Part shown: one piece after another, positions 1-64,000 of the stretch
How the letters are laid out: every line of letters begins with the position of its first letter
Numbering within the stretch: position 1 is the first letter of the stretch
Assembly: GCA_944391805.1 (NCBI GenBank)
Contig: CALXUY010000064.1
Location: 1 to 64,000 of the forward strand
DNA length: 64,000 bases
Source of the DNA: an uncultured Clostridia bacterium
Lineage (GTDB): Bacteria; Bacillota; Clostridia; Oscillospirales; CAG-272
Reading direction: 5' to 3'
The notes under the pieces: generated by a model
What the model was told of the DNA's origin: nothing
Seen by the model: the letters and a program-made list of their open reading frames with translations, nothing else
Databases searched by the model: none
Program-made: the position numbers and the translations under genes

Positions 1-34
1 GTGTTTCTTCTGCAAATAGGTTGACCTGTTTCAT
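1..34 (-). CDS. 5' end of an unidentified gene, cut by the window edge
   Basis: An ATG at position 34 on the minus strand opens a frame beginning MKQVNLFAEET that runs off the left edge. An AGAAGG-like ribosome binding site lies about 12 bases upstream and a strong sigma-A promoter lies in front of it at 66-94. Only 11 residues are visible, so no family can be assigned. It follows the two-HTH regulator on the same strand, as a cargo or control gene of an integrative element would. Confidence 0.45.
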   Translation of the reverse strand, partial: MKQVNLFAEET

Positions 35-65
35 GGTTTTCGCCGCCCTTCTCTTGTTTGTTCCC

Positions 66-94
66 ATTATATCATACTTTGCGACTTTATTCAA
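66..94 (-). promoter_or_regulatory. sigma-A promoter for the gene at the left edge
   Basis: Read on the minus strand: TTGAAT (89-94), a 17-base spacer, and a perfect TATAAT (66-71). The -35 box overlaps the stop codon of the upstream HTH gene (87-89), so the edge gene has its own promoter tucked against the end of the regulator gene. Confidence 0.7.
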
Positions 95-683
95 TATCTT
101 CGGGAATTTTTAGAGGTTCCCTATAGATGTTGTTCAGGTGCATAGCATGGGTGTAGGATTTCGTCGAAATTTTCTCATAAAATTCCGAGGTCAGCAGTTC
201 CAAGACATAAGGCTTTGGAAAAAGGAATTTTGGGCGAAGCATGATCGGCTTGAGGTGTCCTTTTTTGCACCATCTTCGCAGGGTGTTGACGCAGTAGCCG
301 GTGATCTCTGCGACCTCGTCAACTTCCATCACATCGGGATAATCCTTGAGCAGCTTGCTGTAATAAAGATATTTGCAATATTCCTCGGCTTGCTGCGGAA
401 TCGGCTTGCGGCGTTTTTTCGCTTTGGTATGTCCTGCGGACTTATACCAATCGGGAGGAGGAATAAATCGGCTGGGATCATCCTTGTATTCTTCTATGAA
501 CTTGAGGAAGTCCGCGCGTGCGACGGAATAGCATCTTGTCTGCTTTCCGCTGTACTTATTTTTGATGAGACCGCTTTTTACATAGAACCTTGCGGTCAGC
601 TTGCTGACATGGCAGATAAGGCGTATCTGCTCCATAGACAGCGTTTCGGGCAGGTTTTCCAATTCGAACTCGTTAACTTTCAT
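87..683 (-). CDS. DNA-binding protein with two MerR/excisionase-like helix-turn-helix domains
   Basis: A 198-residue soluble basic protein. The first HTH-like segment (about residues 14-55) contains LSMEQIRLICHVSK followed by a MerR-like wing. The second (about residues 118-165) contains VDEVAEITGYCVNTLRRW followed by KPKFLF-type basic residues. The two are joined by a linker rich in Lys, Pro and Tyr. I chose the ATG at 683 because AAGGAG sits 5 bases before it; a longer frame opens at 740 without such a site. Proteins of this kind accompany tyrosine integrases in integrative elements as excision factors or repressors, and an integrase lies 0.5 kb away. A 15-base motif upstream of this gene recurs twice around the integrase promoter, which suggests (inference) that this protein binds it. 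Confidence 0.7.
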   Translation of the reverse strand: MKVNEFELENLPETLSMEQIRLICHVSKLTARFYVKSGLIKNKYSGKQTRCYSVARADFLKFIEEYKDDPSRFIPPPDWYKSAGHTKAKKRRKPIPQQAEEYCKYLYYSKLLKDYPDVMEVDEVAEITGYCVNTLRRWCKKGHLKPIMLRPKFLFPKPYVLELLTSEFYEKISTKSYTHAMHLNNIYREPLKIPEDIE

Positions 684-710
684 GGTGACTCCTTGATAAA
701 AAATATTACC

Positions 711-725
711 GATGGGTTCAAATGC
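711..725. promoter_or_regulatory. copy 1 of a 15-bp motif shared with the integrase promoter
   Basis: GATGGGTTCAAATGC on the plus strand, 28 bases upstream of the HTH gene start. Near-identical copies occur at 2213-2227 (opposite orientation, one mismatch) and 2249-2263 (same orientation, three mismatches), where they bracket the -10 box of the integrase promoter. Position and recurrence suggest an operator or an integrase arm site. Confidence 0.5.
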
Positions 726-754
726 TGTATTGCCACTCATAAAAAATAGTTAAG

Positions 755-1121
755 CATCCCTCCGAACATCCCTCCGATCTGCCGGATTTTCGAGGGATAT
801 GGAAAGATGCTGATAATATTCGAACCGTCCCGAACAATTCCTTTTAAGGTCATTTCGTCCGAGAAGCCCTTGTGTAGCCTTGATTTTTTCGGTACTGTGC
901 GGGACTGTAGGAGGGCAAGTAGACAATAGATGCATAGACTCGAAATCAGTTTGCGAGCAATCGCACGCGGGTTCGAATCCCGCCCTCTCCGCCAGCATTT
1001 TTAACAAAGAACACGTTTGAAACGATAAGTTTTGAGCGTGTTTTTTTGTTACTTTTGCACAAGCGAGCCGAGATTTTTTTGAGATTTTTCGAGGCTTTAC
1101 ATCATCCCTCCAAAATCCCGG
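755..1121. other. attachment-site-like region: tRNA-Ser core flanked by short arm repeats
   Basis: CATCCCTCC occurs at 755-763, 767-775 and 1103-1111. The 17-mer CCGGATTTTCGAGGGAT at 782-798 is an inverted copy (one substitution, one indel) of ATCCCTCCAAAATCCCGG at 1104-1121. These repeats lie on both sides of a tRNA-Ser 3'-end fragment (about 934-994). Tyrosine-integrase attachment sites have this layout: a tRNA-derived core with arm-type repeats. Element-type repeats on both sides resemble an attP or a junction of two elements rather than a simple chromosomal end. No plausible protein is encoded between 750 and 1219. Confidence 0.5.
934..994 (+). other. tRNA-Ser 3'-end fragment (probable integration core)
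   Basis: The segment holds an anticodon-loop-like CTCGAAA (CGA, Ser), a perfect 5-bp long variable arm (TGCGA-gcaa-TCGCA), a T-arm (GCGGG-TTCGAAT-CCCGC), an acceptor 3' strand CCTCTCC, a discriminator G and encoded CCA. The 5' half is missing: upstream sequence has no matching acceptor strand (GGAGAGG expected), no T8 and no D-arm. It is therefore a partial copy, as left at one end of an element that integrated into the 3' end of a tRNA-Ser gene. Confidence 0.65.
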
Positions 1122-1219
1122 AAGCGCTTGTTACATAAGGCTTTTTGGGCATCGAAAAATTCTTGCAAGAGGCATTTTCGGTGCTTTTTTGTCCCGTTTT
1201 CGCGTTTTTTGAGTGTTTT

Positions 1220-2206
1220 TTAGCTTGTTTTCGGCATTTTCATGCTGTCCCACGCCCTCTTTGTGCCGCCAAATTCGGGCAGCTTCACGGCTTTTTCCAT
1301 CGCTTCAAGCGTCTCGGTTTTGTCATCCCAACTGAGGTGCGTGTAAATGTTGCTCGTCGTTTGGATGTCCGAGTGATCCAAATACACTTGCACTTGCTTG
1401 AGCGGAACCTTCTGCTGGTTCATCAGCGTGGCGCATGTGTGTCGAAGATCATGGAAGCGACGATGCTCAAGACCGCACTTTTTCAAAATCCTCGGGAATA
1501 CCGATTCGATGTAGCTCGGTCTTATGATGTCTCCTATCTCGTTGACAAAGACATAATCGAGCCAATCCTTGTTGTAGGCGTTCCCGCAGAGCTTGCGGTT
1601 TTCCTCCTGCTGTGCCTTAAGTGCCAGCAGTCTGACTTTCACACTCTCCGATAAGGGGAGTGTGCGGCGGCTTGACTTGTTCTTTGTGCTGTCGGAGGCA
1701 TGAAGCTCGGTGGTGCCCTTGACGTTCACTTCGGTCAGTGTGTGGTTGATAGTAAGCAGATTGTTTTCAAAATCAATCGCTCGCCATCGCAGTCCCAAGA
1801 CCTCACTTCTTCGAAGACCATACATCGCCGTGACGAGAATGACCAGTCCCATGCGGTCGTCCTTTGTCTCGTCAAGGAGCTTTTGCAGCTCATCGGCGGT
1901 AAAAGGCTTGCCTTCAAAGGGCATGATCTTCGGCGGATCGACCTTCTCCACGGGGTTGTTCACGACCAGATCCATGCGGTAAGCATACTTGAACATTTTG
2001 TGCAGAAGCACATATTCATGCTTGACCGAATTTGCACTGATGCTTTTCAGCTCATGGATGCAAAAGTTTTGGATGTGGCTTGCCTTAACCTCGTTCAGCT
2101 TCAGCTTTTTTGCTTCAAAATACGGCAGAATCTTCTTCATCGCCATATTCCAGTAGGAGCTGTAGGTCGTGGGTTTTACCGTCTTTTCGATAGCCGACAG
2201 CCACAA
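1220..2206 (-). CDS. tyrosine integrase, core-binding and catalytic domains (lacks its N-terminal domain)
   Basis: About 328 residues read from the TTG at 2206, but this TTG is unlikely to be a genuine start. The first 100 residues form the SAM-like core-binding domain (PTTYSSYW, FEAKKLKLNEV). The catalytic domain follows with all signature residues: Arg in GLRRSEVLGLRW, the HDLRHT box and the Tyr in TTSNIYTHL. The protein is a Tn916/phage-type integrase of Firmicutes elements. What is missing is the roughly 80-residue arm-binding domain, which is encoded on the opposite strand at 2291-2527. The heptamer TCCTTTG occurs at 2204-2210 on this strand and, inverted, at 2521-2527. Recombination between them would join the two halves in frame into a 406-residue integrase. 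Confidence 0.85.
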   Translation of the reverse strand: MWLSAIEKTVKPTTYSSYWNMAMKKILPYFEAKKLKLNEVKASHIQNFCIHELKSISANSVKHEYVLLHKMFKYAYRMDLVVNNPVEKVDPPKIMPFEGKPFTADELQKLLDETKDDRMGLVILVTAMYGLRRSEVLGLRWRAIDFENNLLTINHTLTEVNVKGTTELHASDSTKNKSSRRTLPLSESVKVRLLALKAQQEENRKLCGNAYNKDWLDYVFVNEIGDIIRPSYIESVFPRILKKCGLEHRRFHDLRHTCATLMNQQKVPLKQVQVYLDHSDIQTTSNIYTHLSWDDKTETLEAMEKAVKLPEFGGTKRAWDSMKMPKTS

Positions 2207-2210
2207 AGGA

Positions 2211-2239
2211 TTGCATTTGAACCCGTCTTATGGTATAAT
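2211..2239 (+). promoter_or_regulatory. sigma-A promoter of the integrase N-terminal segment
   Basis: TTGCAT (2211-2216), a 17-base spacer and TATAAT (2234-2239), reading toward the N-terminal integrase fragment at 2291. It lies just inside the predicted invertible segment, so it would move with the fragment in either orientation. Confidence 0.7.
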
Positions 2240-2263
2240 AAAACCACCGATGGGTTCGGGTGC
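2213..2263. promoter_or_regulatory. inverted 15-mers bracketing the integrase -10 box
   Basis: GCATTTGAACCCGTC (2213-2227) and GATGGGTTCGGGTGC (2249-2263) form an imperfect inverted repeat with the TATAAT box between them. A third copy stands upstream of the two-HTH gene. The arrangement looks like a repressor operator over the integrase promoter with autoregulation of the regulator, although integrase arm-binding sites would look similar. Confidence 0.5.
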
Positions 2264-2290
2264 TGGTTGCCGCAGGAAAGGAGATTTTCA

Positions 2291-2587
2291 ATGGTATCAG
2301 GACACCTAAGAATCCAAAATGGCATTTATCAATGCATCATCAGTTACAATGACTACAACGGAAAACGCAAGACCAAGTCGATTTCGACGGGACTTCCGGC
2401 AAAAGGAAACAAGAAGCGAGCCGAGGAAATGCTAAGCGAGCTTCGCCGCAGCTTTGTGCCGCCCAAGCCCGAAAGAGGCGAGAACGAGTTCAGGGAGGAT
2501 ATGTTGTTTTCGGACTTCATTCCTTTGATTGTAAATTATCGCTCCCAGTCGTCGCGTTTTCGCTTCGGCTTTTCCGGCGGCGTATAA
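2291..2587 (+). CDS. integrase N-terminal arm-binding domain fragment
   Basis: An ATG at 2291 has a strong AAAGGAG site seven bases upstream. The first 77 residues are typical of the AP2-like arm-DNA-binding domain of Firmicutes integrases (GHLRIQNGIYQCIISY, GKRKTKSISTGLPAKGNK, then EDMLFSDF just before the core-binding domain). After residue 79 the frame leaves integrase sequence and ends 19 codons later (98 residues in all). The remainder of the integrase is on the other strand at 1220-2206. As drawn, this locus could make a free arm-binding protein able to occupy arm sites without catalysing recombination (inference). Confidence 0.75.
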   Translation: MVSGHLRIQNGIYQCIISYNDYNGKRKTKSISTGLPAKGNKKRAEEMLSELRRSFVPPKPERGENEFREDMLFSDFIPLIVNYRSQSSRFRFGFSGGV

Positions 2588-2646
2588 CGAGGATAATACT
2601 CCCGTTCCTCCGACCGCTCGTCCCGTGGCTTTTCGACAACCGGCAT
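2536..2646 (-). CDS. small charged protein of 36 residues
   Basis: Frame from an ATG at 2646 preceded eight bases upstream by GGAGG; it begins MPVVEKPRDERSEE and ends PKRKRDDWER. The protein is almost entirely charged or aromatic with no hydrophobic segment. It lies downstream of the heat-shock operon terminator and its 3' end overlaps the end of the integrase N-terminal fragment on the other strand, so the element boundary falls inside or next to it. It may be the tail of a truncated chromosomal gene rather than a true small gene. Confidence 0.35.
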   Translation of the reverse strand: MPVVEKPRDERSEEREYYPRYTPPEKPKRKRDDWER

Positions 2647-2683
2647 ATGGCATGCCTCCGGATTTCCTCCTGCCGCTGCACGC

Positions 2684-2723
2684 AAAAAAGGACCTGTTGT
2701 CCAAGACAGACGGCAGGTCCTTT
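2684..2723 (-). terminator. rho-independent terminator of the heat-shock operon
   Basis: On the minus strand AGGACCTG and CAGGTCCT form an 8-bp stem with a 17-base loop, followed directly by TTTTTT (2684-2689). It lies about 105 bases past the prmA stop codon. Confidence 0.85.
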
Positions 2724-2828
2724 GTGCAGCGGTAAGCAATCAAACTTGCTGCTTTGCAGACAAGCCGGTCTGCCCTGATCTCGTCGAGGCAAAGGCGAAA
2801 CTCGCCCGCCGTCACCGCAACGCTGCCG

Positions 2829-3785
2829 TTATTCCTTCCGCCGCACCGCCAGCGCGCACCAGCCGTTTTCCTCGGGCTGCTCCAGCACCCGGTAACCGTA
2901 TTCCTCAAAGCAATCGATCACTTCCCTGCTCCGCTCGCAGATGATGCCGGAGGTCAGCAGAACGCTGTCCCGGTGCATCAGCGGACCAAGATCGGGTATC
3001 ATACGCAGAATGATGTCGGCCACCAGATTCGCGCAGATCAGGTCATATGGGCGGCTGCGATCCACCTGCCGCAGCAGGTCGGATTCCCCGCACCGGATAT
3101 TCGTCAGTCCGCTCTCGCGGATATTGTCCCTGGCCACCCGGACGGCCATCGGATCCACATCATATGCGTAACATTCGCCGGCCCCCAGACGGGAGGCACA
3201 GATGGCGAGAATGCCGCTGCCGGTTCCCACATCCAGCATCCGGCAGCCGGGCTTGGTGTACCGCTCCAGCATTCCGATCACCAGCCGCGTGCTCTCATGT
3301 GTACCGGTGCCAAAGGCCATGCCGGGGTCCATGCGCACCACCAGATCGTCCGGCGCGGCCTCATACCGCTCCCACGCCGGAACAATCACCAGCCTCCGGC
3401 CGATGCGGACCGGCTTGTAATAGGCCTTCCAGGAATTGGCCCAGTCCTCTTCCCTCACGCCCACCGTTTCCAGCCGGATCGGCTCCAATCCGATCTCCCG
3501 GAAGCGCTCCCGCAGGAAGGAAATGCACTCGGCCAGGTTGCGCTCGGCCGGGATGTAGACCGAAACCGACGCGACGGTCTTGTCGGCGTTGAGAATCGCT
3601 TCGTCGATCAGATCTCCATAGCAGGTTTTCAGATCAATATCACTGTAATCCTCAATCTGCAGATTGTTGGAGAGCATGCTCATCACGGCGGTCAGCCTGT
3701 CCAGCTCCCCGAGCGGCACCGTTACGCGAATCTGCGTCCAATCGGTCACGGTCCCATAGTCCCCGCAGAGATAATCCTCGTCCAT
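2829..3785 (-). CDS. prmA: ribosomal protein L11 methyltransferase
   Basis: A 318-residue SAM-dependent methyltransferase that trimethylates ribosomal protein L11. The N-terminal half (about residues 1-120) is the L11-recognition domain. The catalytic half carries MAFGTGTHESTRL, the SAM-binding motif VGTGSGILAICASRLGAGE and the NLVADIIL motif. I chose ATG at 3785 because it has an AGGGG site; an upstream TTG overlapping the dnaJ stop also opens the frame. It is the last gene of the hrcA-grpE-dnaK-dnaJ-prmA operon, the usual clostridial position. The next genes normally found (rsmE and others) are replaced by integrative-element sequence. Confidence 0.95.
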   Translation of the reverse strand: MDEDYLCGDYGTVTDWTQIRVTVPLGELDRLTAVMSMLSNNLQIEDYSDIDLKTCYGDLIDEAILNADKTVASVSVYIPAERNLAECISFLRERFREIGLEPIRLETVGVREEDWANSWKAYYKPVRIGRRLVIVPAWERYEAAPDDLVVRMDPGMAFGTGTHESTRLVIGMLERYTKPGCRMLDVGTGSGILAICASRLGAGECYAYDVDPMAVRVARDNIRESGLTNIRCGESDLLRQVDRSRPYDLICANLVADIILRMIPDLGPLMHRDSVLLTSGIICERSREVIDCFEEYGYRVLEQPEENGWCALAVRRKE

Positions 3786-3796
3786 CGGCTCCCCTC

Positions 3797-4954
3797 TCAA
3801 TCCTTTTTGTTCTGCCCGAACAGCTTCTTGAAGAACTGCTTGTGCTTGGCGTAATTGACCTCGCCGCAGCTATCGGCAAAAGCCTTCATCGCCTCCTTCT
3901 GCTTATCCGAAAGCCCGCGCGGAATTTCGACCGATACGGTGAAAATCAGGTCGCCCCTGCGGTTGCTGTTGTTGATATAGGGAATGCCCTTGCCCCGCAG
4001 TGTGAAGGTGGTGCCGGGCTGGGTGCCCTCGGGAATCGTATAACTGACCTCCCCCTCCAGCGTGGGCACCTTGATTTCGGCCCCCAGCGTGGCCTCGGCC
4101 ACCGTGAGCGGCACCTCGCAAAGCAGATTATAGCCGTCCCGCTCAAACAGCGCGTGCCGGCGCACCGAAACCGTGATGATCAGATCGCCCGAAGGGCCGC
4201 CGTTTCTGCCGTCGTTTCCCTGGCCACTGAGTGCAATGCGCTGGCCGTTGTCGATTCCGGCGGGAATCGATACCGTCAGGCGCTTGCTCTCCCGCGTCAG
4301 GCCGCTTCCGCGGCACTTCTGGCACGGCTCCTTGATGATACGGCCGGTCCCGCGGCAGGTCTCGCAGGTTCCGGTGGTCTGAAAGGACATTCCTCCCATG
4401 CGCTGCACCCGGCGGACCTGCCCGCTGCCGCCGCAGGCCGTGCAGGTGGTTGCCTGCGTGCCGGGCTTGGCTCCGCTGCCCTTACAGTCCGGACAGTGGC
4501 AGATGCGGTTATAGCTGACATCCTTCTTGACGCCGAAAGCCGCCTCCTCAAAAGTAACCGTGACGCCGACCGAAATATCCTCTCCCTGCACCGGTCCGTT
4601 CCGGCGGGAGCGTCCTCCAAAGGCACCTCCGAACATTCCGCCCAGAATGTCGCCGAGATCTCCGAAATCGCCGAAACCTCCAAAGCCGCCAAAGCCCCCG
4701 TCAAAGCCGCCTCCTCCCGCACCGGGATCAAAGGCGGCATGACCGAACTGGTCGTATTTGGCCCGCTTGTCGGGGTCGGAGAGCACCTCGTAGGCCTCGT
4801 TGACCTCCTTGAAGTGCTCCTCCGCCTCTTTGTCTCCGGGGTTGGCGTCCGGGTGGTATTTTTTTGCGAGCTGATAGTATGCCCGCTTGATACTGCCGGC
4901 ATCCGCACCCTTCTTGACGCCAAGCACCTCGTAATAATCTCTTTTTTCAGCCAT
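3797..4954 (-). CDS. dnaJ: chaperone DnaJ (Hsp40)
   Basis: A 385-residue type I Hsp40 that delivers substrates to DnaK and stimulates its ATPase. In order: J-domain with HPD at residues 34-36; Gly/Phe-rich linker ([15 protein letters not shown]); zinc-binding region with four CxxCxGxG-type repeats ([32 protein letters not shown]); then the C-terminal beta domains ([19 protein letters not shown]). It ends 11 bases before prmA. The 192 bases between dnaK and dnaJ are unusually long for this operon and contain a perfect palindrome. Confidence 0.98.
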
Positions 4955-5000
4955 TCCAATGACTCTCCTCTGATATTGCTCGCCTTTGAAAACAACTCTT

Positions 5001-5026
5001 GGGAGGACCCTTGCAAGGGTCCTCCC
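5001..5026. other. perfect 26-bp palindrome between dnaK and dnaJ
   Basis: GGGAGGACCCTTG and its exact complement form a continuous inverted repeat able to fold as a very stable hairpin in the mRNA. There is no U-tract on the minus-strand 3' side, so it is more likely an RNA processing or stability signal that sets dnaJ below dnaK than a terminator. Confidence 0.6.
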
Positions 5027-5146
5027 GCCGCCGGTATCCCTCCGGAATCCGCTCGGAACAGGTGAGCGCAGGCGATTCCCGCCATCTTACCGGCCGAACG
5101 CCATGCCCACGCCTTCCGTCAGCCCCCACAGCTTACGGGAGAAGCC

Positions 5147-6985
5147 TCAGGATTCGGAGTGATCCTCAAAATTCGCGTTGTAATACGTGCCGTCCGAGCC
5201 GGCCTGCCCGCCGTTGCCCGCGTCGGCTCCGCCCTGCGCGCCGGCGTTGCCCTGCTGCTGCGCATAGAGCTTTTCGGAAATCTTGTAAAAGGCCTTTTCC
5301 ACAGCCTCGGTATCGGCCTTGATGGCCTCGATGCTGCCTGCCTTCAGGGTTTCCTGCAGCTTGGCAATCGCGTCCTTGACCGCCTGCGCATCGGCAGGAT
5401 CGGCCTTGTCGCCCAGCTCGCTCAGCGTCTTTTCGCTCTGGAAAATCATCGATTCGGCACGGTTGCGGATATCCACCGCCTCCTTGGCCTTCTTGTCCTC
5501 CTCGGCAAACTTCTCGGCATCCTTGACCGCACGCTCAATGTCCTCCTTGCTCATGTTGGTGGAGGAGGTGATGGTGATGTGCTGCTCCTTGCCGGTCCCC
5601 TTGTCAGTGGCCGTGACGTTGACAATGCCGTTGGCGTCGATGTCGAAGGTGACCTCAATCTGCGGCACGCCGCGCGGAGCCGGCGCAATGCCGTCGAGGA
5701 TGAAGCGGCCGAGTGTGGTGTTGTTCGCGGCCATCTCACGCTCGCCCTGCAGCACGTGAATTTCCACAGAGGTCTGCCCGTCTGCTGCGGTGGAGTACAC
5801 CTGGCTCTTTTTGACCGGGATCGTGGTGTTGCGGTCGATGATGCGGTTGAACACGCCGCCCAGCGTCTCAATACCGAGAGACAGCGGGGTTACGTCGAGC
5901 AGCAGCAGGTCCTTGACCTCGCCGCCCAGCACGCCGCCCTGAATGGCCGCGCCGATGGCGACGCACTCGTCCGGGTTGATGCCCTTGAACGGCTCCTTGC
6001 CGGTAAACTTTCTGACGGCCTCCTGCACGGCGGGAATTCTCGTCGAGCCGCCCACCAGCAGCACCTTGTCGATCTGGTTCACGTTCAGCCCCGCGTCGGC
6101 CAGCGCCTTTTTGGTGGGAACCATGGTTCTCTCCACGAGATCGGCCGTGATGCGGTCGAACTCCGCACGGCTCAGGGTTGCCTCAAAGTGGAGCGGGCCC
6201 TCGGCCGTGGCTGTGATGAAGGGCAGGTTGATCGAGGCTGTGGTCATGCCGGACAGCTCGATTTTGGCCTTTTCGGCAGCGTCACGCAGACGCTGCATCA
6301 CCATTTTATCCTTTCTCAGATCAATGCCATGCTCTCTCTGGAATTGATCGGCCATCCAATCGATGACGCGATGGTCGAAGTCGTCGCCTCCCAGATGCGT
6401 GTCGCCGTTGGTGGCCAGCACCTCGAACACACCGTCCGAAATCTCGAGCAGAGAGACGTCGAAGGTGCCGCCGCCCAGGTCGAACACCATGATCTTCTGG
6501 TTCTCCTCTTTGTCCATGCCGTAAGCCAGCGCGGCCGCCGTCGGCTCATTGATGATACGCAGAACCTCCAGCCCCGCAATTTTGCCGGCGTCCTTGGTTG
6601 CCTGACGCTGCGCGTCCGAAAAATATGCCGGCACCGTGATGACCGCCTGCGAGACCGTGGTTCCAAGGTATGCCTCGGCGTCGGCCTTCAGCTTTTGCAG
6701 GATCATCGCGGAAATCTCCTGCGGGGTATAGGACTTGCCGTCGATCGTGCGCTTGTTTGCGGTTCCCATCTCTCTCTTGATGGAGATGATGGTTCTGTCG
6801 GGGTTGGTGATTGCCTGTCTCTTCGCAACCTGCCCGACCATTCTCTCCCCGCTCTTGGAAAATGCCACAACAGACGGTGTGGTCCGCGCGCCTTCCGGAT
6901 TCGGAATCACGATCGGCTCCGAGCCCTCGTAAACCGCCACGCAAGAGTTTGTGGTACCCAAGTCAATGCCAATGATTTTTCCCAT
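5147..6985 (-). CDS. dnaK: chaperone DnaK (Hsp70)
   Basis: A 612-residue Hsp70. The ATPase domain begins [14 protein letters not shown] and contains the phosphate loop [14 protein letters not shown] and the adenosine motif [14 protein letters not shown]. The interdomain linker is [17 protein letters not shown]. The substrate-binding domain and helical lid follow, ending in a Gly/Gln/Asn-rich tail with a terminal EDHSES instead of the common EEVK-type end. Gly-Gly-rich tails are usual. GGAGG lies about 11 bases before the ATG. It stands third in the HrcA-controlled operon. Confidence 0.99.
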
Positions 6986-7091
6986 GATACGAATTCCTCC
7001 AAAACGATTTGATCAATCGTGAAATCAAAATACAAATGAAATAAACAGATCGGCAGCTATGCCTGCCGTTGTGCGAACCGGATGCTGCGGA

Positions 7092-7643
7092 TCAGTTCGC
7101 AACCTTTACCATCGCATACCGGATGATCTTGTCTCCCCGGATGTATCCCCGTTGGAATACCTCCACAATTTCGGACTCTCCTAAATTCTCGTCCTCGATG
7201 TGCATCACCGCATTGTGCAGCCGTGGATCAAAGGTCTTGGTTTCGATCTCCTCAATGCCCATTTTGGAGAGCGCATCCTCAAACGCTTTTTTTGTCATCT
7301 CCACGCCCTTTTTCAGTCCCTCGAGCTGGTCGCATCCGGCGGCACGCTCGAGATTGTCGAGAATGGGCAGGATCGCCGAAAAGCAATCCTCACAGGCATC
7401 GTCGTAAACGCCTTCCTTTTCTTTTGCGCTCCGCTTGCGGAAGTTGTCATACTCCGCCATCATGCGCAGATATTTGTCATTGGCGGCGTCCAGCTCGGCT
7501 TTGGCCGCCTCGAGCTGCTTGTGCAGCTCGGCATTCTGTACCTCCAGCTTTTTGAGCTTCTTTTTATCCGTCTTGGAATCTGGCTGTGCCGGCTTTTCGG
7601 CCGGCGCCGATTGCGTTTCAGCCTCTACCTTTTGTTCATCCAT
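7092..7643 (-). CDS. grpE: nucleotide exchange factor GrpE
   Basis: A 183-residue homodimeric co-chaperone that releases ADP from DnaK. The N-terminal 40 residues are acidic and disordered-looking, followed by a long coiled coil (LKKLEVQNAELHKQLEAAK), then the core YLRMMAEYDNFRKRSAKEKE and the C-terminal beta domain ending GYIRGDKIIRYAMVKVAN. The start at 7643 (MDEQKVE) is favoured because AAGGAG lies nine bases upstream; in-frame ATGs at 7661 and 7682 lack a site. It overlaps the end of hrcA by 8 bases, implying translational coupling. Confidence 0.96.
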   Translation of the reverse strand: MDEQKVEAETQSAPAEKPAQPDSKTDKKKLKKLEVQNAELHKQLEAAKAELDAANDKYLRMMAEYDNFRKRSAKEKEGVYDDACEDCFSAILPILDNLERAAGCDQLEGLKKGVEMTKKAFEDALSKMGIEEIETKTFDPRLHNAVMHIEDENLGESEIVEVFQRGYIRGDKIIRYAMVKVAN

Positions 7644-8709
7644 CAGGCTTTTCTCCTTCATTCTTCGATTGTTTTCCCGCACGAATGATATTCTCGATAT
7701 TGTCGCTCAAGCCCTCCAGTGTCGCCAGCACCTTTGCATAGTCCATTCGCCGCGGCCCCAGCACGCCAATGGCGCCGAGCGTTTTGCCGTCCTTCACAAT
7801 CGGCTTGAACACCAGCGCGGAGTTGCTCATCACCTCCACCCGGCTCTCCGAGCCGATCAGAACGCTCACATCATCCCGGCTTTCATTTCTCGAGACCAGA
7901 TTGAGGATATCCTCCTTTTTCTCGAGTGTTCCAAGCAGCTCCTGAAATTGCCCCACGTCGCTGTACTCGGGATATTGCAGCAGGTGGTTGATGCCGCTCA
8001 CCTTCATCTCGCCCTGATCCAGCTCGCCCAGCAGGTCGTAAACCACCTTGATCACCTGCGAAACCATACCGGAATCGGCACCCATATGCGACTCCAGGTT
8101 CATGATGATGGGCAGGTTGATCTCCTCGGCGCACAGGCCGCTGAGATAGAGATTGAGCGCCGCCGAGAGCTTGGCGACCACCGCCGGGTCAACCGGCTCC
8201 TCCGGGCGGATGTGCTTGGTTTTGACCGCCCCGGTGGAAGCCACCGCCACCAGAATATAGTGCTCCGGCTCCAGAAAAATGGTCTCATACTTGGTGATGC
8301 TCACCGAGTTGAGCCGGGGCTTGATGGCAATACCGGTATAGTTTGTGAGCGAGGAGGCGAGATTGGAAGCGGCTGCGAGAATCTGATCCAATTCCCCCAT
8401 CTTGACCCGCAGCAGATTGTTGATCTGCGCGATCTCGGACGTGGTCATGGCATAGTGCTCGATCAGCGAATCCACATAAAAACGGTAGCCAAGCTCGCTT
8501 GGCACCCGCCCTGCGGAGGTGTGAGGCTGTTCGAGATACCCCATTTCCTCCAGCTCGGCCATCTCGTTCCGAATGGTGGCGGACGAGCAGTTGAGCTGTC
8601 GGTTCTGCAAAATGGATTTGGAGCCTACCGGCCCGCCGCACTCGATGTGCGCATCCACAATCGCTTTCAGTATCTGCTTTTTCCGCTCACTCAATTCATG
8701 TCCTTCCAC
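7636..8709 (-). CDS. hrcA: heat-inducible transcription repressor HrcA
   Basis: A 357-residue repressor that binds CIRCE and depends on GroE for activity in Firmicutes. The N-terminal winged helix reads LSERKKQILKAIVDAHI, then VGSKSIL and SSATIRNEMAELEEMGYLEQPHTSAGRVPSE split by short linkers, the most conserved block of the family. The C-terminal GAF-like domain follows. The start is GTG with GGGAGG seven bases upstream. CIRCE at 8737-8763 lies just before it, so the repressor controls its own operon. Confidence 0.97.
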   Translation of the reverse strand: MEGHELSERKKQILKAIVDAHIECGGPVGSKSILQNRQLNCSSATIRNEMAELEEMGYLEQPHTSAGRVPSELGYRFYVDSLIEHYAMTTSEIAQINNLLRVKMGELDQILAAASNLASSLTNYTGIAIKPRLNSVSITKYETIFLEPEHYILVAVASTGAVKTKHIRPEEPVDPAVVAKLSAALNLYLSGLCAEEINLPIIMNLESHMGADSGMVSQVIKVVYDLLGELDQGEMKVSGINHLLQYPEYSDVGQFQELLGTLEKKEDILNLVSRNESRDDVSVLIGSESRVEVMSNSALVFKPIVKDGKTLGAIGVLGPRRMDYAKVLATLEGLSDNIENIIRAGKQSKNEGEKPDG

Positions 8710-8736
8710 TCGGACACCTCCCTTCTGCCGAAGATT

Positions 8737-8763
8737 TTAGCACTTGAAGGTTTCGAGTGCTAA
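8737..8763. promoter_or_regulatory. CIRCE operator (HrcA binding site)
   Basis: TTAGCACTT, nine bases, GAGTGCTAA: an inverted repeat matching the CIRCE consensus with a single change in the left arm (T for C at its ninth base). It lies between the promoter (8776-8804) and the hrcA start, in the transcribed leader. A lone GAGTGCTAA half-site also occurs near 8851. Confidence 0.95.
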
Positions 8764-8775
8764 TCTCATGCTAAA

Positions 8776-8804
8776 AATTTATCACTTTTTGCCCGTTTTG
8801 TCAA
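8776..8804 (-). promoter_or_regulatory. sigma-A promoter of the hrcA-grpE-dnaK-dnaJ-prmA operon
   Basis: On the minus strand: TTGACA (8799-8804), a 17-base spacer and TAAATT (8776-8781), with CIRCE 12 bases downstream of the -10 box. Confidence 0.8.
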
Positions 8805-8866
8805 GTGCTTTTTGGAATTTAGTTATGAACTTTTTGTAAACATCGCAGCAGAGTGCTAATTTTACA

Positions 8867-8890
8867 GAAAAAACGCCCGAAATCGGGCGT
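8867..8890 (-). terminator. rho-independent terminator of the acylation cluster
   Basis: On the minus strand ACGCCCGA-TTTCGGGCGT forms a compact GC-rich hairpin followed by TTTTTTC. It closes the ACP-MBOAT-SGNH-lipoprotein operon and insulates it from the downstream heat-shock promoter. Confidence 0.8.
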
Positions 8891-9073
8891 TTCAGAGTCA
8901 GATTTTTGTTTGATCCACGTGCGGTTCCGCGTCGGTCCCCCATCGGGTCCGGCGGGCATAGCGCCAACCCTTTTCAGCAGCACTCCGGCATAGCGGAATC
9001 CCGGCGGATCAGCCCGCGCGAGCTACCCGGCTGCCTTTTCTGCCCGGAGGATGCCGGAGAGCATCCGGCCGCC

Positions 9074-9580
9074 TCACTCGAGCGTCTCGTAGGAGATGTT
9101 GGTGACGCTGCCGTCCCGCAGACCAAACACCAACCGCATCGTACCGCGTGTGTAGGCCAGACGGAACTCGGTCTCCTCGTCTGCCGCGCCGTATACATCC
9201 TTGACCGCCTGCGCGGTGGCGCCGATGGCAATCCCCTCCCGCGTGGCAACCGAGTCGTCGCTGAAGATAATCAGGCGGATCTGCTCGTCCGCATCCCCCT
9301 CCTGCAGGCGGAAGGTCTGAATGCGGAAGCCCGGCAGCACATAGGTGACGTCCTCGCCCGTCACTCCGGACAGGCAGGAGGCCTTGACAGACGACTGCGG
9401 GTTGTGCGCGCTCAGTGCCTCGAGCACCGGGGCCGCCTTGTCCCCCGGCCTGATTTCGGTTCCGTCAAACAAAAAGCTGTAGGCTTCGGCCGCATCGTCG
9501 TCCGGGTCGGTGCCTCCGCACGCCGCGAATGCCACAAGCGCTGTCAGTGCCAACAGAATGGCAATCCATTTCCGCATCAT
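9074..9580 (-). CDS. small lipoprotein of unknown function
   Basis: A 168-residue protein starting MMRKWIAILLALTALVAF with a lipobox ending AAC (Cys21), so a secreted, membrane-anchored lipoprotein. The mature part begins GGTDPDDDAAEAYSFLFDG and contains two similar-looking beta-rich stretches, but I do not recognise the family. GGAGG lies eight bases before the ATG at 9580, inside the end of the SGNH gene just upstream, so the two are coupled. Its place as last gene of an acyl-transfer cluster suggests a role at the cell surface (inference). Confidence 0.75.
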   Translation of the reverse strand: MMRKWIAILLALTALVAFAACGGTDPDDDAAEAYSFLFDGTEIRPGDKAAPVLEALSAHNPQSSVKASCLSGVTGEDVTYVLPGFRIQTFRLQEGDADEQIRLIIFSDDSVATREGIAIGATAQAVKDVYGAADEETEFRLAYTRGTMRLVFGLRDGSVTNISYETLE

Positions 9581-9581
9581 T

Positions 9582-10607
9582 TTAAGTTCCTCCGTTCTTT
9601 TCCGCCTCATAGGCGCTGCATTTTTCCTGCCAGACTGCGGAAAGCTCCGCGTCGGCCCTGTGATCCTCCAATCCGAACTCCTCACGCAGGATTTTTCCGA
9701 AATAGGAGGTCAGCTTTTCCGCGCCCGAAACGTTCAGGTGCGCGCCGCCGTCGTAGGTATCGGTGCTCCAATCCAGACCGATCTCCTCCTCCAGCGGAAT
9801 AAAATTATAATAAGGTAGGTCGTTTTCACCGGCATAGGAGACAATCTGCTCCTCCCATTCGTCATACCAGTAGTAGCCCCAGAAATTGGTTGGCGCCTTG
9901 ACCAGAATCAGTTGAATGCCCTTCTCCTCACAGAGCGTGCGCATCCGGTCGAGGTACTCAAAGCAGATCTGCGGCAGCGCGGGGTCGGAGAGCGGCTCCC
10001 CCTCAATGTCCAGCTCTTTCGGAACGACATCGGTCTGCATCAAATACCCGTTGTGCGTGACCGGATCGCGATGGAACAGATATTGGAAGTCGGCCTGCTC
10101 CAGCTCCTTCCACCGGCTGTGATAGCGCAGCAGCGGAAACAGATAGGAGGCAAAGGACTCCTCCTCGGTCATGGAGGCCCAAATGGCCCGGAGCTTGACG
10201 GTGGAAAAGTGCATGCCGTCCAGTACAATGCGGTTGTAGGCCTCGTTCTGCGGCTCTCCGTATCGCATGGCGTACACATTGAACACCACGGCCTTGGGCG
10301 TTTCATAGCGCAGCGTCTCCTCCAGCAGATAGTAGGAGTGCCAGACAAGCTGCTGCGGCGTTCCGCGGATGTAGGAGGTGATGCCGTATTCGGCCCAGAG
10401 TGTGGGAGGCGTGTAGCACTCGTACACCTCGCAGTCACCAAGGAACAGCACGTCGTGCGGGCTGCCGTCGCTGTAATATTCGGCTGTCATTGCCCCCTCC
10501 CGGTTGCCGGACATATATTTCGGCTCCAGCAGAAGCTGGGCAAACCAGAGAAACACGCCTCCGCACAGCAGAATGCACAGGCAGGCGATCCATTGCTTTT
10601 TTCTCAT
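9582..10607 (-). CDS. DltD/AlgJ-like SGNH-fold protein with a Cys in the nucleophile position
   Basis: A 341-residue protein with one N-terminal signal anchor (about residues 5-27) and an extracytoplasmic SGNH-like domain. Block I reads VLFLGDCEVYE at about residues 53-63: the usual GDS or GSS Ser is replaced by Cys (codon TGC). The last block reads DGGAHLNVSGAEKL, preserving the DxxH-type Asp and His. Between them lies PKAVVFNVYAM. SGNH proteins partnered with MBOAT acyltransferases complete transfer of acyl groups to cell-surface polymers. It directly follows an MBOAT gene and a carrier protein gene. The substrate is unknown. Confidence 0.75.
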   Translation of the reverse strand: MRKKQWIACLCILLCGGVFLWFAQLLLEPKYMSGNREGAMTAEYYSDGSPHDVLFLGDCEVYECYTPPTLWAEYGITSYIRGTPQQLVWHSYYLLEETLRYETPKAVVFNVYAMRYGEPQNEAYNRIVLDGMHFSTVKLRAIWASMTEEESFASYLFPLLRYHSRWKELEQADFQYLFHRDPVTHNGYLMQTDVVPKELDIEGEPLSDPALPQICFEYLDRMRTLCEEKGIQLILVKAPTNFWGYYWYDEWEEQIVSYAGENDLPYYNFIPLEEEIGLDWSTDTYDGGAHLNVSGAEKLTSYFGKILREEFGLEDHRADAELSAVWQEKCSAYEAEKNGGT

Positions 10608-10618
10608 ACATTCATCCT

Positions 10619-12184
10619 TCAGAATTGGCCGTAGATAAAGTCCCCGGCGTCATACCCGATGCCGTAGGAGCCAAACAGCAGAATCACAATCACTCCCAGC
10701 GTCAGGCAAACACAGAGCAGCACCGGACGGCGGGAGAGGCGCTCGCGCAGCGGCTCGCGCTTTCCGAGCATACTGGCAGTGAACAGCACCAGAATACCGG
10801 CAGCAAGCACACCCCAATCCGCCGGGGTCAGACCGAGCTTTGTCAGGCTTCCGAGCATTTCCCCCCAGTTGAAGTCGGTGAACATGCTGCCCCAGAGACG
10901 GAAGGTCAGCGGCACATTGCGGTAACAGTCGAGGCTGCGAATCAGCCCCATGAGCAGAAAGGTACGCACCGCCTGCCAGCACCCCCATATGCGGGAGGAC
11001 GAGAGGCGCGGCGCCGCCGCCTGCCAGCGCAGCCAAAGCGGCTGCAGCTCCTGAGAGACCAGAATGCAAAGGCAGTTGAGCAGCCCCCACACGATGAAGT
11101 TCCAGCCCGCTCCGTGCCACAGCCCCGTGAGAAACCATGTCACAATTGTGGCGATGTATACCGGTATGCGCTTGCCCAGCGCCGGGCCGAGATGCGCGCG
11201 CGACCACTTGGAGAGCCGCTGCATGGGCGCGCAGACCGAGAGCGGATAAAACACATAATCGGTGAACCATGTGCCCATGGTGATGTGCCAGCGCCGCCAG
11301 TATTCCTTGACCGAGCGGGAGGAAAACGGGCGGTCGAAATTCTCCTTGAGGCGGATGCCGAACAGCTCGGAAATCCCGATGGTGATATCGATGCCGCCGG
11401 TGAAATCCCCATAGATCACAGCGGAGTACAGCAGAATGAGCAGCACCACGTAGGCCCCGGTCAGTTTCTGCTCCACCAGCGCTTGCACGGCGATCATGGC
11501 CGTGTCCGCCACCACCATCTTTTTGAAATAACCCCACACCGTGCGCGCCAGCCCGGCGCGGAAGCGTGCTCCGTCAAAGCCGCGCTCCTCAAAGAACTGG
11601 TGGGCGAGATCACCGAACCGGCTGATCGGCCCCTGCAGAAGCTGCGGGAAATAGGAGACAAACAGCGCAAAGCGGAGGGGGTTGCGTTCGGCCTGCGCCT
11701 TCCCGCGGTAAACATCGATGAGATAGCCCATCGACTGAAAGGTGTAAAAGGAGATGCCGAGCGGAAGGAGCAGATCGGGGATCCGGAGAGAGGGCACAAA
11801 GAGCTGCACCCCGGACAGCACAAAGGCCGTGTATTTGAGCACCGCCAGCATCCCAAATCCCAGCACCAGCCCCCCGACCAGAATCCGGAAGCGCTGTTTT
11901 TTCCCTTTCGCGCGCCGGGCCTTGCGCTCTTCTTTGGTGAGCGCATCACGGTTTGCCTCCAGCTCGGCGTTTTCGGCATCGGCCCGCCGCTGCAGAAGCA
12001 GAGCCGTGACATAGCTGACAGCAGTTGTATATACAATAAAAATCAGATATTCGGCGCCCGCCGCAAGGTAATAGAGATAGCTTGCCGCCAGCAGCACATA
12101 CCACCGCCGTCGGCCGGGCAGGCAATAGTACAGGATCAGCGCCGCCGAGAGCAGCAACAAAAAAGGAATCGAATTGAACTGCAT
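10619..12184 (-). CDS. membrane-bound O-acyltransferase (DltB/AlgI-type MBOAT)
   Basis: A 521-residue polytopic membrane protein with at least ten hydrophobic segments. Family hallmarks are YLIDVYRGKAQAERNP and FPQLLQGPISRF in the N-terminal half, and the catalytic-His block LTGLWHGAGWNFIVWG. MBOATs of this branch move an acyl group from an acyl carrier protein across the membrane, as DltB does with D-Ala or AlgI with acetyl. The gene begins 23 bases after the carrier-protein gene and is followed by the SGNH partner. A DltA-type activating ligase is not encoded nearby, so the acyl donor is open. Confidence 0.92.
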   Translation of the reverse strand: MQFNSIPFLLLLSAALILYYCLPGRRRWYVLLAASYLYYLAAGAEYLIFIVYTTAVSYVTALLLQRRADAENAELEANRDALTKEERKARRAKGKKQRFRILVGGLVLGFGMLAVLKYTAFVLSGVQLFVPSLRIPDLLLPLGISFYTFQSMGYLIDVYRGKAQAERNPLRFALFVSYFPQLLQGPISRFGDLAHQFFEERGFDGARFRAGLARTVWGYFKKMVVADTAMIAVQALVEQKLTGAYVVLLILLYSAVIYGDFTGGIDITIGISELFGIRLKENFDRPFSSRSVKEYWRRWHITMGTWFTDYVFYPLSVCAPMQRLSKWSRAHLGPALGKRIPVYIATIVTWFLTGLWHGAGWNFIVWGLLNCLCILVSQELQPLWLRWQAAAPRLSSSRIWGCWQAVRTFLLMGLIRSLDCYRNVPLTFRLWGSMFTDFNWGEMLGSLTKLGLTPADWGVLAAGILVLFTASMLGKREPLRERLSRRPVLLCVCLTLGVIVILLFGSYGIGYDAGDFIYGQF

Positions 12185-12207
12185 CGATGTATCCGGGAGC
12201 GCTGATC

Positions 12208-12435
12208 TCAGGCTTCGTCCAAACGGGTAATCAGGTCATATATGGCGGAGGCGCTGCAGAAATTTTCCGGCAGAATTTCCTCGGCCGGAATGCTGACGTC
12301 ATATGCGCTGTTGATCTCGGTGATCAGGGTGACAATGTCGAGCGAATCGAGAATCCCCTCCCCGATCAGGTCGTCCTGCGCGGTAAAATCCACATCCGGG
12401 TGCAGACTCTTTAATATTTCATACAGTTTTTCCAT
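12208..12435 (-). CDS. acyl carrier protein (DltC-like)
   Basis: A 75-residue carrier protein with the phosphopantetheine attachment Ser31 in GILDSLDIVTLI. It is acidic and predicted four-helical, typical of ACP/DltC. As first gene of the operon it probably supplies the activated acyl group to the adjacent MBOAT rather than serving fatty acid synthesis. AAAGGA is about 11 bases before the ATG. Confidence 0.92.
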   Translation of the reverse strand: MEKLYEILKSLHPDVDFTAQDDLIGEGILDSLDIVTLITEINSAYDVSIPAEEILPENFCSASAIYDLITRLDEA

Positions 12436-12466
12436 GTTCGTTTACGTCCTTTCGGGAGATACCTTT

Positions 12467-12495
12467 ATTATACATGTTTCCCCCGCGTCTGTCAA
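12467..12495 (-). promoter_or_regulatory. sigma-A promoter of the acylation operon
   Basis: On the minus strand a consensus TTGACA (12490-12495), a 17-base spacer and TATAAT (12467-12472), about 30 bases before the carrier-protein gene. The near-perfect match implies strong constitutive expression. Confidence 0.85.
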
Positions 12496-12639
12496 TGGAT
12501 TGCGGCGTTTTTTCTCAAAATCTCCATAAAAATTCAACAGAAAACGGAGGACCCAGAAGCGGCCCGAAAAGCCGCCCCGCATCCCCCACCGGAAAGAACA
12601 TCGAAGTCAAGGCATCATACGGCTCACAGCGTCCAAGAC

Positions 12640-13056
12640 TGTCGACAAAAGGCGCATCAAATAAAAATTGCACAAAAGCGTTTGTCCGCTTTTTCTTTGA
12701 GCATGTAGGCGCAAAGAAACAAGCAAAGGCTTCGCATGGCTCAGCCGCAAATCTGCTTCGCAGAGTTTGCCCAAAGAAGAAAAGAATTTGTTCCAAATCC
12801 GCGAATCGCTTCGCGAGTTCGCCGCCAACGGAAGATTTCGCCGTCTGCGGACGGAAACTTCTGCAAAGCAGAATTTCCGGCACCTCCGGTGCCTTGCGAC
12901 ACAACGCCCCACGGCGTTGGATCCGTGGGAACTTTTTGCGGAGCAAAAATTCCCGGTGGCTTTGCCACCTGCCGCCATTTTGAGAAAAGGAAATGCGCTT
13001 TGCGCATTGGCGAAAACTTTAGCCAAACTGACGAGAGCCGTTGCTTTGGTCTACAG
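12640..13056 (+). repeat. dispersed modular intergenic repeat, copy R1 (417 bp)
   Basis: One of four related elements in the window (others at 25628, 28428 and 57154). One end reads GTCGACAAAAGGCGCATC and the other TTGCTTTGGTCTACAG, so the termini are short imperfect inverted repeats (TGTAGAC-MAAA). The interior is a chain of small palindromes, for example GCAAATCTG-CTTCG-CAGAGTTTGC near 12747, CGAATCGCTTCGCGAGTTCG near 12818, and CAACGCCCCACGGCGTTG near 12902. It contains no credible gene and stops 10 bases after the GNAT gene's stop codon. Confidence 0.75.
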
Positions 13057-13065
13057 CCTAACGGC

Positions 13066-13497
13066 TTACAGCCGCGTGTCCAGCGTTTTGCACATCCATA
13101 CATGCGGACAGTGCTCCTCATAAAACACGTCGCCAAAGGCGGCATAGCCCTGCTTTTCATAAAATCCCCTTGCCTGCAGCTGCGCTGCCAGCAGCACCCG
13201 TGCGCCCCCCAAGGCTCCGATCTGCCGCTCGGCCTCACGCAGCACCGCACTGCCGAGCGACCGGCCACGGAATTCCTGCAATACCGCAATCCGCCCCACA
13301 ACATAGCCATTCCTTGCGTCATCCCGGAAATAGCGGCAGGTGGCAACCGGCCGCTCCCCGTCGTAGAGGACGATATGCGCTGCGACAGCGTCCGTGCCGT
13401 CAAATTCATCCGCAAATCCCTGCTCCTCCACAAATACCGTTCTGCGGATCCATGCCGCGTCCTCCGGGAGCGTTTGTTCGGTTTTGAAACGGATCAT
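13066..13497 (-). CDS. GNAT-family N-acetyltransferase (ElaA/YjcF-like)
   Basis: A 143-residue acetyl-CoA-dependent acyltransferase. Recognisable features are FVEEQGFADEFDGTD, then ATCRYFRD, the acetyl-CoA loop block VLQEFRGRSLGSAVLREAE and the C-terminal GFYEKQGYAAFGDVFYEEHCPH, which closely match the ElaA/YjcF branch. The substrate cannot be deduced. The start at 13497 has GGGGG about six bases upstream; a longer frame from 13524 lacks support. It is monocistronic or follows the GH99-like gene, and ends 10 bases before repeat R1. Confidence 0.85.
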   Translation of the reverse strand: MIRFKTEQTLPEDAAWIRRTVFVEEQGFADEFDGTDAVAAHIVLYDGERPVATCRYFRDDARNGYVVGRIAVLQEFRGRSLGSAVLREAERQIGALGGARVLLAAQLQARGFYEKQGYAAFGDVFYEEHCPHVWMCKTLDTRL

Positions 13498-13606
13498 ACT
13501 TTCCCCCTTACACAACAGTCGCATGACAGCCGTTTACCGGATGTGCTGCGGCATACGGACGCATCCGCGCAACCGGAACCCGGATGCCGCGGCACAACAC
13601 GGCAGC

Positions 13607-14710
13607 TCACTCCAGCACAGCCTGCCGGATCGCTTCCAGATAACCGTAGCCGTTGATGTTGTCCGGCTCGAGATAGCTGCCCTCGGTCCACTCGTTCCAG
13701 CTATTCACGGTCACCATCGGCGCGCCGGTCGCCTTTGCGGCCGCCACCGCGCGCCGCATCGCACGTCCGAAGGCCTCCGGCGTATTGTCGCGCAGAATAT
13801 TCGGTCGCAGCGTGGAAAAGCGGGGGTTGTTGTCCCAGCCGATGCTGACATGCGGCAGGTATAGCAAGCCGTATTGGCCTGCGTTGCGCGCCCACTCGGC
13901 CTCCACATCGGGCAGAACCGCGTCATAAGCGCGGTTGATGTTCACAAAATGCACGAACTGATAATGCGTGATCGAGGAGAACGGCAGCAGGCGGCAGACC
14001 TCCCGCATCGGGATGCCCGGCTCCCCGTCGACTCCGGTCAGACCGGTATTCTTCTCCCCGCAGTTGATGAGCTGAAAATGCACGCCTGCAAGACCGCTGC
14101 CGCGTGCCAGCCCGTCCAGCCAGCGCATCGCCTCGGCTGTCTGCTCCACACCGCCGAAGCTGTCCACAAAATTCTGAATGTCATAAATTGCAATCAACGG
14201 CCTGCCGTCGATGCGATAGTAGTTTTCGAGCCCGAAATACTGCTCCAGCCAGCGCCGGCCGATCACTTCAAAATCCTCCGGCGTCACCTTCCCCCGCCAG
14301 ACTACGGTTTTGCTGTCCTCGGCATTCCGCTTGTCCCAAACGTATTTGGCGTCGTGGTTTGCCCACATCAGGTAGAACCGCATCGAACGGCAATTGGAGG
14401 CTCCGAGAAAGCCGTTGTCCAGGCACTGCTCAAGAAAGGGCCGGCCGTCGTACCAATACCAATCATAAATAAACACATTGACCCCGTGCGACAGCGCGGC
14501 CTCAATCTGGCGCTCCATCACCTGCGGGTCTGCCTCATCCACATAGCCCCAGAGCGGGCGGCGGGGCCACGGATGTCCCGGAAATTTCGGAGCGGCGCGG
14601 CGCACGGTCTGCCACTCCCCTTCCCCCTCCTCCCAGAAGATTCTGGCGCGCGGCTCGGTTCCGGTATAGGCCGGCCAGATATAGGCCGCCACATCAACGG
14701 TTTGCTTCAT
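13607..14710 (-). CDS. GH99-like (WbsX-type) glycan-active protein
   Basis: A 367-residue cytoplasmic protein without a signal peptide. It starts VDVAAYIWPAYTG and has the family blocks WGYVDEADPQVMERQIEAA, GVNVFIYDWYWYDGRPFL, WANHDA and a C-terminal VNSWNEWTEGSYLEP with conserved Glu and Trp. These match the GH99-like domain found in WbsX proteins, a TIM-barrel group related to endo-mannosidases. Function of the bacterial intracellular members is not established. AAAGGAG lies well placed before the ATG and a consensus promoter stands at 14783-14811. Confidence 0.8.
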   Translation of the reverse strand: MKQTVDVAAYIWPAYTGTEPRARIFWEEGEGEWQTVRRAAPKFPGHPWPRRPLWGYVDEADPQVMERQIEAALSHGVNVFIYDWYWYDGRPFLEQCLDNGFLGASNCRSMRFYLMWANHDAKYVWDKRNAEDSKTVVWRGKVTPEDFEVIGRRWLEQYFGLENYYRIDGRPLIAIYDIQNFVDSFGGVEQTAEAMRWLDGLARGSGLAGVHFQLINCGEKNTGLTGVDGEPGIPMREVCRLLPFSSITHYQFVHFVNINRAYDAVLPDVEAEWARNAGQYGLLYLPHVSIGWDNNPRFSTLRPNILRDNTPEAFGRAMRRAVAAAKATGAPMVTVNSWNEWTEGSYLEPDNINGYGYLEAIRQAVLE

Positions 14711-14782
14711 GTCTGTTCTCCTTTTCCGGTTCTGCTGTCTGATGCCGTCGATCTATCTCCGGCAGTACTGCACATCGGCTAC

Positions 14783-14811
14783 ATTTTACCATACCCGCCA
14801 CCGGATGTCAA
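14783..14811 (-). promoter_or_regulatory. sigma-A promoter of the GH99-like gene
   Basis: TTGACA (14806-14811 on the minus strand), a 17-base spacer and TAAAAT (14783-14788), about 70 bases before the start codon. The rest of the 300-base interval to the dgt promoter holds nothing I can identify. Confidence 0.75.
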
Positions 14812-15015
14812 CAAAAAGTTTTTGCAAACCATCCGGATGGACCGTATCCTTCACTTTGCCGCATCGGCCGTGGCGCCGGGACAACAGTCCGCTGCGCACA
14901 AAGAGCCTGTTTCGTCCGCAAAAGGCCGCACGGAATTCATGGCCGCCCCCGCACAACAGAATGGCACAGGCTGTCCCATACACCGGCAAACCGGTTGCCA
15001 AAACTCCCGTCCGGC

Positions 15016-15044
15016 CTTGATTTTTGCCGCAGGATGTGATATAA
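15016..15044 (+). promoter_or_regulatory. sigma-A promoter of the dGTPase gene
   Basis: TTGATT (15016-15021), a 17-base spacer and TATAAT (15039-15044), 63 bases before the start codon at 15108. Confidence 0.75.
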
Positions 15045-15107
15045 TAGACGCAATATATGAAAGGAAATGAGCGAGCAGCAGCCGTTCCTTACCGCAGGAG
15101 GTATCAA

Positions 15108-16331
15108 ATGGCCGAATCAAAACTGAATTATCATTGCTTAAGCCCGGAACTGACCGAACGGATTCAAGCCGATCGGCAAAACGGCTGGGTAAACCCTTAC
15201 CGCTGCCGGGAAAACCAGGCCGTGCGCCGTGACCCGAAGCGGGACAGCCAGCCGAAGCTCTGGAGACCGGCATACGTTCGGGACACCGAAAAAATCCTGC
15301 ATCTGCCCATCTACAACCGCTATGCGGACAAAACGCAGGTTTTTTCCTTTTATCACAACGACGACATCACCCGCCGTGCCCTGCATGTGCAGCTGGTATC
15401 CCGGATCGCGCGCAACATCGGCTCGGTTCTGGGGCTGAATCTCGACCTGATCGAGGCCATTGCACTCGGGCACGACATCGGGCATACCCCGTTCGGGCAT
15501 GCCGGAGAACGCTTCCTCTCGGAGCTGCTGTACCAAAACACCGGAAGATATTTCAACCACAATGTACACAGTGTGCGCGTGCTGGACACGCTGTTTGCAC
15601 GCAACCTCACGCTGCAAACGCTGGACGGCATCCTGTGCCACAACGGGGAGTTTGAGCAGCAGGAATACCGCCCGAAATACGGCAAAACCTTTCAGATGCT
15701 GGACGATGAAACCGAGGCCTGCTACCGCACCGGAGGCGAGGCAATCCGGCGTCTGGTTCCCTCCACGCTGGAGGGGTGTGTGGTGCGGATCTGCGACATG
15801 ATCGCATATCTCGGCAAGGACAGGCAGGACGCCCGCACCGCACATATCATTCCGCCGGACTACCAATTTTCCACCGAGAACATCGGCACCGAAAACGCAG
15901 CCATCATCAACAACCTCACGGTAGACATGATTGAAAACAGCTATGGGAAGGATTATATCCTGCTCAGCGAAAAGGCTTATCAGGAGCTCAAACAGGCCAA
16001 GCGGGAAAACTATCAGGCCATCTATCAGAACGAAGCCATCAACCGGCAGTATGACGAGCTGATCCGGCCGATGTTTGTGGAGGTTTACGCGAAGCTGCTG
16101 GATGATATTTGCGCCGGCCGCGAGGACTCCCTGATCTTCCGCCATCACATCGCCTTTGTCGAACAGCAGCAAACCTACTACAGCCACAGCAACTACCGCC
16201 TGGAGGAGCCCAACCAGATTGTGGTGGACTACATCGCCAGTATGACAGACGACTACTTCATCGCGCTGCACCGGGAGCTGTTCCCGGACAGTCCGTATCA
16301 CATCGATTACCACTCCTATTTTCGGGATTGA
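15108..16331 (+). CDS. dgt: deoxyguanosinetriphosphate triphosphohydrolase-like HD-domain protein
   Basis: A 407-residue HD-superfamily enzyme predicted to hydrolyse dNTPs to deoxynucleosides and tripolyphosphate. The signature RDTEKILHLPIYNRYADKTQ is followed by metal-binding H122-D123 in LGHDIGHTPFGHAGE and by FNHNVHSVRVLD. The C-terminal part contains RICDMIAYLGKDRQDA. A perfect AGGAGG site seven bases upstream fixes the ATG at 15108. The gene is monocistronic on the plus strand. A MITE-like element begins five bases after its stop codon. Confidence 0.92.
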   Translation: MAESKLNYHCLSPELTERIQADRQNGWVNPYRCRENQAVRRDPKRDSQPKLWRPAYVRDTEKILHLPIYNRYADKTQVFSFYHNDDITRRALHVQLVSRIARNIGSVLGLNLDLIEAIALGHDIGHTPFGHAGERFLSELLYQNTGRYFNHNVHSVRVLDTLFARNLTLQTLDGILCHNGEFEQQEYRPKYGKTFQMLDDETEACYRTGGEAIRRLVPSTLEGCVVRICDMIAYLGKDRQDARTAHIIPPDYQFSTENIGTENAAIINNLTVDMIENSYGKDYILLSEKAYQELKQAKRENYQAIYQNEAINRQYDELIRPMFVEVYAKLLDDICAGREDSLIFRHHIAFVEQQQTYYSHSNYRLEEPNQIVVDYIASMTDDYFIALHRELFPDSPYHIDYHSYFRD

Positions 16332-16336
16332 CTCAG

Positions 16337-16546
16337 TTAAGGCAACACCGCGCAATTCACGGATCAAGCCAATTGACTGCACAACTTTTTGCATCTTTTC
16401 CGCCAAACTGCACAAATTTCCTACAAGCGCAGCTTGTTGCAATAAGATCCACTATTGCCCGCGTCAATTTGGTTTGTTTGACGAAAAATCTGACATGCAG
16501 AGAGCCGCAGGCGGCGCGCAGTCAGAATTGTGCGGTGTTGCCTTAA
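16337..16546. repeat. MITE-like element 1 (210 bp)
   Basis: Bounded by 22-bp terminal inverted repeats TTAAGGCAACACCGCGCAATTC with one mismatch between the two ends. There is no coding capacity. An inverted copy lies at 16988-17205 with the interior conserved in reverse order (for example GCAGAGAGCCGCAGGCGGC near one end). TTAA at both tips could be part of the repeat or a target duplication. It lies five bases after the dgt stop codon. Confidence 0.8.
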
Positions 16547-16686
16547 ACGTCCGGCATGGCGCGGATGAAATCCGGAAAGGTATGGAAAGCATACCCCGAA
16601 ATGATAGAAGTCCCCCTTCACCGCTTGTTTGATCTACAAAAAGCATCCAGCATTCAAATAAATTATCAGTTTTTTCCAATTTTCTA

Positions 16687-16715
16687 TTGACATTTGAACG
16701 TATTTGTGATATAAT
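16687..16715 (+). promoter_or_regulatory. consensus sigma-A promoter of a predicted small RNA
   Basis: TTGACA (16687-16692), a 17-base spacer and TATAAT (16710-16715). Both hexamers are perfect and the spacing is optimal, yet no open reading frame with a ribosome binding site follows. Confidence 0.75.
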
Positions 16716-16720
16716 AAATT

Positions 16721-16789
16721 GTCAATTGGATGAAATCGCCAATTGCACCTTTTCTTTTTCCGTCCGTGATTCATCACGGGCGGTTTTTT
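16721..16789 (+). ncRNA. predicted small RNA, about 69 nt
   Basis: Starts just after a consensus promoter and ends in a strong rho-independent terminator. The first hairpin is CAATTGG-ATGAAATCG-CCAATTG (16723-16745). A pyrimidine-only linker (CACCTTTTCTTTTTCC) follows, able to pair with purine-rich Shine-Dalgarno sequences. The terminator stem is CCGTCCGTGAT / ATCACGGGCGG (16760-16783) with a six-T tail. There is no start codon with a ribosome binding site. It lies between two inverted MITE-like copies, so it may have moved with them. No known RNA family is recognised. Confidence 0.6.
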
Positions 16790-16920
16790 AGTCAGCGTCG
16801 TTCTTTGGTTTACAGTCTGCGGCTTTCGGCAAGGAGCCGATTATGCGGTGATCGGTATTGGCGGCGGTATTCGGCACGAGCGGCAAAAAATCCCCCCAAA
16901 TCATCCTGCATTCATAGCGA

Positions 16921-16954
16921 AAGAAAACCTCCGAGGCAGGGATTGTCTCGGAGG
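16921..16954 (-). terminator. terminator for the GH36 gene, displaced by MITE 2
   Basis: On the minus strand CCTCCGAG and CTCGGAGG form an 8-bp stem with an 11-base loop, followed by TTTTCTTT. It is the first terminator downstream of the glycosidase gene, with MITE-like element 2 lying between gene and terminator. Confidence 0.65.
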
Positions 16955-16987
16955 AAGGCAAGGCTGTCTGTGTTGGAATATTCTTTC

Positions 16988-17205
16988 TTAAGGCAACACC
17001 GCGCAATTCTGAATGCGCGCCGCCTGCGGCTCTCTGCACGTCAGATTTTTCATGGGACAAACCAATTCTGAAAGAATTTTTTGACAGCAGGCAATCGTGG
17101 ATCTGATTGCAACAAGCTACGCTTGTAGGAGATTTGTGCATGCCCCCCAGCCTGAAGTTGTGCAGTCAATTGGCTTGAGCCGTGAATTGCGCGGTGTTGC
17201 CTTAA
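16988..17205. repeat. MITE-like element 2 (218 bp), inverted copy
   Basis: Terminal inverted repeats TTAAGGCAACACCGCGCAATTC match element 1 exactly at both ends. The interior is the reverse complement of element 1 with moderate divergence. It ends 12 bases before the stop codon of the GH36 gene. No transposase is encoded in the window. Confidence 0.8.
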
Positions 17206-17217
17206 GCGATATACGCT

Positions 17218-18972
17218 TCAGAACAGCGACAAAAGCCCGGCGCGGGGAACTGGAAATTCGGTCACCCGGCCGCAAGGGCATACCCCCTGCTCCAGAACGG
17301 TGCCCATGCAATCGCGGACTGCATAGTGCTTCTCTCCCCATCCGGCTGGAAAACGAACGGCAAGGCCCTCGGCGCCACTCCCGTTGACAAAGGACAGTTT
17401 TACCGCACTCTGCGGGAGCGCCAGTACCTTTTCCAGATAGGCGACGGCGATGAGATGGCCGTCTTTTTCCGCCGAAACCAGCGAGTAATAGGCCTCCGGG
17501 TTCTCCGCGCGGAAAACGCCATTCAGCAGAATGTCCCGATGTGCACGCCAAAAATCCAAATAGAACCGCAGCATTTTCCGGTGCGATTCCGGAATTTCAT
17601 CGAGCTTTACCGAGATCTGCGGCACGCAGAACAGGGCGGCAATGAACTGCGCCGCGGCAGACTCCACCGGCTCCTTCGGGTTCCACATCAGCATATCGGA
17701 ATGCACCGCAGTGTCGCCGCAGACCAGCCTCAGATCCGCGGACGCCCTCCGGTTGATGAGCGCATCCTGTGGGCAATCGCATACGCGGAGCATATTGCCG
17801 TATTTGCGGATGGTTGGCCCCACGTAGCTTTGACGAAATTCAATGAGAATTTCGGGATTGACCGCGCGGAGCGTGTCTGTAATCTCACGCAGCAGCAGAT
17901 CAACTCCATCGTCCAGCGACCGGACGTCCCGGCGGGAATCGAAGACCGGTGTGTCGGGAAAGAGCTGAAAGGAATCAATGAAATCCAGCTTCAGACCGTC
18001 CAGCCCCCAGCTTCGCACGGCGTCCGCATACAGGCCGACCAGATATGCCCTGACTTCCGGAAAGCGCGGATCCAAAACCCCCACTGCCCTGTCTCCGTTT
18101 TGGTTGCGCAGACCAAGGAACATATCCGAAAAGCGCGCAAAAGCCGCAGAGTGTTTCCCGACAAACGGAACCGAATACCACAGCAGGAATTTCATTCCGA
18201 GCTGATGTACCGCATCGACAAACGCTTTCATATCCGGAATTTTGCGCGGCGCTACCCTCCAGTCCCCGCAATAGGCATACCCACGTGAATTGTCGTCCGT
18301 CTGCCAGCCATCGTCAACAATCACGCTTTCCATTCCCATTTCCTTTGCCGCTATGCACTGCTTTATAATGTCCGCCGGCACGGTATTCTGATGGAACGAA
18401 TACCACGTGGAATACATTGGGAGCTTTGCATACACGGGAGCGGGAGCACAGACATAGCCGCAATCGCTCCGCCACCAATGCTCCGCAGCACGGATGGCAT
18501 CCTCATAACGCCGATCCGTAAAATCGAGATAGACGGTAACATGGTAAGAAGCAATCGCGTTCTGGGGCTGCGTAAACAGCCGGATCTCCACCTCGGTCTG
18601 TGCGGTCTCCTCAACAATCCCGCTTCTGATCTCGGTGGCTGTGGAGGCATCCGAAAGCGCAACGGTCAGCCGATTCCGCCCCCCCAGCGAGACAAGTGCG
18701 TGGAGTGGGAGGCCGGAGGCGAGCCGGGAGGCTGAGGTGCGCTTCTGCCAATTGGGCCCCATATGCCGGGAGGACCAGATGGTAGGGCTCCATACCGAAT
18801 ATGTATCCAGATTATCAAACGCAAAGCGAAGTGACATCGGTTTGGGGATCAGCTCCTGCGCAAAAGCGACGTCCACATCATACAGCAACGGCTGCCCCGC
18901 ATCGGTATGCTCCTGCCGCTCGGTAATCCGCACATCGGCTCCGGGGGTTGTACAATCAATTTTCCAGTTCAT
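17218..18972 (-). CDS. GH36-type alpha-galactosidase-like glycosidase
   Basis: A 584-residue cytoplasmic enzyme without signal peptide. The N-terminal 190 residues are a beta-sandwich. The TIM barrel contains MESVIVDDGWQTDD, MKFLLWYSVPFVG, the probable nucleophile Asp in GLDGLKLDFIDSF, and EILIEFRQSYVGP followed by RVCDCPQDA, where the acid/base Asp of the clan would lie. A short beta domain closes the protein. GH36/clan GH-D enzymes remove alpha-linked galactose or N-acetylgalactosamine; the exact substrate is not determinable. The start at 18972 is supported by AAGGAG nine bases upstream. Confidence 0.85.
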   Translation of the reverse strand: MNWKIDCTTPGADVRITERQEHTDAGQPLLYDVDVAFAQELIPKPMSLRFAFDNLDTYSVWSPTIWSSRHMGPNWQKRTSASRLASGLPLHALVSLGGRNRLTVALSDASTATEIRSGIVEETAQTEVEIRLFTQPQNAIASYHVTVYLDFTDRRYEDAIRAAEHWWRSDCGYVCAPAPVYAKLPMYSTWYSFHQNTVPADIIKQCIAAKEMGMESVIVDDGWQTDDNSRGYAYCGDWRVAPRKIPDMKAFVDAVHQLGMKFLLWYSVPFVGKHSAAFARFSDMFLGLRNQNGDRAVGVLDPRFPEVRAYLVGLYADAVRSWGLDGLKLDFIDSFQLFPDTPVFDSRRDVRSLDDGVDLLLREITDTLRAVNPEILIEFRQSYVGPTIRKYGNMLRVCDCPQDALINRRASADLRLVCGDTAVHSDMLMWNPKEPVESAAAQFIAALFCVPQISVKLDEIPESHRKMLRFYLDFWRAHRDILLNGVFRAENPEAYYSLVSAEKDGHLIAVAYLEKVLALPQSAVKLSFVNGSGAEGLAVRFPAGWGEKHYAVRDCMGTVLEQGVCPCGRVTEFPVPRAGLLSLF

Positions 18973-19122
18973 CTGATTACTCTCCTTACTGCAAATCGTC
19001 ATGTCTTTTTACTGCCCCTGCCGTCATTCTTCGCCCCGGCAGGCGGCAATCTGCGCGGTCAGCACGCATCTACCTTGGACTTGCCGGCTCAACCGGTTTT
19101 CGCCCGTGTGTATACAGGCTTT

Positions 19123-19151
19123 ATTATACACCATTGCGCACAAAAAAACAA
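19123..19151 (-). promoter_or_regulatory. sigma-A promoter of the GH36 gene
   Basis: TTGTTT (19146-19151 on the minus strand), a 17-base spacer and TATAAT (19123-19128). It leaves a leader of about 145 bases before the start codon. A TGTATACA palindrome lies about ten bases downstream of the -10 box and could be an operator. Confidence 0.6.
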
Positions 19152-19209
19152 TACCCGTCCCAAAATTTCTGTTGGCGGGCTTGCGGTTTGCAGAATGGGA
19201 GTCTAAACG

Positions 19210-19273
19210 CTTCTCTCGCCCCATGCTTCTCAATTTTCAGGCCGGAGACATAAAATGCCTCCGGCCTGAAAAT
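19210..19273. repeat. 64-bp direct repeat, distal copy
   Basis: Identical over 64 bases to 19473-19536, the segment immediately following the tmRNA 3' end. It contains the same strong hairpin (CAGGCCGGAG / CTCCGGCCTG). It is preceded on the left by ATGGGAGTCTAAAC (19195-19208), a degenerate echo of the tmRNA T-arm sequence. Confidence 0.85.
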
Positions 19274-19370
19274 AGCAGAGCATTCGGGGTTAAATCCAAA
19301 CCGCGCCATCGTGGTATAAAGACTGGCATATCGTTGCACGCCCCCGATCATTGGGTCCGGGCTTGCCCGG

Positions 19371-19400
19371 TGGTGGAGATGATGGGAGTCTGAACCCAAA
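19371..19400 (-). pseudogene. degenerate duplicate of the tmRNA 3' end
   Basis: The plus-strand string GGTGGAGATGATGGGAGTC recurs here exactly as at the true tmRNA 3' end (19537-19555), then diverges (an inserted T, then GAACCC). Read on the minus strand it would be a T-arm, acceptor strand and CCA without any tRNA-like or mRNA-like body. It is a partial copy, as left by integration at the 3' end of the tmRNA gene or by unequal recombination. Confidence 0.75.
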
Positions 19401-19472
19401 TCCGTTCCACAGTCTCTGCCTTTCCGCTTGTGCCCGCTCCGGATTCTACAGAAAACACGTTTTCTGTGATGG

Positions 19473-19536
19473 CTTCTCTCGCCCCATGCTTCTCAATTTT
19501 CAGGCCGGAGACATAAAATGCCTCCGGCCTGAAAAT
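19473..19536. repeat. 64-bp direct repeat, copy adjoining tmRNA
   Basis: Identical to 19210-19273. It holds an inverted repeat with an extended A/T stem (TTTTCAGGCCGGAG / CTCCGGCCTGAAAA) directly after the tmRNA 3' end. The hairpin may terminate or process tmRNA, but lacks a U-run on its 3' side. Confidence 0.85.
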
Positions 19537-19926
19537 GGTGGAGATGATGGGAGTCGAACCCATGTCCGAAAATCCCTTGACAAAACCTTCTTCGTGGACA
19601 GTCTGTTATTTCAGATTCCCCTTCGGGAGCGTGAACAGACACACTCTCCGTCTGGGTAGCCCTTTTATGCCTGACCGGTTCAAGGGCGAACCGCCGGTGC
19701 AGGTTCACTGCTTATTTGACGCTCAGTCCGCGGTCGCAGTACTCCGCAGAGGAACGGGTGACCCGCAGGTCACGGCACTGCCAAGTTTTACGCCGAAGCG
19801 CAAAACTCAGGCAGCCATAGCAACGGTATCGTTGTCGTTTATTTTTAGAATCGGGCAGTTTACGAGATTACCCAGCTCGCCACGCTTATCTTGCCTCAGA
19901 ATCCCCGTCGAAACCTTTACACCCCC
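19536..19926 (-). ncRNA. ssrA: transfer-messenger RNA (tmRNA)
   Basis: About 391 nt. The 5' end GGGGGTG pairs (with wobbles) with CATCTCC before the encoded ACCA, forming the tRNA-like acceptor stem. GTAAAGGTTTCGACGGGG follows at the 5' end and GGGTTCGACTCCC is the T-arm. The tag frame ends AAC GAC AAC GAT ACC GTT GCT ATG GCT GCC TGA, giving a peptide ending NDNDTVAMAA. tmRNA with SmpB rescues stalled ribosomes and marks nascent proteins for ClpXP. smpB lies 1.7 kb upstream on the same strand, and a separate promoter drives ssrA. Confidence 0.95.
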
Positions 19927-19962
19927 GTATGTGAATCAAAGCAATTCATGCTCCGCCCTATT

Positions 19963-19991
19963 ATTATAACCGATGAAAAGCGATTTGTCAA
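19963..19991 (-). promoter_or_regulatory. sigma-A promoter of tmRNA
   Basis: TTGACA (19986-19991 on the minus strand), a 17-base spacer and TATAAT (19963-19968). The -35 hexamer overlaps the stop codon of the HAD phosphatase gene upstream. The 5' end of mature tmRNA is about 36 bases past the -10 box, so a short leader is removed. Confidence 0.85.
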
Positions 19992-20767
19992 GTCCAAATT
20001 TTTCCAAAATAATGTGCAACCCCCTCGGCTACGCCGATTTCTCCGCTGGCGATATAGGTGGCACACTGCCGCAGCTCCTCGGGCGAATGCTTCATCGCCA
20101 CGCTGTTGGGGCAAACCCGGAAAACAGCCAGATCATTCAGACTGTCTCCGAAGCAGACACACTGCTCGGTTGGAATGGCATAGCGCTCGCAAAAATCCAG
20201 AAACGCCACGCCCTTGTCCCGGCCTTTCGGTAAAATTTCAGCATAAGTCGCCATCCGCACAACCGTCACGCCATTCTCCGGGACGTCGCATGCATCCACA
20301 TTCTGTATACTCAGCTTTGTCACCGGAACGCCGCCCATCCATTCCCGTATACCGTTCAGAATGGCATCGGTCTCTTCAGATGTAAAATTCTCCGGATGTT
20401 CCTGAAAGCGCAAAGGCTTCGGCTCTGTCTCGCCGCCGAGGGTAATCCAATAATGCCGGTCCATTCCGTAACGGACCCAATGCAGAACCTCATCCTCGGA
20501 AAGAGTATGCTCATGATACCGAATGCCACGGTAGGTCATATCCGAGGAGCCGAAAATCACTCCGTCCCAGTCCACCCCCTGATATTGCTCGGCTGCAAGG
20601 TTCAGCCCTCCCCGCGCTCTCCCGGTGTTGAGGATCACCTGATGCCCCATCCGCTGTACCGCTCGCAGCGCCGCACGGTTCTCGGGCGGGATCGCACCGT
20701 CCAGATACACGGTACCGTCAAAATCGAGAAACAGATAACAGGTCTGTGTGGGATCCATCCGGTTCAT
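19988..20767 (-). CDS. HAD-superfamily (Cof-type) phosphatase, second of a tandem pair
   Basis: A 259-residue soluble hydrolase. Motif I is FLDFDGT with catalytic Asp15 and Asp17, motif II is in VILNTGRARGG, the Lys is in KGRDKGVAFLDF and motif IV is FGDSLNDLAVF. A long C2B-type cap lies between, as in Cof phosphatases acting on phosphorylated sugars or cofactors. The ATG at 20767 overlaps the stop codon of its paralogue by four bases (ATGA) and has AAAGGAG nine bases before it. It is clearly a duplicate of the upstream gene. Confidence 0.9.
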   Translation of the reverse strand: MNRMDPTQTCYLFLDFDGTVYLDGAIPPENRAALRAVQRMGHQVILNTGRARGGLNLAAEQYQGVDWDGVIFGSSDMTYRGIRYHEHTLSEDEVLHWVRYGMDRHYWITLGGETEPKPLRFQEHPENFTSEETDAILNGIREWMGGVPVTKLSIQNVDACDVPENGVTVVRMATYAEILPKGRDKGVAFLDFCERYAIPTEQCVCFGDSLNDLAVFRVCPNSVAMKHSPEELRQCATYIASGEIGVAEGVAHYFGKIWT

Positions 20768-21573
20768 TTTTCTCCACTCCTTTCGCATCCATGCCGCAAA
20801 TGATGTTCTACCGCCGGGCCAAACAACTGCCGGATTCCCTCGGCTACCCCGCAAGCACCGACTGCGCAATATGTGGCATGGCGCCGGAGAAGCTCCGGCG
20901 CGCCGCACATCGCAACACTGTTGGGACAAGCCTGAAAAATGGCCAGGTCGTTGAGGCTGTCGCCAAAGCAAACGCATTGCTCCTTGGGAATTCTGTACAG
21001 CTCACAGAATTCAAGAAAGGCGACGCCCTTGTCGCGCCCGTCCGGGAACAGCTCGGCATAGGTTTTCTGCCGGATCAACCGCAAACCGCCCTCGGGCATG
21101 TCCCCCTCGTCCACACAGCGAAGCGAGAGCTTGGTCACCGGACTTTTGGCAACCTGCTCCCGCACCTCAAGCAGCACACGCTCCACCTCTTCGGGGGTAA
21201 AATCACCCTGGTGCTTGTCAAAAGCATACCACTGATTGTGGCTCTCCCCCTCCAGATGCACCCAGTAGTGATGCGCCATTCCATAACGCACCCACTCCAG
21301 AACCAAATTCTCCGGGACGGTATGATCGTGGTACCGTCTGCCACGATAGGTCATATCCGAGGCGCCGAAAATCATACCGTCCCACCGCACCCCCTGATGC
21401 TCGGCAAGCGAAAAATCCAAGCCGCCTCGGGAGCGTCCGGTATTAAGAATGAGCTGGTGTCCCAGCTTCTGCACTGCCTCCAACGCCTCCCGGTTTTCGG
21501 GCGGGATGCGGCCCTTGATGAACGCCGTCCCGTCAAAATCCAGGAACAGGTAGCAGGTTTGCTCTGTGTTCAT
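20764..21573 (-). CDS. HAD-superfamily (Cof-type) phosphatase, first of a tandem pair
   Basis: A 269-residue paralogue of the next gene with the same motifs (FLDFDGT, LILNTGRSRGG, GRDKGVAFLEF, CFGDSLNDLAIF) and the same cap layout. It differs in having a 15-residue basic tail rich in His and Arg. GGAGG is about 12 bases before the ATG, within the end of smpB. It belongs to the HU-to-smpB operon. The substrate is unknown. Confidence 0.9.
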   Translation of the reverse strand: MNTEQTCYLFLDFDGTAFIKGRIPPENREALEAVQKLGHQLILNTGRSRGGLDFSLAEHQGVRWDGMIFGASDMTYRGRRYHDHTVPENLVLEWVRYGMAHHYWVHLEGESHNQWYAFDKHQGDFTPEEVERVLLEVREQVAKSPVTKLSLRCVDEGDMPEGGLRLIRQKTYAELFPDGRDKGVAFLEFCELYRIPKEQCVCFGDSLNDLAIFQACPNSVAMCGAPELLRRHATYCAVGACGVAEGIRQLFGPAVEHHLRHGCERSGEK

Positions 21574-21580
21574 ATCCAGC

Positions 21581-22060
21581 TCAAGCCTCCGCCCGATGAT
21601 CCTTCATATGCCGTTCGATGTCCCGCCCGGCCTGACGCGCGGCCTCGGCGTCCCGCTTGTCGTACAGCTTTTTGCCGCGGCACAGTCCGATCTCCATTTT
21701 GATATAGCTTCCGGCAAAATAGAGAGACAGCGGGATCAGCGTATAACCCTTTTGCTGCACCAATCCCCGCAGCTTGAGAATCTCCCGCTTGTGCATCAGC
21801 AGCTTTTTATCCCGCAGCGGCTCATGATTGAAGCGGTTTCCCTGCTCGTAAGGGCTGATGTGAACCCCAACTGCGTACATCTCCCCGTTCTGAAAGGAGC
21901 AGTAGGAATCCTTGAGGTTCACCGCACCGCGGCGGATGCTTTTGATTTCGGTCCCGCACAGTGCAACGCCCGCCTCATATTTTTCTTCCACAAAATAATC
22001 GTGCCATGCCTTTTTGTTCTGGGCAACGATCTTTTGCCCTGCCTTCTGTTTGTCAGCCAT
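21581..22060 (-). CDS. smpB: SsrA-binding protein SmpB
   Basis: A 159-residue RNA-binding protein that carries tmRNA to stalled ribosomes. Signature blocks are KAWHDYFVEEKYEAGVALCG, TEIKSIRRGAVNLKDSYC, the HEPLRDKKLLMHKREI region and the basic C-terminal tail with KLYDKRDAEAARQAGRDIER that enters the empty mRNA channel. It begins 14 bases after divIC. The partner ssrA lies 1.7 kb downstream. Confidence 0.97.
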   Translation of the reverse strand: MADKQKAGQKIVAQNKKAWHDYFVEEKYEAGVALCGTEIKSIRRGAVNLKDSYCSFQNGEMYAVGVHISPYEQGNRFNHEPLRDKKLLMHKREILKLRGLVQQKGYTLIPLSLYFAGSYIKMEIGLCRGKKLYDKRDAEAARQAGRDIERHMKDHRAEA

Positions 22061-22074
22061 AATTTCCGTCTTTC

Positions 22075-22377
22075 TCAGGAATTGCGATTGTTGAAAAACA
22101 CTTCTTCGTCCGGGAAGAACAGCCCCAAGAATTTGCGGGCCATGCGAATGATGTAATTTTCATCCTGTTCGGAATTCAGCAGCTCCTGTAATTCCTCTTT
22201 TTCCTCCTCCAGCCCTGCCCTTACCTGCTCCAGCTCCGACACTTCCTTCATCTTCTCATTGGAAAGCATCACGCTGTTGATGAACACCACGAGCGACACC
22301 ACGATCATCACCGCGAGAAACACTCTGACCAGCAGACTCAGGCTGAACTGCTTTTTTCTTTGCTTTTCCTTTTGCAT
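22075..22377 (-). CDS. divIC: septum formation initiator (DivIC/FtsB family)
   Basis: A 100-residue bitopic protein: a short basic cytoplasmic N-terminus, one transmembrane helix (LLVRVFLAVMIVVSLVVFI) and an external coiled coil (EKMKEVSELEQVRAGLEEEK) ending in IIRMARKFLGLFFPDE, the FtsB/DivIC hallmark. It forms part of the division complex with FtsL and DivIB. AAAGGA precedes the ATG at 22377. Its first 122 bases overlap the end of yabQ in another frame. Confidence 0.9.
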   Translation of the reverse strand: MQKEKQRKKQFSLSLLVRVFLAVMIVVSLVVFINSVMLSNEKMKEVSELEQVRAGLEEEKEELQELLNSEQDENYIIRMARKFLGLFFPDEEVFFNNRNS

Positions 22378-22990
22378 TTTGGTTATCCTTTCTGTTCTGC
22401 CCGTCATGCGGCAGCAAAATTCCGCCGCTCCGGGCTGCCTTCATCTCCCGCTCGGTGTAGGCTGCTCTGCTCCGTTTCCATGCCCCGCGCCGGACGCTGC
22501 CGGCAGCTCCGCGCAGCAGACGGTACAGCCTGCCGCCTGCCCAGCGAAACGGAAAGAGCACAAAGAACACACAATAGCGCAGCACACATTCCACACCAAA
22601 GGCAATCACCTCGGAAAACAGCATGATGACCTTTCCCAGCGTGCACCGATACAGTGCAAAGCCTCCCGCCGCGCACAGAAATACCGGTATCCGGATATTT
22701 CCGTTGAAAGCCTCGTAGCACAGCAGAATGATTGCCACGCCGGAGAGGATACAGAAGAAAAAATCCTCGATAAAGATCACGACACGGAGCGACCGGCACG
22801 CGCGGTGTGCGCGATAGCCCCCGATCAGGGGCAGCCGGAGCGCATGCAGACGGGCAACCGCCCGCCGGCTATAGTGCTCCCCGAGAAAAATGCGGGTAAT
22901 GCGGCAGGCATCGTACAAAAGTCCCAAAGCCGCGCCAAGCAGACAGGCATACAGATATAACAGCGCAATGACAGACTGCGAAATATCCAT
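22256..22990 (-). CDS. yabQ: spore cortex biosynthesis protein YabQ
   Basis: A 244-residue membrane protein with a first hydrophobic segment IALLYLYACLLGAALGLLYD and several more (VVIFIEDFFFCILSGVAIIL, IPVFLCAAGGFALY, VECVLRYCVFFVLFPF) followed by a long basic tail. YabQ is needed for cortex formation in Bacillus and is conserved in spore-formers. The tail extends 122 bases into divIC; the extra residues are rich in Lys, Arg, Gly and Asp and are not part of the recognisable family domain. YabP lies six bases upstream. Confidence 0.85.
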   Translation of the reverse strand: MDISQSVIALLYLYACLLGAALGLLYDACRITRIFLGEHYSRRAVARLHALRLPLIGGYRAHRACRSLRVVIFIEDFFFCILSGVAIILLCYEAFNGNIRIPVFLCAAGGFALYRCTLGKVIMLFSEVIAFGVECVLRYCVFFVLFPFRWAGGRLYRLLRGAAGSVRRGAWKRSRAAYTEREMKAARSGGILLPHDGQNRKDNQNAKGKAKKKAVQPESAGQSVSRGDDRGVARGVHQQRDAFQ

Positions 22991-22996
22991 ACCGGC

Positions 22997-23293
22997 TCAA
23001 TGGAACAGCTTTCCGAAAAAGCCGCCCTTTTCCCCTTTTCCCACCGGTTCCGGGTCATCATACAGCAGTGCGTCGACACGGCCGTCCACCGTGACCGTTC
23101 CCTGCTCCAGATTGAGCACCTGTACATGAAGGGACGCGCCCTCCACCGTCAGGGTACCGCAGGATGTGGAGAGCACCACGCTCTCCTCATCAAAGCGCAC
23201 AACATCTGTGACCCCCCGCACCTCCAGCAAATTCCGATCTCTGAGAACCAGCATTTGTGTGGCTGCCGGGGAATCCCTTTTTTCCGTATTCAT
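22997..23293 (-). CDS. yabP: sporulation protein YabP
   Basis: A 98-residue soluble beta-rich protein of the YabP family, required for spore cortex formation. Recognisable segments are LVLRDRNLLEVRGVTDVVRF and LTVEGASLHVQVLNLEQGTV followed by VDGRVDALLY. GGAGG lies eight bases upstream of the ATG. It stands between the S4 protein and YabQ, the order found throughout spore-forming Clostridia. Confidence 0.92.
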   Translation of the reverse strand: MNTEKRDSPAATQMLVLRDRNLLEVRGVTDVVRFDEESVVLSTSCGTLTVEGASLHVQVLNLEQGTVTVDGRVDALLYDDPEPVGKGEKGGFFGKLFH

Positions 23294-23368
23294 GATGTAC
23301 CTCCGTTATTTGGATTTTGCTACATCAAATCATATGCGGAAAACCGGAAAATATGCAGGCTTCGCCCC

Positions 23369-23611
23369 TCAGCTCAACACCTCGTACAGGGAGGCCGCGT
23401 CGGCCTTGGCGGTGTACTCCTTTACGTCCAGAACCCGGACCCGAAGCGTGCGCTGACCAAATGTAATTTCCAGAATATCCCCTTCCTTGACATCATAGGA
23501 CGCCTTGGCCGGGCGGCCGTTGACCGTGACATGCGCCGCGTCACAGGCCTCGTTGGCCACCGTGCGGCGCTTGATGATTCTGGAAACCTTGAGATACTTG
23601 TCCAGTCTCAT
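23369..23611 (-). CDS. S4-domain RNA-binding protein (HslR/RlbA-like)
   Basis: An 80-residue protein that is a single S4 domain: MRLDKYLKVSRIIKRRTVAN, then VTVNGRPAKASYDVKEGDIL. HslR/Hsp15-type proteins bind the 50S subunit carrying stalled nascent chains. The ATG overlaps the stop codon of the HU gene (TGATG), indicating translational coupling. Confidence 0.93.
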   Translation of the reverse strand: MRLDKYLKVSRIIKRRTVANEACDAAHVTVNGRPAKASYDVKEGDILEITFGQRTLRVRVLDVKEYTAKADAASLYEVLS

Positions 23612-23907
23612 CACTCTGCACCGCCGGCAGCGGCCCCATTGACCTGTTCCTTGAGCGACTTGCCGGCCGTGAATACCACCGAGCGAGAGGCCGAAATGGC
23701 AATCGGCTCACCGGTTCGGGGATTCCTGCCGGTGCGCGCCGGGCGCTCCTTGGCGGAAAATGCGCCAAAGCCCGAAATCTGGATGCCCTCACCGGAGGCA
23801 AGAGACTCGGCCACTCTTCCGAACAGCGCGTCGCAAACCGTTCCCACATCCTTTTTGGAGAGGCCGGTCTCCTTTGCCACATGATCAATCAACTGTGTTT
23901 TTGTCAT
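23611..23907 (-). CDS. hup: HU-family nucleoid protein
   Basis: A 98-residue histone-like DNA-bending protein: MTKTQLIDHVAKETGLSKKD, the conserved GEGIQISGFGAFSAKERPAR and RNPRTGEPIAISASRSVVF, then a short Ala/Gly-rich tail. AAAGGAG is correctly spaced before the ATG. It is the first gene of the eight-gene operon that continues through smpB to the HAD pair. Confidence 0.97.
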   Translation of the reverse strand: MTKTQLIDHVAKETGLSKKDVGTVCDALFGRVAESLASGEGIQISGFGAFSAKERPARTGRNPRTGEPIAISASRSVVFTAGKSLKEQVNGAAAGGAE

Positions 23908-24058
23908 CGTAATAGCTCCTTTGATAGGGGCAGTGCCCCGTGATCAACGTTTTTCCGGAAGCAGACAGCGGCATCGGGCGCGCCAATCGCGCGGCTCTAC
24001 TGCGCATACAGGCGGCAGACAAGCTGCCGTTGGCTGCTTTTCCGGAATTTCCCGTTCT

Positions 24059-24087
24059 ATTGTATCATATTATTGCCCGATTTGCAA
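24059..24087 (-). promoter_or_regulatory. sigma-A promoter of the hup operon
   Basis: TTGCAA (24082-24087 on the minus strand), a 17-base spacer and TACAAT (24059-24064). The leader to hup is about 150 bases and contains several short inverted repeats but no recognisable riboswitch. Confidence 0.7.
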
Positions 24088-24167
24088 GCACTTTTTCGCC
24101 GGATACTTCATTTTCGCAAAAAAATCCGGCTCTCGGGCAAAATGCGCGCGTAAAAGCCCCAGAGACT

Positions 24168-25574
24168 TCAGCCGCTCTGCTCCTCCTCCGAGAGGATTCT
24201 CCCCATCATGACCCCCATCGCCGAGGCCATCATCAGCCCGCGCGTCCAACCGCTCGAATCGCCAAGGCAATGCAGCCCCTGCACGCTGGTGTTCAGCCGC
24301 TCGTCCATCCGGACCCGGTTGCTGTAAAATTTCAGTTCGGGGGAATAGAGCAGCGTTTCATATGAGGCAAAGCCGGGCACCACCTGATCCATGGCCTGAA
24401 TGAAATGAATGATGTTGGTCATGGCGCGGTAGGGCATGGCGGCGGTGATGTCGCCGGCCACGGCGTCGGGCAATGTGGGGCGGACATTGGACTGCGCCAG
24501 CTCCTTCTCCCATGTGCGTTTGCCGTCCAGAATATCCCCGAAACGCTGCACCAGAATATGCCCCGCCCCCAGCATGTTGGTCAGCTCCCCAACCTTTTGC
24601 GCATACTCAATGGGCTGATTGAAGGGGACCGAAAAATTGTGCGAGCAGAGGATGGCGAGATTGGTGTTGTCGGATTTTTTCTCCTTGAAGGAGTGGCCGT
24701 TGACCACGGCAAGGTCATTGTCGTAGTTCTCCTGACTGACAAAGCCGCCGGGATTCTGGCAAAAGGTGCGCACCTTGTTCTTGAAGGGAGGCGGGTATCC
24801 GATCAGCTTGGATTCATAAAGCACCCGGTTGACCTGCTCCATGATCTCGTTGCGCACCTCCACCCGCACGCCGATGTCAACGGTTCCGGGCAGATGCGCA
24901 ATGTTGTGCTCCCCGCACAGGCGCTCCAGCCAATCGGCCCCGCGGCGGCCGGTGGCAATGACCGTATGTGCCGCGCGGATCTCCTCGGTCACTCCGCCGT
25001 GCGTGACAATCACACCGAGGCAGCGTGAGCCATCCAGAATCAGATTGCTGCATTCGCAGCCGAACAGCAGCTCCACACCGCTCTGCCGCAGATGCGACTC
25101 AATGTCGGCGTAAAGCTGGCGCGCCCGCTCGGTGCCGATGTGCCGTATCGGGCAATCCACCAGCCGCAGCCCAGCCATAATCGCCCGTTTGCGGATTTCC
25201 TTGACCTCATCGGTCTGCCCGGCGCCTTCCACATGGGCATCGGCTCCGAATTCGAGATAGATCCGGTCGGTGTAATCGATCACGTCCTGCACGGCATCCG
25301 CTCCGAGCAGCGTCGGGAGATCTCCCCCCACCTCGCAGCTCAGCGACAGCTTGCCGTCCGAAAAGGCGCCGGCGCCCGAAAACCCGGTGGTGATATGGCA
25401 ATAGGGCTTGCAGCTCATGCAGTGCCCGGTGCGGTATTTGGGGCAGCTCCGTTTTTCCACCGGCTGTCCCTTTTCCACCATCACAATTTTCTGCCGGCTG
25501 CCCCTGTGGAGCAGCTCGAGCGCCGTAAAAATTCCGGCCGGGCCTGCCCCCACAATCACAAGATCCGCGTGCAT
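24168..25574 (-). CDS. FAD-dependent oxidoreductase (COG2509-type dehydrogenase)
   Basis: A 468-residue flavoprotein. The N-terminal Rossmann motif is VIVGAGPAGIFTALELL. The Cys-rich stretch CPKYRTGHCMSCKPYCHITT followed by GFSGAGAFSDGKLSLS is typical of this uncharacterised dehydrogenase family. The second dinucleotide block is HTVIATGRRGADWL, and the C-terminal FAD contact is LHCLGDSSGWTRGLMMASAMG. Family members are found near tRNA and cell-wall genes; the substrate is unknown. Here it lies between the hup operon and asnS, with repeat R2 directly upstream of it. Confidence 0.88.
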   Translation of the reverse strand: MHADLVIVGAGPAGIFTALELLHRGSRQKIVMVEKGQPVEKRSCPKYRTGHCMSCKPYCHITTGFSGAGAFSDGKLSLSCEVGGDLPTLLGADAVQDVIDYTDRIYLEFGADAHVEGAGQTDEVKEIRKRAIMAGLRLVDCPIRHIGTERARQLYADIESHLRQSGVELLFGCECSNLILDGSRCLGVIVTHGGVTEEIRAAHTVIATGRRGADWLERLCGEHNIAHLPGTVDIGVRVEVRNEIMEQVNRVLYESKLIGYPPPFKNKVRTFCQNPGGFVSQENYDNDLAVVNGHSFKEKKSDNTNLAILCSHNFSVPFNQPIEYAQKVGELTNMLGAGHILVQRFGDILDGKRTWEKELAQSNVRPTLPDAVAGDITAAMPYRAMTNIIHFIQAMDQVVPGFASYETLLYSPELKFYSNRVRMDERLNTSVQGLHCLGDSSGWTRGLMMASAMGVMMGRILSEEEQSG

Positions 25575-25627
25575 ACGCTCCTCCTTGCTCGGTGATGCGA
25601 AAACCGGGGAAATATCCCCGGCTCAGA

Positions 25628-25855
25628 CTGTAGACCAAAGCAGCGGCTTTCGTCAGTTTGATGAAAGTTTTGATCAAACTTTTTTAAAAGTTTGCGCGGT
25701 GGAGGGCGCGGAGCCCTCCTCGCCGCCCGCAGGCGGCGAAATTTCTATATGGCGCTTTCTTTTTGCCAAGCTTTTTCTTTGCGCCTACATGCTCAAAGAA
25801 AAAGCGGACGAACGCTGTTGTGCAATCTTTATTTGGTGCGCCTTTTGTCTACAAC
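25628..25855 (-). repeat. dispersed modular intergenic repeat, copy R2 (228 bp)
   Basis: Ends CTGTAGACCAAAGCAGCGG and CGCCTTTTGTCTACAAC correspond to the two ends of copy R1 in reverse orientation. This short copy keeps the outer modules (AAAGTTTTGATCAAACTTTT, GGAGGGCGCGGAGCCCTCC and AGCTTTTTCTTTGCGCCTAC) but lacks most internal palindromes. The hairpin plus T-rich stretch at one end could terminate transcription. Confidence 0.75.
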
Positions 25856-25927
25856 CTCACCGGGAAAATATCCCCGGTTTTCCTGATGTGTAATCGGTAA
25901 TTTCTGACCGGCTGTTTTGCTGCCGCT

Positions 25928-27322
25928 TCAGAACTCCGCGTTCCCGACCGTGCGGGGATACGGAATGACATCACGGATGTTGGAAACCCCAGTCAGATAC
26001 ATCACCATCCGTTCAAAGCCGAGGCCGTAGCCCGCGTGCTTGGTGCCTCCGTACTTGCGCAGATTGAGATACCACCAGTAATCCTCCTGCCGCAGGTGAC
26101 ACTCGGCCATGCGGGCAAGCAGAACGTCCAGCCGCTCCTCTCTCTGGCTGCCGCCGATGATTTCTCCCACGCCGGGCACCAGCATATCCATGGCCGCCAC
26201 GGTTTTGCCGTCGTCGTTCAGACGCATGTAGAAGGATTTGATCTCCTTCGGGTAGTCAATCACAAACACGGGCTTGCCAAACACCTGCTCGGTCAAATAG
26301 CGCTCGTGCTCGGTTTGCAGGTCGCAGCCCCACTCCACCGGATATTTGAAGTCCGCGCCGCTCTTTTTCAGCAGCTCCACGGCCTCGGTGTAGGTGACCT
26401 TGCAGTAGTCGCTGGCGGCCAGCGCATGCAGGCGGTCCAGCAGCGAGCGATCCACAAAGCTGTTGAAGAACTCCAGCTCCTGCTGGCAGTTCTCCATCAC
26501 ATGGCGGATGATGGACTGAATCATATCCCATGCCAGCTGCATATTGTCGTTCAGGTCTGCAAACGCGATTTCGGGCTCAATCATCCAGAACTCGGCCGCG
26601 TGGCGCGTGGTGTTGGAGTTTTCGGCGCGGAAGGTGGGGCCGAAGGTGTAGATGTTGCCAAATGCCATCGCAAAGGTCTCGCCCTCGAGCTGACCGGACA
26701 CCGTGAGATTGGTGCTCCTGCCGAAAAAGTCCTGCGACCAATCGATGCTGCCGTCCGCAAGGCGGGGCGGGTTGGCGGGATCAAGGGTGGTCACGCGGAA
26801 CATCTCCCCCGCTCCCTCGCAGTCCGAACCGGTGATCAGCGGGGTGTGCACATACACAAAGCCGCGCCGATGGAAAAAGTCGTGAATGGCAAACGCCACC
26901 TCGCTGCGCACCCGGAACACTGCCGAAAACAGGTTGGTGCGCGGGCGCAGATAGGCCTGCTCCCGCAGGTATTCCAGCGTGTGCCGCTTTTTTTGCAGCG
27001 GATAATCCGGCGTGGACGCGCCCTCCACCGTCACCTCAATCGCCTTGATCTCAAAGGGCTGCTTCATCTCCGGCGTCAGCACAACGGTCCCTCTGACAAC
27101 CACGGCGGAGCCGACGTTCAGTTTGGCAATTTCATCGTAATTGGAAATATTGCTGCGCTCAAATACAACCTGCACCGACTTATGGCAACTGCCGTCGTTC
27201 AGGTCAATAAATCCGAAGGCCTTGCTGTCGCGAATGCTCCTCGCCCAGCCTCCCAAGGTCACTTCCTTCCCCGCATACGCGGAAGGATCTGCATAAAGCT
27301 GTTTGTTCAGTTCTCTTTTCAT
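25928..27322 (-). CDS. asnS: asparaginyl-tRNA synthetase
   Basis: A 464-residue class II synthetase that charges tRNA-Asn. The N-terminal OB-fold reads [20 protein letters not shown]. Motif 2 lies in [16 protein letters not shown] and is followed by MIEPE, and motif 3 in [11 protein letters not shown]. The block [20 protein letters not shown] is typical of AsnRS. A consensus promoter stands 68 bases upstream and no T-box leader is visible, so control by tRNA level is unlikely here. Confidence 0.97.
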
Positions 27323-27389
27323 GATCTTTCATGAATCCTTTCCATTTCCGATAGATTGCCGCAGACAGAGCCCATGCTCCGTCGGAATT

Positions 27390-27419
27390 ATTATACCACA
27401 TTTTCCCGGGATTTGTCAA
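27390..27419 (-). promoter_or_regulatory. sigma-A promoter of asnS
   Basis: TTGACA (27414-27419 on the minus strand), an 18-base spacer and TATAAT (27390-27395). Confidence 0.8.
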
Positions 27420-27546
27420 TGCAACCCGGAAAAGTTCTTCGATTGGTTTGGCTGTCCGGGGATGCAAACCGGCCGGCGTACGCTTCCCGGCGGACAGGAG
27501 ACGGCAAAGCGGCCCGCATACCATCGTATCCGGACCGCATAGCCGC

Positions 27547-28281
27547 TCAGTCGTCGCAGTTTTCCCAGTTGTGGTAGACGTCCATCACGTCGTCATCATC
27601 CTCCAGCTTTTCGATCAGGAGGTTCATGAACTTGATGTCGTCCTCGTTTTCCAGCGTGACGCCGGTGGAAGCCTGCTTGGTCTTCTCTGCCGAGAGAATT
27701 TCGTAGCCGGCGGCGGCCAGCGCCTCCTGAATGGCGTAAACGTCATCCGGCTCGGTGGTGACCACAAACACGTCTCCGTCCTTTTTGAAATCCGAAGCGC
27801 CCGCCTCCAGCGCGGTTTCCATCAGCTTGTCCTCGTCCACGTCGCCGTCCTCGTTGTTGATGACAATCTCCCCGATGTCGGTGAACAGATACCCCACGCA
27901 GCCGGTCTGCCCCATGTTGCCGTGGTATTTGGAGAAATACGCGCGGATGTTGCCCGCCGTGCGGTTGCGGTTATCGGTGGTGGCGGTGACCAGAACCGCG
28001 ATGCCGGCCGGGCCGTAGCCCTCATAGGAAACCTCCTCGTAGTTCTCTCCGCCGGCTCCCATCGCCTTTTTGATGCAGCGCTCGATGTTATCGTTCGGCA
28101 CGTTGTTGGCCTTTGCCTTCTGAATCAGATCGCGCAGCTTGGAGTTGGAGGCCGGGTCGCCTCCCCCCTGCTTGACGGCAAGGGTGATCTCCTTGCCGAT
28201 TTTGGTGAAAACCTTGCCTCTTGCCGCGTCGGTTTTCTCTTTTTTATGCTTGATATTTGCCCATTTGCTGTGTCCGGACAT
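27547..28281 (-). CDS. yebC: YebC/PmpR-family protein (TACO1 homologue)
   Basis: A 244-residue protein with the family start MSGHSKWANIKHKKEKTDAA, the block NNVPNDNIERCIKKAMG, and NRTAGNIRAYFSKYHGNMG. The family has been described both as DNA-binding regulators and as ribosome-associated factors relieving stalls at polyproline. The strongly acidic C-terminus (EKLEDDDDVMDVYHNWENC) is usual. The only Shine-Dalgarno-like site (AAAGGA) is about 14 bases from the ATG. It is monocistronic. Confidence 0.95.
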   Translation of the reverse strand: MSGHSKWANIKHKKEKTDAARGKVFTKIGKEITLAVKQGGGDPASNSKLRDLIQKAKANNVPNDNIERCIKKAMGAGGENYEEVSYEGYGPAGIAVLVTATTDNRNRTAGNIRAYFSKYHGNMGQTGCVGYLFTDIGEIVINNEDGDVDEDKLMETALEAGASDFKKDGDVFVVTTEPDDVYAIQEALAAAGYEILSAEKTKQASTGVTLENEDDIKFMNLLIEKLEDDDDVMDVYHNWENCDD

Positions 28282-28317
28282 CGTGTGAACCTGAATCCTT
28301 TCTATAAGAAGATGATT

Positions 28318-28346
28318 GATATATCATGATTTTTGATACCTGTAAA
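28318..28346 (-). promoter_or_regulatory. probable sigma-A promoter of yebC
   Basis: TTTACA (28341-28346 on the minus strand), a 17-base spacer and TATATC (28318-28323), 36 bases upstream of the start codon. Confidence 0.5.
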
Positions 28347-28427
28347 ATTTCGCCCTGTGCGAAGGAAAAATCCTCCGGCAGGCGGACGAAAGCCGTTGCC
28401 GGATCGGCGGCCTTCCGCCGCCTTAGG

Positions 28428-28656
28428 TTGTAGACAAAAGGCGCATCAAATAAAAATTGCACAAAAGCGTTCGTCCGCTTTTTCTTTGAGCGTGTAGGCG
28501 CAAAGAAAAAGCTCACAAAAAGAAACGCCCAAAAGGGGTATTTCGCCACCTGCGGGCGGCGACCAACGCCCCACGGCGTTGGATCCGTGCCGCCTTTTAA
28601 AAAAGGCGGGCGAAAACTTCAGCTAAACTGACGAAAGCCCTTGCTTTGGTCTACAG
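28428..28656 (+). repeat. dispersed modular intergenic repeat, copy R3 (229 bp)
   Basis: Begins TTGTAGACAAAAGGCGCATC and ends TTGCTTTGGTCTACAG, the same orientation as R1. It shares with R1 the module AAATAAAAATTGCACAAAAG and the palindrome CAACGCCCCACGGCGTTGG. It fills the interval between the argS stop (28689) and the yebC promoter. Confidence 0.75.
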
Positions 28657-28688
28657 TGTGCGGCGGCCTTCGGCCGCCTCGCTTTGCG

Positions 28689-30428
28689 TTACACCTTTTC
28701 GGTCTTTTTCAGGCAGATGAGATCAAACGCATTGCCCAGCACGATTCTGCCCGCCTCTGTCATGGCCAGACGGCTGGCGCGCACCTCCGGGTCCTCTGCC
28801 GAGAGAATCGGACAATTGTGATAGAAGCGGTTGAAGGCCGCCGCCACATCGAGAATGAAGCGGGTGATATAACTCGGCTCATAGTCGTCCAGCGCCGCGC
28901 AGACCCGCTCCCCGAAGCGGCAGAGCAACTTAACCAGCGTCGCCTCCTCCTCGCAGGTGATGCGGACGGGGGCGCCGGCATCGGGCTTTCCGTCGGCGCG
29001 GCTCAGCACCGAGCAGGCGCGCGCATAGGTATACTGCACATAGGGGCCGGTGTTGCCGTCAAAGCTGAGCGCATCCTCCATCACAAAATTGATGTCCTTC
29101 ATGCGGTTGTTGGAGAGATAGTAGAACACCACCGCCCCCACGCCGACCGCCTCGGCCGTCTCCTCGATGTTCTCGGCGCCGGTGTTTTTCTCCTTCATGA
29201 TAGCCTTGACCTTTTCGATGGCCAGCGCGAACAGATCGCGCAGCAGCACAACGTTGCCGGTTCGGGTGGCCAGCTTCTCGCCGTTGAGCGAAACCGTTCC
29301 GTAGGGGACATGCACCAGCTCGTTGTACCACGGGTAGCCCATCAGCTCCACCACCTTGAACCACTGCGCAAAATGCAGGCATTGCTGCGCGCTGGTGACA
29401 TAAATCGCCTTGTCAAAGTGGTAATGCTCCTTGCGGTAAACCGCGGCGGCGATGTCCCGTGTAGGATACAGCGTGGAACCGTCCCGCTTGAGAATCAGAC
29501 AGGGGGGCATATTGTACTCCGACAGATCGACGATTTCGGCGCCGTCGTCGGTTTTGAGCAGATGCTTCTGACGGAGGATTTCGATCTGCGCGGGCATTTT
29601 GTCGGTGTAAAAGCTCTCGCCCAGATAGGAATCAAACTCGATATCAAGCTGGCGATAGGTTTTCTGATATTCAGCCAGACTGATGTCCACAAACCAACGC
29701 CAGAGCTTCAGATTTTCTTCATCTCCGGTTTCCAGCTTGTGAAATTCGGCACGGGAGGACTCGGCCAGCTCGCTGTTTCCGGGAACGCCGTGCTCGGGGT
29801 CTCCCTTGATTTCATTGTTGATACGAACATACAGCTCGACCAGCGTGTCAATGCCGCCCTGCTCCACCATTTCCCTGCTGCCCCAGAGGCGGTAGGCGAC
29901 AATCAGCTTGCCGAACTGCGTGCCCCAGTCGCCCAGATAATTGATACCGACGCAGCGATACCCGGCAAATTCATGCAGACGGCGCAGCGAGTGCCCGATG
30001 ACCGTGGTGCCGAGATGCCCGATATGAAAGGGCTTTGCTACATTTGGGGAGGAATAATCCAGCACCACCGTTTTGCCCTCACCAAAGGTCTGCGCGCCGT
30101 ACCAGTCCCCGGCCGCAAGAATTTCCGGGACAACCGTACCGCCGAGATAGTCGCCCGAAATTGTGAAATTGAGGTACCCTCCGACCGCGCTGGCACTGCC
30201 AATGCAGCCCCCGCCCAGCTTTTCGGCCAGCGCGGCGGCGATCTGCACCGGAGAGCGGCGCAGCGCCCGGCTCAGCCGGAAGCAGGGGAACGCGAGATCC
30301 CCCATGTTCGGATCGGGCGGGTATTCCAGCGCGGAGACAATCTCCTCCTCGGTCAGCCCGGCTCCGGGGCTTGCCTCCTCTGCGGCGGCAAGAATCTGCC
30401 GGGCAATCAGCTTTTTGATGGTTTGCAT
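28689..30428 (-). CDS. argS: arginyl-tRNA synthetase
   Basis: A 579-residue class I synthetase. The N-terminal Arg-tRNA D-loop recognition domain (about 1-115) is followed by the catalytic block SSPNVAKPFHIGHLGTTVIG with HIGH at 135-138, then GDWGTQFGKL. The C-terminal DALR anticodon-binding domain contains TGPYVQYTYARACSVL. The KMSKS loop is replaced by MKD-like sequence, as in most ArgRS. ATG at 30428 is chosen because AAGGAG lies five bases upstream; a GTG two codons earlier is possible. Confidence 0.97.
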   Translation of the reverse strand: MQTIKKLIARQILAAAEEASPGAGLTEEEIVSALEYPPDPNMGDLAFPCFRLSRALRRSPVQIAAALAEKLGGGCIGSASAVGGYLNFTISGDYLGGTVVPEILAAGDWYGAQTFGEGKTVVLDYSSPNVAKPFHIGHLGTTVIGHSLRRLHEFAGYRCVGINYLGDWGTQFGKLIVAYRLWGSREMVEQGGIDTLVELYVRINNEIKGDPEHGVPGNSELAESSRAEFHKLETGDEENLKLWRWFVDISLAEYQKTYRQLDIEFDSYLGESFYTDKMPAQIEILRQKHLLKTDDGAEIVDLSEYNMPPCLILKRDGSTLYPTRDIAAAVYRKEHYHFDKAIYVTSAQQCLHFAQWFKVVELMGYPWYNELVHVPYGTVSLNGEKLATRTGNVVLLRDLFALAIEKVKAIMKEKNTGAENIEETAEAVGVGAVVFYYLSNNRMKDINFVMEDALSFDGNTGPYVQYTYARACSVLSRADGKPDAGAPVRITCEEEATLVKLLCRFGERVCAALDDYEPSYITRFILDVAAAFNRFYHNCPILSAEDPEVRASRLAMTEAGRIVLGNAFDLICLKKTEKV

Positions 30429-30459
30429 AAACACTCCTTGAATTGAACTCTATGATACT

Positions 30460-30488
30460 ATTATACTATAAATTCACACGTTTTGCAA
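30460..30488 (-). promoter_or_regulatory. sigma-A promoter of argS
   Basis: TTGCAA (30483-30488 on the minus strand), a 17-base spacer and TATAAT (30460-30465), 32 bases before the start codon. Confidence 0.75.
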
Positions 30489-30631
30489 GTCCTTTTCGGC
30501 GACGGCGGAACGGCAACAGCCGCCCGCAAAGCACAGCCGGCCTACGGCAGCCGCAAACGGAAGCCGACCCGCGGGGCGACAGACACGCCGCCCGTAAAGG
30601 GAGCAGCCGAGCTCCGGCGGCGCTCCATGCG

Positions 30632-31105
30632 CTACCTGACGGTCAGCGGCAGCAGCTGAGCCTGAACAAAATCCACCAATTCGGCACGATTCAGCAGCAG
30701 CTGCGCGCCGCGGGCGCCGGAGCTGACCGTGACGGTATCAAATTGCAGGGCGCTCTCGTCCATCCATGTGGGGAATTTCTTTTTCATGCCGATCGGCGAG
30801 CAGCCGCCCCGGATGTATCCGGTCAGCCCCAGCAGCTCCTTGACCGGCACCAGCTCCACCCGTTTGTTTCCGGTCTGCGCCGCGGCGCGCCGCAGATCCA
30901 GCTCGGCGCATACCGGAACGCAGAACACCAGCGGCCCGGTTTTGTCGCCTCTGGCCACCAGCGTTTTGAACATGCGCTCGGCCGGAAAGTGCAGCTCTTC
31001 GGCAATGTGCCTGCCGCTCAGGTCGCTCTCGTCCACCTCGTATTCCAGCACCTCATAGCGAATGCCAGCCGCGTCCAGCATCCGCATGGCATTGGTTTTG
31101 TTCAC
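30632..31105 (-). CDS. ybaK: YbaK/EbsC-family Cys-tRNA(Pro) deacylase
   Basis: A 157-residue editing protein that removes Cys mischarged on tRNA-Pro. Family blocks are FKTLVARGDKTGPLVFCVP (with catalytic-site Lys), ELDLRRAA and the conserved GLTGYIRGGCSPIGMKKKFP. The GTG start overlaps the recN stop codon (GTGA), so translation is coupled. It is the last gene of the ten-gene operon beginning at nusB. About 140 GC-rich bases without features follow before the argS promoter. Confidence 0.92.
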   Translation of the reverse strand: MNKTNAMRMLDAAGIRYEVLEYEVDESDLSGRHIAEELHFPAERMFKTLVARGDKTGPLVFCVPVCAELDLRRAAAQTGNKRVELVPVKELLGLTGYIRGGCSPIGMKKKFPTWMDESALQFDTVTVSSGARGAQLLLNRAELVDFVQAQLLPLTVR

Positions 31106-32784
31106 TGCGCGTCCTCTCCTTTCCGGTATTCCGCAATCATCTCCCGCGCGGCGTTGCGCTGGGCCTCGGTCACCTCAATTCCTCCGAGAATACGGGCGAT
31201 TTCCTCCACGCGCGCGTCGCCCGTCAGCTCCCGGACCTCGGTTTCGGCCCGTCCTTCCCGCTCGGTCTTGGTGATCAGATAGTGCACATCGGCCAGCGAC
31301 GCGATCTGCGCCGAGTGGGTGACGCACAGCACCTGGGAGCGCTCGGCGATGTCGTGCAGCATCAGGCCGATCTTGCGGGAGGTCTTGCCCGAAACACCGG
31401 TGTCGATTTCATCAAAAATCACAGTTGTGGCTCCGTCCCGGTCGTCGAGCACCGAGCGCAGCGCCAGCATGATGCGGGAAAGCTCGCCGCCCGAGGCGAT
31501 GCGTGCCAGCGGCTGCACCGGCTCGCCGGGATTGGTGGCAATGAGCAGCTCGGCCTGGTCGGCGCCGGTTTCGTTCAGCTCGACGCGGGAGAGGCTCACC
31601 TCCATGCGCACCTTGGGCATGTCCAGAAAGCGCAACGCCTCGGTCACCTCCCGCGTGACCTGCCTTGCCGCCTCGGCGCGCCGCCGGTGCAGCTCCGCCG
31701 CCAGCCCCTCGGCCTGCCGCAGCAGGGTCTCGCATTCCTGTTCCAGCTCTCCGCGCAGCTCGTCCGAGCCGGTCAGCTCCTCCAGCTCGGCCGCGGCCTT
31801 CTCGCGGAAGGCCAGAACCTCGGCCACGCTCCCGCCGTATTTGCGCTTGAGGCGGGAAATCTTCTCGAGCCTGCCCTCTATGCGGTCGATGCGCGCCGTG
31901 GGGTCCTCCCGGTCGTCGTCCGCAAAGCCGGCAACCGTCTCGGCCACGTCGATGACCTCGGATTCGGCCTCCGCCAGCCGGTCGGCCAGCTCCTCCGCCC
32001 CCGCGATCATGCCGCCCAGAGACAGAATGGCAGACTGCGCCCGGCGCAATAGATCGGCGGCGTTGCTCTTCTCTCCCCCGGCAAGAAAGCGATACGCCAG
32101 CCCCACCTGCCGGTTGATCTGTTCGAGATGGAGCAGCCGGTCGCGCTGACGCTCCAGCTCCTCCTCCTCGCCGTCCCGCAGCCGGCAGGCGTCGATGTCC
32201 GCAAGCTGGAACCGCAGCATTTCCTGCAGCCGCAGCCGCTCGGCCTCGTCCCGCGAAAGCGAATCCAACCGTTTTCTGACCGCGCGATAGGAGGAAAACA
32301 CCTCCCGGTAGGCCTCCAGCTCCTGCTCGAGGTGCGCATAGGCGTCCAGCAGCTCGAGATGCGCGCCCTTTTGCAGCAGCTTGTGACTGTCCATCTGCCC
32401 GTGGATACTGATGAGCATCGGCGTGATGAGACGCTGCATCGCCTGCGTGATGGCCTGCCCGTTGAGACGGGTCTGCGACCGCCCGTCGGCTCCGATCGCG
32501 CGCTGCAGCATCAGCGCGCCGTCCTCGCACGCAAAGCCCAGCTCTTCGAGCTGCCGCAGGGTATTCGGGGAGAGCTTTTCAAAAACCGCGCTGACCACCG
32601 CGCGGCTCTCTCCGCTGCGTAGCATCTCGCGCGTGACCCGATTGCCCAGCAGCAGATTGATGCTGTCGATGATCATGGATTTTCCGGCTCCGGTCTCGCC
32701 GGTGAGAACCGACAGCCCCTCGCGGAAATCCACGTCCGCCCGCCGGATGACCGCGATGTTTTCGATATGCAGAGAGCGTAGCAT
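31102..32784 (-). CDS. recN: DNA repair protein RecN
   Basis: A 560-residue SMC-like ATPase for double-strand-break repair. Walker A is GETGAGKS (29-36), preceded by the family start MLRSLHIENIAVIRRADVDF. A long central coiled coil with many Glu/Arg/Leu heptads follows. The ABC signature LARIASGGELSRIMLAL and Walker B ATTVIFDEIDTGVSG close the ATPase. AGGAG is ten bases before the ATG. It follows argR by three bases, the usual clostridial pairing. Confidence 0.96.
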   Translation of the reverse strand: MLRSLHIENIAVIRRADVDFREGLSVLTGETGAGKSMIIDSINLLLGNRVTREMLRSGESRAVVSAVFEKLSPNTLRQLEELGFACEDGALMLQRAIGADGRSQTRLNGQAITQAMQRLITPMLISIHGQMDSHKLLQKGAHLELLDAYAHLEQELEAYREVFSSYRAVRKRLDSLSRDEAERLRLQEMLRFQLADIDACRLRDGEEEELERQRDRLLHLEQINRQVGLAYRFLAGGEKSNAADLLRRAQSAILSLGGMIAGAEELADRLAEAESEVIDVAETVAGFADDDREDPTARIDRIEGRLEKISRLKRKYGGSVAEVLAFREKAAAELEELTGSDELRGELEQECETLLRQAEGLAAELHRRRAEAARQVTREVTEALRFLDMPKVRMEVSLSRVELNETGADQAELLIATNPGEPVQPLARIASGGELSRIMLALRSVLDDRDGATTVIFDEIDTGVSGKTSRKIGLMLHDIAERSQVLCVTHSAQIASLADVHYLITKTEREGRAETEVRELTGDARVEEIARILGGIEVTEAQRNAAREMIAEYRKGEDAQ

Positions 32785-32787
32785 GGC

Positions 32788-33243
32788 TCAGATGCTCCTG
32801 AGCAGATGATGCATCTGCCCCGCCAGCGTTCCGGCGCAGTCGGAATCCCGCGTGACCACAAGAATGGTGTCGTCTCCCGCCACACAGCCGAGAATCTGAT
32901 GCAGGTTCATGCGGTCGATACCCGCCGCCACAGCCGACGCCAGCCCCGGATAGGTCTTGAGCACCACCAGATTCTGCGCCGCCTCCACCGAAATGATGGA
33001 TTCGATCAGAGCCGCGCTGAAGCTCACGCCGCTCCCGCTTTCGGCCTGCTTGGGAAGCACATAGCGGTAGGTCCCCTTTCCCGTGGTCATCTTGGCGATT
33101 TTCAGCTCCCGGATGTCACGGGAGACCGTGGCCTGCGTCACGTTGTAGCCATTCTCCCGCAGGCGGTCGATCAGCTCGTCCTGCGTGTCGATCTCATACC
33201 GGGTGATCAGCTCCAACAGCTTTTCCTGTCTGTTTTTTTTCAT
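32788..33243 (-). CDS. argR: arginine repressor ArgR
   Basis: A 151-residue hexameric transcription regulator. The N-terminal winged helix contains RLRENGYNVTQATVSRDIRE and LKIAKM. The C-terminal arginine-sensing oligomerisation domain includes YPGLASAVAAGIDRMN and LGCVAGDDTILVVTRD with the Gly-Asp-Asp that binds arginine. In Clostridia argR is commonly cotranscribed with recN and nadK, as here. Confidence 0.96.
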   Translation of the reverse strand: MKKNRQEKLLELITRYEIDTQDELIDRLRENGYNVTQATVSRDIRELKIAKMTTGKGTYRYVLPKQAESGSGVSFSAALIESIISVEAAQNLVVLKTYPGLASAVAAGIDRMNLHQILGCVAGDDTILVVTRDSDCAGTLAGQMHHLLRSI

Positions 33244-33267
33244 AACCGACTTGTCAGGCTCCTTTTC

Positions 33268-34143
33268 TTAAAAATGCGTTTCCCGCAGCTTCTGGCACAG
33301 CTTGTTGTAAAAGCCGTTTTCCTTGAAGCGGACCAGCGAGGTTTCGAGCGAGGACTTGGTGATGCGCACGGTTTGGTTGCGGTAGAGCTCAAAATTCATT
33401 CTGCCGTCCACCGTGAGATACAGCATTTTCTCGCGGGCGCAGATGTTGCGGATTTCCAGCGACGACCGATCCGAAAAGATGAGCGGACGGGCCGCAAAGG
33501 AGTGCGGACAGATCGGCGTGACGCAGAAGCAGGGCACGGAGGGGTCGACAATCGCTCCCCCGGCGGACATGGAATACGCCGTGGAGCCGGTCGGCGTGGC
33601 TACAATCAGCCCGTCGGCGCGGTAGGTGGCAACGGGATGCCCGTTTTCGGAAAGCTCCATGTCGATGATGCGGGAGACCGAGCCGTTGGAAATCACCGCG
33701 TCGTTGAGCGCATAACAGAAGGACTTCAGATCCCCTCCCGCGTAAAGCTCCACCCGCAGCATCGACCGCTTTTCCAAGCGGTAATTCCCGTTGAAGAGGT
33801 TGCGGAGCAGCTCCAGCTCGTTCATCTCCAGCTCGGTCATGTAGCCCAAGCGCCCGAGGTTGACCCCGAGAATCGGCGTTCCCCGCTGTGCGGCGCGGCG
33901 GGCGGCCTCGAGAATGCTTCCGTCTCCCCCCAGCACAATGATGATGTTGGCCTCGGCATACACGCTTTCCAGCGGCAGATAGCGGAAGTCGCTGCGGTGC
34001 TTATGGATCCGCACCAGCTTTTCCCGGTTAAAGGCAGCGATGAGAATTTCGCAGTCCTCCCGCAGCAGCCGGTTCGCCACTGCCGCCGCGGCATTTGCTT
34101 TCTCGGTGATATTGAAATTGGTAATCAGCGCAATTTTCAGCAT
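33268..34143 (-). CDS. nadK: NAD kinase
   Basis: A 291-residue enzyme making NADP from NAD. The phosphate-binding GGDGS is at residues 72-76 in IIIVLGGDGSILEAAR. The NAD-binding block YRADGLIVATPTGSTAYSMS and SAGGAIVDPSVPCF are intact. The C-terminus has the ELYRNQTVRI type strand. It lies between tlyA and argR with 20- and 24-base gaps. Confidence 0.96.
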   Translation of the reverse strand: MLKIALITNFNITEKANAAAAVANRLLREDCEILIAAFNREKLVRIHKHRSDFRYLPLESVYAEANIIIVLGGDGSILEAARRAAQRGTPILGVNLGRLGYMTELEMNELELLRNLFNGNYRLEKRSMLRVELYAGGDLKSFCYALNDAVISNGSVSRIIDMELSENGHPVATYRADGLIVATPTGSTAYSMSAGGAIVDPSVPCFCVTPICPHSFAARPLIFSDRSSLEIRNICAREKMLYLTVDGRMNFELYRNQTVRITKSSLETSLVRFKENGFYNKLCQKLRETHF

Positions 34144-34163
34144 GTCATCGGTTCTCCTCTCTG

Positions 34164-34943
34164 CTATCCGGTCACAAGGCGGATGCGGTCATCGGTCCAT
34201 TCCGGGAGCTCGGGACGGCCAAGCGTCAGATGCACAAGAAATTCCCGGTTGCCGTCCCCTCCCGCAATCGGGGACGGAATGAGGTTTGCCGGACGCAGAC
34301 CGGCCTGCCTCGCAGCGTTCAGCACCCGCTCCACGGCAAGCCGGTGCGCGGCGGGCGAGCGGACAATGCCCCGTTTGCCGATCATGCCTCTGCCGACCTC
34401 AAACTGGGGCTTGATCAGGCAGACCGCATCGCCCGGGCTTTGCAGCAGCTCCGGAAAGCGGGGCAGAATACAGGTGGCAGAAATGAAGGACACGTCCATC
34501 ACGATCAGCCGCACCTCGGCTCCCCCAAGCATTTCGCGGGTGAGATAGCGGGCGTTGCAGTGCTCCAGAGAGATCACGCGGCCATCCTCCCGCAGTGCGG
34601 GCGCAAGCTGGCCCGAGCCGGCATCCACCGCCCATACCCGCGCCGCGCCGCGGCGGAGCAGACAATCGGTAAATCCGCCGGTGGAGGCGCCGATGTCCAG
34701 CGCCTGCCAGCCGGCAACCTCCAGCCCGAAGGCATCCAGCGCGGCTTCCAGCTTCAGGCCTCCCCGCCCCACATAGGGCATGGCGTCCCGCACCTCTACC
34801 CGGTGCGCGCCCTCGGCAATCTCCTCCGACGGCTTGCACAGCGTCCTGCCGTCCACCGCAACGCAGCCCCCGGCAATCAGCCGCTTGGCCTGCTCCCGGC
34901 TGGCGGCGTGGCGGTTGACCGTGAGATATACATCCGCTCTCAT
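34164..34943 (-). CDS. tlyA: TlyA-family rRNA (cytidine-2'-O) methyltransferase
   Basis: A 259-residue protein: an N-terminal S4 domain (MRADVYLTVNRHAASREQAK, then LIAGGCVAVDG) and an FtsJ-like SAM methyltransferase domain with ALDIGASTGGFTDCLLRRGA, VWAVDAGSGQL and LIKPQFEVGRG. Family members methylate 16S and 23S rRNA riboses. In most Clostridia dxs separates ispA and tlyA. Here only 193 non-coding bases do. Confidence 0.95.
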   Translation of the reverse strand: MRADVYLTVNRHAASREQAKRLIAGGCVAVDGRTLCKPSEEIAEGAHRVEVRDAMPYVGRGGLKLEAALDAFGLEVAGWQALDIGASTGGFTDCLLRRGAARVWAVDAGSGQLAPALREDGRVISLEHCNARYLTREMLGGAEVRLIVMDVSFISATCILPRFPELLQSPGDAVCLIKPQFEVGRGMIGKRGIVRSPAAHRLAVERVLNAARQAGLRPANLIPSPIAGGDGNREFLVHLTLGRPELPEWTDDRIRLVTG

Positions 34944-35136
34944 CCTGCCGCGCCCTCACGGCGGTGTGCCGGCTGCAGGACCGCAGCGCGCATCGCTCGG
35001 GAAGCTCTGCGCATGGCCCCGGAATCGGCGCACGCCGATGGATATGCGGACCGCACGGTCCGGTCAGCAGCCTTCGCCGACCCAAAAAGCATCGCGCCCG
35101 CGGATTTCTCCGCCCGTGCCGCGCGGTACGCTGCGC

Positions 35137-36030
35137 TCACAGCTTCCGTTTCGCCAGCCATTCGGCCAGCGCGCAAAGCATTTCCGAGCCGGCATAGCCG
35201 CGAATGGCGTTCACCGCCGTGCGGGTCAGGCGCTCGGCATAAAACTGCGCCTCCTCCACCGAGTAAAAGCTCAGAAAGGTATTTTTCTGATGCGCCGCGT
35301 CCACCCCGACGCGCTTGCCCAGCGTGGCCTCGTCTCCGGTGCAGTCCAGAATATCGTCGACAATCTGAAAGGCCAGACCGATGTTTTCGGCATAGGCGCT
35401 GACCTGCTCCATGCGAGGATCCCCCAGGTGCAGGCCGGCTGCCAGCGCGCCCAGCACGCAGGCAGCATTCATCAGCGCGCCGGTTTTGAGCGAGTGCAGC
35501 TTGAGCAGCTCATCCAAAGTCAGCGAGCGGCGTTCCCCCTCGATATCCATGATCTGCCCGCCGATCATGCCCGACCGCCCCGCACAACTGGCAAGGTATG
35601 CCACCGCCATGGCCGAGATTTCGGCTCCGGCGGCGGTATTGGAGGCCGCCGCCTCAAACGCGCCGGTCAGCAGAGCATCGCCTGCCAGCAGCGCAACGGC
35701 CTCGCCGTACACCTTGTGGTTGGTCGGCTTGCCCCGGCGCAGGTCGTCGTCGTCCATGCATGGCAGGTCGTCGTGGATCAGCGAATAGGTGTGAATCATC
35801 TCCACCGCGCAGGCAAACGGCAGGGCGGCCTCCTCCTCTCCCCCGAACAGCCGGCAGAACTCCAGCGTGAGCGCCGGACGGATGCGCTTGCCCCCGGCAA
35901 ACAGGCTGTACTGCTCGGACTGCAGCAGGGGCGCAATGTCCTCATCGGCTTCGCTGTAATACCGACGCAGCGCGTGCTCGGTTACGGTAGCGTCCCTGTG
36001 CAGGGACAGCATGAGTGCTTCTTCTGTCAT
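35137..36030 (-). CDS. ispA: polyprenyl (farnesyl/geranylgeranyl) diphosphate synthase
   Basis: A 297-residue all-alpha prenyltransferase. The first Asp-rich motif is HDDLPCMDDDDLRRGKP and the second is FQIVDDILDCTGD; both are complete. FAGGKRIRPAL is the IPP-binding block. The start at 36030 is supported by AAGGGA eight bases upstream. It follows xseB after a 230-base gap that carries imperfect direct repeats (GCGGTATCCATACGCTGCCCGG-like) and no gene. Confidence 0.95.
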   Translation of the reverse strand: MTEEALMLSLHRDATVTEHALRRYYSEADEDIAPLLQSEQYSLFAGGKRIRPALTLEFCRLFGGEEEAALPFACAVEMIHTYSLIHDDLPCMDDDDLRRGKPTNHKVYGEAVALLAGDALLTGAFEAAASNTAAGAEISAMAVAYLASCAGRSGMIGGQIMDIEGERRSLTLDELLKLHSLKTGALMNAACVLGALAAGLHLGDPRMEQVSAYAENIGLAFQIVDDILDCTGDEATLGKRVGVDAAHQKNTFLSFYSVEEAQFYAERLTRTAVNAIRGYAGSEMLCALAEWLAKRKL

Positions 36031-36262
36031 GAAATGATTCCCTTTCCGCCGCGATGCCTGCGCGGCTGTGCATTTGGATTTCTGTCTCTGCCGGTGACGC
36101 TGTTTGAAACGGGCATCCGCTGATTGAAGCGGTATCCATACGCTGCCCGGAGCGGACATGCGATGCTTGAGACGGTATGCGCTGCCCGGGCTGCCATGGC
36201 CGCAAGGCACGGCGGAATCCCGCCGAACACCGATCACGGCACCGCCGGAGCGTTGGCCGTTC

Positions 36263-36499
36263 TTACGCTTCCCCGTCCCCGAAATCGGTCATGGAAACGC
36301 TGCCGTCCGGCCCGAGCTGCAATTGCTTCACGGTCTGCTCGGCCTGATCCAGCCGCTCGGTGCAGCCGCGCACCAGCGCAATCCCCTCCTCGTAGAGCTT
36401 CAGCGAGCTGTCCAGCCCCTCGCTCCCGCTCTCCAGTGTGCGCACAATCTCCTCCAACCGCTCCATCGATTCCTCAAAGCTCGGTTTTTTCGTCGCCAT
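36263..36499 (-). CDS. xseB: exodeoxyribonuclease VII small subunit
   Basis: A 78-residue helical protein with the family core [20 protein letters not shown] and [18 protein letters not shown], then a short acidic tail. It caps the large subunit XseA. Its start overlaps the end of xseA by 26 bases, so the two subunits are translationally coupled. Confidence 0.95.
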
Positions 36500-37727
36500 T
36501 TTCGTGTTCCTCCTGTTTTTGCACTCCGGCAGTCACATTCTGTACCGCGGCGGTCACGCTGCCGTCGGCAAACCGGATCTCAAGCAGATCCCCTGCCCGG
36601 AGCTGCCCGGCCCGCATGACGGTCTGCCCCGCCCTGCTGACCGCCGCATAGCCGCGGTGCAGCACGCGCAGAGGCCCCAACGCCTCCAGACGCGCGCAGA
36701 CCGCCGCCAGCGCATCCCGCAGCTTGTCCGCACGCTGTGCGGCAGCGCGGTCGAGGCGCTCTCCCATATCCGCCACGCGCAGCCGGATGGGATCCAGCAG
36801 GCGCTCCGGGTGCGCGAGTGCAGCCGACTGCCCGAGCTGCCGCAGAAGCTGCCGTTCCTGCGCGATCCGTCCGGTCAGGCTCTGCTGCATCCGCGCAGCC
36901 ATCCGGTCGAGCCGCGCCTTCAGCTCTGCCCGGTCCGGCACCGCCAGCTCGGCCGCCGCCGACGGCGTGGGCGCGCGCAGATCGGCCACAAAATCACAGA
37001 TGGTAAAATCGCTCTCATGCCCCACGGCCGAGATGACCGGGATGCTGCACGCAGCCACCGCACGGGCCAGCCGCTCGTCGTTGAAGGCCCAGAGATCCTC
37101 GGCCGAGCCTCCTCCGCGCCCGAGGATGATCACATCCACCGGGCAGACGGTCTGAAAGACATACAGCCCCGCCACAAGCTGCTCCACCGCCCCGTCCCCC
37201 TGCACCAGCGAGGGAAACAGCAGCATCTCTGCGCAGGGAAAGCGCCGGCCGAGAATGTTGCGGATGTCCTGCACTGCCGCGCCGGTGGGGGATGTGATGA
37301 CCCCCACGCGCATGGGCATGGCGGGAATCGGCCGCTTGCGGGAGTCGTCAAACAGCCCCTCGGCCTCCAGCCTGCGGCGGAGCTGCTCGAACTGCAGCGC
37401 CAGCGAACCGGCGCCGTCCGGCACCAGATCGTCGGCGTAAAGCTGATATTGCCCGCGCACCGGATAGACCGAAACGCGGCCGTGCGCAATCACGCGCATC
37501 CCGTCCTCGGGGCGGAATTTCAGCCGGGACATCTGGGAGCGGAACATCACCGCGCCAAGCTGCCCCTCGGCGTCCTTCATCGAAAAGTAAAAGTGGCCGG
37601 AGCTGTGCAGCTTGCAGTTGGAAAGCTCGCCCCGCACGAAGAGTCCCGACAGCACCCGGTCTCCGTCCATCTGCATGCGCAGATATTCGTTGACCTCGGT
37701 CACCGACAGCACAACCGGATCCGGCAT
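36474..37727 (-). CDS. xseA: exodeoxyribonuclease VII large subunit
   Basis: A 417-residue nuclease subunit. The N-terminal OB-fold begins [17 protein letters not shown]; the catalytic domain contains [39 protein letters not shown] and [21 protein letters not shown] long coiled coil follows, then [15 protein letters not shown]. It shares its start base region with the stop of the TsaD-like gene and overlaps xseB at the other end. Confidence 0.96.
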
Positions 37728-38692
37728 TACGCTTCCCTCCCCTCTCTTTGCATCACCGCCCGGCGGCAGAGCAGCGCCACGCCCGCCGCGTTGTCGGCCG
37801 AAAATTCCGGCGCGGCAAACCGGCTTCTCTCACGTCTGCCCAGCACCGCTTGCAGATACCGGTTGCTCATCACGCCGCCCGCGTAAACAATCGGAATCCC
37901 CGGATACCGCTCATCCACACAGGCGGTCAGCCGTTCCAGCGTGCGGGCGCAGTATTCCAGCACAAACGCGGCAACCAGCGGGCGGTCCCCGGTCTGCTGC
38001 CAGAGCCGCGCCGCCAGATTCTCCAGCCCCGAGAAATGGCACATCCCCCCATGAACGCTGATCTTGGGCCGCGGCACCTCCCGGGTGTTCTGCGCCGCCA
38101 GCTCCTCCAGCTCTCTGCCGCACGGAAAGCGCAGCCCCATCATCACCCCAACGCGGTCGATGGCCTGCCCCGCGTGCAGATCGGCGCTTCCGCCCAGCAC
38201 CGTGACGGCAAAGCCGGTGTCCCGCGGCGTAACATACAGCACCTCGGTGGTACCTCCAGAGACATGGAAGGCCGCAAACGGCTCCCGCAGCAGTCGGTCC
38301 CCATCGCCGCAGGACCAGAGCGCCGCCATGATGTGCCCATCCTGATGGGAGCAGGTCTCCACCGGGAGATCCAGCGCCGCGGCAAAGGCTCCTGCGGCCG
38401 CCCGGCCCGCGAAAAAGCAGGGCATATAAGAGCCATCCACGCTCCGTGGGCGCACCGAGCACCCCACACCGCGCAGCTCCAAGCCCCGCACCGCCTCCCG
38501 CAGCTCACCGCACACCTGCGGCAGATTGCGGCTGTGCAAAAACAGCGCATCGCTCTGCCTCAGCCCGCGCTCCCCCTCCTTTACCGGAAGCGGAACCCGA
38601 ATGTTGGCCAGCACCTCCCCCTCACCGGAGCAAACCGCCGCAGAGGTGGTATAATTGCTGGTGTCAAATCCCACATATCCGATCGGCTTCAT
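37727..38692 (-). CDS. TsaD/Kae1-like protein (ASKHA fold, M22-type paralogue)
   Basis: A 321-residue protein of the Kae1/TsaD superfamily. It starts [15 protein letters not shown], has a metal-ligand HxxxH in [14 protein letters not shown], and the blocks [13 protein letters not shown] and [20 protein letters not shown]. The usual TsaD C-terminal GGVAANxxLR appears as [12 protein letters not shown]. It is shorter and more divergent than the housekeeping TsaD that makes t6A, and this nusB-xseA position is characteristic of a clostridial paralogue whose function is not established. It overlaps nusB by four bases. Confidence 0.82.
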
Positions 38693-39111
38693 GAGGGTCT
38701 GGCCGCCTCCAGCTCGTCCTTCACCCCGTTGAGCACGCCGTTGACAAAGCTCCTCGCCTTTTCCACGTCGAACTTTTTGGTCAGCTCCACCGCCTCGTTG
38801 ATTGCGACCGTCGGCGGAACATCGTCCACATAGCGCATCTCATAAATCCCGAGCCGGAGAATGCTGCGGGAAACCGGCGTGATGCGATCGGGGCGCCAGC
38901 CCCTGGAATGCCGGGAAATCAGCGCATCCAGCTCCGCAAGGTTTTCCTGCACGCCCAGATACACCTGCCGGATATACCCGGTGCTGTCAAACCCGCGGTC
39001 GTCAGCGGCCAGCGAAAGCACCTCCTCGGCGGGTACCCCACGATGAAATTCGGTTTCAAACAGCAGGCGGAACACCTCTTCCCTCGCCTCTCGTCTCGTC
39101 ATTGCAGCCAT
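38689..39111 (-). CDS. nusB: transcription antitermination factor NusB
   Basis: A 140-residue all-helical protein. Family blocks are REAREEVFRLLFETEF, RPDRITPVSRSILRLGIYEM and VPPTVAINEAVELTKKF, ending KARSFVNGVLNGV. It acts with NusE in rRNA antitermination. It is the first gene of the operon through ybaK. An internal Met three residues in is an alternative start; AAAGGA lies about 12 bases before the first ATG. Confidence 0.94.
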   Translation of the reverse strand: MAAMTRREAREEVFRLLFETEFHRGVPAEEVLSLAADDRGFDSTGYIRQVYLGVQENLAELDALISRHSRGWRPDRITPVSRSILRLGIYEMRYVDDVPPTVAINEAVELTKKFDVEKARSFVNGVLNGVKDELEAARPS

Positions 39112-39174
39112 ACGATGCTACGGTCCTTTCTCAGGGAAACGGGTTTTGCAGATGTTCCCCTCTTTCATACCTAT

Positions 39175-39202
39175 ATTATACATCTTTTTTCCCGAAAGTC
39201 AA
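39175..39202 (-). promoter_or_regulatory. sigma-A promoter of the nusB-to-ybaK operon
   Basis: TTGACT (39197-39202 on the minus strand), a 16-base spacer and TATAAT (39175-39180), about 65 bases upstream of nusB. Confidence 0.75.
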
Positions 39203-39300
39203 CACCAAAAATGAATATCCGGTACTTTTTATGCAAAATCGGGAATAAAATGGAACCGGATTCCCAAAAAAGCCGGAATGCTCCGGCCAGGAAAGGATGG

Positions 39301-40323
39301 ATGGCCGCAATGCAACACAAAAGACGGTTTCGCCTGCTTGGTCTTTTTCTATGCCTCTGCCTGCTGCTCTGCTCCTGCGCGCAGCAGAAGGAACAGCCCA
39401 TGACCGAGCCGGCAGATCAGGACTATATCAAATGGATCGACTTTGATATCCCAGAGCCGGTGCTCACCCGGGCGCTGAAGCTGGATGTGGAGAGCGTGAA
39501 CAGCGATTGTCATGTGGGGTGGGTGGAGCTGCTCTCGCTCTGGGCGGCACGCAACGGCGGCAGCTTTGAAGACTGCCGGCCGGACGACCTGCAAAAGCTC
39601 TACGACGCGCGCGTGTCCGGCAAAACTGCGGAGAAGCTGGCGTCCAATACCAAGCTCTACAGCTATTACACCGAAGCCTACGGCGCGGTGCTCGGCGGCA
39701 TGGTCGGGTATTACACGGAGGTACGGACCGACGAAAACGGGAAGCTGACCACCACCGAGTGCTACGGCCTGCGCGCCTTTTCCCCGCTCGCCGCAGGCTA
39801 TCATTACACCGACTACGATGATTTCGGCGCCGCCCGCTCCTACGGCTACCGGCGGAATCATCTCGGCCATGATCTGCTTGGCTCGATCGGCACACCGGTC
39901 GTTGCAGTGGAAAGCGGATACATCGAACACCTTGGCTGGAACCAGTACGGCGGCTGGCGCGTGGGCATCCGCTCGCTGGACGGTAAACGCTATTACTATT
40001 ATGCCCATCTGCGCAAAAACACCCCTTATGCGGACGGACTCGAGGAAGGCCAGTATGTCTGCGCCGGAGAGGTCATCGGTTATCTCGGTATGACCGGCTA
40101 CAGCGTCAAGGAAAACGTCAACGGCATCAACACGCCTCATCTGCATTTCGGCCTGCAGATCATCTTCGATCAATCCCAGATCGACGGCTGGAACCAGATC
40201 TGGATTGATCTGTATGATCTGACTCATTTTCTGGCGCAGAACCGCGCTCCCACCCGCGCCGGCGCCACGGCCGGCAAACGGGTGTCCACAGTATATTACC
40301 TCTATCCCGAGCAGCCGGACTGA
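39301..40323 (+). CDS. M23-family metallopeptidase lipoprotein
   Basis: A 340-residue secreted lipoprotein: signal peptide RRFRLLGLFLCLCLLLCSC with the lipobox Cys at about residue 30, an N-terminal helical domain of unknown type, and a C-terminal LytM/M23 peptidase domain. Zinc ligands are the His and Asp in RRNHLGHDLLG and the HxH in PHLHFGL; YYYYAHLRKN and GEVIGYLGMTGYS are also conserved. M23 enzymes cut peptidoglycan cross-bridges; related proteins act in sporulation. ATGs at 39301 and 39310 are both possible starts. It is the first of four plus-strand genes. Confidence 0.85.
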   Translation: MAAMQHKRRFRLLGLFLCLCLLLCSCAQQKEQPMTEPADQDYIKWIDFDIPEPVLTRALKLDVESVNSDCHVGWVELLSLWAARNGGSFEDCRPDDLQKLYDARVSGKTAEKLASNTKLYSYYTEAYGAVLGGMVGYYTEVRTDENGKLTTTECYGLRAFSPLAAGYHYTDYDDFGAARSYGYRRNHLGHDLLGSIGTPVVAVESGYIEHLGWNQYGGWRVGIRSLDGKRYYYYAHLRKNTPYADGLEEGQYVCAGEVIGYLGMTGYSVKENVNGINTPHLHFGLQIIFDQSQIDGWNQIWIDLYDLTHFLAQNRAPTRAGATAGKRVSTVYYLYPEQPD

Positions 40324-40464
40324 CGCATGGAACACTGCAGCGGCATATGTCCGGCGTGGGGGACGGTGTGGGAAACGCCGTGCGGCGGAATCATTCCTCC
40401 GGCGTCCTGCGGCGGCACAATCGCCTTTATATTTGTAAAAATTTTCTTTTTTCGGCAAAAGCTC

Positions 40465-40493
40465 TTGCAAAAAACCGAAGAGTATAGTATGAT
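40465..40493 (+). promoter_or_regulatory. sigma-A promoter of the small membrane protein gene
   Basis: TTGCAA (40465-40470), a 17-base spacer and TATGAT (40488-40493), 43 bases before the start codon at 40537. Confidence 0.7.
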
Positions 40494-40536
40494 AATATCA
40501 GCATATACTAATTCTGTACTCTGAAAGGTTTTGCTT

Positions 40537-40935
40537 ATGAAAGCTACTGTCATTTTGAAAAAACTGCTCACAGGAGCCTGTGTCTGGTATACGGCTGCAT
40601 CGGTGATCATACTGACTGCCGCCATGCTGATTACCGGAGACACAAGCGGATCGGTTGCGGCCGTCAGCCATCTGCTGCTGTTTCCGTTCGGCTTGGCGCT
40701 TTCCGGAGCAGGAATGGTTTTCCGTTGCTCCGGGCTGCCTCGCTGGGCACGCTTGCTCCTGCACTTTTTCATTACACTCGCGGCGTTTTTCTGCTTCCTC
40801 TGGCTGCCCTCCGGCGTCAATATCAACGCCACCTCTGTGCTCACCGCGCTTCTGCTGCTCAGCCTTGCCTACTGGCTGATCTGCCTGATTGTGATTTTGG
40901 CGCGCAAACGCTTCCGCAGCTTCAAAGAGGAGTGA
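40537..40935 (+). CDS. four-helix integral membrane protein (DUF3021-like)
   Basis: A 132-residue protein with four predicted transmembrane helices (CVWYTAASVIILTAAMLI; AVSHLLLFPFGLALSGAG; LLLHFFITLAAFFCFLWL; LTALLLLSLAYWLICLIVIL) and short basic ends. Size and topology resemble DUF3021 proteins, which often accompany LytTR regulators, but no such regulator is nearby and the match is by eye. ATG at 40537 has GAAAGG upstream. Confidence 0.65.
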   Translation: MKATVILKKLLTGACVWYTAASVIILTAAMLITGDTSGSVAAVSHLLLFPFGLALSGAGMVFRCSGLPRWARLLLHFFITLAAFFCFLWLPSGVNINATSVLTALLLLSLAYWLICLIVILARKRFRSFKEE

Positions 40936-40963
40936 AACCGGCGCACAAAAGGACGTGCCGACC

Positions 40964-41701
40964 ATGAAACCACTCAAATTTACCGTATCCTGTATTGCTC
41001 TGACCATGACCTGCCTGCTTGGCGCCGCAGCCATGCCGGCCGACCTGCGGGAAGGCGGCGCTGAGCTGACATCCACCGGGGATTTCGGAACCGAATATCT
41101 CGACCGGATGGTATTCCTCGGGGAATCCACCACCACCCATCTGCGCGCGCGCGGCGGTCTGCGCCCCGATCAGGTATGGGCGAACGCCAGCGGAACCATG
41201 AAGCTGGATTCCGCAACGCTTTCCCGTCCCATTCAGGACGCTGCAACCGGCAATCTCATAACCATCACCGAAGCGGCCGAAAGCCGCAGGCCGGAGTATC
41301 TCGTGCTTTCCTTCGGTCTCAACGGCATTACGGGATTCATTCAGAACAAGGACAGCTACCTGAACAACTACCGAACGCTGATTGAACGCATTCAAAGCGT
41401 TTCCCCCTCCACACGCATCATTGTGCAGTCGGTTTACCCGGTTGCACAGGCCTCCTGCCAGACCGATTGGAAATTTTCGGTTCCGCCCGAAACCATCAAT
41501 GCTTATGCCGAAACCCTGAACGGTTGGCTGCGGGAATTCTGCCCGACGCTGCCTGCGGTTCGCTTTGTCGACACCGCCTCGGTGCTCCAAAACGAAGAAG
41601 GATTTCTGCGTCCCGATTTCACAACCGACGGGATTCATCTGACCAAATCCGCTTATGACGAAATTCTGCTGTATCTTCGCACGCACGGATGGACCGAATA
41701 A
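40964..41701 (+). CDS. secreted SGNH/GDSL-family hydrolase
   Basis: A 245-residue protein with an N-terminal signal peptide (FTVSCIALTMTCLLGAAAM). Block I is MVFLGESTTTHL with the nucleophile Ser, the oxyanion Asn is in LSFGLNGITGF, and the last block TTDGIHLTKSAYDEIL supplies Asp and His. It is a complete SGNH hydrolase likely acting on esters outside the cell. It begins 28 bases after the four-helix protein gene and probably shares its transcript. Confidence 0.85.
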   Translation: MKPLKFTVSCIALTMTCLLGAAAMPADLREGGAELTSTGDFGTEYLDRMVFLGESTTTHLRARGGLRPDQVWANASGTMKLDSATLSRPIQDAATGNLITITEAAESRRPEYLVLSFGLNGITGFIQNKDSYLNNYRTLIERIQSVSPSTRIIVQSVYPVAQASCQTDWKFSVPPETINAYAETLNGWLREFCPTLPAVRFVDTASVLQNEEGFLRPDFTTDGIHLTKSAYDEILLYLRTHGWTE

Positions 41702-41816
41702 TACCGCACACCGGGGTGGACGTCTGTTCCTTCCCGGTTTTGCTGTCCCCTGGGTGTGCTTTCCCGGTCATCAACGGTGCCTCAACACAAAAGATTTAGT
41801 AAAAAGGAAATCCGAA

Positions 41817-42308
41817 ATGAAACACAAAATCAGCGCGGCAGCAATCTTATTGGCGGCAATGCTGCTGCCCATGGGCGCCTGCCGCAAGCCCACACAATAT
41901 ACCGACGCCCTCACGGCCGCCGAGCTGGCCGCAGATGCGCGAGCTGCATTGGATCAAACCGAGTTCTTTCCTGCCGAAAAAGGGTATCTGAACGATTATT
42001 TCCCGATTCCCGAGGAGCTCACCGACTATGAGATTGACCTTGCCGCCGACGGCAACAACCTCAGCGAATTCGGCATCTGGCATACCGGCAATGGCGTGGA
42101 ATCCATCAGCGTTCTGCTGCGCGGGTATCTGGAGGAATCGTTTGACCGCAACCGCAGCTTTTACGACTCCTATATCCCTCAGGAAACGCCGAAGCTCCGT
42201 GACGCCGAGGTACGGGTATACGGAAATTATGTAGCTTACGCGATTCTGAATGACACAGACCGAAAGACCTTCTTTCAAACCATTGAAAACAACCTGTTGG
42301 CACAATAG
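41817..42308 (+). CDS. DUF4358-family lipoprotein
   Basis: A 163-residue lipoprotein with signal peptide KISAAAILLAAMLLPMGAC (lipobox Cys22). The mature domain (FPIPEELTDYEIDLAADGNN, SEFGIWHTGNG, then YGNYVAYAILND) matches DUF4358, a small clostridial surface domain of unknown function often encoded near SGNH and MBOAT genes. AAAAAGGA lies well placed before the ATG. A terminator follows 15 bases after the stop. Confidence 0.82.
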   Translation: MKHKISAAAILLAAMLLPMGACRKPTQYTDALTAAELAADARAALDQTEFFPAEKGYLNDYFPIPEELTDYEIDLAADGNNLSEFGIWHTGNGVESISVLLRGYLEESFDRNRSFYDSYIPQETPKLRDAEVRVYGNYVAYAILNDTDRKTFFQTIENNLLAQ

Positions 42309-42323
42309 ACCTGCAAAGTCTGG

Positions 42324-42354
42324 GGGCGGCTGCATCAGCAGCCGCCCGAATTTT
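42324..42354 (+). terminator. rho-independent terminator of the 40.5-42.3 kb plus-strand genes
   Basis: GGGCGGCTGC-ATCA-GCAGCCGCCC gives a perfect 10-bp stem, followed by GAATTTTG. Confidence 0.75.
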
Positions 42355-42397
42355 GTCATCTGACGTATTTGCAGGAGTTATGCGCCATGGATATAGC

Positions 42398-42427
42398 GCA
42401 AAAGGAACCTCCCTTGCGGGAGGTTCC
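42398..42427 (-). terminator. rho-independent terminator of the seven-gene glycan-transport operon
   Basis: On the minus strand GGAACCTCCC-GCAA-GGGAGGTTCC is a perfect 10-bp stem followed by TTTTGCG, 12 bases after the last permease gene. Confidence 0.85.
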
Positions 42428-42439
42428 AAAGCAGAGCAA

Positions 42440-43636
42440 TCAGTTCGCCAGACCCGACTGCTCAATGCCCTGCACCAGGAATCGCTGGCAGAAGGCATAT
42501 AGAATCACCAACGGGAAGATGATCATCAAACCGCAGGTGTTCCGGATCGCGGAATAGTACAGATCCTGTCCGGCATAGTCCATTCGCAAGGATGGGGGAA
42601 TGGTGCCCACGATCTTGACCAGCATATTCGTGTCGGTTGTGACAAAGAACAGGTTGGTATAGAAATCATCTGTCCACTGCCAACAGAAGGAGAACAGGAA
42701 CACGGTGATCAGCATGGGAACGGACAGCGGCAGGATGATGCGGAAGAAGGTACGCGCAGTACCGGAACCGTCAATATAGGCGGACTCTTCCAGCTCATCC
42801 GGAATTCCGCGGAAGAACTGACGAAGCAGGAAGATATACAGTCCGTTTTTGAAGGCCAGACCGCCCAGCGACAGCAGCATCAGCGGGAAATAGGTATTGA
42901 TGAGGTTGATTCCCTCCTCGTTGACAGCCATCACAATCCGCCATGCTTCTTTCGTCTGCCCACGAACGACCTCCTCATACTTGAACAGCTTCAACTCATC
43001 CGGAAGGATATTGAGGCTCTCAAAGAAGCTGGCAACTCCCGGGCCAATATCCTTGATGTTGTGCCCGAACAGCTCAATTCCGCCGCCCTTCAGAAGCCGG
43101 ACGATACCGAAGATATCAAAATACCGGAATTCCATGAACATGGAGAGCTGCAGCGTTTGGTGAGGGACGATCATGGTCAGAATCACCAGCATGAACAGAA
43201 TGTTCCTGCCCCGGAACTTGAACTTTGCAAATCCGTAGCCGATCAGCGCGCAGATAAAGGTCTGAATGACGGCGCAGATCAGCGAAAGGGTAAAGGTGCT
43301 GCGGAAAGCCGACCAATAGTTCAGCTCCTCGATAATCGCGCGGTAAATATCCAACGTGAAGTTCTTCGGGATCAGGCGGACGGTTACATCCACAAAATCC
43401 TCCGGACTCATCACCGACCCCGCTATCTTACTGATGAACGGGAACAGCACAATGTAGGAAATACCGATCATCAGCACCAGGCGAAAGATCCACCACACCA
43501 CTTTTCCAAGGAAGTAAACCGACAAAAACTTTGCTTTGAGCCGTTCCTTCAGAGGCGTCCGTTCAAAATCCACACGGATTTTGTTTTTGGATTCTCTCCG
43601 CACGATCGGCTTTTTTTCAGCTTGCTGTGCATCCAT
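42440..43636 (-). CDS. carbohydrate ABC transporter permease (MalG-type), second pair
   Basis: A 398-residue membrane protein, about 110 residues longer than ordinary MalG-type permeases. It has a long cytoplasmic N-terminus, six membrane segments and the EAA loop ELEESAYIDGSGTARTFFRI before ILPLSVP, which contacts the ATPase. The extra length is mostly a roughly 90-residue extracytoplasmic loop (from MEFRYFDIFG to EGINLINTYF) between middle helices. AGGAGG is eight bases before the ATG. It is last in the operon and pairs with the gene just upstream. Confidence 0.9.
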   Translation of the reverse strand: MDAQQAEKKPIVRRESKNKIRVDFERTPLKERLKAKFLSVYFLGKVVWWIFRLVLMIGISYIVLFPFISKIAGSVMSPEDFVDVTVRLIPKNFTLDIYRAIIEELNYWSAFRSTFTLSLICAVIQTFICALIGYGFAKFKFRGRNILFMLVILTMIVPHQTLQLSMFMEFRYFDIFGIVRLLKGGGIELFGHNIKDIGPGVASFFESLNILPDELKLFKYEEVVRGQTKEAWRIVMAVNEEGINLINTYFPLMLLSLGGLAFKNGLYIFLLRQFFRGIPDELEESAYIDGSGTARTFFRIILPLSVPMLITVFLFSFCWQWTDDFYTNLFFVTTDTNMLVKIVGTIPPSLRMDYAGQDLYYSAIRNTCGLMIIFPLVILYAFCQRFLVQGIEQSGLAN

Positions 43637-43650
43637 TGTATTTACCTCCT

Positions 43651-44649
43651 TTACTCAGATTTGCGTTGGTAGAACACGAAGGCGGAAAGGACGCCTCCGA
43701 TAATCGCCACAATGGCAATGACGATGAGGAAGTAAACCCACGCCATGGCAGAGCTGACCACGTTTCCATCCGCTTGAGAGTAGACATTGGATATAAACGT
43801 CATCACAGAGTTACTCTCGGTTGTAAACGAGTCGATAATGGTGTAAATGCCGTTCACCAGAATCATGGGGGTGATCATCGGGAAGGTGATCTTCCAGAAG
43901 GTCTCCCAAGAGGTAGCGCCGTCAATCTTGCACGACTCATAAATCGCCGGGGAGATCGACTGCAGCGAAGCCAGGAAGATCAGCATCTGCACACCGGAGC
44001 GGTTGACAATGTCGTAGATATTGTTGATCATGGTTACAACGTACTCCACGAGGTCGGTACCCACTTTCATATTGGCGAACAATTGCTGTAGGTCCATCGC
44101 GCTTACGAGCTGATCTGCCGTGCTGGTTCCGCTTCCGTCATCGATACCGGTTGAATCCTCGACATAGTCACCCAGAATGTTCATCGCCTCGATGCTCTCC
44201 ATAATACCGGTGGAAAGAATCACCGGGATGAAGAAGATTGCGCGGAACACGCCTCTTCCCACCATTTTCTGGTTCAGCATCACAGCCATGAACAGTGAAA
44301 AGATGATGATGGCCGGAATATCAAATGCCATCTCAAGAATCCCCGAAAGAAGGGTCTGCGCAAAGTCAGGATCCACAAACAGGGCTTCACGGTAGTTTTC
44401 CCATCCTACAAACTCCAGCGTATAACCGCCGCCTCCGGTTCCGGGGATGATCTTGTTAAAGCTGAACACGATGGACTCGTAAATCATGGGTAGATAGATG
44501 ATGACAAAGCCGATTACAAACGGGAGAACAAAGAGCCAACCTGAACGAGCCTTGCGCCGATCGAGAGAGACAATTTTTTTACGTTTCTTTGGCGCGCTTT
44601 GTTTTGACGCTTCGACATCCGGCGCTGCTTTTTCCATATCATTGGTCAT
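43651..44649 (-). CDS. carbohydrate ABC transporter permease (MalF/LplB-type), second pair
   Basis: A 332-residue permease with a basic N-terminus (PKKRKKIVSLDRRKARSGW), six membrane segments and the EAA motif PAIYESCKIDGATSWETFW. A roughly 60-residue insert (GDYVEDSTGIDDGSGTSTAD onward) between helices recalls the periplasmic loop of MalF. Its partner is the MalG-type gene 14 bases downstream. Sugar CUT1 importers use such heterodimers with a separate MsmK-type ATPase, which is absent from this operon. Confidence 0.92.
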   Translation of the reverse strand: MTNDMEKAAPDVEASKQSAPKKRKKIVSLDRRKARSGWLFVLPFVIGFVIIYLPMIYESIVFSFNKIIPGTGGGGYTLEFVGWENYREALFVDPDFAQTLLSGILEMAFDIPAIIIFSLFMAVMLNQKMVGRGVFRAIFFIPVILSTGIMESIEAMNILGDYVEDSTGIDDGSGTSTADQLVSAMDLQQLFANMKVGTDLVEYVVTMINNIYDIVNRSGVQMLIFLASLQSISPAIYESCKIDGATSWETFWKITFPMITPMILVNGIYTIIDSFTTESNSVMTFISNVYSQADGNVVSSAMAWVYFLIVIAIVAIIGGVLSAFVFYQRKSE

Positions 44650-44670
44650 GTTGAAAGCTCCTCCCTTTCT

Positions 44671-47600
44671 TTAGTTTTGAACCGGCACAACCACATATCC
44701 GTTGCCCGGAACGGTGTAAACCACTCCGTTATAGGTTACGCGAACCGCAAAATTGTTGTAGTTGAGAATGAAGGTTTTGTAAGCGGTCTTTTGCCCCGTT
44801 GCATCGTCAATGGTGCCGTACGTGACAGAGACAACCGAGTTATCCGTGATGTAGTAGTCGGAAATTTCTTCCTCCTCTTCCGTGTTGTCATCCCCGGTGT
44901 CATCCGGCTCGGGAACATAGGTTCCCTCTTCCTTGATGGAATCCATGGTCAGGTCAACCGTCAGAGGCGCATCGGGGTTGGCGGTATTATACGCATTCAC
45001 AATCTCCACCACCTGATTCAGCAGTGCCTCTACAGCCGCTTCCACAGCAACGTTGCCGGTCAGGGCATTGTATTTGGCAAGCTGTTCGTCCTTTGCGCTC
45101 TGGAGATACTCTTTTGCGGCATTGAGCTGAGCCAGCGCCTCGGTATACTGATACTCCGCCGAGGTTCCCTCTTTTGCCGCACGGATCACTTCCAGCTGAT
45201 CCTCCAGCCATGCAATCGTCTCGTCTGCAAGCTGGTACTGATATTCCAGCTCGGTGTAATCAAGCCATACCTGAACAGCCATACTGCGGAACGCGTCCAC
45301 GAGAGACTGATTGCAGGTAGTCTCCAAAGCTCCTGCCTGAGCTACCAGCGCCGCATAATCGGTTGCCAGCGAGGTATTCAGAGCCTCCACACCGGAGAGC
45401 ACCTCCTGCAGGGTTGCAATGGATTTCTGGAGTGCGATACGGGCTTCGGCCACCGACGCAACCTGATTGATTGCCTCGTTTCTCTCGTTTTCCTTGGCCT
45501 CTTCCTCCGCCTGCTCCAACTGATCCTTGATATCCTGCTCAAGCTCATCGGGATCCAGCACACGCTCGGTGAAGAACATGTTGCCATTGGCATCGGTGCT
45601 GTTGTAGTTGAGGAAGCGGTGATCCACAATCAACATGGTCTGCACATCGCTCAGAAGCGAGTTCAGCTCGTTGTAGTAAGTGGCCACGTCCTCACGCCAG
45701 ATATCATACCGAATGGAGTAATACTGACTGAGCAGCTCATCCTCCTTCAGCTCCTCTGTATTCTGATAGGAAAGAATGAAATACATTCCTGCGCCGTTTT
45801 CAATCGCCTTCAGAATGGCGTAGTCGGTATTTCCTTCCTCATTCAGGGCTCCGCCGGCAAACTGGACATATCCGTGCAGAACCGCGCCGAGGAACGGCAC
45901 CGAGCAGCTTGAACGGACATAGCGGCTGGAGTCGAGATCCATGTTGAGGATATGGTCCACATACGCCCAGGAATAAACATTGCCGCCGTCGGTCATCAGC
46001 TGATAGCCTGCCGCCTTGAGATCCTCAAAGGCCTTTACGGTGAACTCCTTGCTGTCCTCGCGGTTGTAAGGATCATCCTCGTCAAAATCCGAGTTCAATG
46101 CATTGCCGAGTGTTCCGACCGACATCGTATTGATGTCATACTTGCTGTAATTTTTAATCAGCTTTTCATAGAACTTGGAATACCGGGAAGGCGAAATCGC
46201 AAGCTGATAGAAGCTGACATATTTCTGCTGCGTTGCACTGTACTGACGCAGCGAGGAATACCGGTTGTCAATTGTGCGGATCGCGTCCTTTTTGAGACTG
46301 AGTGCATCGAACAGTGAGTTTTCAATGCAGTATGCAAAATCGAAATCCGGGTACAGACCGAGATGCGATCCGTCGCCCTTGTCATTGATCTCCTGGGCGC
46401 TTTCAATCAGATCCCGGAAGCCCGATTTTCCGCCCACCTTGCTCTCCCACTTCAGGGAGGACGGGATGGAAGAATACATTCCGCCGTTGGCAAAGCCGGT
46501 CAGCTTGAAGTTGATGTTCTTTACGCCCTGCTCGGCCAGCTCATTGTACATAGTGAGGATATTCTCAAAGGTGGTCAGGGGGGTTTGAACGGTCATTGGC
46601 AGCGTTGCAACAATCTGCTGCGTTTCTACCGTGCCGAACACTTCCATGTAAAGCGGAATATCCTCAGACACATCCTCTTCGGTCAGCTTGGTAAGCGTTC
46701 CGTTTTTAACCAGATAGTCACGGTAGGCTTCGGCCATGCCAAGCCATGTGGCGTCATAGTAGCGGTAGCTGCTGTCCTCTGCCTGTGTGGCAGCGCCGAT
46801 CTGCTCGTCGCAGAGCAGCTGATAATGGATGCTGATGTTGCCGGTATATTTCCGGGGAGACACCACGGTCCACGTGCTGCTGCTGGTAACCGAAATAGAG
46901 TCGGCGATGTCGTAGCTGTCCTTCGGCTTCGGGTTGAAGTAGTTGCTCATTGTTGCGTAATCGCTCAAAGCACCGGCAAAATAGGTCTCGATTTCGCCCA
47001 GCGACTCGCCCGATTCGATGATGGCCACATAACCTCTCTTGTAGGAGCTTTCGGTCAGCGGCTTTGTCACCTCAATGGTCTGATTGCTCTCCAGACTTTC
47101 GCCGGACAGAAACGCTTCAATTTCCTCGCGCGTTTTTACGGTGTTGGATACCGTTACATCCTTCTCGTCCACCGTAACATTACCCTCTTCGTCGGTCGTT
47201 GTCAGGATGTAACCGTAGGAATACATAATTTCGGTTGCCACCGTTCCGTAAACCGGAACCCGGATCGGCTTCTGATACGTACCCGAAATCTGGTGGTATG
47301 CATAGTCAATTCCATAAATCTTTCCGCGGATGGTATTGGTTCGGTTCAGATTGAAATCGAACAGCGAGCCGGAACCGTCCGGGTAGAAGTTGTAGCCCTC
47401 GTTTTTCGTATTGCCAGCGCCCATATACGGGAGAATGCTGATGTTCTCCAATGTGTAGGAGGACATATTGTATTGCAGGCCGTTGCAGGGCAGCCGCACC
47501 GAAAGTCCGTCTTCATCCAGAGAATATTCCAGCGCCATCTTGAATACGGGGTATTCATCGTCGGTCGCCTCATATCCGGTGGCCTCATGGTCGGCGTCCA

Positions 47601-48435
47601 TCTGCTCGAAGGAGTAATCCGGGCAATAGTCCTTGATGTAGCCCTCAACCTTGTTGATTTCCACCGACGAAGCATCGGTAGCGAACACGTAAATCGGAAA
47701 TTCCTTGGTGATCGGGTAGGCCTCGTACATGGCGTCAATGGCGCCCTGCGTATCCTCCAGTGCCGGGTCCTTGAGCTGATAATAGGTCATGAACTGCCGG
47801 TAATAGAAGTTATCCTCGGGGTTTCCGCTGGCAGGTACGCCGCCCTCAATTTCCCCATTGATAACCGCCTCAATCAGCGGCTGCTTAATCAGCTCATCAA
47901 ACACATCCTGTGGAATCCATCTCGGCACCAGCTTCCGGAACTCCTGCTGGCCGATGGTATATTCCACACGCACACCGCTCTTGATGCGGGAGACGCTGAT
48001 CTGATTTCTCATCGCAGCATCCTGGAAGCTGTAAAGGTACTTGGTGGTTCCGTTGTCCACATACTGTACGATGATCTGGGAAAGCAGAAGCTGCTCCTTG
48101 GTGCCTGTTGTTCCTCCCGTGGAGATCGAGCTGGAGCCCTTGGAGCTCGCCACATCGTAGGGGTTGGAGAACAGATAGTTGCCTGTTGCGGTTTCCACCA
48201 GAGCGACCTCACCGCTCTGGCTATCCACATACAGCTGGTAACCGTAGTTTTCCAGCATCAGCTCCATCGTGGCCAGCTTTTCCTGCGGATTGTTGAACAC
48301 ATTGTCCTTGAGATAATAATCCGCAATTGTCTGACCGTCAGTATCCGCGGCAATCACCACAAAGTTGCTGAAGATCGAAACTGACCCAAGCACGAACAAG
48401 ACAGCTAACAGTGTCGAAAGTATTCTTTTTTTCAT
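44671..48435 (-). CDS. large secreted DUF5696-like protein
   Basis: A 1254-residue protein with an N-terminal signal peptide (RILSTLLAVLFVLGSVSIFS) and no obvious anchor. The central part (about 330-900) resembles DUF5696, a TIM-barrel-like domain found beside sugar ABC transporters (GAGNTKNEGYNFYPDGSGSL; NFKLTGFANGGMYSS). Residues around 1000-1170 form a long Ala/Glu/Gln coiled coil. The C-terminus ends in a beta-rich TVPGNGYVVVPVQN. The start at 48435 has AGGAGG eight bases upstream. The fold hints at a glycan-binding or glycoside-cleaving role; catalytic residues were not identifiable by eye. Confidence 0.75.
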   Translation of the reverse strand: MKKRILSTLLAVLFVLGSVSIFSNFVVIAADTDGQTIADYYLKDNVFNNPQEKLATMELMLENYGYQLYVDSQSGEVALVETATGNYLFSNPYDVASSKGSSSISTGGTTGTKEQLLLSQIIVQYVDNGTTKYLYSFQDAAMRNQISVSRIKSGVRVEYTIGQQEFRKLVPRWIPQDVFDELIKQPLIEAVINGEIEGGVPASGNPEDNFYYRQFMTYYQLKDPALEDTQGAIDAMYEAYPITKEFPIYVFATDASSVEINKVEGYIKDYCPDYSFEQMDADHEATGYEATDDEYPVFKMALEYSLDEDGLSVRLPCNGLQYNMSSYTLENISILPYMGAGNTKNEGYNFYPDGSGSLFDFNLNRTNTIRGKIYGIDYAYHQISGTYQKPIRVPVYGTVATEIMYSYGYILTTTDEEGNVTVDEKDVTVSNTVKTREEIEAFLSGESLESNQTIEVTKPLTESSYKRGYVAIIESGESLGEIETYFAGALSDYATMSNYFNPKPKDSYDIADSISVTSSSTWTVVSPRKYTGNISIHYQLLCDEQIGAATQAEDSSYRYYDATWLGMAEAYRDYLVKNGTLTKLTEEDVSEDIPLYMEVFGTVETQQIVATLPMTVQTPLTTFENILTMYNELAEQGVKNINFKLTGFANGGMYSSIPSSLKWESKVGGKSGFRDLIESAQEINDKGDGSHLGLYPDFDFAYCIENSLFDALSLKKDAIRTIDNRYSSLRQYSATQQKYVSFYQLAISPSRYSKFYEKLIKNYSKYDINTMSVGTLGNALNSDFDEDDPYNREDSKEFTVKAFEDLKAAGYQLMTDGGNVYSWAYVDHILNMDLDSSRYVRSSCSVPFLGAVLHGYVQFAGGALNEEGNTDYAILKAIENGAGMYFILSYQNTEELKEDELLSQYYSIRYDIWREDVATYYNELNSLLSDVQTMLIVDHRFLNYNSTDANGNMFFTERVLDPDELEQDIKDQLEQAEEEAKENERNEAINQVASVAEARIALQKSIATLQEVLSGVEALNTSLATDYAALVAQAGALETTCNQSLVDAFRSMAVQVWLDYTELEYQYQLADETIAWLEDQLEVIRAAKEGTSAEYQYTEALAQLNAAKEYLQSAKDEQLAKYNALTGNVAVEAAVEALLNQVVEIVNAYNTANPDAPLTVDLTMDSIKEEGTYVPEPDDTGDDNTEEEEEISDYYITDNSVVSVTYGTIDDATGQKTAYKTFILNYNNFAVRVTYNGVVYTVPGNGYVVVPVQN

Positions 48436-48458
48436 TATTATAACCTCCTCTCTGTCAA

Positions 48459-50627
48459 CTACATCCGGTATTGGATTTCGGTTATCAGATTTGTTATAAG
48501 GCTGACCAGCTTGGAAAGCAGCATACTGAACAGCAATACAATGAAGATGATACATGCCATTGCAACGACGGTAAAGATGATAATGACGAGATTTTTGAAC
48601 ATCGAATAGTCATGCGTCACCATGGTTCCGAACACAAGCAACAGTCCAACCCAGATAAAGGCCAGTGTGCCGATAAAGTTGATGATGGAAGCCTCGGTGG
48701 AGGTAACCCAGTTGGAAACGATGGTTGTCGGAATGATCAGCAGCGGCAGCGGCAGCAGCGAATAGCAGCTTGCCACAAAAATATCCTTAAAGCTCCCCTC
48801 ACCGTCAAACAATGTGGTCAAGCACCAGTTTGCAAGCACAAACAGGAATACAGGAACCAGAACCGAGATGATCTGCGTGAAAATCGTTGTGGTTTCATAT
48901 GTGGGATTGAGCACATAGCCCTGCCCCATTGCCTGATAATAGAAGGTAATAATTGTAACCGCAAGAATGACCAACGATGCGCGTACCGAACCGCGGTGCT
49001 CATGCTTCAGATCATAGAAGCCGTCGAACGGATGGAAAATCACATGGAATCCGTATAACAACTCCTGACCAAAGGTTTTCCTCGCCCTTCCGTCAGTGGA
49101 AACCCGCTTGTTGACCTTGGCGGCAAACTGGAAGAACTTCACCACCAGCACAATGACCACCACAATGATCAGAATCAGCAGCAGGAACCAATTGGACATC
49201 CATTCCTTGCGGACCTCCTTAAAGGATTCCGACCAGTTGCTGGTGTCATAGGCAGCCTCGTAGTAGCTCAACGACTCCTCATAGCGGCCGCTGCGGTAAA
49301 GCGCGTTACCGATACCGACATAGGCAGCGTCAAAGTTGGTATTCCTCTGCAGAACGGCTTCCCAGCAATCAATGGCATAGTTGTAATCCAGATCGTTTTC
49401 GGCTGCAATCGCCTCGATCAGCATATCGCCGTAAGGGGTGCGCTCGTAAACAATGATGGAGCCCTCGTTGCCCTTGTCGAGCACCAGCAGGGTATCTCCC
49501 TGATAGCAGATGGCCTCAATGCTCGAGATACTTCCCAGCATCGAGCCTCTGTCGCCAAATGCAAACAACAGGTTGCCGTTGAAATCGTAGGTATAGATTT
49601 TCTGGCGCTTTTCATCGATGATCGACCAGGTGTTTTCCGGACCGGATGCAACGTCGGTGATGGTGGAAACGCCATAGTAGGTATCGGTCGGATCAGTGGA
49701 GTAATCAATTTCACCTGCCGGAGGCCAGAAGCCGTTCCGCTTCATGATCTCCTCGCCGGCCGGGTTCAGCAGCTTGACCGGCATATAGGTTCCGACCTTG
49801 GATTTGCCGTTGATGGCTCCCTCCACCGATGCTTCTTCAATGGAAGAGGTGGTCACATAGATGAACCCGTCGTCATTGATGGTGATATTGTTGAACTCGG
49901 TGGATATCAACTGTTGGGAGAGCTTTCTCTGCTCATCGGTCTGGAATCTTCTCCAGAGGATCTCCCATGCGCTGATGGTAACCGCCTGCGCACCGATGAA
50001 GCCGACAAACGCGCCCTCGCTGTCCATCACAATGATACCCTGATAGGTTGTAGAGGAAACGACATAAATCCGGCCGTACTGGTCGATCGCCATAGCAACC
50101 GGCTTATAAACGGCATCATCGTCGAACAACTGGCTCTGCGGCTGGTCAACGATCCGCTTGAATTCATAGGTTCTGCGGTCAAACACCACCAAACGGTTCT
50201 GATTGGTGTCACATACCCAGATTTCCCCGTTCGGATTGTCCTCGGTGCCACCCTCGGTTACAAACACACCCGACGGCTGATCGAACGCATCCGGATTGCC
50301 CTTATCGTTGATAAAGGTGGAAATGGTGCCCTCCAGCTTGTAATACCGGGAAAGAATGATGATCTCATTGTTACCGGTATTGGCGATGTACACACGACCC
50401 TCGTCGTCTGTAACCATGTCGCCGGGGTTGTTGAGCTTTTCCACACCCATAGCCGATGCATCCACCGTCATCTCCGCGTTGTAGGCATCGGGAGAATAGA
50501 GCGCGGTACCGTCGATGGAGTAGGTATACGTCTGATACGCAGAGGATGCACTGACGCCAACCGTCAATGCAGAGCCGAGCATGATGAGAGCCAATACGAT
50601 GAGTAAAGCAGATTGAATTCTTTTCAT
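48459..50627 (-). CDS. NHL-type beta-propeller, TPR and YIP1-like membrane protein
   Basis: A 722-residue protein. After the signal peptide (SALLIVLALIMLGSALTVGV), residues about 40-400 form an NHL-like beta-propeller (NNPGDMVTDDEGRVYIANTG; QPSGVFVTEG; AMAIDQYGRIYVVS; NITINDDGFIYVTTS). A short TPR unit follows (AAYVGIGNALYRSGRYEESL). A transmembrane helix (WFLLLILIIVVVIVLVVKFF) leads to a C-terminal YIP1-like domain with five or so helices. It may couple extracellular glycan sensing to the membrane transporter. It lies between the two permease pairs with gaps of 11 and 23 bases. Confidence 0.8.
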   Translation of the reverse strand: MKRIQSALLIVLALIMLGSALTVGVSASSAYQTYTYSIDGTALYSPDAYNAEMTVDASAMGVEKLNNPGDMVTDDEGRVYIANTGNNEIIILSRYYKLEGTISTFINDKGNPDAFDQPSGVFVTEGGTEDNPNGEIWVCDTNQNRLVVFDRRTYEFKRIVDQPQSQLFDDDAVYKPVAMAIDQYGRIYVVSSTTYQGIIVMDSEGAFVGFIGAQAVTISAWEILWRRFQTDEQRKLSQQLISTEFNNITINDDGFIYVTTSSIEEASVEGAINGKSKVGTYMPVKLLNPAGEEIMKRNGFWPPAGEIDYSTDPTDTYYGVSTITDVASGPENTWSIIDEKRQKIYTYDFNGNLLFAFGDRGSMLGSISSIEAICYQGDTLLVLDKGNEGSIIVYERTPYGDMLIEAIAAENDLDYNYAIDCWEAVLQRNTNFDAAYVGIGNALYRSGRYEESLSYYEAAYDTSNWSESFKEVRKEWMSNWFLLLILIIVVVIVLVVKFFQFAAKVNKRVSTDGRARKTFGQELLYGFHVIFHPFDGFYDLKHEHRGSVRASLVILAVTIITFYYQAMGQGYVLNPTYETTTIFTQIISVLVPVFLFVLANWCLTTLFDGEGSFKDIFVASCYSLLPLPLLIIPTTIVSNWVTSTEASIINFIGTLAFIWVGLLLVFGTMVTHDYSMFKNLVIIIFTVVAMACIIFIVLLFSMLLSKLVSLITNLITEIQYRM

Positions 50628-50638
50628 ATTGACCTCCT

Positions 50639-51511
50639 TTAATCCTTCATACCACTGGTGCCCATGGTTTCAATGATGTTGGACTGTGTGATGATAAACA
50701 CGATGATCGGAACCAGCATCATCAGCACCGTAGCGGCCGCGGATGCGCCCTGACGCTGAATGCCTCCTGCGGTAATCTGCCCGATTGCATAGTTAAACGA
50801 CTTGAATTGCTCTGAATAAATGTAAATTGAGGAACCGGCATTCCACAGTGTCTGGAAGGAATACACAATCAGCGTCAGCCATGCAGGCTTTACCATCGGC
50901 ATGGCAATGGTCCAATAGGTTCTCAACTCGTTTGCACCGTCCAGACGCGCGCTCTCCAGAACCGCATCCGAAACGCCCGAATCCATAAAGTTCTTCATCA
51001 GGTACAATCCGAGAGTATAGCCCCATGCCGGCACAATAATTGCCCAGTAGGTATCAATCATATGGAAAGCGCTCATGATGATAAAGCTGGTGATGGCCGT
51101 AACCGTGGAGTGGAACATCAGGGAGGATTGAATGGTTTTGAAAATCACCTTTCCTCCCGGGAATTTGATTTTCGCCAGCGCATACGCGCACATCGAAGCA
51201 ATGAACAGATGCCCGAAGGTACCGGCCACCGAAGTGAGCACGGTGTTGAAGATGTACCGCGAGAACGGCACCCACGAGGTGTTCATCAGGCTGAACAGAT
51301 CTCTGAAGTTGTTGAAGCTGGGGTTCATCACATAGAACCGCGGCGGGTACATCCACAGCTCATCCAACGGCTTGAGCGACTGCATGATCACGTAGACCAT
51401 CGGCAACACCATGAACGCCCCCAGCAGGGTGAGGATAACGGTAATCCCTGCGTCGCCTCCCGCGGAACGGGACAGGACAACCTTATGTTTTCTGGTTCTT
51501 AATCTCGCCAT
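50639..51511 (-). CDS. carbohydrate ABC transporter permease (MalG-type), first pair
   Basis: A 290-residue six-helix permease of normal length. The EAA loop reads DAVLESARLDGANELRTYW before TIAMPMVKP. It follows its MalF-type partner with a one-base gap, so the two are coupled, and ends in a weakly conserved tail (IIETMGTSGMKD). It is distinct in sequence from the second MalG-type permease of the operon. Confidence 0.94.
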   Translation of the reverse strand: MARLRTRKHKVVLSRSAGGDAGITVILTLLGAFMVLPMVYVIMQSLKPLDELWMYPPRFYVMNPSFNNFRDLFSLMNTSWVPFSRYIFNTVLTSVAGTFGHLFIASMCAYALAKIKFPGGKVIFKTIQSSLMFHSTVTAITSFIIMSAFHMIDTYWAIIVPAWGYTLGLYLMKNFMDSGVSDAVLESARLDGANELRTYWTIAMPMVKPAWLTLIVYSFQTLWNAGSSIYIYSEQFKSFNYAIGQITAGGIQRQGASAAATVLMMLVPIIVFIITQSNIIETMGTSGMKD

Positions 51512-51512
51512 G

Positions 51513-52460
51513 TCACGTACCTACCTTCGAGATGATTTTCTTAACCAGCATATTGGCTCCCATCATGATGGCAAACAGCACCACTGCGATGGCGGAGGAA
51601 TATCCGATTTCGTAACGCTGGTTGCCGTAGTCCTCCAAATGATGCATGATGGTATGTGCCGCATAATCCACCGACGGGAAGCCGCACAGCGCGGTTACAA
51701 CCGAGCCGAAGCCGAAGGTGTTGGTAATCGCCATGATCGCACCGAACATCAGCTGCGGCTTCATACTGGGCAGCGTGATATACCACAGCTCCTGCCAGCG
51801 GTTTTTCACACCGTCCACAGCACCGGCCTCGTACAGCGACCGGTCCACACCCTGCAAACCTGCAATAAAGGACAGGAAGGCCGTACCCAAGGAGGTCCAC
51901 AGCGCTACGATGATACACAGCGGCATGACATAGTCCGCATCCTGGAAGAAGGCGATCGGTTCACTGTAAAAGCCAAGCTCCATCATGGTAGCATTGACCC
52001 AGCCCTGTGCGTCCGCATCGAACAATGTGCCCCAGATCAGGTAAACCTGACCTGAAATGGACGGTGCGTAGAAAATCAGCGTCACCAGTGCACGGATCTT
52101 GGGGGAAAGTTCATTGATAAACCACGCGACAAGGAAAGACATCAGGTAGGATACCGGTCCCACAATGGCTGCGAAAATAAAGGTATTCTGGCAGGCAATC
52201 AGGAACACGTCATCCGCGAAGAACAGGTTGATATAGTTTTCCAGCCATACGACATTCGGCATCTGCAGCATATTGAAGTCGGTAAAGCTGATGATCATGG
52301 AAAGAAGTACCGGCGCCACCGTAAACAAAGTAAACACGATGACATACGGAGCGATCATCAGATATGCAACCCAGTTCCGCTTCATTTCTTTCCAGATCCA
52401 CTGCCGGTAGGTCAGGTCTTTTCTTGCTACGGCCTTGAGTTCTGCCGATTTGTTAGACAT
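51513..52460 (-). CDS. carbohydrate ABC transporter permease (MalF/UgpA-type), first pair
   Basis: A 315-residue six-helix permease. The EAA motif is RSLYEAGAVDGVKNRWQELW followed by YITLPSMKP. AAGGAG is nine bases before the ATG. It directly follows the giant solute-binding protein gene, which is the normal order for CUT1 sugar importers. Confidence 0.94.
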   Translation of the reverse strand: MSNKSAELKAVARKDLTYRQWIWKEMKRNWVAYLMIAPYVIVFTLFTVAPVLLSMIISFTDFNMLQMPNVVWLENYINLFFADDVFLIACQNTFIFAAIVGPVSYLMSFLVAWFINELSPKIRALVTLIFYAPSISGQVYLIWGTLFDADAQGWVNATMMELGFYSEPIAFFQDADYVMPLCIIVALWTSLGTAFLSFIAGLQGVDRSLYEAGAVDGVKNRWQELWYITLPSMKPQLMFGAIMAITNTFGFGSVVTALCGFPSVDYAAHTIMHHLEDYGNQRYEIGYSSAIAVVLFAIMMGANMLVKKIISKVGT

Positions 52461-52499
52461 AAAGCGTTTCTCCTTTGAAGATTTTTGAAGCGAAAAGAA

Positions 52500-55400
52500 T
52501 TAATAGGAAGCAAGTGCCTCTGCAATATCGGTCAGGCATTCGGAAATAAAGTACACCAGCTGCTGCTCGTTGAGCGAATCGATCCGGTATCCGCCAAACC
52601 TGGTTTCCGAGGTCTGTTTGCCTACATTGACATAATAGGTGGGAACCTCCGCCTGGCTGCCGTCCGCCTTGGTAATGGTCATTTTGCTGCCATCCCAATC
52701 GGCGGCCAGAATATCGGCAAACGCTTTTGCACTTTCCTCAAGCTGAGCAATGCGCTCATTTGCCACAGCATAGTTGGCTGCGAGAATCGCCGCATCGTAC
52801 TTGGTGCTGCCCTGAGTCAGCGCGCGAAGCGCCTCGATTGCAGTCTGAACCTGGCCGCTTCTCTTGGTAGCCAGGGTCTGTCCGATCTCCAGTGTCTCCA
52901 GCTTGAATTCTTCCCGCTTACGGGTAATCTCTGTGTTGATGATGTTGATGTAGCTCAACAGCTCCGTCGAGGGATCCGCATCGTCGTTATAGGCGGAGAG
53001 GAAAGCGAAGTTGGTGTAGCGGTCGATGATGTAGTAGCCGGGATAGTTGGGAATGGCTGCAAGATTTTCAAACTGCTTTGCCACCTCTACATACTCGTCG
53101 CGCGTCCAAGGCATACTCTCCAAGGCTTCTCTGTTCGCGGTTGCCTGCTTTGCAGAGTCACCGATGATGGCAACCATTTCGTTTGCGTACTCGGTCTGGC
53201 AGGGTGCGTCGGTATACCATTTGATAAAGCTCCATGCGTTGTCATAGTCGCCGTTGTTTTTCCGAATCAGAACGGCCGCCGTAGTGGTGGAAACCGAGGC
53301 GTTGTTGATGGTTCCGTCCTCCTGCTCATATCCGGGCAGCGGAACAAAGGTCCAGCAGTTATCCAGCTCGGTTGCAAACACCTTCAACTGATTGTAAAGC
53401 GCGGTATAGGCGGAAATGATAATGGGCATTTCGCCGGTGCGGAAGCGGTTTGCCGCGTCATACTTATACGGGAAAGAATACTGTGTGAACATGTTGCACA
53501 TGGTTTCAAAGGCTTCGAGACCAACCGAAGAATCCAGATTGATCCGCATTCCGCCATCCGCAAACAGCTCACCGCCCAACTGATAGAGGAAAATCTTGTA
53601 GTCGGTGGTCACACCGATCTCCATATTGTTGGATTCCAGCATGGACTGGGCAATGTAAATGTCCTCCCATGTCTTGGGAATTTCAATGCCGAGATTGACC
53701 AGGATATCGGTGCGCAGGAACATCATCGGGAAGGTTTGTGTTTCGGGCAGGCCGTAGTAATGCATATCCCCGTCCGAGTCCTCGGTGCCAAGCACCATCA
53801 TGGCAGCCTCGTTGAAGTTCTGCCGTGCCTCTTCAAAGCCCTCCATGTCCTCCACGTTCATCAAAGCGCCACGGATGGCGTAGTTGATTACGTCGGTCTG
53901 TCCCAGGCCAAGATAAGCATCCGGCCCCATTCCCGCAAGAATGGAAGGAAGCAGCGTTCCGGCGGTAATCAGCTTCAGGTCAACAGAAATCTGCGTATCA
54001 GGAGTGAACTCGTTGGTGCAGAGGTTACGGATCACCTGAGACTGGTCGCGCCCGTAAGCCAGCCAGACATCGATGGTATTGTTGGCGTCGCCGGAAGTGT
54101 CGGACGCCATAGCCCCCATGCTGTTGTAATCGCGGAAAAAGCTCATAATAAAGTTGGAGAACTCGTGAGCAACCGCACGGAAGAAATTGGCCTTTGCCTT
54201 GGGCGGCTCCACAGAAGCCCCCTGAATAGAAAGATAGTCGATTTGCAGCGGCTGCGTCTTTGCGTCGGTCAGGAAGGTACCAAGCGAACCGATGTAAGAC
54301 TTAAAGTTATCCAGATTCTTTGCGATCTGATCCTCATCCTTCCCCATCTTATCGAGCAGGTTGGAGAGCTTATCACAGATCCCCGTGTAGGAGGACGCCA
54401 CGCCGACCGCATCCGCCTTGAGGGTCGCGGACACCTGAGCCAGCGCCTGCCCCTGAATAATCATGTCGATCAGAGTGTCGTACAGCAGACGAGCAAAATT
54501 GTAATCACGGTAATCATCGGGCGAAGAACCGGTCAGCCGGATAATCTCCAGATAATCGTTGTTCAGTGAATCGAGAATGGTCTCGACCTCCCGGATCAAT
54601 GTGCTCATCGATCCGAGCGTCACTTCAAAATGCAGCGTATAAACCACGCCGGCCTCGAAGTAAAGCGGGAACGAGGTATCGGTACCCGGCTGATCGGACA
54701 GCGCCTTGACCTGCCAGCCGTTGGCATAGTCAAACCGCAGGCGGGTAGCCTCCTCAAAGGGAACGCCGTTGTAATAGCCGGCGCTGTTGCCCTTTGCGGC
54801 AACATATTCCTCCACGCTTTCATAACGGTCACCGTTCTCGTCGGCAGTATAAATCATCAGCATACGGCCGACATACATACCGTCAAGGTAGCTTTGCTTG
54901 AAGCGGGAGAAAATCTCATACATTCCGGAGGAATCCACCGAAAACTGATACTCGATCCATTGGCCTGAGGTTTCCCATTTTTCGGCGCCGATGGTGTTGA
55001 GCACGGTTCTCGAAGTGTCTACAGGGGAGGTCAGCGCATCCGAACGATCCTCAATCGGATACACAACATTGGTAGAGGTATTGGTGGTGTATTCGCCTTC
55101 AATCTTCACCACGCTCTGCCCCTCGGAAGGCTCTGCGCCAAGCGCATCCTTCACGCCCTGCAGGTACTGCTCATAGGTCTGGTACCCATCGTAGGGCTGC
55201 AGCACAATGGCGGAAAGCGCCACCGGCTCGTTGATGCCGCCCAGCGTCAGCTCAATCTTGCCGTTCTCATCGGGGGTCAGCACAAAGCCCAGCTCGTTGG
55301 CATAGTAGCCGCCGCTGTCCCGCATGGTGTAGCTCATCCACTCGGGCGACTGTACCATGGTGGGGCGCAGCTCGTTGTTCGTAAGGTCCGTCACAAAAAA

Positions 55401-56225
55401 CCGGATCTCATATGTATCAAGGAAGCTGCTGATTTTTTCGGTGATCACGCGCGGCTGTTCCACGAGCAGGGAGGACTGATCCTCGGAAAGATAAGCCGTC
55501 AGCCCGATCTCCTGCGCCTCTGCCATCACTGCGTTCAGTGCGGCCTCCAGACTGCCATGGGTCTTTTGCAGGCTTTTACCCGGAACAAAGACCGCCGTCA
55601 GAACCGTGCTTCCGTCCGCTTGATAGGACGCCCAACGCTTGGGAAGCGTAATCGAGCTGGCCTCCGAAAACGGAATTTCCCCATTGATAAAGAATTCCCG
55701 CTCGATCGAGGCGGTTTTGCTCGCCACCGGATAGTATTCCAGGGTGATATGATAAATCGCGGCCTCGGTCAGCCCGGAGGCTGCGAGATCCAGCGTCCAT
55801 GTCACCGACCCGACGGCCGGGGTGTAGATCGCCTCCTTACCGTCATAGGTCTGCAGGCGGACCAGCTCATCCAGGTCATAGCCAGCGGCCTCGGCCTCCG
55901 CCTCGCTGGAATAGACGTTCCCTTCCCTGTCGGTCAGGGTCCAGTTGCCGTCCTTCAGCTCGATGGTATCGCCGTCGCTGTTGGTGAACACCCAGTTCTC
56001 GGTCGCGTCAAATGAAACGGTTTTGTCCGCAGGGTCAACTCCGGCAAAATTCCGCGCCATGTAGTCTTCATAGGAGCTGGCGTTCAATGCGTCGATGTAG
56101 TCCGCAATCGTTTTGTCGGTTACACTGCTGCCGGCGTCCGCAGATACGGTCATCACGGCGCCGCTCACAAGAAACAGGAGCGCCAGCATCAGGCATGTGA
56201 TTCTTGTGAATTTCCTTTTCCCCAT
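52500..56225 (-). CDS. giant multidomain extracellular solute-binding protein
   Basis: A 1241-residue secreted protein; ordinary sugar-binding proteins have 400-450. After a signal peptide (FTRITCLMLALLFLVSGAVM) come two beta-sandwich, carbohydrate-binding-like modules (about 60-390 and 400-600; for example WIEYQFSVDSSGMYEIFSRF). A helical connector leads to a family 1 solute-binding domain (about 770-1130) with DAYLGLGQTDVINYAIRGAL, YYGLPETQTFPMMFLRTD and NAWSFIKWYTDAPCQTEYAN. A helical C-terminus completes it. No lipobox Cys is seen, so anchoring is unclear. AGGAGG lies eight bases before the ATG at 56225. It is the first gene of the operon. Confidence 0.85.
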   Translation of the reverse strand: MGKRKFTRITCLMLALLFLVSGAVMTVSADAGSSVTDKTIADYIDALNASSYEDYMARNFAGVDPADKTVSFDATENWVFTNSDGDTIELKDGNWTLTDREGNVYSSEAEAEAAGYDLDELVRLQTYDGKEAIYTPAVGSVTWTLDLAASGLTEAAIYHITLEYYPVASKTASIEREFFINGEIPFSEASSITLPKRWASYQADGSTVLTAVFVPGKSLQKTHGSLEAALNAVMAEAQEIGLTAYLSEDQSSLLVEQPRVITEKISSFLDTYEIRFFVTDLTNNELRPTMVQSPEWMSYTMRDSGGYYANELGFVLTPDENGKIELTLGGINEPVALSAIVLQPYDGYQTYEQYLQGVKDALGAEPSEGQSVVKIEGEYTTNTSTNVVYPIEDRSDALTSPVDTSRTVLNTIGAEKWETSGQWIEYQFSVDSSGMYEIFSRFKQSYLDGMYVGRMLMIYTADENGDRYESVEEYVAAKGNSAGYYNGVPFEEATRLRFDYANGWQVKALSDQPGTDTSFPLYFEAGVVYTLHFEVTLGSMSTLIREVETILDSLNNDYLEIIRLTGSSPDDYRDYNFARLLYDTLIDMIIQGQALAQVSATLKADAVGVASSYTGICDKLSNLLDKMGKDEDQIAKNLDNFKSYIGSLGTFLTDAKTQPLQIDYLSIQGASVEPPKAKANFFRAVAHEFSNFIMSFFRDYNSMGAMASDTSGDANNTIDVWLAYGRDQSQVIRNLCTNEFTPDTQISVDLKLITAGTLLPSILAGMGPDAYLGLGQTDVINYAIRGALMNVEDMEGFEEARQNFNEAAMMVLGTEDSDGDMHYYGLPETQTFPMMFLRTDILVNLGIEIPKTWEDIYIAQSMLESNNMEIGVTTDYKIFLYQLGGELFADGGMRINLDSSVGLEAFETMCNMFTQYSFPYKYDAANRFRTGEMPIIISAYTALYNQLKVFATELDNCWTFVPLPGYEQEDGTINNASVSTTTAAVLIRKNNGDYDNAWSFIKWYTDAPCQTEYANEMVAIIGDSAKQATANREALESMPWTRDEYVEVAKQFENLAAIPNYPGYYIIDRYTNFAFLSAYNDDADPSTELLSYINIINTEITRKREEFKLETLEIGQTLATKRSGQVQTAIEALRALTQGSTKYDAAILAANYAVANERIAQLEESAKAFADILAADWDGSKMTITKADGSQAEVPTYYVNVGKQTSETRFGGYRIDSLNEQQLVYFISECLTDIAEALASY

Positions 56226-56438
56226 TTGTGTTTCCTCCTGAAAAATCATTCCGGGCATAAGAACGGAAGGCTGCCGGAACGCCGCCTTCCTCCTGTCCCG
56301 CACAACACACGCGCCCTGCCTCCGACCGGTGAAGGCGGGAGCAATACGGCATGTTTTGCGCGGTTCGCAGGCAGAAAAATGTACGTTCCTTCCCCTGTTT
56401 TTGCAAACAAGGCGCACTTATGCCTTAAATACTACTAT

Positions 56439-56467
56439 ATCATATCACAAAACCTTCAATCTGTCAA
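56439..56467 (-). promoter_or_regulatory. sigma-A promoter of the glycan-transport operon
   Basis: TTGACA (56462-56467 on the minus strand), a 17-base spacer and TATGAT (56439-56444). It implies a leader of about 205 bases before the solute-binding protein gene, in which I see no known riboswitch. Confidence 0.75.
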
Positions 56468-56605
56468 GCAAAACCATCACGAAAAAATCGATGCAAGTCT
56501 TCCTTGCAATGGGTGAAATCGGTGTTTGGGAGATACAAAATCCGAAAAAAATTTACAAAAATTTCGCATTGGCAAAACCTCATTTTTCTTGTGCATTCTA
56601 TGGAG

Positions 56606-56620
56606 GTAAATTTTATTTAC
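56606..56620. promoter_or_regulatory. palindromic operator candidate 1
   Basis: GTAAAT-TTT-ATTTAC, a perfect 6+6 inverted repeat, about 140 bases upstream of the -35 box of the glycan-transport operon. A second site with the same half-sites occurs 105 bases away. Confidence 0.45.
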
Positions 56621-56702
56621 GGCATATTTGTCAAGAGAACGACATATATCAGTCGTTTTTGTCTATTATTTTGCTTGTTTTTTTGTCAAATTCATGTATA
56701 GT

Positions 56703-56737
56703 CTTTGATAAGTAAATTGTATTTACTATTATCAAAG
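56703..56737. promoter_or_regulatory. palindromic operator candidate 2
   Basis: The core AGTAAAT-TGT-ATTTACT (56711-56727) is a perfect inverted repeat sharing GTAAAT/ATTTAC with candidate 1. It is extended outward by CTTTGATA and TATCAAAG with a two-base offset, giving a 35-base near-palindrome. Confidence 0.5.
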
Positions 56738-57153
56738 CATGGTTTCCAGCTTGGAAATGCATCAGAACAAACAATTTATTGTGCAAACAGCACAATTTTC
56801 AGCTTCAAATTTCTACAACCATACAAAATGCACAAAATCACCACGCAAATGCCAAAAAACGTTCAAAACAGACTGATTTTTCATCAGAATACAGGTTTTC
56901 CCTGGCTATGCCAACCCTTGGCAATGGTGATTGCATATCGGCAGCGCCCCTGTGTGAACAATAAAGCCGGCTTGGAAAAAACGGGCAAACGGGTCCATTC
57001 TCATCACAAACCGTATCCATGTCCGGTCCGCACCGCAATGCTTCCCTGCTCCGTGCACCTGCCGGACCGGGACACGGGCAAGTGCCGCAGCAAAGCGCAG
57101 AAAGTCTCCAGACGAGCCACCCGGCTCCCGGGCGGCTCGTCTGGAGACTCTGA

Positions 57154-57533
57154 CTGAATAACAAAGCAACGGCTATCGTCAATCTGATGAAAGTTTTGAT
57201 CAAACTTTTTTTAAAAGTTTGCGAGGTGGAGGGCGCGGAGCCCTCTCTCGCAAGGCGGCAAGCCGCCGGAAATTTTGCTTCGCAAAAGTTTCCCTCCGCA
57301 GAGGGCGAAATTTCCCCATTTGGCGGCGAATTCGCGAAGCGATTCGCGGATTTGGAACAAATCCTTTTCTCCTTTGGGCAAATTCTGCGAAGCAGATTTG
57401 CGGCGGAGAAACATTCCGTAAAACGGAATTGCGCGTAGCCTTTGCTTCTTTCTTTGCGCCTGCGGCCTCAAAGAAAAGTAACAAACAAACGCTTTTGGGC
57501 AATTTTGATTTGATGCGCCTGTTGTCTACAACC
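57154..57533 (-). repeat. dispersed modular intergenic repeat, copy R4 (380 bp)
   Basis: Opposite orientation to R1. One end reads CTGAATAACAAAGCAACGG (a decayed CTGTAGACCAAAGCAACGG) and the other CCTGTTGTCTACAACC. It shares with R1, in reverse order, the palindromes GCAAATTCTGCGAAGCAGAT near 57379 and GGCGAATTCGCGAAGCGATT near 57321. CGAGCCACCCGG occurs on both sides (57114-57125 and 57537-57548). It ends 45 bases from the ylmC-like gene. Confidence 0.75.
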
Positions 57534-57577
57534 TGCGAGCCACCCGGTGTCGGGTGGCTACAGACTGCCGGCAGCAG

Positions 57578-57883
57578 CTACCCCTTCAGAAAACGGCGGC
57601 CCGGACGTTTTCTGGAGCAAAGACAGCCGGAGTAATCCTGCTGTGTCATCTGCACCAGAATCGTATCCTCCCCAATGCACTGTACCATACTCCATGGAAT
57701 CACAAGGTCATCCTCACCGCCAAAGCCGAGGAAGCCGGAACTGCCGCACACAATCAGGGCGAGCACGCGCGTGCAGTCTCCATTCACCTCAAATTCAAAA
57801 TCCCCCGCGTAGCCCAGCCGGGCACCGTCACAGACATTGACAATCTCCAGCTTCCGCAGGTCGGCCGTGCTGTATTTTTTCAT
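57578..57883 (-). CDS. YlmC/YmxH-family PRC-barrel protein
   Basis: A 101-residue protein with a single PRC-barrel: KYSTADLRKLEIVNVCDGAR, LGYAGDFEFEV and DDLVIPWSMVQCIGEDTILV. YlmC/YmxH proteins are small sporulation-associated proteins of Firmicutes with no defined mechanism. GGGAGG is seven bases before the ATG. The Cys-rich C-terminal tail (GCLCSRKRPGRRFLKG) is basic. It probably ends the transcript that starts at the Clp ATPase or upstream. Confidence 0.85.
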   Translation of the reverse strand: MKKYSTADLRKLEIVNVCDGARLGYAGDFEFEVNGDCTRVLALIVCGSSGFLGFGGEDDLVIPWSMVQCIGEDTILVQMTQQDYSGCLCSRKRPGRRFLKG

Positions 57884-57934
57884 GGCGATTCCTCCCGCTT
57901 ATTTTTTTATCAGTATATGCGGGAAAAAGCAGTT

Positions 57935-60892
57935 TTATCTTCCAGGCTCGGAAAAGCGGGTAAAGAGAAGGACACTCAGCAAAACCAGAAAGGGACTGAC
58001 AACCAGCAGGCCGGCAGATGCGGCGCTCCAGCTCCCCAATTCGGTCACCGCGTCAACCGCCGGTACAAGCGCGGACAGCACAGCAGCGGCCAGCACCGGA
58101 AGCAGCAGCGGCAGCAGACAGGACATACAGCGCCCTGCCGACGGCAGTGTGATTCCGTCCGACTCCCGATTGAAAACCAGCAGCATCACCTGCATGAGCA
58201 GCATGGCGCAGAACAGCATCGGGTAAATACACTCGTCCGGTATCAGCCCGGTCAGACGGAGCACCGTGAGCAGCAAAGCCAACGCCCCTGCCGACGCCAA
58301 CGGGATCAGCCATAGCCGCCTGCTGCGGAAGGAGGCTCTGACGCTCTCGCTGCTCAGGGATACCGGCCGCAGGAGCCGCTCCTGCGATACCCCCGCCTGT
58401 GCAACCAGCGCAAAAGCCGCGAGATCAACAAACACCGAGGCATACAGAAACGCATAGGCAGTGACAGGACCTGCCCCGGTCAGCACACACAGGGTCAGAA
58501 GAACCACACGGAAGATCTGAAAGGAGGTCAGCATGTTCAACAGGCACTGCACACGCGCCAATGCCCCCCTCGTCCTGCGCAGCAAGCGAAGCAGCGCCGG
58601 CATTCCGCCGCCCGCGCTGTCGGCCCCCAGAAGCAGGAGATCCGCGTCCCGGAGCAGCACCTGCGGGCATCCGGCAGAAAATGCGGGGGCGGCGTCCCGT
58701 GCCAGTCCACCAATGTCGGGTTCAGCCTGTCCTGCGCTCGTATCAACCTGTCCGACAGTGCCGGTCTCCGCTCCGATCGGGGAGGCCTCACCGCCCAACG
58801 CGGCACCGTTCCCCTCTCCGGCAGAGCCGGGCATGCCGCCATTCGTTTCTCCCGCCATACCTGCGGCAGCCGCGGCATGGGGAATTTCATCCGGCAAGGT
58901 AACACCGCTGCCGGCTGACACGCCTGCCGACGGCCGGGACCGTCCTGCAGGCGGAGACATGTTCCCGGTCCCCGTCCCGGCACCGATTCCCGTGTCCCGC
59001 GCGCGCTCAATGGTCTGAACCGCCTCCGAATCGCAGGCAATGCGCAGAGACGCGGCGACAAGAATGCCCTCATCCTCCGGCGCTCCGGTCAGCACGGCCA
59101 CCGTTCTCCCCTGCCTGCGCAAATTTTTGACAAACTGCGTAATCTCCCGGCGACCATAGCCGGCAAACCAGCGTTCCCCGGCGCGCTCCACCGGATCCGG
59201 GTGCTCCGAGGCCAGACAAATCTGCTCCTCCCGTGCCCCGCACTGCACCGCGTAAAGCAGTTCCTCGCGTCTCTGTGAAGGGAAGAAAAAGCGAACCTGC
59301 ACACCGTGCGCCTCTAGCCGGCGCACGGTGTCGGCAATTCCGGGCAGCAATGCTTCCCGCCGAGTGACGCATCCCACCAAAAGCGTGCGTCCGCCCTGCT
59401 CCTTTGTCACGGTCAGAACCGGGCTTCCCTGCCCGGCGGCCTCCTGTGCAAAGCGGCGCAGACGCTCCCGCATGGCCGGTTCGAGCGGCGCATGGCCCCC
59501 CAGCATGCTTTCATAGCCGACGCAGCCCGAGACGGCTCCGATTCCTGTGGTAAACCGCAGGCGGAAGTCGGTCTCCTTCATCCGCACCTCCAAGAGCTGC
59601 TCCTGCGCCGTGGAATGCAGCACAGCGCCCACAAGCCGCACCTCCAGTGCCTGCAGGTCATATCCGCTGATTGCAGTCAGCTCATACGGCAGAGGCAGAA
59701 AGCGGTCCTCCTCCGGAGCGCCCTGCTGCGGCAGACGCTCGCGTGCACGAAACAGCAGCACAAACGCCTCGCACAGCGGCTGCAAGCCGGGCTGCTGCCC
59801 GGTGGTATCCGACAAAAAGGTCTGCGCCCCGTTGGAGGCGCTGTGAAAATGACAGAGCCCATCCGAAGTGGCGCTATGATCCAGGATGACAAGATCGGTC
59901 AGGTAGGGGAGACGGTCCATGCCCCGGTCGGTTTTGACAACCGCCCCAGATCTGCCCGGAAAATACAGCATGATGTGAAACAGGATGTAGGGCACCGCCG
60001 CCGTTCCCGAGGCGGTCAGCGCACACAGCGGCAGAAAAACGCGCAGCGTGCTCAGGCTCTCCGGAGAGATCAGCAGCCCAACAACGCTCAGGGGCAGCAT
60101 CAGCACCAGCAATGCAAAGCCGAACAGACGCAGATACGGATAAATGCCCGAGAGCAGACTGCCCTGCCCGGACAAAGGCTCCCGCAGCAGCGTCCGCCCC
60201 ATTGCGCCAAGAAAGCTGTGCGTACCGGTTTCGGTCACAACAGCACGCGCACTGCCGGCCACCACCTCCGCACCGCCGTAGACGAGATTTTCATAGTCCG
60301 GCGCGTTCAGCTTTGCTCCATAGGGATAAACCGTTTGCGCCTGTTTTTCCTGCAGGAGCACGGTCGGTCGCTCGCCGGACGCGGCCGGAAGAACCAGCCG
60401 GGTGCGCAGCCCCGCGGCGTCCAGCAGCCGGCAGTCGGCCGGAATCACATCCCCCGCGCGCAGCAAAACAACGTCGCCCGGCACCAGCACCCGTGCGGAA
60501 ACCCGCATCGGCTTTCCGTCCCGCAGTACGCAGGCCCGCGGGATCTGGCTTTCCCGCAGACGGTCCCGCCTCCGCCGCATCCGAAGCACCATGCACAGCA
60601 GCAGAAGATACCACACGGCATAGAGCACCAGTGCCGGAATGCCGACCGCAAACTCGGCAAAGCAGACGGTCAGCAGACAGACTGCCGCAAAAAGCAGCAG
60701 GGAGGGATCGGTCAGAAGCATCCGCAGCAGCGCAAAGGAGGAGCGATTGAACTCGAACAGATCATTGCTACCTCCCTTGCGCAGACGAGAACGAGCCTCC
60801 TTGCGGGAGAGCCCGCAGGAGGCGTTGCTGCGAAGCTGGCGGAGGGCTTCCTCCCCCGTCAGCTGATGCCATTTGATGTTCCGGTTTTCCAT
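57935..60892 (-). CDS. P-type ATPase-like membrane protein lacking the catalytic motifs
   Basis: A 985-residue protein with P-type ATPase architecture: an N-terminal cation-ATPase segment (WHQLTGEEALRQLRSNASCG), helices M1-M2, an A-domain (RVLVPGDVVLLRAGDVIPAD), M3-M4, a P/N region and about six C-terminal helices. The invariant DKTGT is replaced by DHSAT (338-342), the dephosphorylation motif TGES by ASGER, the PEGL-type helix by ASGTAAVP, and no GDGxND is present. A Gly/Ala/Ser-rich insert of about 100 residues sits where the hinge should be. It cannot be a normal ion pump and is probably a pseudoenzyme. No good ribosome binding site precedes the ATG, 14 bases after the Clp gene, suggesting coupling. 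Confidence 0.75.
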   Translation of the reverse strand: MENRNIKWHQLTGEEALRQLRSNASCGLSRKEARSRLRKGGSNDLFEFNRSSFALLRMLLTDPSLLLFAAVCLLTVCFAEFAVGIPALVLYAVWYLLLLCMVLRMRRRRDRLRESQIPRACVLRDGKPMRVSARVLVPGDVVLLRAGDVIPADCRLLDAAGLRTRLVLPAASGERPTVLLQEKQAQTVYPYGAKLNAPDYENLVYGGAEVVAGSARAVVTETGTHSFLGAMGRTLLREPLSGQGSLLSGIYPYLRLFGFALLVLMLPLSVVGLLISPESLSTLRVFLPLCALTASGTAAVPYILFHIMLYFPGRSGAVVKTDRGMDRLPYLTDLVILDHSATSDGLCHFHSASNGAQTFLSDTTGQQPGLQPLCEAFVLLFRARERLPQQGAPEEDRFLPLPYELTAISGYDLQALEVRLVGAVLHSTAQEQLLEVRMKETDFRLRFTTGIGAVSGCVGYESMLGGHAPLEPAMRERLRRFAQEAAGQGSPVLTVTKEQGGRTLLVGCVTRREALLPGIADTVRRLEAHGVQVRFFFPSQRREELLYAVQCGAREEQICLASEHPDPVERAGERWFAGYGRREITQFVKNLRRQGRTVAVLTGAPEDEGILVAASLRIACDSEAVQTIERARDTGIGAGTGTGNMSPPAGRSRPSAGVSAGSGVTLPDEIPHAAAAAGMAGETNGGMPGSAGEGNGAALGGEASPIGAETGTVGQVDTSAGQAEPDIGGLARDAAPAFSAGCPQVLLRDADLLLLGADSAGGGMPALLRLLRRTRGALARVQCLLNMLTSFQIFRVVLLTLCVLTGAGPVTAYAFLYASVFVDLAAFALVAQAGVSQERLLRPVSLSSESVRASFRSRRLWLIPLASAGALALLLTVLRLTGLIPDECIYPMLFCAMLLMQVMLLVFNRESDGITLPSAGRCMSCLLPLLLPVLAAAVLSALVPAVDAVTELGSWSAASAGLLVVSPFLVLLSVLLFTRFSEPGR

Positions 60893-60906
60893 TTGATTTT
60901 CGTTGA

Positions 60907-63228
60907 TTACAGACAGGTGATGAGAAGGCTCTCTCCGTCCGCGTCGATCGAAGCGGCCGTGTAGCTTCTCTGATAATTGGAGATGATCTGCTCGGCCAGC
61001 GGGTCCTCCACCTCCCGCTGAATATAGCGGCGCATATTGCGCGCGCCGTACTTCTGGGAGAAGGATTTGCGCGCAATCAAAGCCACCGCAGCGTCGGTGT
61101 AGGTCAGCACAATCCGTTTCTCGGCCAGCGCCTGCTTCAGCTCGCCCAGCATAATTTCGGCAATTTTGCAGAAATCCTCCTCGGAGAGCGAGCGGAAGGT
61201 GATGATTTCATCCACACGGTTGAGGAACTCCGGCCGCAGGAAGGCGGAGAGCGCCTTCTGCGTTTTGCTGTCGCCCGAGGCCTTGGAGTCCGCCGAGAAG
61301 CCTGCCAGCGCGGCCGAACGGTCCGAGCCGGCGTTGGTGGTCATCACAATAATGGTGTTCTCAAAATTGACGGTTTTGCCCCGCGCGTCGGTGATCCTGC
61401 CGTCGTCCAGAATCTGCAAAAGGACGTTGAGCACATCCGGGTGCGCCTTTTCAATCTCGTCGAACAGCACGATGGAATAGGGCCTGCGGCGGATTTTTTC
61501 GGTGAGCTGCCCGGCCTCGTCGTAGCCGACATATCCCGGAGGCGCTCCGATGAGCCTGGAGACCGAATGCTTCTCCATGAATTCCGACATATCCAGACGG
61601 ATCAGGGTTTCGGGCGAATGGAACAGGTCGTTTGCCAGCGTTTTGACCAGCTCGGTTTTCCCCACGCCGGTGGGGCCGGCGAAAATGAAGGAAACCGGCT
61701 TTCTCTTATAGGAAATTCCCGCCCGGTTGCGCTTGATGGCGCGGGACACCGCCGACACGGCCTCATCCTGCCCGACAATGCGCTGGCGCAGGCGGCTCTC
61801 GAGCTGGTCGATCTGCTCAAACTCGTTTTCGGTGATGCTGGTGGCCGGAACTCCGGTCCAGAGCTCGATGACGTCGGCGATCTCGTTTTCGGTCATGACA
61901 ATCGCCTTGGTGTCCGGCTCCAGCTCGTCAAGGCGCTCGGCCAGACGCAGCTCCTCGGAGCGCAGCTTGGTGATCTCCTCATAGCGGTTCTGCTCCACCG
62001 CTTCGTTTCCGGCGATTTCGGACTCCAGCTCCTCCCGACGCTGCCGCAGCTCCAGCAGATGGTCGCGGATGGAATAGCTCTCGTTGAGCGCAGCCGACGA
62101 GAGAGACAGGTGCGAAGCCGCCTCGTCGAGCAGATCGATCGCCTTGTCCGGCAAAAACCGGTCGGTGATATAGCGCTCGGAGAGCACCACCGCGCGCCGC
62201 AGGAGCTCATCCGGAATGATAACGCCGTGAAACTCCTCGTAATAGTGCTTGATGCCCTGCAGCATTTCCACCGTGTCGTCGATGCTCGGCTCGTTGACCA
62301 TGACAGGCTGGAAGCGGCGTTCGAGCGCGGTATCCTTTTCAATATATTTGCGGTATTCGGTCAGGGTGGTTGCACCGATGACCTGCACCTCCCCACGCGA
62401 GAGCGCGGGCTTGAGGATGTTTGCGGCATTGACGCTGCCCTCGGCATCGCCGGTGCCCACAATGTTGTGCACCTCGTCGATGACCAGAATGGCGTTGCCC
62501 ACCGCCTGCACCTCGGCAAGCAGACCGAGAATGCGGGACTCAAACTGCCCCCGGAACTGGGTTCCCGCCACCAGCGCCGTCATGTCGACCAGATATATCT
62601 CCTTGCCCTTCAGCTTATACGGGACGTTTCCCGCCGCAATGCGGATGGCAAGAGCCTCGGCAATCGCGGTCTTTCCCACGCCCGGCTCACCGATCAGACA
62701 GGGATTGTTCTTCTGACGGCGGCAGAGAATCTGCACCACGCGGGAGAGCTCCCGGTCGCGGCCGATGATATTGTCGAGCTTTCCTTCCCGTGCGAACTGG
62801 GTCAGATTGCGGCAGTAGGTGGTGAGAAATTTGAGCTTTTTTTCTTCCTTCGCCTTTTTTCTGCCGTTCCGGTCCTTTTTGCCCGGCTCCTCCGGGGTCG
62901 GCGTGCCGGCATTCTCTGCCGGGGCAAGCCCTGCCTCCCGGAAGAGCTTGGGAATATCGATGGCGGGCGCACCGCCGTCGGCGTTATCGTCGTTGTCGGA
63001 GGGAGGCTGAAGCTGACCGAGCATAGCGGTCAGATCCTCCTCTGCGCTTTCGAGCTGCTCTTGGGAGATGCCGAGCTGATCGATCACGTTGCCCACGATG
63101 TTATCAATCGGAACCCCGAACTCCTTTGCGCATTTCATGCAGAAGCCGCGGGTCTCCTTTTCCCCGTTCCCCTGACGGGTCATAAAAACCACCGCCACGC
63201 GCTTGTGGCATTTCGAACACATGGTCAT
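60907..63228 (-). CDS. Clp-family AAA+ ATPase (ClpC/ClpA-like) with N-terminal zinc ribbon
   Basis: A 773-residue double-ring AAA+ unfoldase. In place of the Clp_N repeats it has a C4 zinc ribbon (CSKC at 4-7 and CMKC at 30-33) like McsA, followed by an acidic Pro-rich linker. D1 has Walker A GEPGVGKT near residue 180 and ILVIDEVHNIVGTG; a short middle coiled coil follows. D2 has GPTGVGKTELVKTL, SIVLFDEIEKAHPDV and the sensor region RPEFLNRVDEI. A clear VGF-type ClpP loop is not obvious (the nearest is ALAGF). The start at 63228 is preceded by GGAG; ATG at 63222 is an alternative. Confidence 0.88.
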   Translation of the reverse strand: MTMCSKCHKRVAVVFMTRQGNGEKETRGFCMKCAKEFGVPIDNIVGNVIDQLGISQEQLESAEEDLTAMLGQLQPPSDNDDNADGGAPAIDIPKLFREAGLAPAENAGTPTPEEPGKKDRNGRKKAKEEKKLKFLTTYCRNLTQFAREGKLDNIIGRDRELSRVVQILCRRQKNNPCLIGEPGVGKTAIAEALAIRIAAGNVPYKLKGKEIYLVDMTALVAGTQFRGQFESRILGLLAEVQAVGNAILVIDEVHNIVGTGDAEGSVNAANILKPALSRGEVQVIGATTLTEYRKYIEKDTALERRFQPVMVNEPSIDDTVEMLQGIKHYYEEFHGVIIPDELLRRAVVLSERYITDRFLPDKAIDLLDEAASHLSLSSAALNESYSIRDHLLELRQRREELESEIAGNEAVEQNRYEEITKLRSEELRLAERLDELEPDTKAIVMTENEIADVIELWTGVPATSITENEFEQIDQLESRLRQRIVGQDEAVSAVSRAIKRNRAGISYKRKPVSFIFAGPTGVGKTELVKTLANDLFHSPETLIRLDMSEFMEKHSVSRLIGAPPGYVGYDEAGQLTEKIRRRPYSIVLFDEIEKAHPDVLNVLLQILDDGRITDARGKTVNFENTIIVMTTNAGSDRSAALAGFSADSKASGDSKTQKALSAFLRPEFLNRVDEIITFRSLSEEDFCKIAEIMLGELKQALAEKRIVLTYTDAAVALIARKSFSQKYGARNMRRYIQREVEDPLAEQIISNYQRSYTAASIDADGESLLITCL

Positions 63229-63280
63229 GAGTATTGTTTCTCCGGAGACAAGCCGGAGCCTTTCTGTGTAATCAGGTAAA

Positions 63281-63314
63281 GCATTACCGGGAGGCGGCGC
63301 CCCTGCGGTAATGC
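63281..63314 (-). terminator. possible terminator between the CvpA-like and Clp genes
   Basis: GCATTACCG and CGGTAATGC pair around a 16-base loop on the minus strand, followed by TTTACC. The U-run is short, so it may be partial or act as an attenuator. Confidence 0.4.
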
Positions 63315-63329
63315 TTTCCATGGCAGGAA

Positions 63330-64000
63330 TCAATTCTGCTGAAGGCCATTGATCCATTCGCTGACATTGAGCATCTTGATCCCGTTGAAATCCCCGAAGA
63401 ATTTGACAACGGCAGACTCGGTATAAAGCTCGCTGTTGCCGAAGAACACCTTCAGCAGCGAGCCGACCACCAGCAGGAGCATCCATGCCAGTGCCAATCC
63501 CAGCACACCGCCCATGATGCTGTCGGCGACGCCGATAATCGGAATTTTATCTTTGAAATGTTTGACAAACACATAGACAATGGTCAGTGCCAGGAAGGCC
63601 AGCAGGAACACTGCAAGGAAACCCAGCACCGAGCAAACAACCGAAGAAAGCGCCCCCGCCACCGTATCGGTGATCGAGTTGACCAGCTCCTCCCCGCTGC
63701 CGCCAAGCGATTGCAGCTGCGCACGCAGGCTGTCGGTCAGCAGAAAATCCGGGACCGCCTCCATGGCGCTCTCCACATCAAAGCTCCCCGCGGTGTTCAG
63801 ATAAATTTCATTGACCTTGCCAAACACCGAGCTGCGGATGGGCGCGTTGAGAAATTTTTCCCCAAGGAAGTTTCCAAACGCACCGCCCCAGAGATATGCC
63901 GCGCCAAACGCGAGAAACAGCTTGAAAAACTTGAGTAAGGTGAGAAAGAACCCGCGCTTGGCACAGATGGCAATAATCAGAACTCCAACCGCGACAAACA
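63330..64000 (-). CDS. cvpA: CvpA-family membrane protein, N-terminus outside the window
   Basis: At least 222 residues are visible. The frame continues without interruption to the window edge (FVAVGVLIIAICAKRGFFLT), so the true start lies beyond 64000 and an internal GTG at 63827 is not the start. Four hydrophobic segments are present, including VVCSVLGFLAVFLLAFLALT and IMGGVLGLALAWMLLLVVGS, with the conserved IPIIGVADSIMGG that marks the CvpA family (colicin V production/cell-envelope proteins). In Clostridia it often precedes mutS2-type or stress genes; here it precedes the Clp ATPase. Confidence 0.82.
   Translation of the reverse strand, partial: FVAVGVLIIAICAKRGFFLTLLKFFKLFLAFGAAYLWGGAFGNFLGEKFLNAPIRSSVFGKVNEIYLNTAGSFDVESAMEAVPDFLLTDSLRAQLQSLGGSGEELVNSITDTVAGALSSVVCSVLGFLAVFLLAFLALTIVYVFVKHFKDKIPIIGVADSIMGGVLGLALAWMLLLVVGSLLKVFFGNSELYTESAVVKFFGDFNGIKMLNVSEWINGLQQN

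Follow-up and report, generated by a model that had tools for sequence, protein, structure and literature searches.

The window, the whole 64,000-nucleotide stretch of DNA that was analysed, carries on its minus strand a run of genes transcribed in the order CvpA-like gene, clp, pseudo-pump gene and ylmC. These genes, with one motif of the Clp protein, are located as follows.

63330–63827, minus strand: gene for a CvpA-like membrane protein, transcribed ahead of clp (PF02674, 34 bits; cut-off 29.3)
60907–63228, minus strand: Hsp100/Clp ATPase gene with two AAA modules, the upstream partner of the pseudo-pump gene
63130–63219, minus strand: N-terminal Cys4 motif of the Clp protein (CSKC...CMKC, zinc-finger-like), read in the translation
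57935–60892, minus strand: pseudo-P-type ATPase (pseudo-pump) gene, with an open frame, E1-E2_ATPase and Cation_ATPase_N matches, an AlphaFold model and a full-length structural match
57578–57883, minus strand: YlmC/YmxH-type PRC-barrel gene (TIGR02888, 62.6 bits; cut-off 44.2)

The preliminary description of this DNA had reported an intact frame of 985 codons flanked by genes for a Clp ATPase and a sporulation-type PRC-barrel protein. Indeed, the frame is uninterrupted from the ATG at 60892 to the stop at 57935, on the minus strand, and both neighbours had been identified correctly. Only 14 bases separate the Clp stop codon from the pseudo-pump ATG. The Clp start is likely Met87 of the listed open reading frame, which extends to 63486.

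In Pfam searches the window protein was matched only by Cation_ATPase_N (E 1.1e-06) and E1-E2_ATPase (E 3.3e-18), and the hydrolase (HAD) domain was not found. NCBIfam models of Mg2+ and Ca2+ pumps matched its first 270 residues at about 70 bits, against cut-offs of 600–800, and alignments to the nearest solved relatives, the Listeria Ca2+-ATPase LMCA1 and SERCA, spanned residues 9–308. Among 27 members of the pseudo-pump group, the A domain (PF00122) was detected in all and the N-terminal domain (PF00690) in 21.

P-type ATPases are defined by an aspartate that is phosphorylated in each transport cycle. The positions of this and the other signature motifs were read by alignment with ordinary pumps of the same bacteria, and the features of the window protein are listed below.

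60173–60547, minus strand: actuator (A) domain, residues 116–240, the best-kept cytosolic domain; VPGD, GD, PAD-R, K183 and G213 retained, TGES lost
60368–60379, minus strand: SGER (172–175), aligned with TGES of the pumps
59990–60001, minus strand: AAVP (298–301), aligned with PEGL in M4 of the pumps
59858–59884, minus strand: LDHSATSDG (337–345), the phosphorylation loop by ungapped alignment, with Asp338 at the Lys position
59072–59089, minus strand: TGAPED (602–607), aligned with GDGxND of the pumps
58676–58990, minus strand: Gly/Ala-rich low-complexity linker, about residues 635–739; pLDDT below 50 and far shorter in homologues
58508–58519, minus strand: QIFR in M5 (Gln792, Arg795), with Arg at the position of SERCA Glu771 and AHA2 Arg655
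58424–58426, minus strand: Asp823 in M6, at the position of SERCA Asp800 and AHA2 Asp684

The phosphorylation loop had been described as DHSAT in place of DKTGT. The loop is altered and DKTGT is lost, but that reading was out of register by one residue, the catalytic Asp position being taken by Leu337. Retention of the Asp of DHSAT as the catalytic residue was ruled out by the ungapped alignment and by variation at position 338, which is Gly or Lys in most of the 72 aligned homologues. None of the 72 distinct homologues had Asp at the phosphorylation site (Pro in 20, Leu in 17, Ile in 11 and Val in 10, among others), GDGxND was absent from all 72, and a Glu at the third position of the TGES loop was found in only seven. 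The alterations proposed for TGES, PEGL and GDGxND were borne out by the alignment. The window protein also lacks KGA, DPPR and, in its P domain, the PxxK lysine. Canonical motifs were looked for elsewhere in the protein, by alignment and by pattern search, and none was found. A DKTGT-type motif was present in 95 canonical relatives, none of which had undergone the motif loss. (A row for a 'TGD' motif was left out, having aligned to the wrong place in the reference.) The window gene very probably encodes a catalytically dead P-type ATPase pseudoenzyme.

The low-complexity insert comprises 105 residues of simple sequence and was disordered in the AlphaFold model of the window protein. It had been thought to replace the hinge. 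The alignment instead placed it after the GDGxND site, in a linker that is much shorter in the nearest orthologue (59% identity to the window protein), and it is best read as a lineage-specific expansion of that short linker, peculiar to the window lineage.

The AlphaFold model of the window protein (pLDDT 79, pTM 0.78) was matched to P-type pumps over 666 residues (Z 28.2, rmsd 7.7, 11% identity), and that of a distant member (pLDDT 81, pTM 0.77) over 819 residues (Z 35.4, rmsd 8.8, 21% identity). The fold order and membrane layout of cation P-type ATPases, recognised at the outset from the letters, were reproduced by the full-length match of the window model. According to these models the P-type fold, with its A, P and N domains and membrane helices, is kept over its full length in two sub-clades. 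Many of the top structural matches were E1 states, which hints that the resting shape of the pseudo-pump may be E1-like.

The 72 distinct pseudo-pump proteins compared were each at least 780 amino acids long and shared a mean identity of about 22%. With a profile built on the window group, no dead protein scored below 224 bits and no live one above 196, a gap that applies to the main family only, since four divergent copies (those of families f17 and f20 and one without an N domain) scored 95–167 bits. In phylogenetic trees the pseudo-pumps fell on one side of a branch with an SH-aLRT support of 100 and a stem of 0.7–0.9 changes per site, and this single clade held when the divergent f17 and f20 copies and a 684-residue copy lacking the N domain were added. 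The trees were quick ones (LG+G4, no mixture model), and their long branches leave the inner order of the divergent members unsure. Independent decay of different pumps was not supported, the pseudo-pumps forming one clade.

A search for orthologues with the same substitutions had been suggested. Orthologues with equivalent losses were found in 15 of the 35 genus genomes and, in the family, in at least 98 of the 246 genomes sampled (36 of 71 genera), all without the motifs. These counts are lower bounds, as the profile used (A1) misses divergent members (f17, f20 and G078). On a sample of the class, the same narrow profile recovered no member outside the source genome itself. A class-wide search with a broader profile (A3) was discarded; it returned mostly ordinary pumps, and every one of its 29 top-scoring foreign loci was canonical. 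Homologues were also present on named contigs labelled Clostridia or Oscillospiraceae, the main sources being deer, sheep, goat, water buffalo and rabbit gut metagenomes.

Several of the divergent copies lie beside clp. The copy of 684 residues (L275 in genome G078, open reading frame 118–2184 of the reverse complement) stands behind Clp and has nearly lost its N domain, of which 13 of about 150 residues align, while the A domain and the membrane part are retained. Three very divergent pseudo-pumps (L272, L273 and L274) directly follow Clp in f17 and f20, which are separate families of the same order, and were missed by the profile search of the order. The pseudo-pump of genome G029 (L215/L017) is split over two contigs and was left out as a full sequence.

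Seven pairs of pseudo-pumps with at least 90% identity gave dN/dS values of 0.04–0.12 over 895–953 codons, and the dead P and N region gave 0.03–0.11 in five pairs that did not involve the window copy. The comparison of the window copy with its nearest relative (59% identity) gave 0.38, whereas the Clp neighbours gave 0.09. The window copy is under weaker constraint than the family and than its own Clp neighbour, although its ratio is still below 1. With this looser value for the window copy, the measurements upheld the preliminary claim that the gene is maintained; a lack of orthologues together with relaxed selection, the signature expected of a decaying gene, was looked for and not found. 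Sequencing error or a pseudogene was ruled out by the 72 intact homologues and the low dN/dS. That the pseudo-pumps constitute a monophyletic family of dead type II P-type ATPases kept by selection is strongly supported by these comparisons of sequences.

Conservation was distributed differently in this family. Relative to canonical pumps, the mean pairwise identity of pseudo-pumps was 1.02 in the N-terminal segment, 0.71 in the A domain and 0.36–0.40 in the P domain. Residues new to the clade were R795, a Gly at 819 and the GG at 762–763. An Arg in M5 was found in 63 of the 72 homologues, where all canonical pumps compared have Glu, and in M6 the position of SERCA Asn796 was Gly in 61. The alignments indicate a shift of conservation away from the P domain, towards the actuator domain and a newly arisen pair, M5 Arg and M6 Asp, which is absent from the most divergent members (f17, f20 and the copy without an N domain). 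In the plant plasma-membrane H+-ATPase AHA2 (P3A), Arg655 and Asp684 correspond to SERCA Glu771 and Asp800 and have been termed a built-in counter-ion (PMC5387105), and a comparable salt bridge, Lys791–Glu820, occurs in the gastric H,K-ATPase (PMC8481561). The pseudo-pumps have this pair in common with AHA2 but lack its catalytic machinery, and their best sequence matches are Ca2+ and Mg2+ pumps, not P3A members. With the P2A Ca2+-ATPases (SPCA1, LMCA1 and SERCA) and the P3B pump MgtA they share the full-length fold, the domain order and the core signatures of the A domain; they differ from these in lacking the phosphorylatable Asp, TGES, KGA, DPPR and GDGxND, and most ion ligands are replaced.

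The gene upstream encodes a protein with intact Walker A and B motifs in both AAA modules and a ClpP-docking loop of the form TNAG...(A/L)GF (AGF in the window). It scored below every NCBIfam Clp equivalog cut-off and may be ClpE-like, judging by its Cys4 N-terminus. From these motifs the partner is predicted to be an active, ClpP-docking Hsp100/Clp unfoldase. The 72 pseudo-pump loci comprised 68 with Clp directly upstream, one cut by the end of the stretch and three with other genes there. The link to Clp suggested by the preliminary description was thus present at 68 of 71 testable loci, a far stronger association than one window could show. The Clp stop and the earliest possible pseudo-pump start were a median of 20 bases apart and lay within 30 bases of each other at 45 of 67 loci, with six overlaps. 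Adjacency persisted down to about 20% protein identity, in three families of the order, and the upstream position of the CvpA-like gene was also conserved across the order. The pseudo-pumps without Clp upstream were L091, L196 and L200, of which L091 keeps YlmC downstream.

The Clp gene was present in all 35 genomes of the genus and in 56 of 59 of the order. In nearly all cases, genus members without a pseudo-pump had YlmC directly after Clp, and on the Clp tree of the genus the presence of the pseudo-pump required at least four to five changes, a pattern that points to its clean loss several times from between clp and ylmC. Because Clp persists where the pseudo-pump has been lost, the latter can be regarded as an optional part of a fixed Clp operon. 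A scan of the operon for sigma-70 promoters and terminators gave results near chance level. In two genomes, G021 (L239/L280) and G011 (L281), a different open reading frame of about 215 amino acids was found after Clp at the usual place of the pseudo-pump. The one in G021 starts MTEKEKMHTGELYLPQDGEIVGWQ and is maltose-acetyltransferase-like by eye.

We infer a regulatory or structural role for the pseudo-pump. The reading favoured here, with a probability of about 0.4, is that it does not pump but serves the Clp unfoldase encoded beside it as a platform or adaptor in the membrane, a role deduced mainly from sequence and gene adjacency. It is favoured because the motifs are lost, the body is under selection, the Clp neighbour is near-invariant and cytosolic surfaces near the membrane are conserved. 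Under this model the pseudo-pump would form no aspartyl-phosphate and would not pump. Within the membrane it would adopt an E1-like shape, and an Arg(M5)–Asp(M6) ion pair inside the protein would stabilise that shape in place of the transported cation. The N-terminal segment and actuator domain would provide a docking face that recruits the Clp unfoldase or, alternatively, presents membrane-protein substrates to it, and the pseudo-pump would act as an optional component of the Clp system.

A precedent is provided by YqgP–FtsH, in which a bacterial polytopic membrane protein acts as a substrate adaptor for an AAA protease, a function that does not depend on its own catalysis (PMC7231995). Together with the rhomboid pseudoproteases (Derlins, cited in PMC7231995), it would follow the same logic as that proposed for the pseudo-pump, although the pseudo-pump fold is unrelated and its partner is a Clp unfoldase. 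By analogy, the pseudo-pumps might tentatively be viewed as a new class of membrane adaptors that bring a soluble, ClpP-linked unfoldase to the membrane for extraction or degradation of membrane proteins. Against a Clp adaptor stands the near-universal presence of Clp in an order in which most genomes lack the pseudo-pump, so that Clp does not depend on it. The three loci without Clp, the missing M5/M6 pair in the most divergent members and the weak constraint on the window copy also count against an adaptor, and the adjacency of the two genes may reflect shared regulation only.

An ion or pH sensor or a gated leak is an unlikely alternative. Protons or cations bound at the M4 Glu and M6 Asp would move the actuator domain, or ions would pass passively, and Clp would act in downstream signalling or turnover. 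The M4 Glu is kept in 47 of the 72 homologues and an Asp or Glu at the position of SERCA Asp800 in 66, and the M5 Arg and M6 Asp correspond to the proton site of AHA2; however, the M4 Glu is mostly lost in the window genus, the cation ligands SERCA N768/E771/N796 have become Q/R/G, and an Arg next to the Asp would be expected to keep cations out.

The gene on the other side of the pseudo-pump bears on a less probable explanation, a sporulation-specific component within a YlmC/YmxH programme (mother-cell sigma-E), in which the pseudo-pump would be a structural protein of the forespore or mother-cell membrane. In Clostridium perfringens the number of spores is affected by ylmC. The expression of this gene is confined to sporulation and depends on sigma-E, both there and in Bacillus subtilis (PMC9332280). 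YlmC/YmxH follows the pseudo-pump in the window and in 43 of 63 loci, with varying genes elsewhere, so that the proposed link to the PRC-barrel protein stood for these loci but not for the rest of the family, about one-third of which has no YlmC downstream. spoIVA was found in 30 of the 35 genus genomes, the source genome included, but many relatives with spoIVA have no pseudo-pump. Sporulation as the sole explanation was rejected, as spoIVA occurs in most relatives both with and without the pseudo-pump. A sporulation context is possible, but the pairing with YlmC does not hold across the whole family, and sporulating relatives can do without the pseudo-pump.

Pseudoenzymes commonly regulate their active relatives. 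The source genome encodes, besides its one pseudo-pump, two canonical relatives (L002 and L003), with which the pseudo-pump could form a hetero-oligomer as a regulatory subunit, Clp degrading or remodelling the assembly. No pump gene was linked to the pseudo-pump at any locus examined, however, and this explanation is considered improbable. Lower still is the probability that the window lineage carries a decaying, weakly constrained pump gene hitch-hiking in a needed operon. Such decay would account for the raised dN/dS relative to Clp, the simple-sequence insert and the repeated losses in the genus, but it is disfavoured by the family data: 72 intact frames at about 22% identity, low dN/dS elsewhere and new clade-specific residues. 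An ATP-driven transporter with a different nucleophile or coupling, which the overall fold and the retention of most of the N domain might suggest, is very improbable given that the phosphorylation position holds no conserved nucleophile, that KGA, DPPR, TGES and GDGxND are lost jointly and that one member (L275) has no N domain.

No family of dead P-type ATPases was found in the literature (open-licence PMC papers). A term search in a 2023 review of unsolved problems in P-type ATPase research brought up no such family, and a pseudoenzyme review does not mention ATPase, ion pump or transporter. The pseudo-pump family appears to be undescribed, although absence from the literature is no proof. 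The recently recognised bacterial P6 ATPase CtpE also has an altered M6 ligand (PMC10654040), but it retains PEGL and actively pumps Ca2+ into the cell, whereas in the pseudo-pumps catalysis is lost and the M6 Asp retained.

A large, selected family that has lost its engine and kept its body would show which functions the P-type scaffold can serve other than pumping. Clp, as its near-fixed neighbour, is a concrete and testable partner, and through it one could learn how Clp proteolysis is directed to the membrane in Gram-positive gut bacteria; a Clp adaptor, if confirmed, would be the P-type counterpart of the rhomboid pseudoproteases. Going by the A domain alone, annotation can readily mistake pseudo-pump genes for those of cation pumps, and the ion-transport capacity of gut Clostridia would be misstated as a result.

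Elsewhere in the window, an open reading frame of 1305 amino acids (52500–56417, minus strand) adjoins an ABC permease gene (51513–52460). Pfam gave no domain for it at E ≤ 0.001, and it resembles a sugar-binding protein that is greatly extended at its N-terminus.
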